A stretch of 41,514 nucleotides of DNA from a virus. A model generated the notes under the pieces. The model had not been told where the DNA came from. It did not search any database and saw only the letters and a list, made by a program, of their open reading frames with translations. The position numbers were made by a program, and so were the translations under genes. Position 1 is the first letter of the stretch. Every line of letters starts with the position of its first letter. The stretch is taken from positions 1-41,514 of IMG/VR virus record IMGVR_UViG_3300029922_000139; one strand, written 5' to 3'. Positions 1 to 41,514 of the stretch are shown here, in pieces.

Positions 1-1904
1 AGTTCTAAATCCTTGGGCAAGTAAAGCTTCTCACCGAGTTCATATCTGTACTTTGCTTCTGCCCAGAGTTGATCGCGATTGGACTTCAACCATTCACGAC
101 GTGCTAAGCCCACTCTCACAGGCCAGTAACGACGATTGCCCGTCTCATCAGTCAAATACTCTTGATCATTCGTTGAGCCGATGAAGATACACTGGCGAGG
201 GTAATCCTGAGCACGCCTTTCATAGCTCAACCTTACCCGGTCTACTTGCCTTGAGATGAACGCTTTGACTGCTTCCGCTTCTCTGCCCCGGATCGAATCA
301 AGCTCACCCACTTCAATGATCCACTTGCCCATCATCTGATCAACAACGTCTTTGTTGTGAATGTCACCAAGAGAGTCTGCAAACCAAGAAGCCCCTGTGA
401 GTTCTCTTAAACCCATCGACTTGCCTTCACCCTGGTTTCCTTCAAACACCGTCATGTAATCAAACTTGCATCCGGGCTCATAAATGCGAGCCACAGCGGC
501 ACATAGAATCTTCCTACCCACTGCCTTGATGTACTCTTCGGGACCTTCAGCCCTGAACGCATCAAAGAGCCAGTGATCAAGACGAGCCACTCCATCCCAC
601 TCTAGGCTTTCGAGGTAGGCTTTTACGGGGTGAAACTTATATTGCTGGGCAAGCAGTGTGTGCGCTTCAAAGCAAGTCTCCTTGGCAGGCTCAAACCGAT
701 GGTGACAAGCCAAATAGTGCTTGAGTGCCAAATCATCAGTGCCCGCAAGTTCACGGTCTTTTTGCCCCCCATAGACCGTGTCCTTTAAGAAGTAGGGACG
801 GTTCGTGAATTCATTAAAACCCACAACACCTTCCCCATCCATTTTATGCTCAAGTCCGTGCATCACATTTCTAAGCGTTGTCTTTGGTTTTGAGTTCCCA
901 TCGATATCGGGAAACTGTATTTCCTTTTCTTCCTTCACAAGCTTCAAAGCTTTCTTTGGCGTGAGTTTGGGTAAGTGAGAATAGTCTTCAGCCCGTTCAA
1001 ACATCCGAAGGGGGTTTGTCTCATAACGCGCTTTCTGAAGCGTGTACTTGTCGAGCCACTTCACAGCCCTTGAACGATCGCGAGATTGAGTGTGCTCAAA
1101 CGCCGCATCCGATATCCAGTTGTTCTCGTCACTGAGCACGGAAAGAATCTCATTGTCTGTGAAATCTTTCCTGCACATTTTCATCGCAATCGACAACAGC
1201 TCAGCTGAACGATCCGTAACACCTTGCCCATCGGTGATCTTCTTGATTGTAGGGACATCAAGCTTTGATGAATAGAGATCAACGTCTACAGCTCGAAAGG
1301 ATCGCGTTCCTGATAAAGCGTGTTCATCGCTCTTTTCATTTCGGCGTTCATCGGCTGATTCTCGAAACGATTTGAAATTTTTGGTTTCGATGAGTGGGAA
1401 ATCGTTTGGCCTACCGCCGCGCCACTCGTAAGCTGAGCCGTTGGGGTGGATCGACGTAGGAAGAACCATTTGGCGACCCGTAGAGTACGCGCATATTTCC
1501 CACTTGTTTTTGTGCTTTGCGATTTCCACCATTTGGAAAGGCTCACGAGATACAGCATAAATATGCCTTGAGCCGTTACCACTGCCACTAAGAACCACAG
1601 GAGCATTTTGTAAGCTGTTTCCATTCATCACCTCTTTTAATTTTGTTAATGCTTCTTTTTTATACTTTGGATTTTTCACATCCACATCAATGCAGAAGAG
1701 AAAGCCATCGGATAGCTTGGAAGTCTCACCGAGTCTTACGCCTACATTGTATGACGGATTGAATTCAGACTTAAGTTCACCCCATGGCTTTCTTGGCCCT
1801 GTTGTCCACTTGTTTCCAATCGGACGTTTCTCACGTGGGTGAAGATAGATGAGCGAGAACCCTAAGTCATAAAGCTTCTTCAACTCTGAAAGCTTCAAGC
1901 TCAT
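1..1904 (-). CDS. Primase-polymerase / VapE-type superfamily 3 helicase fusion (C-terminus beyond left edge)
   Basis: The frame is open without a stop from the ATG at 1904 to the left edge (634 codons), so the C-terminus is missing. The N-terminal half looks like an archaeo-eukaryotic primase-polymerase: a D-x-D pair near residues 73-75 (CIDVDVKN), a histidine motif near 114 (SGSGNGSRHIY) and an S-x-H-P-N-G-x-x-Y-x-W element near 151-161. The C-terminal half is VapE (virulence-associated E) type: Walker A EGNQGEGKS near 488-496, Walker B WIIEVGELD near 530, then the family's SRQVDRVR...YERR and IGSTNDQEYLTDETGNRRYWPV-like blocks. Such fusions prime and unwind phage or plasmid DNA. The start overlaps the stop of the upstream HTH gene by four bases (ATGA), so the two are probably translationally coupled. 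Family assignment is strong; the exact role as replication initiator is inferred. Confidence 0.9.
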   Translation of the reverse strand, partial: MSLKLSELKKLYDLGFSLIYLHPREKRPIGNKWTTGPRKPWGELKSEFNPSYNVGVRLGETSKLSDGFLFCIDVDVKNPKYKKEALTKLKEVMNGNSLQNAPVVLSGSGNGSRHIYAVSREPFQMVEIAKHKNKWEICAYSTGRQMVLPTSIHPNGSAYEWRGGRPNDFPLIETKNFKSFRESADERRNEKSDEHALSGTRSFRAVDVDLYSSKLDVPTIKKITDGQGVTDRSAELLSIAMKMCRKDFTDNEILSVLSDENNWISDAAFEHTQSRDRSRAVKWLDKYTLQKARYETNPLRMFERAEDYSHLPKLTPKKALKLVKEEKEIQFPDIDGNSKPKTTLRNVMHGLEHKMDGEGVVGFNEFTNRPYFLKDTVYGGQKDRELAGTDDLALKHYLACHHRFEPAKETCFEAHTLLAQQYKFHPVKAYLESLEWDGVARLDHWLFDAFRAEGPEEYIKAVGRKILCAAVARIYEPGCKFDYMTVFEGNQGEGKSMGLRELTGASWFADSLGDIHNKDVVDQMMGKWIIEVGELDSIRGREAEAVKAFISRQVDRVRLSYERRAQDYPRQCIFIGSTNDQEYLTDETGNRRYWPVRVGLARREWLKSNRDQLWAEAKYRYELGEKLYLPKDLE

Positions 1905-2158
1905 TGGACACCTAAAGTTTTGCAGTTCTTCACAAGATCATTTTCAGAGACATGCCCCGCAAGAATCATCAGCTCAATAAAATCGAGTCGATATATTTTG
2001 CAAAGCGCTTTGAGTTTCTTTGGACTTGGAGTTGCCCCACGTTCGATCGCACTAATGTACGTCGCCGCGATGGTGTCGTTACTCAGCTTCTCTATGTCGC
2101 TGAGTGACAAACCTTTTTGGTGTCTTGCATCTCGCAAGACTACAGAGAGTTTATTCAT
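1901..2158 (-). CDS. Small XRE-family helix-turn-helix regulator
   Basis: An 85-residue protein beginning MNKLSVVLRDARHQKGLSLS with a Cro/C1-type HTH over roughly residues 5-60; the LSLSDIEKLS and YISAIERGATPSPKKL blocks are the recognition core. A GTG at 2173 would add five residues, but the ATG at 2158 has GGGGA eight bases upstream and is preferred. The stop overlaps the start of the prim-pol/VapE gene by four bases, and the helicase gene at 2321 diverges from it. That position suits a switch or autorepressor acting on the shared control region. Whether it represses lysogeny genes or only early transcription cannot be told, since no integrase is visible. Confidence 0.85.
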   Translation of the reverse strand: MNKLSVVLRDARHQKGLSLSDIEKLSNDTIAATYISAIERGATPSPKKLKALCKIYRLDFIELMILAGHVSENDLVKNCKTLGVQ

Positions 2159-2320
2159 TGGAATTCCCCACACTTGATTAGGACTTAACTACAGTCGGTA
2201 TGCACAACGTAGATGGGCAATTCAAAAAAAGATAGATCATCGTGCAAATAAAGATTGCCAATATTTCTTTTTGCAATTAGGTTTCAAATCACTGAACGAA
2301 AGTGTGTGGGGAATAAGAAC
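2159..2320. promoter_or_regulatory. Divergent control region between the HTH/VapE arm and the early replication arm
   Basis: About 160 bases separate the leftward HTH gene from the rightward SNF2 gene, so promoters for both arms should lie here. It is A/T-rich in the middle. The 11-mer GTGTGGGGAAT occurs once on each strand (minus 2173-2163, plus 2304-2314), each time providing the ribosome binding site of the divergent gene. Related GCAATT/TTGCCAAT words recur near 2216, 2255 and 2272 and could be operators. A plus-strand candidate promoter is TTGCCA at 2255, 17 bases, then TAGGTT at 2278; this is weak. No leftward promoter stands out. Confidence 0.45.
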
Positions 2321-3892
2321 ATGGGCACGTTGAGCTATCTCAACTCAAAATTTTACTTTCACACGTCACAAGCGTGTGAACGTGATGAAGCTCTTAAAGC
2401 TGGGCTGAAATTTGATGCTGAAACTCTTCGATGGGTAACGCGCAATTTCGACAAGGCCCGCTTACTCAGGCGGTTTGCAGACGGTAGTGCTGAACGAAAA
2501 TTAAAAAATCACTTCATCACGGATCTCACACCGCCTGAGTTTCTTATTTATCCCGATCACCTGGCACCAAGGTCCTGGCAAGTCGAATCAGCGTGGCATT
2601 GTTTGACACGCACACCAAGCTATGTCGCTGACGAAGCAGGGCTTGGAAAGACTGCAACGGCCATCATCGCTATAAACTCTTCACCGGGTAAGACGTTGAT
2701 CGTGTGCCCGCCTTATCTTCGCTACAATTGGCAAAATGAAGTGAGCGCATGGGCAGCGGGCAAGATGGAGCATTTCGTGCGTGCATCTCTCAGGGTGGTT
2801 GAAGACGCTGAATCAGCGAGTTTTGAATCAGACATTACGATCTTGCCTGATTCTCTTCTGACAAACGGAGTAGTGCAAAAGAAGCTATCGGCGTTCCGCT
2901 TCAAGTGGCTCATCGTTGATGAAGCTCACCGATATAAGACTGACGACGCTCAAAGAACAACAGCCCTTTTAGGAGATGAAAAAGAATATGGACTCACCGC
3001 CCTTGCGGAAAGAACGGTTTTGCTGTCCGGCACACCTATCCCGAACGGTAGGCCAATCGAGCTGTACCCAGTGCTCTCTCGTCTCGCACCTGAATCAATC
3101 CTTTTCAGGGATGCTGAAAGATACTGGAAAGATTTTTGTGGTGGTAAGTCAGTCACTCGTTATGAAGGACGGCGAGCCATTGTTAACCGCGACCTTCAAG
3201 GAGCTTCAAATCTCAAAGCCCTCAGACGCGAACTTAGACGAAAGTTCATGGTTAGGCATCTAAAGAAAAACTGTCTCAAAGAGCTAGGACCAAAAACCCG
3301 CCAAATACTATTTTTGAACGAACCGGGGATTGGCATTAAAGCGCTTGAGAAAGAAATCCTCACCAATCATGAATTGGAAGACTTGATCGGTGAGGATTAT
3401 AATTTAGGCGATATTGCTCGCTATAGGCGTGAAGTCGGCGAAGTGAAACAACTGCCAGCGTTCAGGTTCATCAAAGACAAGTTAGATGAGACGGGTGAGA
3501 AGATCGTGGTGTCGGCTTATCACATCGAGACGGTAAACTTTCTTCACCGGCATCTTGCAAAGTACAACGCGCTCAAGATTCAAGGCGGCATGTCTGCAAA
3601 GGTTAAATCATCGGTCGTTGCTGAATTTCAAAACAACCCGAAGGTGCGTGTTGTTGTGGGCAACACTCTTGCTATGGGTTTGGGTAACACACTGACGAAA
3701 GCCCCGATCTTTGTTTCGGTTGAACCTGAGTGGACACCCGGCACCAATGAACAAATGGAAGATCGCATTCACCGCATCTCGCAAGAGAAACACGTTTACT
3801 GCATTTACTTGGTTTTAAGAAATAGTCTCGATGAGAGGATGTTACATCGAGCCTTGAGCAAAGAAGAAAACATCCAAACTGTAATGGCTTGA
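2321..3892 (+). CDS. SNF2-family DEAH helicase/ATPase
   Basis: A 523-residue superfamily 2 ATPase. Visible motifs in order: ADEAGLGKTATA (Walker A lysine near residue 110), VDEAH near 200, SGTPIPN near 236, and the C-terminal motif VI EDRIHRISQ, with the usual two RecA-like lobes around them. Phage SNF2 proteins are double-stranded DNA translocases or helicases used in replication or recombination. A TTG at 2255 would extend the frame by 22 residues, but the ATG at 2321 follows TGTGGGGAATAAGAAC and matches the family's short N-terminus, so it is used. It is the first gene of the rightward arm. The N-terminal ~50 residues look like the small substrate-binding domain found on other phage SNF2 proteins; that part is inference. 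Confidence 0.9.
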   Translation: MGTLSYLNSKFYFHTSQACERDEALKAGLKFDAETLRWVTRNFDKARLLRRFADGSAERKLKNHFITDLTPPEFLIYPDHLAPRSWQVESAWHCLTRTPSYVADEAGLGKTATAIIAINSSPGKTLIVCPPYLRYNWQNEVSAWAAGKMEHFVRASLRVVEDAESASFESDITILPDSLLTNGVVQKKLSAFRFKWLIVDEAHRYKTDDAQRTTALLGDEKEYGLTALAERTVLLSGTPIPNGRPIELYPVLSRLAPESILFRDAERYWKDFCGGKSVTRYEGRRAIVNRDLQGASNLKALRRELRRKFMVRHLKKNCLKELGPKTRQILFLNEPGIGIKALEKEILTNHELEDLIGEDYNLGDIARYRREVGEVKQLPAFRFIKDKLDETGEKIVVSAYHIETVNFLHRHLAKYNALKIQGGMSAKVKSSVVAEFQNNPKVRVVVGNTLAMGLGNTLTKAPIFVSVEPEWTPGTNEQMEDRIHRISQEKHVYCIYLVLRNSLDERMLHRALSKEENIQTVMA

Positions 3893-3906
3893 AAGGAACG
3901 ACTCGC

Positions 3907-4488
3907 ATGAAACTGACAGTACACTTAGAAGGAAAAACAAAAGCGGATCTCGCAAAGGGCTTGAAAGCTCACTTGGCACTTTTTCAAAATGACGAAGAGA
4001 CTGACGCAATCGATGTGTCAAGCCTTGGGAAAAAAGGAAAGAAGAAACCACTAAAGACTGTGGACGCTGACGAAGATGAAGACTTTGGAAGTGAACCCTT
4101 GGATGAAGAGGACCTTGACGATGGCGAGGACGATGAAGAGGAAGAAGACGCGCCGACAAAAAGAGCTGGAAAGTCTGGGCCTGTTCGGAGTGGAAAGAAG
4201 CAATCCAAAAAAGTGGACACTGAACAAACCGAAGAAACTGACGATGAAGAAGATGAGGAAGGCTCTGAAGGAGATGATGAAGCTGATGAACCGTCAGTGA
4301 GCTTTCAAGACGTGAGAGCGGCCCTGAATAAGTACGGTGAGAAGCATCCTGATCAAGCTCGCGCAATTCTTTCCACGTTCAACATCAAGTCGCCAAAAGA
4401 GTTGTCAGCTAAGCACAACGAAAAATATTGGGAACCCGTGTACCGCAAGGTTATGGCCAAGATCAAAGCAGCTAAGAAAAGGAAGTGA
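3907..4488 (+). CDS. Highly acidic protein with a conserved-looking C-terminal domain, function unknown
   Basis: 193 residues from the ATG at 3907, which follows AAAGGAACG; a TTG at 3889 in the same frame lacks a binding site. Residues ~1-35 form a short folded start, residues ~55-130 are dominated by Asp/Glu runs broken by Lys-rich patches, and the last ~60 (VRAALNKYGEKHPDQARAI onward) look like a compact helical domain ending in a basic tail. I do not recognise the family. The acid-rich middle suggests a flexible linker, DNA mimicry, or a partner of the SSB and polymerase encoded downstream. It begins 14 bases after the helicase stop, so it is in the same operon. Confidence 0.75.
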   Translation: MKLTVHLEGKTKADLAKGLKAHLALFQNDEETDAIDVSSLGKKGKKKPLKTVDADEDEDFGSEPLDEEDLDDGEDDEEEEDAPTKRAGKSGPVRSGKKQSKKVDTEQTEETDDEEDEEGSEGDDEADEPSVSFQDVRAALNKYGEKHPDQARAILSTFNIKSPKELSAKHNEKYWEPVYRKVMAKIKAAKKRK

Positions 4489-4491
4489 TTT

Positions 4492-4749
4492 ATGTTTTTT
4501 AGAAAAATGAGGCATCATCGTCATCAACTTTACTGTGCTTTTGAGACTGAAGCTAAGGCCATTGAAGCAAAAGAAAACGTCTTTGAAAAAGAAGTTTATG
4601 CCGGACAAATTGATTTGAAAGGCAGAATCGAAACAGTCATGGTTCCAACTCAAGTTTGTATCAACTTAGAAAACGAAAAGAGTTGTGACATGAAAGGGCC
4701 TAGAAAAAAAGCATCTGTTGAAGCTTGCGATGAAGAAGATGATTTTTAA
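4492..4749 (+). CDS. Small hypothetical protein
   Basis: 85 residues starting MFFRKMRHHRHQLYC, three bases after the previous stop, with GGAAG about eight bases upstream. The N-terminus is basic and His-rich, the middle is amphipathic (EAKAIEAKENVFEKEVYAG) and the C-terminus is acidic (CDEEDDF). Three cysteines are spread through it without a clear zinc pattern. No family is recognised. It is the last coding sequence before the noncoding stretch at 4750-4997. Confidence 0.6.
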   Translation: MFFRKMRHHRHQLYCAFETEAKAIEAKENVFEKEVYAGQIDLKGRIETVMVPTQVCINLENEKSCDMKGPRKKASVEACDEEDDF

Positions 4750-4757
4750 TAAAAATT

Positions 4758-4984
4758 AAACCACAGCGGAAGCCGTAAAAGAGGCGATGCGGCCCGGAGA
4801 CACATCGCTGGTGGTTTTAGTCAGGGGTTTGCGAGATGGCCGAGTAACACGAAAGTGTAGACTTTCAGGACGGCGCAACTTAATGGGTGGCCTGTAATAA
4901 TAGTCCTAACCCTGGCTTTTTAAAAGATCGGTGCCTGTGAGGGAATAACCGAAGGGCGTGGAGCGGGGAAAACTCCACGCCTTC
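4758..4984 (+). ncRNA. Putative structured RNA with a possible pseudoknot, function unknown
   Basis: The 248 bases between coding sequences carry dense complementarity on the plus strand. Helix 1 pairs 4758-4768 with 4806-4817 (11 bp, one bulged G). Helix 2 pairs 4822-4829 with 4908-4914 (CAGGG-G-TT with AACCCTG). Helix 3 pairs TTGCG 4829-4833 with CGCAA 4874-4878. A hairpin ACAC-GAAA-GTGT (4847-4858) has a GNRA tetraloop. AGGAC 4867-4871 can pair with GTCCT 4903-4907, which crosses helix 3 and makes a pseudoknot. TCGGT 4928-4932 pairs with ACCGA 4948-4952, and a GC-rich hairpin closes the region. I do not recognise a known class. It could be a separate small RNA, a cis-acting leader for the genes at 4998 onward, or a processing element. 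Confidence 0.5.
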
Positions 4985-4986
4985 TT
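4953..4986 (+). terminator. Terminator-like hairpin at the end of the structured region
   Basis: GGCGTGGAG (4955-4963) pairs perfectly with CTCCACGCC (4973-4981) around the loop CGGGGAAAA; one A-T and one G-T pair extend it. The tail TTCTT is short for an intrinsic terminator, so readthrough into the gene at 4998 is likely. It may instead define the 3' end of the RNA above. Confidence 0.55.
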
Positions 4987-4997
4987 AAAGGAGACAA

Positions 4998-5165
4998 ATG
5001 AATAAAATTGCAAAGTCGTCACGTCGTCGAATGGAGTCGCAGGCTAAAGTGAGTCGCACGACAAGAGCCGTGAGAAAGGGTAAGAAGTACAATCCTTTTA
5101 TTCCATCGAAATTGTCTGGCACTTATCCACGAGGGTATTTCGATAAAACTGAAAGGAACGCATGA
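4998..5165 (+). CDS. Small basic hypothetical protein (55 aa)
   Basis: The ATG at 4998 follows AAAGGAGACAA, a strong binding site. The product begins MNKIAKSSRRRMESQAKVSR and is rich in Arg and Lys, with a second half (KKYNPFIPSKLSGTYPRGYF) containing aromatics and prolines. It would bind nucleic acid or an acidic partner; this is inferred only from charge. Its stop overlaps the next start as ATGA, so it is coupled to the following gene. No family is recognised. Confidence 0.65.
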   Translation: MNKIAKSSRRRMESQAKVSRTTRAVRKGKKYNPFIPSKLSGTYPRGYFDKTERNA

Positions 5166-5365
5166 GCAAAAAAGCTAAGAGCGTTACTATAAAATTAAAA
5201 GACTTGCCTGATGGCAACGTCGATATTGATATCAAATTTTCACCGCCCGTAAGTTACGCCGATGCGCAAGGTGCCCAACGGTGGGGTTATCAAATCCTTG
5301 ATGAGATCAAGCGGGTTGAAGCTATTAAGATAACTGAACTAGAGGTGGCTCATGGCCCGCGCTGA
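5162..5365 (+). CDS. Small hypothetical protein
   Basis: 67 residues, MSKKAKSVTIKLKDLPDGNV onward. The pattern VTIKLKDLPDGNVDIDIKFSP suggests a beta-rich start followed by a helix (AQGAQRWGYQILDEIKRVEA). It resembles short proteins seen between replication genes of other phages, but I cannot name a family. It overlaps its upstream neighbour by four bases and its downstream neighbour by fourteen, which argues for translational coupling along this chain. Confidence 0.65.
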   Translation: MSKKAKSVTIKLKDLPDGNVDIDIKFSPPVSYADAQGAQRWGYQILDEIKRVEAIKITELEVAHGPR

Positions 5366-5603
5366 AATCACACGCTTTAGTTGCAATCATTGCGGCATCA
5401 CTGTGGACATTTCCACCAATCAAAAGTACCCACCGGGCTGGACACAGTTTGCCACTCGCCGGATTGGGCCTAATGAAGAAGACGGGTCAACAACATCCGA
5501 TCTTTGCCAAGAGCACTCCAAAGGATTTTTAGATTTCCTACACGGGAAAAACGGACCCCATCGAAACCAATTTGAAGCAAGAGCAGAAAGAACAAACGCA
5601 TGA
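5352..5603 (+). CDS. Small zinc-binding-like hypothetical protein
   Basis: 83 residues. CNHCG near residues 11-15 and C-x2-H (LCQEHSKGF) near 51-54 could bind one zinc ion, as in many small phage treble-clef or ribbon proteins. The start overlaps the previous gene by fourteen bases and the stop overlaps the next start (ATGA). Zinc binding is inferred from spacing only. Confidence 0.65.
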   Translation: MARAEITRFSCNHCGITVDISTNQKYPPGWTQFATRRIGPNEEDGSTTSDLCQEHSKGFLDFLHGKNGPHRNQFEARAERTNA

Positions 5604-5989
5604 GCCACGACCTACCCATGTCACCCGAATTAAAACGAGCCATTCAAGAAGACACAGCACTGAGTGAAAAGCGCATCGAGATCATGAGAGATGATCAGAC
5701 GGTGTTTGCTCTTGCGGTGCTAATGATGGATCTTCATGTGGCAACTCTTCTCAAGAATAAAAATGGTGCTGCAAACTGTTTGATGAAAGCAGGTGTTGTG
5801 CTGAGAAATAATGCTGGCTTTCCTGCCCGCTTCAAAGCAGCCCAACAAGCCGTCATTGATCAAATGAGAAAGCAAGGTCCACCGGACCCTAACAGTGTGC
5901 CGCTTCCAACAGACACGGCGCTCAACATCCGTAAAGAGAATGGTCAAGTGATCGATCTCCCAACGAAGCCACCCGAAGATCAACTATGA
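5600..5989 (+). CDS. Hypothetical early protein
   Basis: 129 residues, mostly helical, beginning MSHDLPMSPELKRAIQEDTA. The central stretch (FALAVLMMDLHVATLLKN) is hydrophobic but broken by charge, so it is probably a buried helix and not a membrane span. The C-terminal third is proline-rich and likely flexible. No family is recognised. It shares four-base overlaps with both neighbours. Confidence 0.65.
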   Translation: MSHDLPMSPELKRAIQEDTALSEKRIEIMRDDQTVFALAVLMMDLHVATLLKNKNGAANCLMKAGVVLRNNAGFPARFKAAQQAVIDQMRKQGPPDPNSVPLPTDTALNIRKENGQVIDLPTKPPEDQL

Positions 5990-6270
5990 TGCCCGATGAT
6001 TACGCAAAGATGAAAGCCGACATTCAAGCCGTGATCGTCTCTTGGTGTGAAGGTGCGAGTGTTGACCCAACGAATCCCGAGCAAGTCATGGCGTGCTCAC
6101 GCTCAATTTGGAACGCGCTTGAAGAGTCAGGAAAGCTTCACCCTGAAATGAGATATCAAGCTTTCTTAGAGGCGATCAAGTGTGAGGCAATCATGGCTCA
6201 ACAAGCGAGCGCACCGAGTTTCTTCTTTCAATTTAAGACCACAGTCAATGTGAAGTGTGAGGCAATATGA
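5986..6270 (+). CDS. Hypothetical early protein
   Basis: 94 residues beginning MMPDDYAKMKADIQAVIVSW. It is helical, and the short run KCEAI occurs twice (near residues 64-68 and again at the C-terminus), which points to a small internal duplication of about 70 bases. No known domain is seen. It sits directly upstream of the exonuclease and overlaps it by four bases. Confidence 0.6.
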   Translation: MMPDDYAKMKADIQAVIVSWCEGASVDPTNPEQVMACSRSIWNALEESGKLHPEMRYQAFLEAIKCEAIMAQQASAPSFFFQFKTTVNVKCEAI

Positions 6271-6791
6271 GCAGTCATGTGATGATCGATCTTGAAACGC
6301 TAGGTAGTACACCAGGATGTGCAATCCTTTCGATCGGTGCAGTGAGGTTTTTCCCGCACTTGAATGGGCTTCAAGCTGAAATGTATAGTCGGGTGAATCT
6401 TCAAAGCTGTTTGAACGCTGGGCTTAAGGTGGAGGGAGACACTTTTTATTGGTGGCTTGATCAAAGTGAGCAAGCCAGAAAAGCCCTTCACGATGACAGA
6501 CTTTACACGCTTGAGGATAACCTGATTGCTCTGAGATCATTCATTAACCCCGAAGATTTTGTGTGGGGGCATGGATCATCTTTTGATCTTGCGGTGCTGG
6601 CATCTGCTTATAAAGCTGTGGGGTTTTCAAAGCCTTGGGAATTTAGACAAGAGCGCGATACACGCACACTTCTTCACCAAGCCGGAATGACGATGACAAA
6701 AAGTGTGGACGCTCACCACGCGTTATTTGATGCGAGACAACAAGCTCTCGTCATCATGCAAGCGATGAAGAAAGTCGGCTGGAATGCCTAA
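6267..6791 (+). CDS. DEDD-type 3'-5' exonuclease (DnaQ-like, Rv2179c/T4 DexA-like group)
   Basis: 174 residues with the RNase H-fold exonuclease signature: Exo I MIDLETLG (residues 6-13), Exo II region WGHGSSFDLAVL (~99-110), and Exo III HHALFDARQQAL (~149-160). The spacing and the RFFPHLNGL...FYWWLDQSEQAR block match the small single-domain phage exonucleases related to T4 DexA and Rv2179c. It would trim single-stranded DNA or RNA 3' ends during replication or recombination. The stop overlaps the next gene's start by eight bases. Confidence 0.85.
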   Translation: MSSHVMIDLETLGSTPGCAILSIGAVRFFPHLNGLQAEMYSRVNLQSCLNAGLKVEGDTFYWWLDQSEQARKALHDDRLYTLEDNLIALRSFINPEDFVWGHGSSFDLAVLASAYKAVGFSKPWEFRQERDTRTLLHQAGMTMTKSVDAHHALFDARQQALVIMQAMKKVGWNA

Positions 6792-7593
6792 CCTGAAAAA
6801 ACTCTTTGCACGTTACATCAAAGAGAAAAAGGAAAGCGATCATGCGAAGCTTTCCGCTTCAGGTTCGGAACGCTGGCTTGGATGCCCTGGCTCAGTGCGA
6901 ATGAGCTTGGGCATCCCATCGGTTGATAACGCGGCTGGGATTCGTGGCACCAACACCCACACGCTTCTTCAATTCATTTTAGAAAATAAACACTGGCGAA
7001 GACTCTTGCAAACGCCGGAAGGGTTGAAGTTTCTTAGGCTCATCGAGTACGACTCAGCCATGCTCGCTAACGCTTTGTTTGCAGCAAAATATGTGTGGAA
7101 AGAGAAGGCTCAAATTGAATGGGAAACAGGACGAGAAGTACAACTGTTCACAGAGCGCAAGGTTGAGCTATCGGGCGTAGGCTTCGGAACGTCTGATGTG
7201 ATCTTGTTTCAACCCTATGGTGTTCTTCACGTCATGGATTATAAGAACGGCACAAAGACCGTTGAGCCAGAGGGCAACACCCAAGCACTATACTACATGA
7301 CGGCTGCCGCTGATGAATTTGGCTGGGAGTTCTCGTATCCTAAGATTACGATCATTCAACCCAATGCCCCCCACTCGCGTGGCCACATCAGGACTTGGGA
7401 ACCCACCCACCAAGATATTGAGCGCGGCGCTTTAGTGCTGAGACGTGGCGCTAAGATCACAAAAAGGCCCGATGCCCCACTCGTTAAGAATAACGAATGG
7501 TGTTGGTTTTGCCCCGCTCGTGAGAACAAGTGCCCGCTTCAGATGGACATGAAACAGAAAAAACTTTTAGACCGTTTTCAGTTGGCAGAGTAA
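6784..7593 (+). CDS. DUF2800-type PD-(D/E)XK nuclease family protein
   Basis: 269 residues. The N-terminal SASGSERWLGCPGSVR block, the core GFGTSDVILF...VMDYKNG (the D and the D-x-K of a RecB/Cas4-type nuclease) and QALYYM are typical of DUF2800. The C-terminal C-x2-C-x5-C (CWFCPARENKC) resembles the iron-sulfur cysteines of Cas4-like nucleases, though the fourth cysteine would have to come from elsewhere, perhaps the C near residue 34. In other phages it sits next to the SSB and the DNA polymerase exactly as here, so a role in recombination or end processing is inferred. Confidence 0.85.
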   Translation: MPNLKKLFARYIKEKKESDHAKLSASGSERWLGCPGSVRMSLGIPSVDNAAGIRGTNTHTLLQFILENKHWRRLLQTPEGLKFLRLIEYDSAMLANALFAAKYVWKEKAQIEWETGREVQLFTERKVELSGVGFGTSDVILFQPYGVLHVMDYKNGTKTVEPEGNTQALYYMTAAADEFGWEFSYPKITIIQPNAPHSRGHIRTWEPTHQDIERGALVLRRGAKITKRPDAPLVKNNEWCWFCPARENKCPLQMDMKQKKLLDRFQLAE

Positions 7594-7621
7594 TAAAAAT
7601 AAGAAAGGAACGATAAGTATT

Positions 7622-8425
7622 ATGGCAAAGAAAAAGAAGTTTCACCGAATTGAGATGGTGTTGTACGGGGTGCTGAGCTATCCCGATCTTCATCAACCCA
7701 AACCCTTCAAAGGCAAAACGTACTACAGGACAGATATCCTGCTCGATAACGATGATCCACAGCTTGCGGTGCTTAAGAAGAAGATCCACGCTGTGCGTGT
7801 CAAGACGTGGGGTGACGACAAGACTGAGTGGCCTGATGGCGCTAGGAAGCGTTTCATTCAAGACGGCAACGAGCGTGAAGATCAGAAGACCTATGAAGAC
7901 AAAATGTATGTCTCTGTCTCCACTCAACAACCCGTGCCCGTGATTGATCCAAAGGGTAAGGCATTTTCACCTGCTCTTGTGAAAGGCGGCATGTTTGCAA
8001 AAGTAGCCGTGTGCGTTTCCCCTTGGGATAACGAAGGCGAAGAAGGCATGTCAATCTATCTTCAAGGTGTGATGATCGACACGACGAAAGAAAAGCTTGC
8101 GGGATTTGGCGGCGGGAAATCCGCTAAACAACTCTTCGGGCTTGAAGAGTCTGATGACGAAGATGATTCTGATGACGACAGCGAAGATCAAGATGATGAG
8201 GATGAAGACCTTCCACGCTCAAAGAAGAAAAAGAAGCCAGCCAAGTCTCGCGACTTTGATGAAGACGATGACTCCGATGAAGATGAGTCTGATGACGAGG
8301 ACGAAGACGCGCCACCTAAGAAGTCGAAAAAGAAACCCGCTAAAAAGAAGCGTCCACCCGTTGACGAGGATGAAGACGACGAAGATGATTCTGATGACAG
8401 CGATGATGAAGACGAAGACTATTGA
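7622..8425 (+). CDS. Enc34-type single-stranded DNA-binding protein (DUF2815) with a very long acidic tail
   Basis: 267 residues. Residues ~1-175 match the Enc34 ssDNA-binding family (formerly DUF2815), an OB-fold: VLYGVLSYPDLHQPKPFKGK, the KKIHAVRVKTWGD region and VCVSPWDNEGEEGMSIYLQG are typical. Residues ~175-267 are almost entirely Asp/Glu/Ser blocks alternating with Lys/Pro patches. SSB proteins usually end in a short acidic tip that recruits partners; this one is about ninety residues long and in blocks. It follows DUF2800 and precedes the polymerase, the usual order. The start has AAAGGAACGATAAGTATT upstream. Confidence 0.85.
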   Translation: MAKKKKFHRIEMVLYGVLSYPDLHQPKPFKGKTYYRTDILLDNDDPQLAVLKKKIHAVRVKTWGDDKTEWPDGARKRFIQDGNEREDQKTYEDKMYVSVSTQQPVPVIDPKGKAFSPALVKGGMFAKVAVCVSPWDNEGEEGMSIYLQGVMIDTTKEKLAGFGGGKSAKQLFGLEESDDEDDSDDDSEDQDDEDEDLPRSKKKKKPAKSRDFDEDDDSDEDESDDEDEDAPPKKSKKKPAKKKRPPVDEDEDDEDDSDDSDDEDEDY

Positions 8426-8431
8426 GTAAAT

Positions 8432-8460
8432 GACTCGCTTTCCGCCCGTGTTAGCGAGTC
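8432..8460 (+). repeat. Inverted repeat just after the SSB gene
   Basis: GACTCGCT (8432-8439) pairs with AGCGAGTC (8453-8460) around a 13-base loop. It stands six bases after the stop and directly before the stronger terminator at 8465; the two hairpins form a tandem pair. Confidence 0.6.
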
Positions 8461-8464
8461 TTTG

Positions 8465-8503
8465 GCCCGATGAGAAGTTATGAACCTCATCGGGCTTTTT
8501 CTT
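8465..8503 (+). terminator. Intrinsic terminator between SSB and polymerase blocks
   Basis: GCCCGATGAG (8465-8474) pairs perfectly with CTCATCGGGC (8486-8495) around an 11-base loop and is followed by TTTTTC TT. This is a textbook intrinsic terminator. It would reduce expression of the polymerase relative to the SSB, or mark the end of one early transcript. Confidence 0.85.
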
Positions 8504-8513
8504 AAGGAGAGTT

Positions 8514-8705
8514 ATGGAATACACGGATCAAGAATTACTGAACTGGTGGGTGGGGTTGACGAAGTCTGATCAGCGTTTTCTTATTGAGACGATGATTGAG
8601 AAGATGGAACACAAAGCTTTCCCTGAGAACCTTCTTAAAATGTACGACAACGGTCTTACGCTCTCACCAAAACAAATCGGCGCGATCAGGAAATGGGATA
8701 GATGA
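8514..8705 (+). CDS. Small hypothetical protein
   Basis: 63 residues, MEYTDQELLNWWVGLTKSDQ onward, starting after AAGGAGAGTT, a strong binding site directly behind the terminator. It is a helical protein with an N-terminal aromatic patch and a C-terminal LSPKQIGAIRKW segment. Short proteins of this look often accompany phage polymerases, but no family is recognised. Four-base overlap with the next gene. Confidence 0.65.
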   Translation: MEYTDQELLNWWVGLTKSDQRFLIETMIEKMEHKAFPENLLKMYDNGLTLSPKQIGAIRKWDR

Positions 8706-8872
8706 GTGACACGGATCTTAAGCCCATCACGGAAGATGAAGTCTGTAAACTTTGTGGTCAACGCTTAGGCGATCACTTGTTCACGGATGATGGGGATTTC
8801 TGCACGGGTAAGGGTGGCACTCGTGAGTGGATGTTCACGCCATCCAATGACTTTAGAAAACCCCATGCTTGA
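8702..8872 (+). CDS. Small zinc-binding-like protein (56 aa)
   Basis: Begins MSDTDLKPITEDEVCKLCGQ. C-x2-C near residues 15-18, H near 25 and C near 34 could form a CCHC zinc site. The ATG overlaps the previous stop (ATGA) and the last eight bases overlap the polymerase start, so the three genes look translationally coupled. Function unknown. Confidence 0.6.
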   Translation: MSDTDLKPITEDEVCKLCGQRLGDHLFTDDGDFCTGKGGTREWMFTPSNDFRKPHA

Positions 8873-10877
8873 AGCTGTACTCGATTACGAAACGCGCTCG
8901 GCAAAGCCCCTCGAATTGTCGGGCGCGATTGAGTACGCCAAAGACCCCACGACTTCCATCTTCTGTCTAGGCTATCAGGTCAATGACGCAGAGCCTAAGA
9001 TTTGGATACCTGAACGGTGTCCTATGCCCGATGATCTTTGGGAGTGTTTTAAGTCGGGTACTCTCATTGCCCACAATGCGGCGTTTGAAAGAGCCATCAC
9101 GAAATACGTCTTACCACGCTACAGCTGCCTCACCAGCGAGCAGCAAAAGACGCTTGCCTCCTTACCCATCAGCCGGTGGCGTTGCCTTGCTGCTAAGGCT
9201 GCCATGTGCTCGTTGCCCCGTAAGTTAGAAGGCGCTGCCAAAGCTCTGAAGCTTGCCACCCAAAAAGACGCACATGGCCATAAGCTGATTAAAAAATACT
9301 CAAAACCTCGCAAGCCGTCTAAGAACAATCCGGCCCCTTGGTGGAGCGATAAGAAAGACCTTCGCGATATCTATCGTTACTGCCTGACTGACGTGAAAGC
9401 GGAACGTGAGCTTCACGATGCTTTGCCGGACCTATCGGACTTTGAACAATCGGTGTGGGAACTTGATCAGAAGATCAACGATCGCGGTGTGCTGATCGAC
9501 ATTCCCACCGTGAAAAAGATTCTTGTTTTAGTGAACGAAGAGATGAGAGAAATCACCAAACGCGTGCAGGTCTTATCGCGCGGTGAAATCGACTCACCCA
9601 CTCAACGAGCCAAGGTGCTTGAGTGGATCAATAAGCGCGGCGCTAAGATGGCAAACCTTCAAGCCCCCACGATCCGCGATCGGCTTCTTGGTGATGATCT
9701 CACACCTCAAGTGAGATCAATGCTTGAGTATCGTCAAGGTGGATCAAAGACTTCAGTCTCTAAATACTACACCATGCTTGAAGCGGTGGGTGAAGATCAC
9801 CGAGCGCGTGAACTTCTACTTTACTGCGGGACAATTCCAACGGCGAGATGGAGTGGTAAGCGCATCCAGCCACAAAACTTTCCACGTCCAACAGTGAAAG
9901 AGCCGGGGCAAGATTTCTTTGATTCAGATAAGGCTATTCGGATTGCGCTCAAGCGTGGACGTAAAGGCTTAGCCAAGCGCTACGGCAAAACAAAAGTGAT
10001 GGACGTTTTGGTGTCGATCATTCGTGGAATGCTGATTGCTTCCATTGGACATGATCTTTACTGCGCTGACTTTGCAGCGGTGGAAGCTCGTATTGCTTTT
10101 TGGGTGGCCGATCACGTTGAGGGCATCAAGGCTTTTGAAGAGAAGAGAAAACTCTATGAAGAGATGGCGAGCGAAGCCTTTGGCATCCCGATCTCTCAAG
10201 TCACAAAAAACTCTATCGAAAGATTCGTCGGAAAAGAATCAGTGCTCGGTTGTCAGTACGGTCTTGGCTGGGCAAAGTTTTTAAGAAACTGCCACCAAAA
10301 AGGCGTGAAGCAAGTGACGCCTGACATGGCCAAGAAAGCCGTTTACACCTATCGAAAGATTCACCATCCCATTCCTGAGTTTTGGAAGAAGATTGAAGAC
10401 GCGTGCATTCAAGCTGTCTTAAATCCTGGTAAGCGTTACCGAGTCACCAAGGTGACGGTCTATGTGTCTGACAAGTGGCTCAACATCAAGTTGCCAAGTG
10501 GACGCCGTCTTCGTTACTTCAAACCACGCGTCACTCAAAAGCAGTTGGCATCGAGCAGAATGGTGCCCGAGATTCGTTACTGGACGGTGGACGGCTACAC
10601 GAGACAGTGGATTGAAACTTCTATTTGGGGTGGGGTTTTTCTAAATCATATCGTTCAAGGCATTAGTCGTGACCTGATGGTGAACGGGGTGATTCAAATC
10701 GAAAACGCGGGTTATAAGTTTCTTCTCTCAGTTCATGATGAGGGCTTGGCTGAGAAAAAGAAAGGACTTGGCAACGTCGATGAGTTCGTTAAGCTTATGA
10801 CTAAACTGCCCGTTTGGGCAAAAGGCGCTCCGATCACAGCGGAAGGATGGAGTGGCCCACGTTATAAGAAAGGCTAA
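8865..10877 (+). CDS. Family A DNA polymerase with 3'-5' exonuclease domain
   Basis: 670 residues. The N-terminal third is a DEDD proofreading exonuclease: AVLDYETRS (Asp7, Glu9), LIAHNAAFERA near 67-77, and YCLTDVKAERELH near 178. The polymerase domain shows RWSGKRIQPQNFPRP, motif A CADFAAVEARIAFW near 400, motif B GKESVLGCQYGLG near 455 and motif C SVHDEGL near 622. It is the replicative polymerase of the pol I-like phage type. Starts further upstream (8787 or 8847) exist in frame, but MLEAVLDYETR matches the normal family N-terminus. It overlaps the preceding small gene by eight bases. Confidence 0.95.
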   Translation: MLEAVLDYETRSAKPLELSGAIEYAKDPTTSIFCLGYQVNDAEPKIWIPERCPMPDDLWECFKSGTLIAHNAAFERAITKYVLPRYSCLTSEQQKTLASLPISRWRCLAAKAAMCSLPRKLEGAAKALKLATQKDAHGHKLIKKYSKPRKPSKNNPAPWWSDKKDLRDIYRYCLTDVKAERELHDALPDLSDFEQSVWELDQKINDRGVLIDIPTVKKILVLVNEEMREITKRVQVLSRGEIDSPTQRAKVLEWINKRGAKMANLQAPTIRDRLLGDDLTPQVRSMLEYRQGGSKTSVSKYYTMLEAVGEDHRARELLLYCGTIPTARWSGKRIQPQNFPRPTVKEPGQDFFDSDKAIRIALKRGRKGLAKRYGKTKVMDVLVSIIRGMLIASIGHDLYCADFAAVEARIAFWVADHVEGIKAFEEKRKLYEEMASEAFGIPISQVTKNSIERFVGKESVLGCQYGLGWAKFLRNCHQKGVKQVTPDMAKKAVYTYRKIHHPIPEFWKKIEDACIQAVLNPGKRYRVTKVTVYVSDKWLNIKLPSGRRLRYFKPRVTQKQLASSRMVPEIRYWTVDGYTRQWIETSIWGGVFLNHIVQGISRDLMVNGVIQIENAGYKFLLSVHDEGLAEKKKGLGNVDEFVKLMTKLPVWAKGAPITAEGWSGPRYKKG

Positions 10878-10881
10878 AGGA

Positions 10882-11145
10882 ATGGCCCAACGAAAAAAGA
10901 ACCGCTGCATGGTAAAGTCTTGCCGCGTGATCATTGATCCGAGATATCACTTTTGCTACCCGCATCGAAAGTGGAGTCTTCACGATGTGAAAACTCAGTT
11001 TGAAGAGAACCATGCTGAGCCAGTGAAGAAAGAACCACTGAGAAGATTTTTTTGTGATCCGTGCGGCTCAGTGAGCTTTTCACCGAGCTACACGGATTGC
11101 AAAGCCTGTGGACATAAAACAGAAGAAGTGCCTAGAGCGGATTAA
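10882..11145 (+). CDS. Small protein with two zinc-ribbon-like cysteine pairs
   Basis: 87 residues from the ATG at 10882, four bases after the polymerase stop with AAAGG immediately upstream; an internal ATG at 10909 is also possible. A first cluster (CMVKSC, then HFCYPH) and a second one (CDPCG...CKACG, C-x2-C-x13-C-x2-C) suggest two zinc sites. Last gene of the rightward arm. Its TAA overlaps the stop of the convergent gene. It could bind DNA or be a polymerase partner; no family is named. Confidence 0.7.
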   Translation: MAQRKKNRCMVKSCRVIIDPRYHFCYPHRKWSLHDVKTQFEENHAEPVKKEPLRRFFCDPCGSVSFSPSYTDCKACGHKTEEVPRAD

Positions 11146-11348
11146 GTGGCGGCGGGGGCTGGCGTCAACTCTTCGGGCGCGTCGATGTTTTGAGTCTTCG
11201 TGGTCTGTTGCTGAACGCTCACGTCTTCAAGAAGCCAGGTCGCACCCGCTGGTGCAGTGCCATCACCATAGATTTCTTGAACAGAGCCATCAGCCATTTT
11301 GTAACAACGGAAACGAAAATTAGATTGAGAGATTCGGATAGAAGGCAT
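11142..11348 (-). CDS. Small hypothetical protein, last gene of the leftward arm
   Basis: 68 residues starting MPSIRISQSNFRFRCYKMAD, preceded by AAGGAGAAAATCAA, a strong binding site; the frame extends upstream to 11453 but without support. A compact beta-rich N-terminus is followed by a Thr/Pro/Ala-rich flexible C-terminus. Its stop overlaps that of the convergent gene at 11145. Function unknown; it follows the glycosyltransferase by sixteen bases. Confidence 0.65.
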   Translation of the reverse strand: MPSIRISQSNFRFRCYKMADGSVQEIYGDGTAPAGATWLLEDVSVQQQTTKTQNIDAPEELTPAPAAT

Positions 11349-11364
11349 TTGATTTTCTCCTTGG

Positions 11365-12453
11365 TTATAAATCGATTGAGTCTTCGTTGCGGGCACGGAA
11401 GTACCCCCTGATCTTATCACGAAGTTGAATTTGTCGTTCATCCCACGTCTCAAGCATCAACATCCCGTGTTGATCGTACTTGATATCCGTTTCGGGATTG
11501 TACTTACAGTCAGACAAAATCTTGCCTCTCGTGCCGTAGAAGCGTAGCGCTTTCTTACCGTGGAAGTCGTGATAAACAGTACCCGGAACAAAGCCCACAT
11601 CGCGTTTAATCCAGCGCTGAGCGCGTGCTTGCCACTCAAGCATTTTACTCATGTAAGGCCCGGCAGCGTATTCACTGCGAGCAGAGACTAAGGTGCCCAC
11701 AAGTCCGTGAGCCATGTACCAGTCACCGGCACCAAGAATCGCGTAATCGATGATGCCACCCACTTTGTTGAGAGCATCGAGATTAGCAGCCCATGCGAGC
11801 CCCGGACGGCCAAAGATGACCTTTCCAGTTTTTGAGACACCATACTCAAGTTCAATTTGTCGAAACTCTTCTGGGTTTGGGGTGCCGTACTTCACATAGT
11901 TTGCCATGAAAGAGGGCTGAGCTTCACCGATTGGATTGAAGTTGATATCGAGATCAATTAAGTTTTCCCACATTTGGACAAACTCGTAATGCTGAAGCTG
12001 GTGCCACGTTTCCTCAAACCAATCGCGGTGGGTACGTGAAGGTCTGCAATCGGCATCGACCCACGCGACTTGATTCACTTGCAAGCCTAAGCTTGGAGCA
12101 ATCGCGCAAGCGTGTCTCACACCCATGTTGATCATGTTTTCTTTGTGCCAAAGTTCCTCAACGGAACGAACTTGAAGATGAAAAGGATTGTTAGGCTTCG
12201 TCACCATAAAGGGACGATCACCAAAGGCTTGCTCGACCGTGATCAACTTCACACCGGCTTGCTCGCACATTTCTTTGAAGCGCCAGTAAAGTTCATAACG
12301 GCGCTTGTATCTGATCGGATTCGAGAGAACAGTGATCACCCAAAAACCATCAAGGTTTGCCGGTACTCGGTGAAGCTCATGATGTGGGGTGTGCGGTTCA
12401 GCGGGGGTTAACGGACTTCTTTGCCCTGGTTCAACTATTTGCCATCCTTGCAT
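11365..12453 (-). CDS. Glycosyltransferase-like protein (GT-A type)
   Basis: 362 residues from the ATG at 12453 (MQGWQIVEPGQ); a TTG two codons earlier is also possible and neither has a clear binding site. After a Pro/His-rich start, FWVITVLSNPIRYKRRYELY opens a nucleotide-sugar fold, QVAWVDADCRPSR near residues 155-167 carries a D-x-D metal motif, and FGRPGLAWAAN...GGIIDYAILGAGDWYMAHG resembles the acceptor end of galactosyltransferase-like GT-A enzymes. It lies downstream of the fibre and lysis genes. It may decorate virion proteins, modify the host surface, or modify DNA. Enzyme class likely, substrate unknown. Confidence 0.75.
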   Translation of the reverse strand: MQGWQIVEPGQRSPLTPAEPHTPHHELHRVPANLDGFWVITVLSNPIRYKRRYELYWRFKEMCEQAGVKLITVEQAFGDRPFMVTKPNNPFHLQVRSVEELWHKENMINMGVRHACAIAPSLGLQVNQVAWVDADCRPSRTHRDWFEETWHQLQHYEFVQMWENLIDLDINFNPIGEAQPSFMANYVKYGTPNPEEFRQIELEYGVSKTGKVIFGRPGLAWAANLDALNKVGGIIDYAILGAGDWYMAHGLVGTLVSARSEYAAGPYMSKMLEWQARAQRWIKRDVGFVPGTVYHDFHGKKALRFYGTRGKILSDCKYNPETDIKYDQHGMLMLETWDERQIQLRDKIRGYFRARNEDSIDL

Positions 12454-12503
12454 GTGCAAACAATATGCAGACCAATATCACTTTGGCAAATTATTTTTAA
12501 CTG

Positions 12504-12586
12504 CGGCCCTGGCCGGAATCGAACCCGCGACCCCCACAGGGGAATTACACCCGTCATGTGGTGCTCTACCACTGAGCTACAAGGCC
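12504..12586 (-). tRNA. tRNA-like gene with enlarged anticodon arm, identity unclear
   Basis: On the minus strand the acceptor GGCCTTG pairs with CAGGGCC (one G-T), the D arm is GCTC-AGTGGTA-GAGC, the T loop is TTCGATT, and the variable loop is GGGTC. T-stem GCGGG/CCGGC has one G-G mismatch. The anticodon stem CCACA/TGTGG encloses 18 bases (TGACGGGTGTAATTCCCC), not seven, and these can form a further GGG/CCC stem. The gene is 83 bases, CCA not encoded. An alternative fold gives a 3-bp anticodon stem with anticodon GAC and a long variable arm (CCCC-TGTG-GGGG). It may be a decayed or unorthodox tRNA. Confidence 0.65.
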
Positions 12587-12666
12587 ACTGTTATTGTCTC
12601 ATTGGTGTTGGGAGAGCCAAAAACAAATCATCAAGGTGGCCAAGATTAGCCACCAAAGATCAAATT

Positions 12667-13071
12667 TCATTCGGCTTGGAAAGATTGAACTTGCTTAAGA
12701 ATCTTTTTGTGATTCTCGATTGTAGACTGAAGGGCATATGAGCAATCATTTTTGAGAAGCCGACACGCGGTTTCAAGCTCAGTCGTCTCTTCACCGTAGT
12801 CTGATGCCGATTGAAAAACACCCGGTGGGTGAGCAGGGGTTGTGCTCGTTGCGGGCTGAGCTTCAATCATCTCAAGGGCTTCTTGTGTGGTGAGCTGAGT
12901 TGTCGTGGAAGTGCCTACCGTGTTTGCGCAAGTGGCACCAAGGCTGATGACGCCGTTAACGAAACACGCGGTGCGGTTTTGGATCTCAATTGTTTGGCAA
13001 GCGTTAAGGGCCAGTGTGAACCCAATTAGCAAAATCAGTTGCAGCGGTTTGAAGCGCGGTTTGGTAGGCAC
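12667..13071 (-). CDS. Lipoprotein, candidate outer-membrane spanin
   Basis: 134 residues from a GTG at 13071 with AAGGAG nine bases upstream; the frame extends further but without a site. A short basic start is followed by LQLILLIGFTLALNAC, a lipoprotein signal with lipobox LNAC (cysteine near residue 25). The mature part is Thr/Ser-rich with several cysteines and a helical C-terminus. It overlaps the end of the upstream gene by 68 bases in another frame, an arrangement seen with Rz1-type spanins. At this position it would fuse outer and inner membranes at lysis. The lipoprotein is well supported; the spanin role is inferred. Confidence 0.7.
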   Translation of the reverse strand: MPTKPRFKPLQLILLIGFTLALNACQTIEIQNRTACFVNGVISLGATCANTVGTSTTTQLTTQEALEMIEAQPATSTTPAHPPGVFQSASDYGEETTELETACRLLKNDCSYALQSTIENHKKILKQVQSFQAE

Positions 13072-13384
13072 TTGAAGTAACTCCTTGCTCTTGGGCGATG
13101 AGCGCGAGGGCTTCGCTTGCGGTTGACCATTTGTTTTGAAGCTCGGTATTGACAAGCTTAATTGCGGTGACATCAATGATTTCAACGAGCCAAGCATAAA
13201 GCGCGTTTGTCGCGGCTTCAATCGCATCGTCTTCTAAACCTTGAATAAAAGAAAGATCCAAGACCGGGATTGTACTCTCGACACCGGCAAGAGCGACTTC
13301 GCCTGTTTTAACGAGTGTATCCCAGACAATGGTCTTGAAAGCATTTTCAACGTCAGTGAGTACAGGATAGGCTGATGTAGTCAT
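13004..13384 (-). CDS. Hypothetical protein of the lysis-type cassette
   Basis: 126 residues, MTTSAYPVLTDVENAFKTIV onward. Mostly helical, with a moderately hydrophobic N-terminal two-thirds (ALYAWLVEIIDVTAIKLV) but no clean membrane span. No family recognised. Its last 68 bases overlap the lipoprotein gene. By position it could be an antiholin, a chaperone or a minor virion protein. Confidence 0.65.
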   Translation of the reverse strand: MTTSAYPVLTDVENAFKTIVWDTLVKTGEVALAGVESTIPVLDLSFIQGLEDDAIEAATNALYAWLVEIIDVTAIKLVNTELQNKWSTASEALALIAQEQGVTSSAYQTALQTAATDFANWVHTGP

Positions 13385-13444
13385 AATTGAATCAGGGCCA
13401 GGTCCACGTCGTTAACGCCGCTTCATCCCTGGCCCCAAACCTTT

Positions 13445-13705
13445 TTACTGAGCCGCTACAGCGGTGTTGAGGTAGGCTTCGCCAGCCGCAACGAAAGGCT
13501 CAACGGATGCAGGAACGTGAGCGTTGATCCAGCTTTCAGCAAGCTTCAAGCCCACCGATCCGGTGCCGAGCTTGATCGATCCGCTACCCGACAAGATGCC
13601 TTGAGCAGCGCCGCCGCCTACAGAAGCATCGAAGTTCAGGAAGAAATCGCCGCCTTTTTCTTGAATTAAAGCCGCGCCACCGAGAAGGGAAAATACAGTT
13701 TTCAT
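13445..13705 (-). CDS. Small Gly/Ala/Ser-rich hypothetical protein
   Basis: 86 residues beginning MKTVFSLLGGAALIQEKGGD; binding site AGGAGACTCCTAA. The middle (ASVGGGAAQGILSGSGSIKLG) is glycine-rich and the end is helical. The N-terminal ~14 residues are hydrophobic but too short for a sure membrane span. In this position a holin is expected, but I cannot identify it as one. Confidence 0.6.
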   Translation of the reverse strand: MKTVFSLLGGAALIQEKGGDFFLNFDASVGGGAAQGILSGSGSIKLGTGSVGLKLAESWINAHVPASVEPFVAAGEAYLNTAVAAQ

Positions 13706-13722
13706 TTAGGAGTCTCCTTTTT

Positions 13723-13753
13723 ATGTTTGCAAACATGCAGGGCAAACCCTGCA
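13723..13753. repeat. Perfect palindrome and adjoining hairpin upstream of the 86-aa gene
   Basis: ATGTTTGCAAACAT (13723-13736) is a 14-base perfect palindrome. It abuts TGCAGGG-CAAA-CCCTGCA (13736-13753), a 7-bp hairpin. On the minus strand they sit between the DUF5675 stop and the binding site of the 86-aa gene. They could be a protein-binding site or an mRNA hairpin controlling that gene; there is no U-tract for termination. Confidence 0.6.
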
Positions 13754-13807
13754 ATCTCTCTTAAGAACCACCACTTCAACACAGGATGGTGAAAGATCAA
13801 GTGAAAA

Positions 13808-14206
13808 TTAAACGATAGTAAGTGTGAAAGAATCGACACCTTTTTGAATCTCCATAAACTGATCAAACGCCACACGACTATCTTCAATCATTCCAGCACC
13901 TTTTTTAAGTCCGAGTAAAATGCACCCCTTACTGTCTTTTAGGTAGTTTCCGATGTGAAGCTCGATATAGGTAACGGGCTGTCCCTGAAACGCCGGAACA
14001 TTTTGAAGGACAAAAACATCATAGCCGTGTTCAGGTGAGAAGTAGCGCTTACAGGTGTACGTGCCAGCCGCGACTTTTGGTGCCCATCCTGGCCCGCAAA
14101 GATAAGAATGCTCAAGCGTTGCAAACGTGGCTTTCCCGTCTTCGGATTTTAAATCACCAAAGACACCATAAAGCCCGCATTGGTTTCGCGTGAGGGTGAA
14201 ATTCAT
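13808..14206 (-). CDS. DUF5675 family protein with an L,D-transpeptidase-like H...GC motif
   Basis: 132 residues. The blocks FGDLKSEDGKATFATLEH, AAGTYTCKRYFSPEHGYDVF and ELHIGNYLKDSKGCILLG are characteristic of DUF5675, a family found in phages and secretion-related loci. The H-x-G-N-x6-S-x-G-C pattern near residues 83-95 resembles the catalytic His...Ser-x-Gly-Cys of YkuD-type L,D-transpeptidases. It lies in the lysis-type cassette where an endolysin is expected and none else is visible. A peptidoglycan-related activity is therefore a reasonable guess, not shown. It overlaps its upstream neighbour by four bases. Confidence 0.75.
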   Translation of the reverse strand: MNFTLTRNQCGLYGVFGDLKSEDGKATFATLEHSYLCGPGWAPKVAAGTYTCKRYFSPEHGYDVFVLQNVPAFQGQPVTYIELHIGNYLKDSKGCILLGLKKGAGMIEDSRVAFDQFMEIQKGVDSFTLTIV

Positions 14207-14439
14207 TTTCTATCGAGCTTTCCTTCCATGCGGGAAAGTCTTGTGTTTTGCTCATCGAGTTTGTTTGAGAGACTATCAAGCTTTCCAAGCACTTCATTTT
14301 TCAACTGATCTTGAGCTTGAGCCGTACTGGTGACGAGATCGTGAGTAGAAGATAACCACGCAGTGAAGGCGATGCCTGAGAGTAAAAACCCACCGAGTGT
14401 GCCCCACAATAATGCTTTGTCTCCAAGAGTCGCTTTCAT
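14203..14439 (-). CDS. Small membrane-anchored coiled-coil protein, candidate inner-membrane spanin or holin-associated protein
   Basis: 78 residues: one membrane span near residues 10-29 (LLWGTLGGFLLSGIAFTAWL) followed by a predicted coiled coil (KNEVLGKLDSLSNKLDEQNT with heptad Leu). N-anchored coiled coils of this size occur as i-spanins or XhlA-like lysis proteins. Together with the lipoprotein at 12667 it could complete a two-part spanin, although the two genes are not nested. Start has GGAG upstream (CAGGAGAAACATCA). Confidence 0.65.
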   Translation of the reverse strand: MKATLGDKALLWGTLGGFLLSGIAFTAWLSSTHDLVTSTAQAQDQLKNEVLGKLDSLSNKLDEQNTRLSRMEGKLDRK

Positions 14440-14461
14440 TGATGTTTCTCCTGAGAATATT

Positions 14462-17137
14462 TTAAGTCTTTATACAATAAAGGACAGAGATATTCGCGGG
14501 CCTTGTTTCCGTGCCGATGCGTGGAGTTCCGTTTGTTCCGTCTGAAGTTGGATCGCCCATCACAGGTGTCGTGAAGATCGCGCCACCACCCGTACTTGCA
14601 CCTGATCCGCCACCTGATGCCGACATGTAAACCACTGTTGCCGTATGACTATGACCTTGCATTTGATCGCCTTGAGTTGTTCCTTGAGTGCCGGTATAAC
14701 CGATCGCTGAAATAGTTTGAGAGCCAGCGCCGCGAAGAAAAACGCCCTTGGCATTAGGTAGCGTGAAACTCGTGCCTGATCCACCATAAGTGTAAGCGAT
14801 GGCCGCAAAGAGATTGGCTTGAGTCGTGGTGTTTTCAGTTGACCCATCGGCAGCAAGCCAGCCTGTTGGGCAAGTCGTGCCAGCAAAAGGCATCAACATG
14901 CCCGAAGGAAGCGCTTGAGCTAGAACGTAGCCCGTGCCAGTAGCTTGAACAAATTGACCTGACGGTGAAGGTACAGGGACAGGATTAGTTTCCGCGATCG
15001 TGATAGAGCCAGACGCGTTTGTCACCGTGATGTTTGATCCAGCGGTGATCGCAGCGGCAGTGTAGTTTGTTCCATTTCCTATAGGGATTTGACCATTAGC
15101 AGGTGTTGAATTTATTCCAAGCCCCCCTTGGCCAACAGCTGCCGTGCCTGAAATATCTGTGAACGCGGGTTGAGTCTGTGATGGAACGCCGCTTGTAGAA
15201 ATGGCATTAATCCACTCATGCGACGTGCTTGCAAGTGATTCAACTCCGCCAAGAGACGTTGCTGTTGGGTTTGGGAGTTGGCTTGCTGCCACTAAGCCCG
15301 AAATATCCCTGAAAGCGGGTTGAGTTTGTGACGGGATACCACTTGTAGAAATAGCGTTGATCCATTCATGAGATGTACTTGCAAGTGATTCAATCCCGCC
15401 AAGAGAGGTCGCTGTTGGGTTTGGAAGTTGGCTTGCTGCCACTGATCCAGAAATATCCGTGAACGCTGGCTGAGTCGCTGAAGGAACACCGCTTGTCGAA
15501 ATAGCGTTGATCCATTCATGAGATGTACTTGTAAGTGATTCAATCCCGCCGAGCGTACTCACTGACGGGTTTGGAAGAACACCGGCAAGCTGATTATAAT
15601 TCACCTGGCTACAGTTTGCGACACCCGCTGCCGTGATGCCCGTAGAGTAATCACCACTTGTGCATTGAGCAGGTGAAGAAGCTAAAGCCGTTGCTGTGGC
15701 CGCGTTAGACGTGATCGAAGAAGCAAGATCAACTGTGGTTCTATTATTAACTGAAGAGTCTGAGATAGAAAAATTAGTGGTGAAGTTTAAGTTTGCTCTT
15801 TGAGTCTCGCCCGTAGCGTTGCTCTGTACGGTTTGATAAAAGATTGTGGGCGTGCCAGATAGTTGAGAGTAAGCCACTTGAGAACATGACAAGTTCCCAC
15901 TCGCTGCAATCGCGTCAGCGTATTGGTTTGCTGAGCATCCCGTAGGGACAGCGGCAAGAGCTGTAGCTGTTGCAGCATTCCCGCTCGTGTTGGCCGCGTT
16001 GTTTGGGATATCACCGCTTGAAAGCGTGGTGCCTGACGTGACAAGACCTTTGGCATTGAACGTAACTTTAGGCGAAGTCCCTGCCGTTGCAACTGTTGCT
16101 AGGGTAACTGTTGCTGAGCCAGGTCCAGAAAAAGTAGCGTCACCCGTTCCGCCAGTGACATAGTTTCCAGCGGCTTGTTTTCCGTTGAAAGTAGTCCAAT
16201 CCGCTGAAGCAAGACACCCGGCTTGTGAACCTGATGCCACATTACAGGTAACGGTTCCGGCCGTGTTCACCAGTGGTGACGAGAAGGTAAGAGCGGCTTG
16301 TTTTCCGTTAAAGGTGTTCCAATCGGCGGCATCTAAAAGCCCTGGCTGACTCGTGTTTGCCGTTTGAACATTCACCGTTACGTTTGGCCCAACAGTGGAG
16401 TTGGCACCGCTTCCAATAAAAACACCCGTAGTAGATGAACTGATGGTCCCTGGTGTGAGAGAACCCTGTTTGCTGTTGAAGGTGTTCCAATCGGTGCTAT
16501 CTAAATACCCGTTGTGGGTTGTGTCTGCAACGTGCTGAGAGATGGTGGTGCCTGAACCAATGACGGCACCTGATCCGCTACCTACTGTGATGCCATCCGT
16601 ACCACTATCAGTTAGGTTTCCAAACGTGAGAGCGCTTTGCTTTCCGTTGAAAGTAGTCCAATCCGCTGAAGCAAGACACCCGGCTTGTGAACCTGATGCC
16701 GATTGACAAGTGATGTTGGGAGTAGCACCACCTGAACTTGAAAGAGGGCTTGATGCCGTAACAGACGACACACCCTGAGAAAGAGTGTAGTAGCCAAGCA
16801 CGCCTTCAGCATTAGTGCCGTAATATTGAGTGTCACCCGGTGTGGCAGAATCTCCCACCAAGGAAACATTTCCGGCAGTATTGACGAGAGAATCGATAAA
16901 GGTGAGCGGCGTTTGTTTTCCATTCAACTGAGCTTGCACATCACTCGTGACGTTTTGAATATACCCAAGCTCAGTCGTTGTGACGGGGCTTGAAACAACA
17001 TCGCTACTTCCGTTGAGCACCATCACTCGGTTTGGAGTCCCGAAAGAAAGAGTCAATGTTGTATCGATGGTGCAAGAATTGACTTCAAACGCTTGCGCGG
17101 GTTGAGCTAGAAATAATGAGAGTAAAAGAAAAAGCAT
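14462..17137 (-). CDS. Long tail fibre/collar protein with an N-terminal signal peptide
   Basis: 891 residues. The N-terminus MLFLLLSLFLAQPAQAFE is a Sec-type signal peptide with an A-Q-A cleavage site, behind a good binding site (GTAGGAGAAACCTAAA). The shaft holds several D-W-x-T-F-N-x-K-Q repeats, glycine/serine beta-rich stretches and a tandem triplicate of 50 residues near 520-670. The C-terminal ~190 residues are a phage tail collar domain (MLMPFAGTTCPTGWLAADGS onward) whose tip closely matches the gene at 18209. This is the probable host-recognition fibre. The signal peptide is unusual, because virions are assembled in the cytoplasm. Confidence 0.85.
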   Translation of the reverse strand: MLFLLLSLFLAQPAQAFEVNSCTIDTTLTLSFGTPNRVMVLNGSSDVVSSPVTTTELGYIQNVTSDVQAQLNGKQTPLTFIDSLVNTAGNVSLVGDSATPGDTQYYGTNAEGVLGYYTLSQGVSSVTASSPLSSSGGATPNITCQSASGSQAGCLASADWTTFNGKQSALTFGNLTDSGTDGITVGSGSGAVIGSGTTISQHVADTTHNGYLDSTDWNTFNSKQGSLTPGTISSSTTGVFIGSGANSTVGPNVTVNVQTANTSQPGLLDAADWNTFNGKQAALTFSSPLVNTAGTVTCNVASGSQAGCLASADWTTFNGKQAAGNYVTGGTGDATFSGPGSATVTLATVATAGTSPKVTFNAKGLVTSGTTLSSGDIPNNAANTSGNAATATALAAVPTGCSANQYADAIAASGNLSCSQVAYSQLSGTPTIFYQTVQSNATGETQRANLNFTTNFSISDSSVNNRTTVDLASSITSNAATATALASSPAQCTSGDYSTGITAAGVANCSQVNYNQLAGVLPNPSVSTLGGIESLTSTSHEWINAISTSGVPSATQPAFTDISGSVAASQLPNPTATSLGGIESLASTSHEWINAISTSGIPSQTQPAFRDISGLVAASQLPNPTATSLGGVESLASTSHEWINAISTSGVPSQTQPAFTDISGTAAVGQGGLGINSTPANGQIPIGNGTNYTAAAITAGSNITVTNASGSITIAETNPVPVPSPSGQFVQATGTGYVLAQALPSGMLMPFAGTTCPTGWLAADGSTENTTTQANLFAAIAYTYGGSGTSFTLPNAKGVFLRGAGSQTISAIGYTGTQGTTQGDQMQGHSHTATVVYMSASGGGSGASTGGGAIFTTPVMGDPTSDGTNGTPRIGTETRPANISVLYCIKT
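15129..15578 (-). repeat. Three tandem ~150-bp repeats inside the fibre gene
   Basis: Three consecutive 150-base units, each coding a 50-residue block starting LPNP and containing ESLxSTSHEWINAISTSG. The words AAATATC at 15151, 15301 and 15451 show the 150-base period. Units differ at a few residues. Such repeats can expand or contract by recombination and change fibre length. Confidence 0.85.
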
Positions 17138-17138
17138 T

Positions 17139-17513
17139 TTAGGTTTCTCCTACAGGTGTCACGATCCAGCTCACCTCGCCTGAGAGCGCTCCGTTTGCGT
17201 TCGTGTTGATGATAAAACCTGTGGTTTCTTTGGATTGATAACTGAAGATCCGGGCATCTACACCACTAATCGCAATCGAGTAGTTCGTGTCTGGGAGTGC
17301 TGTTTCAAACGTGACTTGAGCGACAAGTGGAGTTCCTGAGAAACTTTCAGCTGAAACAAGTCCAGCTTTCACCGTAACGCTTTCTGATGCTGCAAGATTC
17401 GGTGATCCAGGTTCAGTGCAGATAGCTCTGAGATTGTTTCCGATGACTAGACCTATCGGCCTACCCACTTCACAATCCGTTTCAAAAACAGCGCCAGTCA
17501 CATTCGAGTTCAT
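17139..17513 (-). CDS. Hypothetical tail-fibre-region protein
   Basis: 124 residues, MNSNVTGAVFETDCEVGRPI onward, overlapping the previous gene's stop by one base. The second half (VTFETALPDTNYSIAISGVD ... GFIINTNANGALSGEVSWIV) resembles the beta-sandwich tips of phage receptor-binding proteins that start with F-x-x-A-x-P-D-T-x-Y. It lies between two fibre-type genes, so a baseplate or fibre tip part is likely. No firm family name. Confidence 0.6.
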   Translation of the reverse strand: MNSNVTGAVFETDCEVGRPIGLVIGNNLRAICTEPGSPNLAASESVTVKAGLVSAESFSGTPLVAQVTFETALPDTNYSIAISGVDARIFSYQSKETTGFIINTNANGALSGEVSWIVTPVGET

Positions 17514-18196
17514 TAAGCCCCCGAAAAGTCTTGAGGTTGAATGTTGAGGACTTGTTGAAGAAGGAAGATCGTTCTCGTCCCGCCGTTTGCAACTGTGGGT
17601 GTAAGAGTGACGTTGCTACTCACTACATCCGAGAAGCCCAAGGCCGCGATCGTGGATGTAAGAGTAAGCTCTGCCTCATCTTCCGACCCACTTACTTCAG
17701 CTTCAATCGGAATTCCAGCCCCTTCAATTTGAGTCGCAAGAGCATTGAAAACGTCTTCAGCCGTGTCACCGAGTTGTGCCACGTAGCTGAACAAAGCCCC
17801 GTTAAGTGTCGTGGAATAAGTGTTGTGGGTGACGGGTGGAGATTCGAGAGACAATGTATCTTCTTGAGCGACACCGTTCACTGTTGCGATCACTTGCAGG
17901 TTTTGATTGACCTGTGGAAGTGCTTGCATGTTTTGAGTGTCCACCGTCGTAAGATCAAATTGAATCTTACCCGCGCCAGGTGCCCCCACCACAGTAATCC
18001 CACCTGAGTTGGTGTAGGTCTTTTGGACTTGGGTGCCGCTAGGGCCGGGGAAAATACCCACGATCTCAGTGACACCCGTTAAATCAAAAGGCTCACCTGT
18101 TTGACCATAAAAAAGGCGGGTGAAAAAAGTTTTCACCGCTGACTGAACAATTTGAACTGTAGAGCAAAAACTAGATTCACCACATCCTTGATTCAT
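17513..18196 (-). CDS. Hypothetical fibre/baseplate-associated protein
   Basis: 227 residues. The N-terminal part (TFFTRLFYGQTGEPFDLTGV) looks like the upper-baseplate N-domains that anchor receptor-binding proteins; the middle (SYVAQLGDTAEDVFNALATQ) resembles a small domain found in many virion proteins with Y-x-A-Q-x-G-D-T-A. Both matches are by eye. It is flanked by the collar and fibre genes, supporting a structural role. Confidence 0.6.
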   Translation of the reverse strand: MNQGCGESSFCSTVQIVQSAVKTFFTRLFYGQTGEPFDLTGVTEIVGIFPGPSGTQVQKTYTNSGGITVVGAPGAGKIQFDLTTVDTQNMQALPQVNQNLQVIATVNGVAQEDTLSLESPPVTHNTYSTTLNGALFSYVAQLGDTAEDVFNALATQIEGAGIPIEAEVSGSEDEAELTLTSTIAALGFSDVVSSNVTLTPTVANGGTRTIFLLQQVLNIQPQDFSGA

Positions 18197-18208
18197 AGAC
18201 CCGCCTTT

Positions 18209-18925
18209 TTATAGCTTGATAACGTAGTATTGGCTGATGTTAGCCGGATAAGTTTGAGTTCCGATGCGTGGGGTGCCATTTGTCCCATCTGTTTGCGGAT
18301 CGCCCATCACTGGTGCCGTGAACAGAGCAGCCCCACCCGTACTCGCGCCTGATCCACCAGCGTTTCCAGTCATGAAAGCCTGTGTCGCCGTGTGAATATG
18401 GCCCTGCATTTGATCGCCTTGAACGGCTGCCAAAGTCCCTGAGTAACTAATGCCGCTGATCGTTTGTGATCCAGCGCCACGAACGAAGATACCGGAATGG
18501 TTAGGCACATTGAAAGTTGTCGAGCCATCACCCACACCAAAGGTAGTGCCGATCACAGCAAACAAAGTCGCGTAGGTCGTTCTTGAAATAGCCGAGCCAT
18601 CGCAAAGCTGCCATCCCGCTGGTGCTGTGTTTGTTGGCCACATCGTGATTTCACCTGATGGGCGAAATGCGGCTTGAATTTGAGCAAGCAGAGTTGCTGG
18701 TGTGGCGTTATCTAAAACGTTTGCACCTAAACAGTTTGCTATGTACTGAGCAATTTGAGACACAACGTAGGTGGCTTGTCTCAGAGCTTTGTTGTTCAGT
18801 GCTGATGAAGCTACACCGGATTGTTGGCCGATCGGAAGTTGGGCATTAGCGAGGTAGGAAGCTTGACTAAGAACATTGGCCCCTGAACCTGTTGCAAACG
18901 CGACGAAATCATTTTCAACTGACAT
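18209..18925 (-). CDS. Phage tail collar domain protein (short fibre)
   Basis: 238 residues. After an N-terminal helical anchor (ALRQATYVVSQIAQYIANCL), the collar domain starts at EITMWPTNTAPAGWQLCDGS and continues through FNVPNHSGIFVRGAG to NGTPRIGTQTYPANISQYYV. The last ~95 residues are nearly the same as in the long fibre at 14462, so one is a duplicate of the other. The start has AAAGGAG upstream. It would be a baseplate-proximal fibre or adhesin. Confidence 0.85.
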   Translation of the reverse strand: MSVENDFVAFATGSGANVLSQASYLANAQLPIGQQSGVASSALNNKALRQATYVVSQIAQYIANCLGANVLDNATPATLLAQIQAAFRPSGEITMWPTNTAPAGWQLCDGSAISRTTYATLFAVIGTTFGVGDGSTTFNVPNHSGIFVRGAGSQTISGISYSGTLAAVQGDQMQGHIHTATQAFMTGNAGGSGASTGGAALFTAPVMGDPQTDGTNGTPRIGTQTYPANISQYYVIKL

Positions 18926-18959
18926 ATTTTTCTCCTTTATTTAAACTTCTTATATTTAA

Positions 18960-19037
18960 AGCGGTAACGGTTCTTTGAACGATAAAAGCCCCGTTACCGC
19001 TCAAACAGCTAGTCACATCCGTGTGTTCACTGTTTGA
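18960..19037. repeat. Two adjoining perfect inverted repeats between baseplate and fibre genes
   Basis: AGCGGTAACGG (18960-18970) pairs with CCGTTACCGCT (18991-19001), 11 bp around a 20-base loop. Directly next to it TCAAACAG (19001-19008) pairs with CTGTTTGA (19030-19037), 8 bp. On the minus strand they precede the collar gene. The first hairpin is followed by TTTAAAT, only a weak U-tract, so attenuation, RNA processing or a protein site are all possible. Confidence 0.6.
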
Positions 19038-19048
19038 AACTTGTTTCC

Positions 19049-19714
19049 TCATGTCGGCGCCACAAAGTTGCCCCATGAGGCAACATCCCATCCGTTTAAT
19101 GAAGTCGTGTCACAATCCCACGCAAAAAGAGGGTTTGTGTCAACTGGAATAACGTAATCAGTAATCTCAACACCTTCGGGACGTGGAACGAAATAACCGC
19201 CTGTGATGAGCGCTTGCGTGAGAGCATCGGGCACGGTGCCAGTAATTGCAGCGATAAACGACATGTTTTGGCCGTCAATGATGATGAGATTGTATTGAGG
19301 CAAAACTGTTTCCCAAATCTCATAAGCACCATTGGTTGTGCCATCCCAAGTGTTGATCGCGATCCGGGCTTGTATCAGAAGAAGATAAGTGTCGTCAGGC
19401 AACACGGTGACTTGCGTTTGATCGCCCTGCCACGTTCCTGAATCCCACCCGTTGAGATCCGTGCCATCCCAAGTGAAAAACACACCACCAATCGGAGTAG
19501 TGAGAATGCGGGAAACACCCACCCACTGACCAATAATATCAAGCTGATTTCCCACTGGTGAAAGATCCAAATCGAAGATCGCAATCATCGACTCAAGAAG
19601 AGTTTGGATTTGAACTAAAACACTAGTTACAGTGTTGATCGTCGCTTCAAAGTTGGGCTGCCCCACGTACTCTGAAGTGATGTAATCCAGATAGGTTTGA
19701 GTAGTGTTGATCAT
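19049..19714 (-). CDS. DUF2612 baseplate/tail protein
   Basis: 221 residues. The blocks YVGQPNFEATINTV, GNQLDIIGQWVGVSR and FFTWDGTDLNGWDSGTWQG are typical of DUF2612, found next to J-like proteins in contractile phages. It plays the part of P2 gpI: linking the J ring to the fibres. The W-D-x-x-x-L-N-G-W-D motif recurs at the C-terminus (DTTSLNGWDVASWG), an internal repeat. Its start overlaps the J-like gene by four bases. Confidence 0.85.
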   Translation of the reverse strand: MINTTQTYLDYITSEYVGQPNFEATINTVTSVLVQIQTLLESMIAIFDLDLSPVGNQLDIIGQWVGVSRILTTPIGGVFFTWDGTDLNGWDSGTWQGDQTQVTVLPDDTYLLLIQARIAINTWDGTTNGAYEIWETVLPQYNLIIIDGQNMSFIAAITGTVPDALTQALITGGYFVPRPEGVEITDYVIPVDTNPLFAWDCDTTSLNGWDVASWGNFVAPT

Positions 19715-21201
19715 GTCACGAAACTCACATCACCCGCGATGCACGTCGCGAGCACGTTGAAATCAAGATCGATATCACTTGAGCCCAAACTACCACCCGT
19801 AAGTGTACCGCCAGAAACACTGATATTCGTGCTTGATTTTGCCAAGGTGAAAGTATCGCCTGTAGGCCCTGGCGTGTTGTACTGAACCTCAACGATTAAG
19901 CCCGTCGAATCAAGAGAGTAAGACGCGATGTTGATTGACGTGTTTGAAGACGCGCTTAAGAAAGCTTGGAGGTTCGCAGCCGTGATGAGATCCGTTCCGC
20001 CAATCTTGACTTGGCTTCCTGTTGGTGTCCCGCTCACAAACTCAATAGAAACCCCGTTGACTGTAACGGTATCTGCATTCGATGGGTTTCCAGTAAAGGT
20101 GATGTGTCCAGTTGCGCATTCTGCAATTTCAACGCTTTCAATGTTGAAAGTACCAGCGGCAGTCGAGCCAGGAACGTAAGCCACAACGATGATTTGAGTG
20201 ATGACGATCGTCCCGCCGATTGGGAGACTTGAAATGTAGGCTGCAACAGCGGCGGCAATAATATCTTCGTTACTCGAAACCCACCCACCAAGAGGGGTGA
20301 CGGTGACTTGAACGGCAATAGGTGCAAGTGTTGGCCTAAAGAAATTGATCGTGATCGGTACGCCCTTTGGATCGGTGAGCGGAACACTCGTTGTGCCGTA
20401 AGTCTGAGTCCCTGGCGTCTTGTAATCGAGAATAGTTTGAGCAATCGCGGTGTCGTCCCCACCTTCCACCACGAGAGAAATGCTGTGTGGTGGAAGACCG
20501 TTGTCATCTGTTGTCCCGGTGTCGTTCTCGTAAGGCGCTAAAGACGTAACACCCGACACGTTTGCAACAGCGCTGATCGTTGCATCAAAAACAGTTTGAG
20601 CAGGAATAGAAGTTGATACCACTTGGCGATTTCTGAGCGCTGCATCCGTCTCGTAAGCTTGCCCCACCGTTGCGGCGGAAGGGTTTGTGACTGACTGCCA
20701 TCCTTGAGTTGGGGTGTTGAGTCCCGTGATGGTATTGGGTTGAGCAGCTATCGCACCGGGTGCCGCTGATGTTGCAGTCACCGTGATGGTTCCACCACTT
20801 GGGATAGTTACGGATGCGGGCAAGTTCCAAATTTGATTAAGATCATCGATCGCCGAGCCATTGGTGATCGTGGTGAATCCTGTTCCACCGATCAAAAGCT
20901 CAACAGTGGAGTTTGTTGCAAGCTGTCTTCTCAAACCGTTGATCTTCACTACGCGTGAAAGACCAACACCTTGAGCGGTACTCGGTGAAAAAGAATTGTA
21001 AATAGAAGCCCCCAAGGCTGCCGTATCATAAAGAGCTTGAGCAATAATGCCAAGCCATTGGCCGTCTTGAGAATCGCTACCGAGATAAACATCGGTGCCG
21101 TAAATATTTTGATAAGAGGTTGTCAGATACGCGAGAAATGACGGAAAATCCGCGTAGTGATAACCAGCTGAATCGATCCAAACTAAGCTTGTAACATCCA
21201 T
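19711..21201 (-). CDS. Baseplate J-like protein carrying an inserted ~109-residue domain
   Basis: 496 residues. The J family is shown by LGSDSQDGQWLGIIAQALYD, LSRVVKINGLRRQ, GQAYETDAALRNRQ and IAQTILDYKTPGTQTYG. It forms the baseplate wedge ring. Near residues 364-472 an extra beta-rich domain (DTVTVNGVSIEFVSG ... TGDTFTLAKSSTNI) interrupts the usual J C-terminus, which resumes with DIDLDFNVLATC. The same domain sits in the sheath protein at 26578. It overlaps the gp25-like gene by one base. Confidence 0.9.
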   Translation of the reverse strand: MDVTSLVWIDSAGYHYADFPSFLAYLTTSYQNIYGTDVYLGSDSQDGQWLGIIAQALYDTAALGASIYNSFSPSTAQGVGLSRVVKINGLRRQLATNSTVELLIGGTGFTTITNGSAIDDLNQIWNLPASVTIPSGGTITVTATSAAPGAIAAQPNTITGLNTPTQGWQSVTNPSAATVGQAYETDAALRNRQVVSTSIPAQTVFDATISAVANVSGVTSLAPYENDTGTTDDNGLPPHSISLVVEGGDDTAIAQTILDYKTPGTQTYGTTSVPLTDPKGVPITINFFRPTLAPIAVQVTVTPLGGWVSSNEDIIAAAVAAYISSLPIGGTIVITQIIVVAYVPGSTAAGTFNIESVEIAECATGHITFTGNPSNADTVTVNGVSIEFVSGTPTGSQVKIGGTDLITAANLQAFLSASSNTSINIASYSLDSTGLIVEVQYNTPGPTGDTFTLAKSSTNISVSGGTLTGGSLGSSDIDLDFNVLATCIAGDVSFVT

Positions 21202-21587
21202 TAGGTGAGTGCTCCTAAGTTTTCCATTTGAAGCTGTGTCTGGCCGTAAATAGTATCGAGAGTCGCGCTCAGACTTGAGTAGCTTCGTGTCTTTGGATCA
21301 ACGGTACTTTGCCAGTTATTCAAATCTTGCACGAGCAGTTGTCCATTCTGGTTAATTGCTAAAATTGTTTGAATCAAAGTCTGATCCGCTTCTTCCTGTG
21401 AGTTGTATCCAAAGACGCCTTCTAACCAAGGTGTCCCGTCATTCACATTGAGAAACCATTCACCAAGGAAAAGTCTCAGATACGTTTCAACGGCTTGGGC
21501 AACAGCTTCCGGTGAATTAATTAAAAAATCAAGCTGTCCGTTTCCAAACTGGTAATCACCCGTGGGTGAAAGTGCGCGATATCTCAT
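21201..21587 (-). CDS. gp25/W-like baseplate wedge protein
   Basis: 128 residues. GDYQFGNGQLDFLINSPEAV, the VETYLRLFLGEWFLNVNDGTPW block and the closing TLDTIYGQ element match the Mu/P2 W and T4 gp25 lysozyme-like wedge group used to trigger sheath contraction. Gene order spike, gp25-like, J-like is as in other simple contractile phages. It overlaps both neighbours by a few bases. Confidence 0.8.
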   Translation of the reverse strand: MRYRALSPTGDYQFGNGQLDFLINSPEAVAQAVETYLRLFLGEWFLNVNDGTPWLEGVFGYNSQEEADQTLIQTILAINQNGQLLVQDLNNWQSTVDPKTRSYSSLSATLDTIYGQTQLQMENLGALT

Positions 21588-22276
21588 TCTAAAAGCTCTC
21601 CTATCTCAGTCAAAACTGTGGCAAGAGAAGACTCGCAAGCGGCGGCGGGTGCTTGAAGCATGGCCTGAGTGACAGGAGTTCCACCGCCAGAAAAACCAGC
21701 TAGTGCAGTCATGAAAGTGTTCAATGCCGATTGAAGATTCGTCAGTACGGTGTTGAGATCAGTCGTTGCGTTGGTGACTCCAATTTTGCCATCACCCGTA
21801 ATAGAAACATAAGTATCGCCATCGTCGTTTCTGATTTGAACATCAGTGGCGCTGACATTTGATATCACGTTGGGCTGTGATTTAGGCCCCGGAATAACGA
21901 AGCCATCAGATAGATCATGCATCCGAAGTTCCATCGGGATTTGAACGCCGCCACTCTGCCACCAAGAATCGATACAGCGAGAAGAGATAACAACTAAAAC
22001 CTCATCGTCTACCGCGATCGGGAAAGTAATGGTGAACCCACCCGCTGATGGGAATACGATCGGGCAATCAAGAAGTGGCGGCATGTTGACGAAACTTTGA
22101 ACACCGTTCTCGTCAGTGGCTACGCCTTTGATCGCGGGTTGAACTTCGCACGTCATGGCTTCTAAATTCACGCTGCTCACGATCGCGGGCATTGCTGTCC
22201 ACATTTGAGCTTGAAGCCCTTGAAGCGCGTACCGCTGTGCGGTTTCTGGATCGTTTAAAACTTGATTACGATCCAT
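21584..22276 (-). CDS. Gp138-type membrane-puncturing baseplate spike
   Basis: 230 residues from the ATG at 22276 (MDRNQVLNDPETAQRYALQG), which follows AGGTGGGCT; a longer frame to 22297 lacks support. The N-terminal OB-type block (MWTAMPAIVSSVNLEAMTCE ... FPIAVDDEVLVVISSRCIDSWW) matches the Gp138 spike family. A short beta-helix-like stretch follows, then a helical C-terminus. It should form the trimeric tip that pierces the outer membrane. Overlaps the hub gene by 11 bases. Confidence 0.8.
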   Translation of the reverse strand: MDRNQVLNDPETAQRYALQGLQAQMWTAMPAIVSSVNLEAMTCEVQPAIKGVATDENGVQSFVNMPPLLDCPIVFPSAGGFTITFPIAVDDEVLVVISSRCIDSWWQSGGVQIPMELRMHDLSDGFVIPGPKSQPNVISNVSATDVQIRNDDGDTYVSITGDGKIGVTNATTDLNTVLTNLQSALNTFMTALAGFSGGGTPVTQAMLQAPAAACESSLATVLTEIGELLE

Positions 22277-23246
22277 AGCCCACCTGTACCGAGTCAAGCG
22301 GATTGCTCGAAATATCGACCGTAAGAAGTCTAAGGTTTGAGTACCATTCTTGCCCGCGCGTATCGCCTGAATGCTCTACAACAAGTGTGTAATAAAAACC
22401 GTCATGAGAGATCGGACTTGGCGTATTGGCTGGACTTCCTGGCGTCCAAAAATCAATTTTCATTTTGGCGATAGAAGCGTTATCAAGCTGAATTCGGCCA
22501 TGCACCTTGATGTTGGGGTTGAGAAGACACTTCACATCGATGCCTTCGGTAGTCTGTTGAGGTGTTCCGATCATGCCGGTCTTGCTCGTAATGACCACGG
22601 CTTGGTTTGGAAGATAAGTACCTTGAGATAGAAACACCAAGTTGCCGTCTTGAATTGACCACGTGAAGCCGTAAGTGTCGGCAAGTTTTTTCAGGTGATC
22701 GCGAGCGTTAGCATAAATGACTTTCCCGCGTGGGAGTTGAACTTGTGGGAGTGCCCCATTGTAGCCCTTTCCGATGCCCATATCTGACATGGAAGTAAGA
22801 GCGGCGTTCAACTGTATTTGAGGCGTGCATCCCGCTTTAATCGATTGTTGGATCGTTGCAAAATTGTAGGCTTGATCACCATCACCACAGTTGAGATTGA
22901 TGAAAGTGTCAGTCGCGCTTTCTCGTCCGGTGATAAATTGCTTGATGTTGCCCTTGAAGATCAGACCATAATTCCCAACATATCCCGCTTGCAAAAGAAC
23001 GTGAGTGAATTCATTTTGGATGAGCTTTTGAGTCTTCGCTTCCACGTTGTAAACGATGATATCAGCGGCATTGGGAGTCATCACGCCGGTCTTCTTCACT
23101 TTGAATTTGATTCTGAGAGCAGAGAGATCCAAGGCTTGACCTTGGTTGTTGCTCACCAAAAGAGTGCAAACACGGCCATACTGTTGGGTGTTGTTTTGTG
23201 ATCCGGTCGTTGTGCCAGCTGATGGTGAAGGTGCCGCACTAACCAT
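22266..23246 (-). CDS. Baseplate hub protein (gp27/gpD-like)
   Basis: 326 residues. After a Ser/Thr/Gln-rich start, LRIKFKVKKTGVMTPNAADI and VYNVEAKTQKLIQNEF are typical of the hub of simple myophages, followed by LIFKGNIKQFITGRESATDT, YGFTWSIQDGNLVFLSQG and MIGTPQQTTEGIDVKCLLNP. It links the tail tube to the spike. Position between the plug-like and spike genes agrees. Confidence 0.8.
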   Translation of the reverse strand: MVSAAPSPSAGTTTGSQNNTQQYGRVCTLLVSNNQGQALDLSALRIKFKVKKTGVMTPNAADIIVYNVEAKTQKLIQNEFTHVLLQAGYVGNYGLIFKGNIKQFITGRESATDTFINLNCGDGDQAYNFATIQQSIKAGCTPQIQLNAALTSMSDMGIGKGYNGALPQVQLPRGKVIYANARDHLKKLADTYGFTWSIQDGNLVFLSQGTYLPNQAVVITSKTGMIGTPQQTTEGIDVKCLLNPNIKVHGRIQLDNASIAKMKIDFWTPGSPANTPSPISHDGFYYTLVVEHSGDTRGQEWYSNLRLLTVDISSNPLDSVQVGYGS

Positions 23247-23568
23247 TAGGCACGCTCGTTGCGAAGTAAAGGTTTGAGTCTATTCCAAGATTGTTGAGCG
23301 TTGGAACAGCAAGCGGGGTGTTGCCCGAAGTGTTCACGTAGAGACTTCCTTCAATGCCCAAATACTCAAGGCCCGCAAGACAGTCTTCACCCGTGATCAG
23401 TGGAATGTTGCAAGCGATCGGATCGTCATTTTGATCCGAGATATCTAAAACCCACCCTGAATCATCGGCAGTGTTCCACTTAGAAGTCATCAAATAGGTA
23501 ACGCCAGCCAAAACAATTTGGAATGTTTGCGGCACGTTCGTGAGTGGGATTAAGAAGATAGAGAGCAT
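23239..23568 (-). CDS. Pam3 gp18-type baseplate plug family protein
   Basis: 109 residues. LIPLTNVPQTFQIVLAGVTY, WVLDISDQNDDPIACNIPLI and GEDCLAGLEYLGI match the small plug proteins described for the simple baseplate of cyanophage Pam3 (DUF6983 type). It overlaps the hub start by eight bases. It would close the tube lumen or brace the hub. Family assignment is by recognition of the W-x-L-D-I-x-D pattern. Confidence 0.75.
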   Translation of the reverse strand: MLSIFLIPLTNVPQTFQIVLAGVTYLMTSKWNTADDSGWVLDISDQNDDPIACNIPLITGEDCLAGLEYLGIEGSLYVNTSGNTPLAVPTLNNLGIDSNLYFATSVPNG

Positions 23569-24171
23569 TTATTGGCCCCCTGAGAAAAGTCCGGTGGTGG
23601 CGTTCCATCCGGTGTATGCGGCACTTTGAAGAGTCTTCACCCCTGCCGTGCCTGTGCCCCCGTTACTGCCAGGGTTTGCGAGCTGTGATCTCGATACGGT
23701 TGTGATGCCGATCGGTACTGTGATGATTTGTTGGAAGCTACAATTCACAGCCAGAATATTTTCTGTTTGCTTATCCGTCGTCACGCCTAGAGATGCAAAC
23801 AGCATGTTGTAATAGGTGCGTTTTGGTGTCGTACAGTTGAAAGGCTGAAACGAGCTTTGAAGGGCAAGAAGATTTTTATAGATGGTGGAAAGGGGCTGAA
23901 ACAAACTTGATCCGAAAACAATTTGGATCGAAAGATTAGTAGGCTTTTTAAAAGCGTGATCAGCGATGTTGGCCCCTTGCTGAACAGGCTGTTGAGTGAT
24001 CTCAATGGCATCCACAGAGTTTTCAGTGATCGTGACGTAGCCTTTAAAAATAGGCTGGCCACCATTTCCAGTTGCAGGATTGGTGACATTTGGGGGGCTT
24101 GTATTGCCACCAAACTGACGAGAAGGTCCGATAGAAAAAAGCGTTTGTGGCTGGAAAATGAAACCGGCCAT
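23569..24171 (-). CDS. Dit-like baseplate/tail adaptor protein
   Basis: 200 residues. The run ITENSVDAIEITQQPVQQGA, IADHAFKKPTNLSIQIVFGS and LLALQSSFQPFNCTTPKRTY matches the Dit-like adaptor N-domain of small myophage baseplates. It lies directly after the tape measure, where the first baseplate ring protein is expected. The C-terminus is Gly/Thr-rich and probably disordered. Confidence 0.75.
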   Translation of the reverse strand: MAGFIFQPQTLFSIGPSRQFGGNTSPPNVTNPATGNGGQPIFKGYVTITENSVDAIEITQQPVQQGANIADHAFKKPTNLSIQIVFGSSLFQPLSTIYKNLLALQSSFQPFNCTTPKRTYYNMLFASLGVTTDKQTENILAVNCSFQQIITVPIGITTVSRSQLANPGSNGGTGTAGVKTLQSAAYTGWNATTGLFSGGQ

Positions 24172-25410
24172 TTATTGAAGTGCCCCTTTCAAGTTTCTAG
24201 TCATGTCGAAATTCACGCGGTCTTGTTGACCCGCTACTTGTTTTCCCACAGCGTGAGCGTCAGCACTCCCATTAACGACAATGCTCGTTTGCTGTTGCAC
24301 ATTTTGCTGTGAGTGAGAAGTGGATGGCAAGAGTGGCTGAGCTGAGCCGGGTGAAACAGCTGGGCTTCCTGCAATTCCAGGTGATCCACCGCCAAAGAGT
24401 TTCACCAACTGATCACTCAAGATGCCACCAATACCGCCAATGGCTGACCCAATATTTTTAATCACACCCCAAAGATTTGTGAAGACGGCGAGAACGTCGT
24501 TACCCGCGTCTTTGAGCGCATCTAAAGCCCCGCTGAAATCACCTTGGAAGGCTTGTCTCACGGCCAAAGCGATATCGAAGAACACGCCCACAAGATGGCT
24601 TAAAGTATCATAAAGACCTGATAGCGCTGCCTCAACAGCATTGATCACCGGAACAGCGGCAGACCAATCAAAGAGAGATTTCCCGCCTTCTTTCCAAACT
24701 TCAAAGTCATCAAACAACACCAAGATAGCGGCAAGCCCGGCAAGCACAGCTCCAAATGGTGTAAGAAGAAATTCAAGATTGAGAAGCTTCCATGCGGCGA
24801 GAAGCCCTAAGATCGCGGTAGACCACCCATTCGTTGCGTGATCCAGCCTGACAAAGAAATCCCAGACGCGAGTGAGAATAGACCACAGACGCGCACCAAG
24901 TTCCGTCGTTGCTTGAAACGCTTTGAAAATGAATTCAACAAACTTCATCAAAGCGGATTGAATCTTAGGCATGTTGGCAAAAATCTTCTGCCTAAAAATA
25001 TCCATCTGTTTGGTGAGGATAGGAAAGAATTTTGCAGCAACAGACTTGTAAACTGCCTCTAAAGCAAACTTTGTTTTTGCAAGAGAATAATTGAAGAGAA
25101 TCGATTGCTGAACAACTTTAGTAAGATTCACCCCTGCTTTTGCGTAAGCCGTGAGCATCGCTTGCCTAAGCACAAGCCACCTATTCATGGCGGGTGCAAC
25201 GAGTCTCAACTGATAGCCCATGTCTTCAAACCCTTGGGAGATGCCAGAAATAGCCGCAAAAATCCCAGCTGATGCGGCTTGGATCGAACCATAAAGAGCA
25301 AGCACCTTGATGCTCGCTGAAGCGATGGACTTGTTGAACTTGGCAAGAGACTTCTCGTCTACATCGAAACCGAGCCCAACTAAAAATGATTTGATCACTT
25401 CACCAGTCAT
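24172..25410 (-). CDS. Tail tape measure protein
   Basis: 412 residues with several hydrophobic helical stretches (SIQAASAGIFAAISGISQG, LLTPFGAVLAGLAAILVLFD, GSAIGGIGGILSDQLVKLFG). It starts inside the last bases of the tail chaperone frame, the standard position. Tape measure length sets tail length; 412 residues is short and by the usual ~1.5 angstrom per residue would suggest a tail near 60 nm. The Gln/Ser-rich C-terminus is flexible. Role by context and composition. Confidence 0.8.
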   Translation of the reverse strand: MTGEVIKSFLVGLGFDVDEKSLAKFNKSIASASIKVLALYGSIQAASAGIFAAISGISQGFEDMGYQLRLVAPAMNRWLVLRQAMLTAYAKAGVNLTKVVQQSILFNYSLAKTKFALEAVYKSVAAKFFPILTKQMDIFRQKIFANMPKIQSALMKFVEFIFKAFQATTELGARLWSILTRVWDFFVRLDHATNGWSTAILGLLAAWKLLNLEFLLTPFGAVLAGLAAILVLFDDFEVWKEGGKSLFDWSAAVPVINAVEAALSGLYDTLSHLVGVFFDIALAVRQAFQGDFSGALDALKDAGNDVLAVFTNLWGVIKNIGSAIGGIGGILSDQLVKLFGGGSPGIAGSPAVSPGSAQPLLPSTSHSQQNVQQQTSIVVNGSADAHAVGKQVAGQQDRVNFDMTRNLKGALQ

Positions 25411-26050
25411 GTTTCGTCTGCCTTTTGCCTTCTAAAGTCGTTTTCCATTTCAACATCAATCGCCGCGTTCATTCTTGCGATATCTTCCAAATCCAGCTCA
25501 CACTTAATCAGACTTTCGTACTTGCACATCCCTCTCAACACTGGCCTCATCACCCACTCTTCGCCGTCTGTCATGCCCACCCAAAGCACGGGCCTCTTGG
25601 TGTTTACTTCCCGCCGTGGGAAGTCTGGGGGGCTATAGCGAAAAAACCTGAGAGGTTATACGCAAAGGCCCTTCCTGCCGCTTGAAGCAACACCGGAAGA
25701 TCAAGAGTTTGAATCATTAAAGAGTCATCGCGCACGATGCGAGCCCAATTCCCAGCCGGAGCTTGTTTTATTTCCACAGCGGACAAAAGCCCCATAAGAA
25801 CTTTGTCTGAGTCCACGTCAGAAAGCTTTGAAAGCCCGTTCAGAATAGGATGAGCGATCATGGCGATCATCTCAAATTTTTGTTCTTCGGTTTGTTCAGT
25901 GTCCGACAAGACACCTTTGATTTTTTGAGCAACAGGAATAATGTCACCAAGAATAGGGCCGAGCCGTCTCACGATGTGAAACTGCTTAAACGGATCTATC
26001 TTGTTAAGCTTAAATTCGTGTCCACCTGCACTGAAATCTCTTTCGCTCAT
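25407..26050 (-). CDS. Tail assembly chaperone, long form made by -1 frameshift
   Basis: Translation from 26050 reaches T TTT TTC (25646-25640) after codon 137. A -1 slip there continues in an open frame for 77 more residues (RYSPPDFPRREVNTK onward) to the stop at 25407, giving 214 residues. The extension holds a DUF6889-like block (EEWVMRPVLRGMCKYESL). This is the P2 E/E' or lambda G/GT arrangement, which always lies just before the tape measure as here. The extension also contains an ATG at 25574 but no good binding site. Read as coordinates of the full span; the slip is within it. Confidence 0.75.
25604..25646 (-). promoter_or_regulatory. -1 ribosomal frameshift element (slippery T TTT TTC plus hairpin)
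   Basis: In the zero frame the codons are GGT TTT TTC GCT, so T-TTT-TTC fits X-XXY-YYZ exactly. Fifteen bases further, ACTTCCC and GGGAAGT form a perfect 7-bp stem around ACGGC, a candidate stimulator that ends at the zero-frame TAA. A run of six C lies between them. P2 uses the close relative T-TTT-TTG. Confidence 0.75.
25604..26050 (-). CDS. Tail assembly chaperone, short form
   Basis: 148 residues, MSERDFSAGGHEFKLNKIDP onward, behind AAAGGAACGAACGAAA. The body is helical (FHIVRRLGPILGDIIPVAQK) as in other tail chaperone families of contractile phages. Only eleven residues follow the slippery site, so short and long forms share 137 residues. It lies between the tube gene and the tape measure. 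It is expected to hold the tape measure before tube polymerisation. Confidence 0.8.
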   Translation of the reverse strand: MSERDFSAGGHEFKLNKIDPFKQFHIVRRLGPILGDIIPVAQKIKGVLSDTEQTEEQKFEMIAMIAHPILNGLSKLSDVDSDKVLMGLLSAVEIKQAPAGNWARIVRDDSLMIQTLDLPVLLQAAGRAFAYNLSGFFAIAPQTSHGGK

Positions 26051-26124
26051 TTTCGTTCGTTCCTTTCATAAAATTCCGGGCTAGTCTCCTTGTCGTTCAA
26101 ATCGACTAGCCCGGAAAACTTTCA

Positions 26125-26565
26125 TTAAATCCCACCACCCAAAATCGAATTGACTTGGATGCCGTCAAACTCCCATTCCATCATCCCGCCTTCTTTGGCG
26201 TAGGTGAGGGTAGGGCGCTTTTTAAATGCCGCCTGTTGAATCACGGTGAAATCTCCGCGAGCCGTATCAGTACAGGTGAAGGTATTGATGCCCCACAGTG
26301 CTGAAGACAAGCTTTGCGCGTCGTATGCGGCCATGAGCTGAGCATTGACAGGCGAAGTCTTGAGAAGTCGGATCGTTATTTTACAAGAATCATCAGCCAC
26401 AAGAGAGTGTTGACCTGTGCCATCTGCACCAATGGTCATTACGTTCTTATCGGTCGATGGCTCGATGGTGATGCCCTCTTCCGCTGCCCCGGCACCCGCC
26501 GCGAGGTTGACAGCGATGCCAGGTCCTCCCATCAAACAACTGATATCTAAAAATGAGTACGTCAT
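26125..26565 (-). CDS. Tail tube protein (DUF3277)
   Basis: 146 residues. The DUF3277 blocks ITIEPSTDKNVMTIGADGTG, ITIRLLKTSPVNAQLMAAYD and FTCTDTARGDFTVIQQAAFK ... KEGGMMEWEFDG are clear. It polymerises into the inner tube of the contractile tail. It follows the sheath gene by twelve bases and precedes the tail chaperone. Confidence 0.9.
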   Translation of the reverse strand: MTYSFLDISCLMGGPGIAVNLAAGAGAAEEGITIEPSTDKNVMTIGADGTGQHSLVADDSCKITIRLLKTSPVNAQLMAAYDAQSLSSALWGINTFTCTDTARGDFTVIQQAAFKKRPTLTYAKEGGMMEWEFDGIQVNSILGGGI

Positions 26566-26577
26566 TGCCTAGTCTCC

Positions 26578-28386
26578 TTATTGATTGATGGTGATCAGCA
26601 CTTGGCCGGTTTGGTTTGCACCAGCGAGTTTCGCCGCAACTTGGAAAGGAGGACCTTGCCGAGCTGCACGATCAGCTTCACTTTGCTGAGCCAAAGGCTG
26701 CATATAAATGTAATAACCAAGCTTCAAGTATTGGCCTTCTTGAAGTTGTCCGAACCCTTGAGCGTTCCACGTCCCTGGTGCCAAAAACCCATTGGTGACG
26801 TATTGCTGACAAACTTGCGAAATAGCAGTGGTGAATTCCTGATCGCCAGCATCCGTTTGCGGTACTTTGGTTCCAGCCGTGTAAAGCACGTTGTAGTAAG
26901 CGACTTGCACACCGTTTGCGAGGGCGTTGGTTCCGTAAGTTTCGTCGATGAAAACTGGACCCGCCATCGTTCCGTATTGCAAGATGCTCGTGTTGTTGTC
27001 GTAGGCGACAAACACGTTACAGCGTTTTGCTTCGAGTGCATCGGCTTCACTGTCATCAAGTTCTTCAGCCACAATGCCGATGGCTTGCTGGTACATCATC
27101 GTCTTAAACGTGTTGCTACCAGAAAGATTCGTCGTGAGAAGATTTCCGAAGACAGAGAAAGCAGCGTAAGGATTAGTGCTCGAATACTGCACAAAACTTT
27201 GCTGGTAGTTAAGAGCTTTCATCTCGCTTGCAATATCGTTACTGACTAGAGTGGTGAGAACGCCGGTTTCAGCCGTCGTCACACCAAACATGCGAGTGAT
27301 CGCATCAGCTTCGATGAAAGCCCCAATCGAGAGATAGTCCGCATCCACAGGCATGACGGATGCCGCAAAACCCATCCCGTACCAGTTGAGTGAAGCAGCA
27401 TCGCAAGCGACAACAGCCGCAAGCGGTGTCTCCGCCGCGTATCCTGGCACCAGTGGGAGTGCTACCGCTGCCGTCAAACCCAAGAGAAGCGATACGTCCT
27501 GATAGCTTGCGCTTGGTGACGTTGCGTAGCTCACGCTTGAAGCATTGGTTCCGCCAGCGAGATCAGCGGCGGAAAGCGTAATTGCCGTCGAAGATTTGGC
27601 AAGGCTGAAGGAGTTACCAGCCGTTCCTACTTCATAGTAAGTAGCCGTGATCGTTGCACCGGAAAGGGTGTAGGTCGCTTTGATGATATTGGAGTCAGTG
27701 GAGTTGATCAAGAAAGCCCACATGTTTGCAGCCGTGATCGCGGCGGTACTGCCGATCAAAACCTGATTTCCGGTAGCGCCTGATGCCACAAGTTCAATCG
27801 AAGTCCCGTTGACAGTAAGAGTGTCGGCAGCGGTTCCAACACCAGTAAACAGGATAGTTCCGGTCGCTTCAACACCCGCACCAGTAGTGGCGCTCGTGAT
27901 CACGAATTGAAAGCCATTCCAAACGCAAGTTGCAGCGCCAGAAAAAGCGGTTTGAATCGCGCTCGCAACAGCGTTGAGATTCGTGAGCGCCGAGAAGTTC
28001 AGAGCCGTGAGAGTCTTAGCAGTGCCATCCACGTTGATATCAAAACCACCGTTCGTGATTTGTTGAAACAAGGTGATTGCTTGCTGAGACAAGCTCAAGA
28101 TCGCACCGTCAAGAAGTGCGGCGGTTGCGGTTCTCAACCAACGTCCGCAAGCAAAGCTCGTGGGTGTTGGCTTTTGCTGGAAGTAAATCGATGCGGCCAA
28201 GTATTCAGGTGCCGTGGTTCCAAAGTCGGCAGCGACTTCAGCCAAGCTCGAATAGTTCCTGATACGCTGAAGCCCGCTGATGACGTTTGAGTCACCGATC
28301 GCAAGAGCTTGATTGAAGAGACGACCTAAAGCGCCGCCTTGAGTGATGATGGTCTGAACGCTAATTAATCTCGAAATATCTAGCAT
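26578..28386 (-). CDS. Tail sheath protein (DUF3383) carrying an inserted ~108-residue domain
   Basis: 602 residues. N-terminal MLDISRLISVQTIITQGGAL, FGTTAPEYLAASIYFQQKP, the DUF3383 core (LSLSQQAITLFQQITNGGFD, FIEADAITRMFGVTTAETGV) and the C-terminal GQLQEGQYLKLGYYIYMQPL ... RAARQGPPFQVAAKLAGA mark the sheath family. An added domain around residues 174-281 (DTLTVNGTSIELVAS ... GNSFSLAKSSTAIT) matches the one in the J-like protein. The sheath drives contraction; the insert probably decorates its outer surface. Confidence 0.9.
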   Translation of the reverse strand: MLDISRLISVQTIITQGGALGRLFNQALAIGDSNVISGLQRIRNYSSLAEVAADFGTTAPEYLAASIYFQQKPTPTSFACGRWLRTATAALLDGAILSLSQQAITLFQQITNGGFDINVDGTAKTLTALNFSALTNLNAVASAIQTAFSGAATCVWNGFQFVITSATTGAGVEATGTILFTGVGTAADTLTVNGTSIELVASGATGNQVLIGSTAAITAANMWAFLINSTDSNIIKATYTLSGATITATYYEVGTAGNSFSLAKSSTAITLSAADLAGGTNASSVSYATSPSASYQDVSLLLGLTAAVALPLVPGYAAETPLAAVVACDAASLNWYGMGFAASVMPVDADYLSIGAFIEADAITRMFGVTTAETGVLTTLVSNDIASEMKALNYQQSFVQYSSTNPYAAFSVFGNLLTTNLSGSNTFKTMMYQQAIGIVAEELDDSEADALEAKRCNVFVAYDNNTSILQYGTMAGPVFIDETYGTNALANGVQVAYYNVLYTAGTKVPQTDAGDQEFTTAISQVCQQYVTNGFLAPGTWNAQGFGQLQEGQYLKLGYYIYMQPLAQQSEADRAARQGPPFQVAAKLAGANQTGQVLITINQ

Positions 28387-28389
28387 GAT

Positions 28390-28794
28390 TTAGATTCCTT
28401 TCATTGAGCACACAAGTGTTCTTGCGGCGGCTTCGGATGAACCAAAAACTATTTTATAAAACTGAACACCGCTCCAATCGGCGGGGTTGATCGCAACGTA
28501 ATGTCCGCTTGCGATCGTGTAGCTCACTTGTCCACTGGAATTGTAAAGCGGCTCATAGGTGCCGGTTAGACTCGTTGCCACTTGAAAAGTCATCGCTGTA
28601 CTGGTGACTGTTGCTGGCATCATACAGCCGACAAGACTCATCCCGTTGGTCGGCATCGCTGCACTTGTCGGGCTAGGTGATGGGATAACGACTGAAGGAT
28701 AAACGACCTGGCCCACAGGCACCGCATTGGTGAAAGCGGTTTGCGCTGAGAGCATCGCTAAAACTAAAATGACAAGTGCAACTATTTTTCCCAT
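28390..28794 (-). CDS. Virion-type protein with an N-terminal signal peptide
   Basis: 134 residues. MGKIVALVILVLAMLSAQTAFTNA-type start is a Sec signal peptide (n-region Lys, long hydrophobic core, A-x-A-like end). The rest (SLVGCMMPATVTSTAMTFQV, GTYEPLYNSSGQVSYTIASG, GVQFYKIVFGSSEAAARTLV) resembles a small beta-sandwich protein common in the structural region of other phages, where it has no signal peptide. Its ATG follows GGAAGGTTAATC. It lies between sheath and neck genes. Confidence 0.75.
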   Translation of the reverse strand: MGKIVALVILVLAMLSAQTAFTNAVPVGQVVYPSVVIPSPSPTSAAMPTNGMSLVGCMMPATVTSTAMTFQVATSLTGTYEPLYNSSGQVSYTIASGHYVAINPADWSGVQFYKIVFGSSEAAARTLVCSMKGI

Positions 28795-28796
28795 GA

Positions 28797-29396
28797 TTAA
28801 CCTTCCTGTGCCTCAATGGCGATTTCTACTGTTTTAGTTCCGCTGCTCACATTGGCAATGAGCGAGCCCGATCCACTTAAGAAAGTAAGAATCGGATAAA
28901 CGCGTAAAATTTCTCGTCTCAAGTAAACGCTCATCTCCCAACGATCAACCCAGCGCTCGTTGACAAGATCAGGCACACGAGTCATGCGGGACGTGTTCAC
29001 AAAACCCATGTTTGCTTTTCCGAGCGCTTCTAAATTCTGTTTGATTTGAAATCCGTCTCGCAAAGCTTTTGCGTACTCAAGACTTTGTGGCCCGTAGAAA
29101 GTGGTTTGAAGAGTCAACGCTTCCATTCTCATGAACTGGTTATTGCCGTTGCTATCGATGCCCACATAAGCGTTGGTGTCTGAATCATCTTCAGTGAGAG
29201 CAAACGAAAGCCAGTTGACGTGAATGTCAGGCTGAGTAGGTTCGTCCGTCTGCCAGCGCGGAATGACGAGATCACCAGGGAGTCCTGAAATGCCGACAAG
29301 TACCGTCTGAAGAAACTGTTCAAACGTGAGATTGCCAAATGGTGATGCTTGCTGTTGCGGAAGTAAGTAGCCGCCGCTTGCGCTTGTATTACTCAT
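28797..29396 (-). CDS. LIC_12616-type neck/tail terminator protein
   Basis: 199 residues from the ATG at 29396 (MSNTSASGGYLLPQQQA), which overlaps the previous stop (ATGA). The blocks FEQFLQTVLVGISGLPGDLV, RWQTDEPTQPDIHVNWLSFA and ERWVDRWEMSVYLRREILRV mark the LIC_12616 group found just before DUF3383 sheaths; it is thought to terminate the tail at the neck. An in-frame extension to 29447 has no support. Confidence 0.8.
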   Translation of the reverse strand: MSNTSASGGYLLPQQQASPFGNLTFEQFLQTVLVGISGLPGDLVIPRWQTDEPTQPDIHVNWLSFALTEDDSDTNAYVGIDSNGNNQFMRMEALTLQTTFYGPQSLEYAKALRDGFQIKQNLEALGKANMGFVNTSRMTRVPDLVNERWVDRWEMSVYLRREILRVYPILTFLSGSGSLIANVSSGTKTVEIAIEAQEG

Positions 29397-29761
29397 CCGG
29401 CTGGCCTTTCTGCAACACAAGTTCCTTCGGTCCAGCCCGCACCCCAATCACTCCAATCAAAAACGAGTTGTACCGTGAAGCGTTTGCCTTTCTTCACGAT
29501 GATATCAGGGTACTTGTTGCAGCTATCTGACACCAATGAGTGTCTCACCCAAAAGCTTTGAACATTGGCGACTCTCATTGCTTCGGGTAGACGCTGAAGA
29601 GTTTTTCCGCTGATCGGTTGAACTGAGCCAACGATCGGAACGCCTACTTCTTGAATTTGATTTTGACCAAAATTGTCTCGGCACGCAGTACGCTTAATCA
29701 GCGTGAGCGGCTGAACCAAATCGGGATCAACGAGTAATTCAGAAACGTCTATGTTCCCCAT
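29393..29761 (-). CDS. Hypothetical neck/connector protein
   Basis: 122 residues, MGNIDVSELLVDPDLVQPLT onward. TLIKRTACRDNFGQNQIQEV and VGSVQPISGKTLQRLPEAMR recur in phages between the gp10-like and LIC_12616-type neck genes. A head-completion role is inferred from that position. It overlaps both neighbours. Confidence 0.65.
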   Translation of the reverse strand: MGNIDVSELLVDPDLVQPLTLIKRTACRDNFGQNQIQEVGVPIVGSVQPISGKTLQRLPEAMRVANVQSFWVRHSLVSDSCNKYPDIIVKKGKRFTVQLVFDWSDWGAGWTEGTCVAERPAG

Positions 29762-30270
29762 ACAGTTTGCACCACATAGGTTATTGCGTTTCTAAGTTGG
29801 GCAGTCACCAAGAGAGCTTTTTTTCCCTTGAATCCTGTGGCCGTCAGATACTTGCGAGATTCTAGTGTCGCTTTCGACGGTGCTTTGAGCCCTTCTTGAT
29901 CGTTGATGACTTTTTTGCAGGAGTTACTAGCAATGGTTCCCGCTCTCTCGTAATAGGTTTCGAGAGCAGACGAGCCCTTCGAGAGTGCTCCGATTGCAGC
30001 CTTTTTAAACTCTTCAGCAATTGCTTTTTGTGCGTTTCTAATTCCCGTCGTAAGAACTGGACGAGGCGGAATATGTGCCGCTTCACTGCCAAAATGGTTA
30101 ATGGCCAAAATTGCAGCATTCCCAATAGTTTCAGACTTTCCTTTTTCTTTGTTTTCACGTCCGTCATCCTCCTGTGGAATTCCAACTAACACGGCGTCTT
30201 TTTTAAAACGCGCGATCGTCTCATTGAAAGTCTTCGTGAAATCGGAAGTGACGGTGAGGGTGGCCTTCAT
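29749..30270 (-). CDS. HK97 gp10-like tail completion/neck protein
   Basis: 173 residues from the ATG at 30270 (MKATLTVTSDFTKTFNETIA); the longer frame to 30342 is unsupported. VLVGIPQEDDGRENKEKGK, NAAILAINHFGSEAAHIPPR (family G-x-x-H-I-P-P-R-P) and the final ALLVTAQLRNAITYVV are characteristic of the phage neck/tail completion group. Overlaps DUF4054 by four bases. Confidence 0.8.
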   Translation of the reverse strand: MKATLTVTSDFTKTFNETIARFKKDAVLVGIPQEDDGRENKEKGKSETIGNAAILAINHFGSEAAHIPPRPVLTTGIRNAQKAIAEEFKKAAIGALSKGSSALETYYERAGTIASNSCKKVINDQEGLKAPSKATLESRKYLTATGFKGKKALLVTAQLRNAITYVVQTVWGT

Positions 30271-30656
30271 AGTTGAATGACCCCCGCGCCAAAGATCCGA
30301 GCGAGTCTGATAAACTGTTTTCCGTAGGTGGTAAGGTTCCACCAGCCAGCATCTTTTTCGGAAGTGCTTTGAACGTCATAGCCTACGGTGACTGAGCCCA
30401 CCGTCTTGGTGTTGACCACGCCAGCTTGCCCACCTGGTGTGCCGCCAATGTTGGCAGCCGCAATCGATTGGGCTTCAAGCGTGATCTCGTGGGCGACGTA
30501 GAGATTAACACCAAGGGGTGTCTGACTTTTCCAAGCGCGTGGATTGACCATTGCCGTGGCGAGATTGGCCCACCCTTGGATAAGGGTATCCGGGTACTTC
30601 ACGTTATCCGTGAATTCCGGGTAGGCTTTTCTGAAGTCGGCCACGACAAAGTCCAT
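30267..30656 (-). CDS. DUF4054 head-tail adaptor
   Basis: 129 residues. FRKAYPEFTDNVKYPDTLIQ, VNLYVAHEITLEAQSIAAAN and GWWNLTTYGKQFIRLARIFG are the standard DUF4054 blocks. The protein sits below the portal and starts the neck. It follows the two small Lys/Ala-rich genes and precedes the gp10-like gene. Confidence 0.85.
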   Translation of the reverse strand: MDFVVADFRKAYPEFTDNVKYPDTLIQGWANLATAMVNPRAWKSQTPLGVNLYVAHEITLEAQSIAAANIGGTPGGQAGVVNTKTVGSVTVGYDVQSTSEKDAGWWNLTTYGKQFIRLARIFGAGVIQL

Positions 30657-30660
30657 CGGT

Positions 30661-31041
30661 TCACACCTTCTGCGCAGTCACGGGGGCTACAGGTGCGGAC
30701 ACCTGAGCAGTAGCCCCCGCCAGAACCGGCTTGGCGGGCGTAGGGAGGGCCTGATCAGACCCAGCCGCATCCGAATGTGTAGGTTTTGCGCTCGGTGCAG
30801 CCTTTGCCGATTGGAGGGCTTTAGCGGCCTTTCTCATGGCCTTAGCTTTTTGAAGAGACTTCACGTCCTTCGCAGTCTGAACTTTTTGACGTGCAGCATC
30901 ACGGGGCACGACTTGAGCCGCACCGGATTGGATGAGCTTCTTGAAAGCGACGTTGTAGAAAAGGGCATCCGAAACTTCTTGTTTGCCTTTGGCGAAGTTT
31001 CTGCCACCGAGTTTAGTTGCTTTTGCGAAAATAACTTCCAT
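30661..31041 (-). CDS. Small structural-region protein with Ala/Lys/Pro-rich tail
   Basis: 126 residues. The first ~45 (VIFAKATKLGGRNFAKGKQE ... KLIQSGAAQVV) form a compact fold seen also in the next gene; the remainder is Ala/Lys/Pro/Ser-rich and probably disordered. No family is recognised. Position between capsid and neck genes suggests a virion or assembly part. Confidence 0.6.
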   Translation of the reverse strand: MEVIFAKATKLGGRNFAKGKQEVSDALFYNVAFKKLIQSGAAQVVPRDAARQKVQTAKDVKSLQKAKAMRKAAKALQSAKAAPSAKPTHSDAAGSDQALPTPAKPVLAGATAQVSAPVAPVTAQKV

Positions 31042-31109
31042 CGTTCTACCCTTTCAAAATTTTATGAAGGCGGTGACTGACGAATCAGCCACCGCCTGTG
31101 ATGTGTGGA

Positions 31110-31319
31110 CTACTTCGCAGCCTTTGCAGGTGCGGCAGCCGGTGCGGCAGCCGGTGCAGCGGGTGCTGCCGGGATAACGATGCTTCCGTTAGCGATCAAC
31201 GCTTTGATAAAAGCTGAATCGAGAGCTTTCTCGTCAACTTGCACAGAGCGTTTGCTTTTCGGATAAACCGTTTTTCCGATTCGGACGGGACGGGTGAAAA
31301 TAACATTCTTCATTGCCAT
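31110..31319 (-). CDS. Small structural-region protein, paralogue of the previous one
   Basis: 69 residues. VIFTRPVRIGKTVYPKSKRS ... KALIANGSIVIP parallels the first part of the 126-residue neighbour, and it too ends in an Ala/Pro-rich tail coded by imperfect 12-base tandem repeats near 31130-31165. ATG at 31319 or 31313 are both possible. Tandem duplication is likely. Confidence 0.6.
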   Translation of the reverse strand: MAMKNVIFTRPVRIGKTVYPKSKRSVQVDEKALDSAFIKALIANGSIVIPAAPAAPAAAPAAAPAKAAK

Positions 31320-31333
31320 GATTATTTCCTTTC

Positions 31334-32314
31334 TTAAATCCCGTCAGCGTACTGAAGGGTTTCAGGGTATGGCAATTCCAACTCACCGAATGCCCAAATG
31401 TAGGGCGCGATGAAACGGATGCCTTGATAGTATGCAGTTTCGCGACGGATAGGCACCATCGGGTAACGCACACGGTTTTCTTCGTTGGTGTAGGCCAACA
31501 TACGGTCTTCGCCTTCAACGCCACGTCCGGTGAGCCACTTGACGGGTTGAATGTCGAGTTCCTTGCCGTTGACTTCGAGAGCAATGGAATTCTCTTTCAA
31601 GAATTTCAAGATCGAAACATTTCCGGCAGAGCTGACCTTTTGGCTTGCGATGTAGCTGAACTGAGCTGGTGGCAAGAGCAACTTGGAAGGGCACACTGCG
31701 AAGGCAGCGGCAGACCAAGTGCTTTCGATCAACTCATTCACGTCAGCAAGAATCTCGTCAGGGGTTTTGTTGACCCACAGAGTAGACCCGCTCACACCTG
31801 CATTGACTCCGCTCTCGGTGATTGCTGAGTTGTTCAACAATCCTTGAGCGCCTACATCGGTCGAGCCGATATAGATCATCTGATCGATCGCCATCTGATA
31901 GAGAATATTCAGGGCGTCTGCCTTCTGAGAATCAATCGGAGTTCCAAGGCGCTGAGAGCGATCCAATTCCACCGAAGTGAAACTGACTTCGCGACCCAAG
32001 AGACGCAGTGGCAACACGGTCTTTTGACCGTCGATCGACACACCAGGAATGGCGGTTGATTCAGCCGACAACCAAGGCAAGTTGCCCCCGTTGCTTCCGT
32101 TTGAATTCGACTGAGTACCACCAGCCGCAAACGCTGACTGAATGAACGACGTGCTTTCATCGCTCATCGTGATACCAGGACGAAGCTTGATATCACGACC
32201 CCAACTCACGCTCGTGAGTGGCATGTAGAGACGTTTGTCTAAGTTTTCGAGCTGATTGACGTAGAACGCCAACGCCGAGTCTTTCGTCTTAAATCCTCTA
32301 GTGAATCTTTTCAT
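31334..32314 (-). CDS. Major capsid protein (DUF2184, HK97 fold)
   Basis: 326 residues. YVNQLENLDKRLYMPLTSVS, WGRDIKLRPGITMSDESTSF, MAIDQMIYIGSTDVGAQGLL, LLLPPAQFSYIASQKVSSAG and the C-terminal GIRFIAPYIWAFGELELPYP are DUF2184 hallmarks. Order protease/scaffold, cement, capsid, neck agrees. No separate delta domain is seen, in keeping with the scaffold being part of the protease polypeptide. Confidence 0.9.
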   Translation of the reverse strand: MKRFTRGFKTKDSALAFYVNQLENLDKRLYMPLTSVSWGRDIKLRPGITMSDESTSFIQSAFAAGGTQSNSNGSNGGNLPWLSAESTAIPGVSIDGQKTVLPLRLLGREVSFTSVELDRSQRLGTPIDSQKADALNILYQMAIDQMIYIGSTDVGAQGLLNNSAITESGVNAGVSGSTLWVNKTPDEILADVNELIESTWSAAAFAVCPSKLLLPPAQFSYIASQKVSSAGNVSILKFLKENSIALEVNGKELDIQPVKWLTGRGVEGEDRMLAYTNEENRVRYPMVPIRRETAYYQGIRFIAPYIWAFGELELPYPETLQYADGI

Positions 32315-32337
32315 TTTCTCATTTCCTCTCTGCTCTA

Positions 32338-32856
32338 TTACTGAGCGATTCGGACTTCGCCGAATCCGTTAGAATCCACACCATCAGCCGCCCACGTTAC
32401 GTTTCCAACGAGGGTGCCAGTGAGAGGAACATTGTTTCCAGTCGTCGCCACTTCAAGCTGTCCAGCCGGATGGCCAGCACTTGCGGTAACAACCAAGCCC
32501 ACGACCTGGCCGCGCACTGGTGATCCAGCGTTGACGAAAACGGAGACATAACCACGAACGCAAAGACCCTGAATCTGAAGCGGGTTTGGCTCATCGGTGT
32601 AGAAGTCTTCATTGGTGTTGTTTCCGCTGATTGCAGGTGCTTGACGAGTCAAGATACCGGCAAACAAGGAAGCGGTGTCAGCTGCCACCATCGGGGTGAC
32701 GCCTTCAGGTCCGCCCGATTGGGAAACGTACTTCATCGGAAGTCCGTAGTTTGCTGGGAATGGGGAGATGAGCGTTACAGGCTCGATGTTTGATTCATCG
32801 ACGCGAGTAACGTCACCTGGAATACCAGACGGAGACGCATATAAATAGCTAACCAT
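32338..32856 (-). CDS. Capsid cement/decoration protein
   Basis: 172 residues. The blocks VTLISPFPANYGLPMKYVSQ, GVTPMVAADTASLFAGILTR and LCVRGYVSVFVNAGSPVRGQ match the structural cement proteins encoded next to DUF2184 capsids. It probably binds the assembled shell as trimers to stabilise it. It lies directly upstream of the capsid gene. Confidence 0.75.
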   Translation of the reverse strand: MVSYLYASPSGIPGDVTRVDESNIEPVTLISPFPANYGLPMKYVSQSGGPEGVTPMVAADTASLFAGILTRQAPAISGNNTNEDFYTDEPNPLQIQGLCVRGYVSVFVNAGSPVRGQVVGLVVTASAGHPAGQLEVATTGNNVPLTGTLVGNVTWAADGVDSNGFGEVRIAQ

Positions 32857-32890
32857 TTTTATTCTCTGCTTTCTGGCCTAGTCAGGCCGG

Positions 32891-34324
32891 TTACTTCGCC
32901 ACGCCGTAATGCTTGGCATTGATTTCGTTCAACTCTTCAGCGGTTTTTCCTTCAGAAGCCGTGTTATCCACGTCTTCATCTTTCCACTTGGTGGAGTCTT
33001 TAGTTCCGCCGAGTCCGGTTCCGCGTTTCGATTTCACGAGCGCTGATGCGGCCATGAAAAGCATATCGACGTTGGTCTTGGCATCAAACACAGGCTTTTT
33101 ATGGCCGAGTTGTTTGAGGACCTTCATACCTTCGTCCGACTTGGCAAACTCTTTCAGGCACTTTGAGCGTGCATCTTTGCCTTTGAATTTTTTTCCTGGT
33201 GTGAGGATTTCAAACTTAGCTTCGTCGCCAGTTTTCTTTTTCTGTGACTCTTCGGCCTCTTCGCCTTCTTCGTCTTCACAGTCTTCGTCATCAGTTTCTT
33301 CCATGTCTTCGTCTTCAGACTCTTCCATGTCCTCATCGCCAGACATGTCTTCGTCGCCGTCTTCTTCAGACTCTTCGTCATCAGCTTTTTTGTTGCCGAG
33401 AACTTTCAGAATCTTTGCGATAGCGGCTTCAAGTTTGTCGAGACGGCCATTCTGTCCGACTTCATCGTCTTCGTCAGAATCATCCATTTCTTCATCGTCA
33501 GACTTTTTAGGCTTGTCTTCTTCGTCTTCATCATCGGACTTTTTCGAGCCCATCATGCCATCGAGCTTGTCGTTCATGTCGGCCATCTTCTTGACGAGAT
33601 CATCGTAGGTAACTTGCTCAGGCGTCTTTCCGCCTTCATCGTCACCAGTCTTGGTTTTCTTCTTGGCCTTTGCCAAGTCGGCAGCCTTTTTGTCTTCAGC
33701 GGCCACAGCTGCATCAACGGTCTTGCCGAGATTTTTCAATTGCTCAGCTAATTCTTTCAGCGTTTTCATTTCTTCACCTTTCGTTTTGTGATCTTTGATC
33801 GCATAGGTAGGACCTGCACGACCTTGCTCGACAAGAGCAATATGGTTTCCAATGATGTTTAACTGCTTACCTTCACCATCACCTGTTTGTTCATACTCAG
33901 CATCGTATCCGCATGAGACTTCTCGCAATCCGTTTCTAACAAGACCGATTGCAAGCTCATCGGTGATGAGAAGATCAGCCAAAAGCATTTCTTCGCCGTC
34001 TTCATCAACTTCAGTACCCTTGCGAACATTTTGAGCCGTGCCGTGCGTGAGGTCTTTCCAGTTTGCAGGGACAACAAAATCCTCCGGATGTTTGATCGTG
34101 ATCGACTTGCCGTTGAAGCTCGCCATCGTTTGAGGACGAAAAACTTCTGAAGCATCTCGATACACCCAAACTTTTCCGTCATTGCCAACTTCAAGCGGCG
34201 TTTCACCTGGCCCATAATCCTGCCAGCCCGTACGAGCAACAGGCACACTCATGCAGAGAAGAAAGCCTTCCGGCGTTTCAACAATGTTCTCTGATAAGCG
34301 TGAAGGGGTGAAAAACTTTGCCAT
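32891..34324 (-). CDS. DUF2213 prohead protease with fused acidic scaffold
   Basis: 477 residues. Residues ~1-185 are DUF2213: VPVARTGWQDYGPGETPL, SITIKHPEDFVVPANWKDLT, LREVSCGYDAEYEQTGDGEG and NHIALVEQGRAGPTYAIKD. From residue ~190 a coiled, charged segment runs into ~150 residues of Asp/Glu/Met/Ser blocks, then a Lys-rich end with a small C-terminal domain. A protease plus scaffold in one chain is common for DUF2184 phages. His and Ser in HPEDF/REVSCGYD may be catalytic. Confidence 0.85.
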   Translation of the reverse strand: MAKFFTPSRLSENIVETPEGFLLCMSVPVARTGWQDYGPGETPLEVGNDGKVWVYRDASEVFRPQTMASFNGKSITIKHPEDFVVPANWKDLTHGTAQNVRKGTEVDEDGEEMLLADLLITDELAIGLVRNGLREVSCGYDAEYEQTGDGEGKQLNIIGNHIALVEQGRAGPTYAIKDHKTKGEEMKTLKELAEQLKNLGKTVDAAVAAEDKKAADLAKAKKKTKTGDDEGGKTPEQVTYDDLVKKMADMNDKLDGMMGSKKSDDEDEEDKPKKSDDEEMDDSDEDDEVGQNGRLDKLEAAIAKILKVLGNKKADDEESEEDGDEDMSGDEDMEESEDEDMEETDDEDCEDEEGEEAEESQKKKTGDEAKFEILTPGKKFKGKDARSKCLKEFAKSDEGMKVLKQLGHKKPVFDAKTNVDMLFMAASALVKSKRGTGLGGTKDSTKWKDEDVDNTASEGKTAEELNEINAKHYGVAK

Positions 34325-34327
34325 GAA

Positions 34328-35116
34328 TTAGTGGAGTTGGCTCGCGAGTGGAAGCATCGAGAAGCGAAGCCCAATGACGGTGTTGTTTGCCGGTGCAGTT
34401 GCCACCAAAGTGGTAGTGCTTGAGTTAGTCGCGCCGAGAACGCGAAGAATAACTTGAGAGCCAGCGGTGCCAGCCACAGCAAGATTGGTGTCGCCTACAA
34501 CATCGAGATCAAGCGTGCCTGATCCAGTAGCCACAGGAACTTGAACGGTTCCGGTTCCTGATCCAGCACTAGAAGTGATCGCGATGAACGGAACACCGGG
34601 CGCGGCAGTCACGCCAGCGGGCACACCAAGAGTCGCCCAGTTGGTAGGGGTTGTAGTTCCAACAGCGGTAACAACATAAGCAAGGCCCGCTGTGAGTCCT
34701 GATGTGACGTTGATCGAAGATCCGCTAAGAGGTGAAACGTATCCGTGGTAGCCACCGAGATAGCCGCCATAATTTCCAGTGAGTTGAACAACGATGTATC
34801 CCGCCGCTGGGTTGGGGTTTCCCGCCGCTGGTGTTGAGCTTGTGTGCATGTAGACTGCCGCACACCCAGGACCTTTTAAATTTCTGATGCCGAGTCCGTT
34901 ACCGTTGGTGCTGTCCACGATAAAGTTGCAATCGATTTGATTCGACGATCCAGCTTTCACTTTGTTGATGAAAGTCTCACCGAATTGGTTTTGTTCAACC
35001 ATCGAAGGGTATTGCGATCCGCTAGACTCAAACGCTCCACCTTGGGCAAGTGTTTGTGTCGGCATCGCCACCAGGGCAGCGATCATCGCGAGTGACGCGA
35101 AAATAATTTGTTTCAT
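34328..35116 (-). CDS. Virion-type protein with an N-terminal signal peptide
   Basis: 262 residues. MKQIIFASLAMIAALVAM then PTQTLAQ is a clear Sec signal peptide (Lys n-region, hydrophobic core, L-A-Q end), behind a strong binding site (AAGGAGAAATTTTC). The mature part (VDSTNGNGLGIRNLKGPGCA, SGLTAGLAYVVTAVGTTTPT, GVTAAPGVPFIAITSSAGSG) resembles a capsid-region protein common in other phages without a signal. It lies between the MuF-like and protease genes. Confidence 0.75.
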   Translation of the reverse strand: MKQIIFASLAMIAALVAMPTQTLAQGGAFESSGSQYPSMVEQNQFGETFINKVKAGSSNQIDCNFIVDSTNGNGLGIRNLKGPGCAAVYMHTSSTPAAGNPNPAAGYIVVQLTGNYGGYLGGYHGYVSPLSGSSINVTSGLTAGLAYVVTAVGTTTPTNWATLGVPAGVTAAPGVPFIAITSSAGSGTGTVQVPVATGSGTLDLDVVGDTNLAVAGTAGSQVILRVLGATNSSTTTLVATAPANNTVIGLRFSMLPLASQLH

Positions 35117-35202
35117 GAAAATTTCTCCTTGACTCTAAGCTGGGGGCAAAGATTGCTTTTCGCAATTAAGAAGCGAGCAGCCAAAAGAGAAAGCGTCAAG
35201 TA

Positions 35203-35949
35203 TTAATCGGGAAAGAAAGGCTCAGGGTAACACCTGCAATTGGGAAAAGTGCCGGGATGCCCGACAGTTCCGTCGTCAAGTTCAGGTGGTGAATCCCAGC
35301 TGAAAACTTGACCATCGAGTTTCTTGCCTTTGCGAAACTCATGAGCTTCACGAACAGCGGCGTCACCACTGTTACGCCAAATGTACTGCCGAGAGCCCGC
35401 TGCCTGTGCGCGAGTCTGAGTAATCACTGAGTTAGACCTTGCCACTTCGGTACGCGCGATCCGCTCAGCATCGTTCTCACTGACTTTGCCTTGGCGTTGA
35501 AGTTCAGCCGCGATCTCACTTGAGCGTGTCCCGTTGTAGACTGCCTCAAGTGCAAGCTTCTGTGCTCGCTCAGCGGCTCTCATCGGAATGGATTTCACCA
35601 AGTCGATTTGTTCCTGCATCAACTCAGCGGCGCGTTTGCCTGTTGCCGCTCTTGCCACTGTGGTTTGCATGGCCTGATGAATTTCTTTTGAGCGGTTCTT
35701 CCACGCGGTTTTATTTTTCTTTGCCACGCGCTCAAGCATCTTGGCACTTTGTCGTGCGGCCCATGGACCTAAGCGCTCAGAATATTCGGTGAGCACTCTC
35801 AACATTTCTTTTTCATTACGGATGGTGGCACCGTCAACGTGGATCTCAACAACGTGAGCAGCGTTACGCGCTACTTGCTTCAGTGCTTTTGCAAACTGAG
35901 CTTCAGCGGATTGGTTGGGCTTGAAATTTTTCGAACGGGCTACGGGCAT
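35203..35949 (-). CDS. Phage head morphogenesis protein (MuF / SPP1 gp7 family)
   Basis: 248 residues. A helical N-terminus is followed by the family core: NDAERIARTEVARSNSVITQ, the EAHEFRKGKKLDGQVFSW segment and the closing HPGTFPNCRCYPEPFF (the P-N-C-R-C motif). Such proteins bind the portal and enter the head in small numbers. Its start lies inside the Fis-like gene (47-base overlap). Confidence 0.85.
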   Translation of the reverse strand: MPVARSKNFKPNQSAEAQFAKALKQVARNAAHVVEIHVDGATIRNEKEMLRVLTEYSERLGPWAARQSAKMLERVAKKNKTAWKNRSKEIHQAMQTTVARAATGKRAAELMQEQIDLVKSIPMRAAERAQKLALEAVYNGTRSSEIAAELQRQGKVSENDAERIARTEVARSNSVITQTRAQAAGSRQYIWRNSGDAAVREAHEFRKGKKLDGQVFSWDSPPELDDGTVGHPGTFPNCRCYPEPFFPD

Positions 35950-36136
35950 TCATCCCCCATTTCTTCAGTCGCATCGCAAGCGCTGTGCGTTTAAGTCCTA
36001 AAGACTTTGCGGCAAGCGTGATGCTGTATCCGTTGTATTCAAGAGCACGCGCTGCCATCTGCTCTAAAATTAAATCTTCACTCTCACCGAGCTGAACAAC
36101 GATTTGTTTCTCACCCAATGAGTTGACGACGATCAT
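35903..36136 (-). CDS. Small Fis-type helix-turn-helix protein
   Basis: 77 residues. Residues ~25-65 (LEQMAARALEYNGYSITLAA then KSLGLKRTALAMRLKKWGM) match the Fis/NtrC C-terminal HTH: helix, N-G-x-x-x-x-A-A-x-x-L-G, recognition helix R-x-x-L-x-x-R-L-K-K. Without a sensor domain it would be a small DNA-binding protein. It starts the cluster of small genes between portal and MuF and overlaps both neighbours, so it is made late with the head proteins. Confidence 0.75.
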   Translation of the reverse strand: MIVVNSLGEKQIVVQLGESEDLILEQMAARALEYNGYSITLAAKSLGLKRTALAMRLKKWGMNARSPFEKFQAQPIR

Positions 36137-36354
36137 GATCGCTTCACCAAATACACCCCTGGTGTGTTGATCATGCTGAGTCTTGCGTTTAAGCTTCTCA
36201 GCTCGCAGTTCACATAAGCTTTGTTGATGTGACGTACCATCTCGTCCGTTTCGACCTTAGCAACGAGGTTAAAGCAGCGAGGGTGATAAGAAACCTTGCC
36301 TTCTTTGACAGCGTCATACTTTATTTCCTTTCCACAGCTCGCGCAGTATTTCAT
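36133..36354 (-). CDS. Small zinc-binding-like protein
   Basis: 73 residues. MKYCASCGKEIKYDAVKEGK then SYHPRCF: C-x2-C ... H-x2-C spacing typical of a one-zinc finger as in LIM- or PARP-like fingers of small phage proteins. C-terminus helical then beta. Overlaps both neighbours by four bases. Function unknown. Confidence 0.7.
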   Translation of the reverse strand: MKYCASCGKEIKYDAVKEGKVSYHPRCFNLVAKVETDEMVRHINKAYVNCELRSLNARLSMINTPGVYLVKRS

Positions 36355-36668
36355 TGGTTGTCCTGCATCTTGACTCGTGAGCCAGACAACTTGTGAGTGG
36401 AGTCCACCAGAAAGATCAGCTCGCCGTCTCGAATAATGCAGTGACAGCGTTGTGGTGGCTCAGCCCCATCCCACTCGATGATGTAGCTTGGGATAAATGT
36501 CGGCTTATCGAGATCACCGTTAAATCGCCAAGTGGGTTTTGGCTTTCCCTTGCGGTGAGTGTGCTCATTGGTGTAAGCCACAGGCACTAAGTGATTCATT
36601 TCGCAGCCGGGGCAGTAAAAAAAATATCCCTCACCTTGCTTGTCTTTGATCGGGACAATTTTGCTCAT
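36351..36668 (-). CDS. DUF6527-type protein
   Basis: 105 residues. FFYCPGCEMNHLVPV, WRFNGDLDKPTFIPSYI, CHCIIRDGELIFLVDSTHKL: the C-P-G-C, W-x-F-N-G-D-x-x-K-P-T-F-x-P-S and C-H-x-x-x-x-D-G-x-I-x-F-L-x-D-x-x-H blocks are the DUF6527 pattern seen in many phages, function unknown; the cysteines and histidines suggest a metal site. Four-base overlaps with both neighbours. Confidence 0.8.
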   Translation of the reverse strand: MSKIVPIKDKQGEGYFFYCPGCEMNHLVPVAYTNEHTHRKGKPKPTWRFNGDLDKPTFIPSYIIEWDGAEPPQRCHCIIRDGELIFLVDSTHKLSGSRVKMQDNQ

Positions 36669-36934
36669 TCAGTTTCTTTCTCTTTGAAGTGTGGTCTATA
36701 GATGCGAGTCGCGCGTGGAGCGATAACCACAACACAGACGGCGTTTGATGCCGTGCCTTTTTTCTTTTTAAAGACAAGCGTCGTGCCGTTGGAAAGCTCA
36801 AGGCTCTCTCCGATCTTGATTGTGATCGCAACAGCGCCGCGCTCAAGCTTGTCGTTCAATAACTTCTGAAGTTTGTGAGGGTTGTCCTTTGGATCAATGG
36901 CTTTCATTTGATTTGGCTTGCTCCATGAAAACAT
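36665..36934 (-). CDS. Small protein with a possible CsrA-like C-terminal part
   Basis: 89 residues from the ATG at 36934 (GGAAC nine bases upstream); an ATG at 36907 is also possible. Residues ~40-82 (ITIKIGESLELSNGTTLVF ... VVVIAPRATRIYR) parallel the CsrA pattern T-R-K-x-G-E-S-x-x-I ... V-x-x-x-A-P-x-x-x-x-V-x-R, with a loop about three residues longer and an extra ~40-residue N-terminus. CsrA binds GGA motifs in mRNA leaders. The match is by eye and moderate; the protein may be unrelated. Confidence 0.55.
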   Translation of the reverse strand: MFSWSKPNQMKAIDPKDNPHKLQKLLNDKLERGAVAITIKIGESLELSNGTTLVFKKKKGTASNAVCVVVIAPRATRIYRPHFKEKETE

Positions 36935-37145
36935 GGTAACTGCGTTCCAAATAAATCAAAGGATTATCTCGGCTCGTCACGAAAAGTCTGCCTTCCCAAA
37001 ATAGGTAGGGAAACGCGAGCGGGTTTTTGAGGTTCATTTCAAAGACAACTTTTCCACCGAAGTCGTGGAGCTTCACGTTGAAAGGAAACTCTTTGCGCTG
37101 ATCAGGCGTGACGGTCTTGAGATTTACAACTTTTTCATCAGCCAT
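36894..37145 (-). CDS. Small hypothetical protein after the portal
   Basis: 83 residues, MADEKVVNLKTVTPDQRKEF onward. Beta-rich (FNVKLHDFGGKVVFEMNLKN, LFWEGRLFVTSRDNPLIYLE). No family recognised. The start lies in the last 22 bases of the portal gene and the stop is inside the next gene, so all are co-translated. Confidence 0.65.
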   Translation of the reverse strand: MADEKVVNLKTVTPDQRKEFPFNVKLHDFGGKVVFEMNLKNPLAFPYLFWEGRLFVTSRDNPLIYLERSYHVFMEQAKSNESH

Positions 37146-38902
37146 GCTTCAATCGCCTTTTGATCTTTCGTTACCGCGCGCTTACGAGCAGCGTCTTTCG
37201 TCTTCTTGTCCACGACTTTTTTCTTTCCTGAGAAAAGCTTGGTGAACTTCTTCCACCGTGAATCCTTGTTGATGCCCATCTTCTTGATAGTCTCCTTTGG
37301 TTCGTTAGGTCCATTGCCCGGATCACCCACATTGGTGCTCTCGTTTTCTGGATCAATTGGCTGATTCGGATCGATTGGATCATCTTCAGGGGCTGGCGGA
37401 AGTTCGTTCTCTGCCTCACTGATATCTTCATCCGTGATGTGTGAGAAAATTCCAGTTTCAGCGCCAGCTTGTTGAAGCTCTTTCATTCCGGTTGATGTAG
37501 AAATCAAGCCATCTTGGTGAGCAGCCACAACAGCGTTCGTGATCGCAGTCGTGATCTCAGCTTTCTCTTTTGCATTCATCTGCCAGAGCGGCGTGAACGT
37601 GAAGGTTAAATCTTTTGGGGCTGGCTCACCGAATGTCGATTGCCACAGAATCTTGATCATGATCTCAATCGGATTACGCAAGTAGGCTTCTTGTTTTGCG
37701 TTGATGGAGTCGTAATAGTTTCTGATATCCGTATCGCCGTTACCGCCTAAGCCCGCTGGCGATTGTCCGAGAAGTCTCACAAGTGGAGTCTCGCTTGCAC
37801 CGGATAGTTGCTCACCAAACTGGCCGAGCATGTCGCTTAGTCCAGCGAAGCTGTAGGCCGTCGTTGCAAACGCATCGTTTTTATCGAGTAGGGTTAAGCC
37901 TTCTGAGTTTTGAAACTGCCGCATGTATTCAAACATTTCGACAAGTCCCTGCTTAGCTTCACCACCGGATGACAAGATTTCTCGGAAGCCGTCGATGCTC
38001 ACAGTTCTTAGAAGTGCTCGTCCAATGAGCCCACCAGCGGAAGCCGTTGCGGTTTCAAACTCAATCAGCCTATCCCACATGCGCTCGATGATCGATTCAT
38101 CCCACATCATCTCGGTGATCGCTTGAAAGAATGGGAGCTTGTGTCCACCCATTCTGAAACAACGAGTGTGATGCACACGAACGCGAGCAGCGGTGAAAGC
38201 GCCAGCTGTTTGTGAGGTTTGTTTTGCTACGGTGTTTTCACCCGCTTGCGGCGAGACTGTTTCTGAACCCGCGCCAGGGACTTGGGCTGGATCGTTAAGA
38301 TTATTTCCAAGCACGATATCGTAGTAGGCTGGGAGTCCAATTTCTGGGCCTTCATCAATAATTTGGCTGAGCACGGGATTAAGTTGCCATCGGTCGTAAA
38401 CAGCAATGCCTTTAAACTGTCCTTCTTCGATCGTGTCTGGATCAAGTGGAGTTTCCAAGTCTTGCCCATCAATTTGAAAAACTCCGATTGCCCCGCCATA
38501 AAGTCTACCCCACGCTGTGGTGTCACGAATGCGTTGCCAAATTTGAATGCGAGACATGGCGGCCTTGAAATCTTGAACTTTGTCCGCACCATCGTTGGTG
38601 TTGAGAATCACGCCAGCTTTCGTCATGTCTTCAGCAACACAATCGATCACTCGTCCCGCGATCCATGATCCACGGTACATCGCTTCAAGCTGTGTGCGAT
38701 TGCGTGTGAGAAGATTGAACTGATAGCGACCGTAGGAAAGTTGATTCGTGTCTCCGTTCTCTTCACCGAGTGGAGTCACGCCGAGCTTCATCGCTAGATT
38801 TCTAAAACCGTCAGCGGTGTGTTTGGAGTGCTTAGGAACAATGGTAGGCTTTTGGGTTTGCTCGAAAACTTTCAAGCCCGGATCACTTTTCTTTTTTGAC
38901 AT
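37124..38902 (-). CDS. Portal protein (DUF1073 family)
   Basis: 592 residues. RNRTQLEAMYRGSWIAGRVI (V-D-x-x-x-E-D-M-T-K motif follows), AWGRLYGGAIGVFQIDGQDL, FFQAITEMMWDESIIERMWD, LVRLLGQSPAGLGGNGDTDI and IRNYYDSINAKQEAYL are DUF1073 portal hallmarks. The C-terminal ~90 residues are Pro/Glu/Asn-rich and then Lys-rich. The dodecameric ring lets DNA in and out. No Acb1-type anti-CBASS domain is visible at the end. Confidence 0.9.
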   Translation of the reverse strand: MSKKKSDPGLKVFEQTQKPTIVPKHSKHTADGFRNLAMKLGVTPLGEENGDTNQLSYGRYQFNLLTRNRTQLEAMYRGSWIAGRVIDCVAEDMTKAGVILNTNDGADKVQDFKAAMSRIQIWQRIRDTTAWGRLYGGAIGVFQIDGQDLETPLDPDTIEEGQFKGIAVYDRWQLNPVLSQIIDEGPEIGLPAYYDIVLGNNLNDPAQVPGAGSETVSPQAGENTVAKQTSQTAGAFTAARVRVHHTRCFRMGGHKLPFFQAITEMMWDESIIERMWDRLIEFETATASAGGLIGRALLRTVSIDGFREILSSGGEAKQGLVEMFEYMRQFQNSEGLTLLDKNDAFATTAYSFAGLSDMLGQFGEQLSGASETPLVRLLGQSPAGLGGNGDTDIRNYYDSINAKQEAYLRNPIEIMIKILWQSTFGEPAPKDLTFTFTPLWQMNAKEKAEITTAITNAVVAAHQDGLISTSTGMKELQQAGAETGIFSHITDEDISEAENELPPAPEDDPIDPNQPIDPENESTNVGDPGNGPNEPKETIKKMGINKDSRWKKFTKLFSGKKKVVDKKTKDAARKRAVTKDQKAIEAWLMKKL

Positions 38903-38914
38903 GTATCTTCCGCC

Positions 38915-40501
38915 TTAAATTAAGTTCTTCCACTGTTCAAGCTTATTCTTGTTACTCAACATATCTTGCACTGCATCGAATAGTGGGTCAAGTTGGTCAT
39001 CATGAGCATGAGAGTCATCAGCGGTGAACGCTTCCGCTTCTTCGATGAAATCGCTCGTGAATGGCGCGTTTTCAGGCACGCACACCATTTGAGCTTCTAA
39101 GTAGCCCTGTGCGTCCATCGCCCGCGTCAATTTATCTTTGTCGCGTTCAATTGCCTCAACAGGGATGCGACCTAAGAATTTTATTTTTTGAATGAGACCT
39201 GTGCCCGATGCTTTATCTTCCACCAAAAGTTTTCTCAGTTGACCTTGCCAGCGTTCCTCTTTGGGATGAATCTCCACCCACGGAAGATGTGGATCAATCT
39301 CGGAATGCTTGGCCCAAAAAGCGAGTGTACGTTTCTCAAGCTCAGGTGCCTCCCACTTACCTCGTATTTGATCAAGCAAGTAGAGCTTCCCATCTTCTCC
39401 GAGTCCGTAACAGCCAAATACCGAGTAATCGTTTCGCTCTTTTGTTTTCTGTGCGGTGTCCGCGTAAATACGACGGTATTTAATTTTTGGAAGAATCGTA
39501 TATCGCGGAAACCATTCTCCACGAAATATGTTGCCACCAATCGCGCGGGGGGCTTGTTGATATTGGGAGCTAAAAACATGCCTTGAAATACGGCTACCAG
39601 TCGCATCTTCCTTTTGGCCCGCTTCCATCGCCGTGAGATCAGCAATAGGTTCCTTGTAAGGCCAGTAACTAAATCTTTGCTCAGCATCTTTTTCTACTCC
39701 TTCTTGATATTTTGGATCTAACTTTGCGACGTACTCAGCATCGATGATCGCGGGTATCACCACATGCTTCCAATTGCCGCCTAAGTTTCCATTCATGATG
39801 AAGCCAGTTGGATCTTCTTCAGCGATTCGTTGCATGATCAAGATGATTGGTGTCTTAGGGTTAGCGCGGCGGCTCTTGACTGTGGTGATGAGCGCACGAT
39901 TGGCTTTATCTAACTTTGGTTTACTAAATGCATCTTCGGGCTTCAGCGGATCATCGATCAATATCGCGCCTTGAAATCCTTCTTTCATGTGTCCAGCTCT
40001 GAAGCCTGTGATTTGTCCACCGATAGAAGTTGCGTAAACACCGCCAGCACTCTTGCCATCCACTTCAACATTCCATCGCTTCTTAGCTTTCGAGTCGTCT
40101 ACAATTCGACGCGTCCAAAGTCTTTGATACTCATCCATTTGAATAAGATCACGAGCTGCCTGAGAATTCAGAAGTGCGAGATCATCACTGTATGACAAAT
40201 GTAGAAAGCGACACCAAGGATTGAGAGCAAGTCCACGAGCAATAAAATTAATGATGACCATCTCTGTCTTCGTTCCGCCAGGTGCGATGTTGATGATGAG
40301 ATTTTCTGTTTCACCTGTGATCACTTTCTCAAGCTCATCGGCGATCATTTTGTGATGCCAGTTCACGCGGAAGGAGTTTTGTTGTCTCACTCTGAAGAAA
40401 TAGCGAGTGAAGAGAAGATGATCTTTCTCACAAAAAGACTTCGCTATCTGATCGTCAAGAGACAGCTCAGAGCTTGTCTTTGAATTTATCTGTGGCTTCA
40501 T
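38915..40501 (-). CDS. terL: Terminase large subunit
   Basis: 528 residues. ATPase: Walker A-like [11 protein letters not shown] (residues 71-81), Walker [11 protein letters not shown] (181-190), then a coupling motif region. Nuclease: YADTAQKTK (Asp348), VEDKASG (Glu428, Asp429) and HDDQLD (Asp501, Asp502). It cuts and pumps DNA into the prohead. Its start overlaps the small subunit by 35 bases. The degenerate Walker A (G-G-T-K-T) is usual in this family. Confidence 0.95.
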
Positions 40502-40889
40502 CGACCTGTTCAGGTGTGGCTGCTATGGTGTGGACGTTCTTACTCTCAACAACGTCTTTGAATTGGCCAAAGGTTTTGCCGATCAACTCGCACGCTTTTA
40601 AAATATCGGACTTCTTAGAAGTCTTGTCGTGATAGGCAATCTCAGCGATGCGTTTTAAATTTCTTTCTGGAGTGATGAGAGCGCGATCGGCGAGACGTGC
40701 AAGACCACGTTCTATCATCATCTGAATCTTAGTATTTTTTAGTAGCTGATGACCATTCACACCGGCTGATGTTGTCTTACCGCCATACACGCGGATATAG
40801 GCTTGGGTGGCGTTTTGATCTTTGAGATACTCCGCCACAAAAAGGCGATGTTTTGGGTTGAGCTTAGTGCTCTTTTTATTGGGGGGCAT
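40467..40889 (-). CDS. terS: Terminase small subunit
   Basis: 140 residues from the ATG at 40889 ([20 protein letters not shown]) behind CAAGGAACGA; an in-frame extension to 40937 is not supported. [20 protein letters not shown] is the Terminase_2 HTH that recognises the packaging site; [20 protein letters not shown] is the oligomerisation part. It precedes terL as usual. Confidence 0.9.
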
Positions 40890-41104
40890 TCGTTCCTTGA
40901 CTCCTAGTTTTAATAGTAGGAGCAAAGAACAGAGCAAGCAACTTTGTCAAGTTTATTATAGCTCTCTGTACGGAAAAAGCCTGTAAGTTCTAAGGCGAGA
41001 GAAAGAGCAGAGCTCACATGTCGTCTCAAGCTCGTGGATGCCACCCACGTAAGTCTGCACGATTCTACTCTTCGGAAGATGGCCAAAGATCCAGCAACGC
41101 CAGT
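40890..41104. promoter_or_regulatory. Noncoding stretch upstream of terS with a candidate leftward promoter
   Basis: About 215 bases hold no convincing gene. On the minus strand a perfect TATAAT (40960-40955) lies upstream of terS, though without a good -35; a perfect TTGACA (40950-40945) lies close by, without a good -10. Either could start the late operon. A small hairpin CGTGG/CCACG lies near 41034-41050. A cos or pac site may also be here; none can be recognised by eye. Confidence 0.4.
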
Positions 41105-41383
41105 TCAAGGATACCACTCTGACCCGTCTGGTTGTTTTCCCGGCTGACGTGGCTTTAAGATATCTCCCACGTGACTATTCAAAAATCTTTCAACTTCATC
41201 ATGATTCATAGGCATGATGAAATTAGTTCTAGGGTGGCGCTGCTCAAAGATTATACAGGCAAGCACAGCTGCCTCCCTCATCTCCGAAGGAGATAAGCGA
41301 AGTTGTTCAAGCATCATCACCATCATGTCCACAAATTTGTTATAGACTGGATCTTCGCGATATCGTCGTTCAACGCTGTTCAT
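41105..41383 (-). CDS. Hypothetical protein upstream of the terminase
   Basis: 92 residues from the ATG at 41383 (MNSVERRYREDPVYNKFVDM), five bases after the previous stop. Helical; the middle (RLSPSEMREAAVLACIIFEQ) resembles short proteins found just before terminase genes in other phages. No function is known to me. Confidence 0.65.
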   Translation of the reverse strand: MNSVERRYREDPVYNKFVDMMVMMLEQLRLSPSEMREAAVLACIIFEQRHPRTNFIMPMNHDEVERFLNSHVGDILKPRQPGKQPDGSEWYP

Positions 41384-41388
41384 GTTAC

Positions 41389-41514
41389 TCACTTCACACG
41401 CTCCCACTTAACTTTTGTTCCGCACGTTGGGCACTTGCCCTCACGCTTCATAATTGCTTCAGCCAACGCTTGTCTGAACAGCACACCAAGGTCAATGCCA
41501 TAGAAGTTTGCTAG
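41389..41514 (-). CDS. C-terminal fragment of a small zinc-ribbon-like protein (5' end beyond right edge)
   Basis: The frame is open from the right edge to a TGA at 41391-41389: 41 residues visible, including LGVLFRQALAEAIMKREGK followed by CPTCGTKVKWERVK. The C-x2-C is half of a zinc ribbon; the partner pair may be off the edge. It is spaced five bases from the next gene and reads in the same direction, so it belongs to the leftward operon. Confidence 0.65.
   Translation of the reverse strand, partial: LANFYGIDLGVLFRQALAEAIMKREGKCPTCGTKVKWERVK

Follow-up and report, generated by a model that had tools for sequence, protein, structure and literature searches.

Two early genes of an uncultivated phage are separated by a conserved pair of RNA hairpins (element 1, positions 4926-4986), the structure of which is well supported. 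Positions are those of the window, i.e. the whole 41,514-nt stretch of viral DNA that was analysed (IMG/VR record IMGVR_UViG_3300029922_000139). A second twin-hairpin element (element 2, 8432-8502) was found in the gap 8426-8513 and is present in both this phage and a related one. We cautiously favour the reading, based on sequence comparison, that the twin-hairpin elements are operon-internal terminators or RNA 3′-end elements with a conserved recognition loop. The first-pass annotation had placed a structured RNA with a possible pseudoknot in the same gap as element 1. A structured element does exist there, but in the 3′ ~60 bases of the gap (4926-4986); the pseudoknot part was without support.

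The early operon lies on the + strand at about 2.3-11.1 kb of the 41.5-kb phage contig, and includes genes for an SNF2-type helicase, an Enc34/Gp2.5-like ssDNA-binding protein, an exonuclease-like protein and DNA polymerase A. Its genes overlap or are 3-28 nt apart, with the exception of two junctions: a 248-nt gap (4750-4997) between an 85-aa ORF (stop at 4749) and a 55-aa ORF (ATG at 4998), and an 88-nt gap (8426-8513). The 248-nt gap pointed out in the first-pass annotation is thus real, and is the longest in an otherwise tightly packed operon. The related phage (contig IMGVR_UViG_3300041809_000550; L004/L007, G001) encodes early proteins whose identity to those of the window is 79% for the helicase, 89% for the polymerase and 96% for the ssDNA-binding protein. 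At the corresponding position, the related phage lacks the genes at 5986-6791 that encode a 94-aa protein and an exonuclease-like protein of 174 aa; the early operon is mosaic. An early leader at 2190-2324 adjoins an HTH repressor gene and contains conserved AAAAAGATAGATCA and TTGC-rich repeats common to L004; it is likely an operator plus promoter.

When the window was searched with Rfam 15 (4227 models), a tRNA was the sole match at gathering score, and the gap 4750-4997 had none. The tRNA-Val (GAC) is located at about 12503-12586 on the - strand, between 364-aa and 186-aa ORFs. Repeated sequence was observed in an 891-aa ORF (14462-17137): three tandem 150-nt repeats are present at 15146-15595, and a 248-nt stretch (14489-14736) recurs at 71% identity in a 238-aa ORF (18236-18483).

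Table 1. Positions of the two twin-hairpin elements and neighbouring features in the window
Feature	Position	Strand	Description
85-aa ORF	4492-4749	+	No family; 36% GC vs 48% for window; present or absent jointly with 4750-4925
Non-coding stretch with the previously drawn helices and pseudoknot	4750-4925	+	Structured RNA unsupported; missing from related phage along with 85-aa gene
Element 1, hairpin A (1A)	4926-4953	+	Stem TCGGT/ACCGA, inner CCY/GGG; aligned to L004 2319-2346
Element 1, hairpin B (1B)	4953-4983	+	11-bp stem, loop CGGGGAAAA, T-rich TTCTT at 3′ end; terminator-like
Ribosome-binding region (AAAGGAG) of 55-aa ORF	4987-4997	+	Directly 3′ of TTCTT; layout shared with L004
Element 2, hairpin A (2A)	8432-8460	+	Stem GACTCGC/GCGAGTC around invariant 15-nt loop TTTCCGCCCGTGTTA
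Element 2, hairpin B (2B)	8464-8502	+	11-bp stem, then T-rich tract TTTTTCTT, then SD of 63-aa gene

Element 1 was the only part of the 248-nt gap that folded clearly better than shuffled sequence (z = -3.0; 2/200 shuffles as good). Its copy in L004 also beat shuffles (z about -2.7). Hairpin 1B alone had z = -3.8, and hairpin 1A alone z = -1.4. Alignment of the two phage sequences, the number of independent sequences available for each element, showed 49 identical bases in 62 columns, and 19/19 drawn pairs form in both phages. Between the stem arms of hairpin 1B (GGCGTGGAG and CTCCACGCC, 4955-4981) and those of L004 there are three double compensatory changes and one one-sided change, and none of the 11 pairs is broken (p = 2e-4 in a simulation with the same number of substitutions placed at random). 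No double change was found when the pairing partner was slid by 1-3 columns. A pair-counting column-shuffle control, which has low power with two sequences, gave 74/500. Covariation, the check proposed for the structured RNA in the first-pass annotation, was thus observed for the terminal hairpin. Hairpin 1A gives no covariation evidence because its stem pairs are invariant. The loops of both hairpins (GCCYGTK-GAGGGAAWA in 1A and CGGGGRAAW in 1B) are conserved in the two phages.

At the same junction in the related phage, the TAA of the upstream gene is directly followed by AGTTCGGTGCCCGTTGAGGGAAAAACCGAAAGGGGCTGAGCGGGGGAATCTCAGCCCCTTCTTT and then by the SD and the next gene, and element 1 is directly 3′ of the upstream stop codon. 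The ORFs downstream of element 1 are unrelated between the two phages; thus, element 1 is tied to the junction and not to one gene. This finding bears on the possibility that element 1 is a translational switch that hides the ribosome site of the gene directly downstream. CCTTCTT at the end of hairpin 1B adjoins AAAGGAG, and weak pairing between the two is feasible; however, it would span about 4 bp, and a switch acting on unrelated genes in the two phages is quite improbable. The U-rich tract of element 1 is poor (TTCTT / TTCTTT only). The combination of a strong stem and a poor U-tract suggests that element 1 is leaky, or is mainly a 3′ stabiliser. A terminator scan with loops up to 8 did not list hairpin 1B, whose loop is 9.

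The stem of hairpin 2A differs from that of the relative by three double compensatory changes, with 1/7 pairs broken; the p-value of 0.007 is post hoc and not that of a pre-planned test, the 88-nt gap having been inspected after element 1 was seen. The loop of hairpin 2A lies within 19 consecutive identical bases; elsewhere in the gap, identity is 49%. Hairpin 2B has the same shape in the relative (L004 4864-4906). A GC-rich stem directly followed by a U-rich tract, as in intrinsic terminators, is present in element 2, the tract in the relative being TTTTTTATT, and element 2 has the sequence of a working terminator. The 63-aa gene 3′ of element 2 is 87% identical between the phages, and the ssb gene is on the other side of the gap. 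GCCYGTK is found in the hairpin A loops of both elements; with 29 occurrences of this motif in the window, the link between the two elements is suggestive only.

In Rfam, the anti-hemB family (RF02837) matched element 2 over its whole length at 25.2 bits (E = 3.4e-4), and RF02278 matched it at 13.2 bits. The relative's copy scored 19.0 bits with anti-hemB (E = 0.018) and 19.0 bits with RF02278. None of these scores comes near the gathering cut-off, 49.5 for RF02837 and 50 for RF02278, and both families were absent from the Rfam matches of element 1. RF02278 is a betaproteobacterial family of toxic sRNAs with two hairpins and an unpaired CU-rich stretch, which is predicted to pair with ribosome sites (PMC5688073). 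The phage elements share with these families two hairpins in about 60-80 nt, a pyrimidine-rich conserved first loop and a terminator-shaped second hairpin; in element 2 this two-hairpin build is present in both phages. They differ in being embedded between operon genes with a ribosome site immediately after, and the phage loop UUUCCGCCCGUGUUA differs from the anti-hemB consensus CUUCUCCUCCCUG. Element 2 resembles anti-hemB and toxic sRNAs in build and is not a member of either family.

This resemblance raises the possibility of 3′-UTR-derived, trans-acting double-hairpin small RNAs, in which loop A would pair with ribosome sites on host or phage messages and hairpin B would serve as the sRNA terminator. 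The sub-threshold matches to element 2 in both phages, the two-hairpin, CU-rich design described for RF02278, the invariance of TTTCCGCCCGTGTTA over a rewritten stem and a terminase closest to that of a Burkholderia phage (57%) are consistent with such RNAs. However, the scores fall far short of the cut-offs, element 1 matches neither family, and sites complementary to the loops in both phages were of chance length only. We consider this explanation unlikely. It is rather more doubtful still that early-operon transcription also yields, at gene junctions, two small double-hairpin regulatory RNAs whose conserved loops, GCCYGUK... and UUUCCGCCCGUGUUA, would bind a factor or base-pair with messages of the host or the phage.

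Both elements lie at an early-gene junction, keep their position in the related phage, and end within a few bases of the ribosome site of the gene that follows. In each, the loops are kept and at least one stem has been rewritten by compensatory changes. If the elements are operon-internal terminators or RNA 3′-end elements, hairpin B would be a leaky intrinsic terminator and form the RNA 3′ end, acting strongly at element 2 and weakly at element 1. It would lower expression of the genes downstream and protect the upstream RNA, and hairpin A would offer its conserved loop to a protein or base-pairing partner. The elements resemble the intrinsic (Rho-independent) terminators of phage operons in the GC-rich hairpin and T-rich tract, clear at element 2 and weaker at element 1. 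Unlike plain terminators, they have a preceding second hairpin with a conserved loop; the terminator loop of element 1, CGGGGRAAW, is also conserved, whereas plain terminators need no such conservation.

Two near-adjacent hairpins within about 60-75 nt of an early operon, with a terminator-like hairpin downstream within the operon, also recall the put sites of phage HK022, and a cis-acting antitermination function would have the twin hairpins modify RNA polymerase to read through later terminators. The put RNAs are about 70 nt long with two stem-loops, and are located just after, or about 270 nt after, early promoters (PMC9378689). The likeness is one of layout only: in both cases an early phage transcript carries two stem-loops, and their combined length is similar. 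The phage elements are deep inside the operon and not near a promoter, element 1 being about 2.6 kb into it, and a terminator shape forms the end of element 2 itself. A put-like function is very improbable.

In the 5′ part of the gap, a novel pseudoknotted phage RNA at 4758-4922 is, in our estimation, hardly credible. The gap is unusually long for this early operon, and the helices of the first-pass annotation can all be drawn: helix 1 (AAACCAC-AGCG / CGCT-G-GTGGTTT, 4758-4768 / 4806-4817), GTCAGGG / CCCTGGC, an ACAC-GAAA-GTGT hairpin, and TTGCG/CGCAA (from 4829 and 4874) crossing AGGAC/GTCCT (from 4867 and 4903). However, most of them are within chance expectation as judged by shuffles. The fold of 4758-4922 had z = -0.6 (49/200 shuffles equally good), and 31% of 165-nt windows of the same genome were as low in folding energy. 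The crossing helices have summed stacks of -18.75 kcal/mol. When a crossing was counted as two helices, each 5 bp or longer, with stability at least that observed, one was present in 133/500 dinucleotide shuffles (27%) of the 104-nt stretch 4819-4922 and in 342/500 shuffles of the wider 176-nt stretch. The 176-nt stretch itself offers a different, stronger crossing, AAACCAC/GTGGTTT with CGGCC/GGCCG.

The Rfam check suggested earlier for the gap gave no match at gathering score (best 18.3 and 17.3 bits, against 58.6 and 80), and at E = 10 nothing but two sub-threshold matches. Searches of GenBank phages and of PLSDB gave no homologue of 4758-4922; in IMG/VR, pattern scans picked up a single contig, 99% identical, and otherwise unrelated chance matches. 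The proposed likeness to the P3/P7 core of group I introns, a drawable crossing of two short helices, was not borne out: the gap has no room for P4-P6, no group I model matched at E = 10, and the crossing occurs at chance frequency. Other ribozymes were rejected on the same absence of Rfam support at E = 10 and the chance-level crossing, and a tRNA-like RNA or tmRNA on the result of ARAGORN, which reported the tRNA-Val alone. Hidden coding was also rejected. The longest + strand ORF in the gap (36 aa, 4787-4897) has a per-codon score typical of wrong frames and lower than that of every known-gene segment of the phage. No sigma-70-like site was found immediately upstream that could serve as a promoter for the RNA, and nothing scored better than shuffles. 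An antisense role toward the portal gene was rejected since the 13-nt match CAGCGGAAGCCGT, an identity between 4764-4776 and 38035-38047 (portal gene, antisense strand), is near chance. The relative's portal gene matches the same gap stretch at 92% over about 23 nt, also near chance.

At the related-phage junction the 85-aa gene and the entire 4750-4925 stretch are missing, and elsewhere in the related contig 4750-4925 has short chance-type matches only. The block 4492-4925, consisting of the 85-aa ORF and about 175 nt of non-coding DNA, is cassette-like; it is also present in the near-identical contig. The simplest reading of 4750-4925 is as the non-coding end of an accessory cassette made up of the 85-aa gene and this tail, and not as a pseudoknotted RNA. 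With two genomes, gain of the block is indistinguishable from loss.

No further copy of element 1 was found within the two phages, and in IMG/VR and GTDB, pattern scans turned up none that folded alike. It was not found in 399 Burkholderiales genomes, in a search that had no positive control; in the same genomes the element 2 loop had one single-mismatch match, inspected only briefly, which is about the chance expectation. Only two IMG/VR contigs were close enough to serve as further relatives, and no prophage was found. GenBank phages showed <60% identity to the terminase, DNA polymerase, exonuclease and helicase. The terminase alone hints at a proteobacterial host, perhaps in Burkholderiales.

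If the elements are terminators alone, this case shows how easily a pseudoknot can be drawn in any 250-base non-coding stretch. If their loops are recognised, they would give the early operon of an uncultivated phage two compact sites of control that lend themselves to testing, and possibly represent a phage counterpart of bacterial double-hairpin small RNAs.
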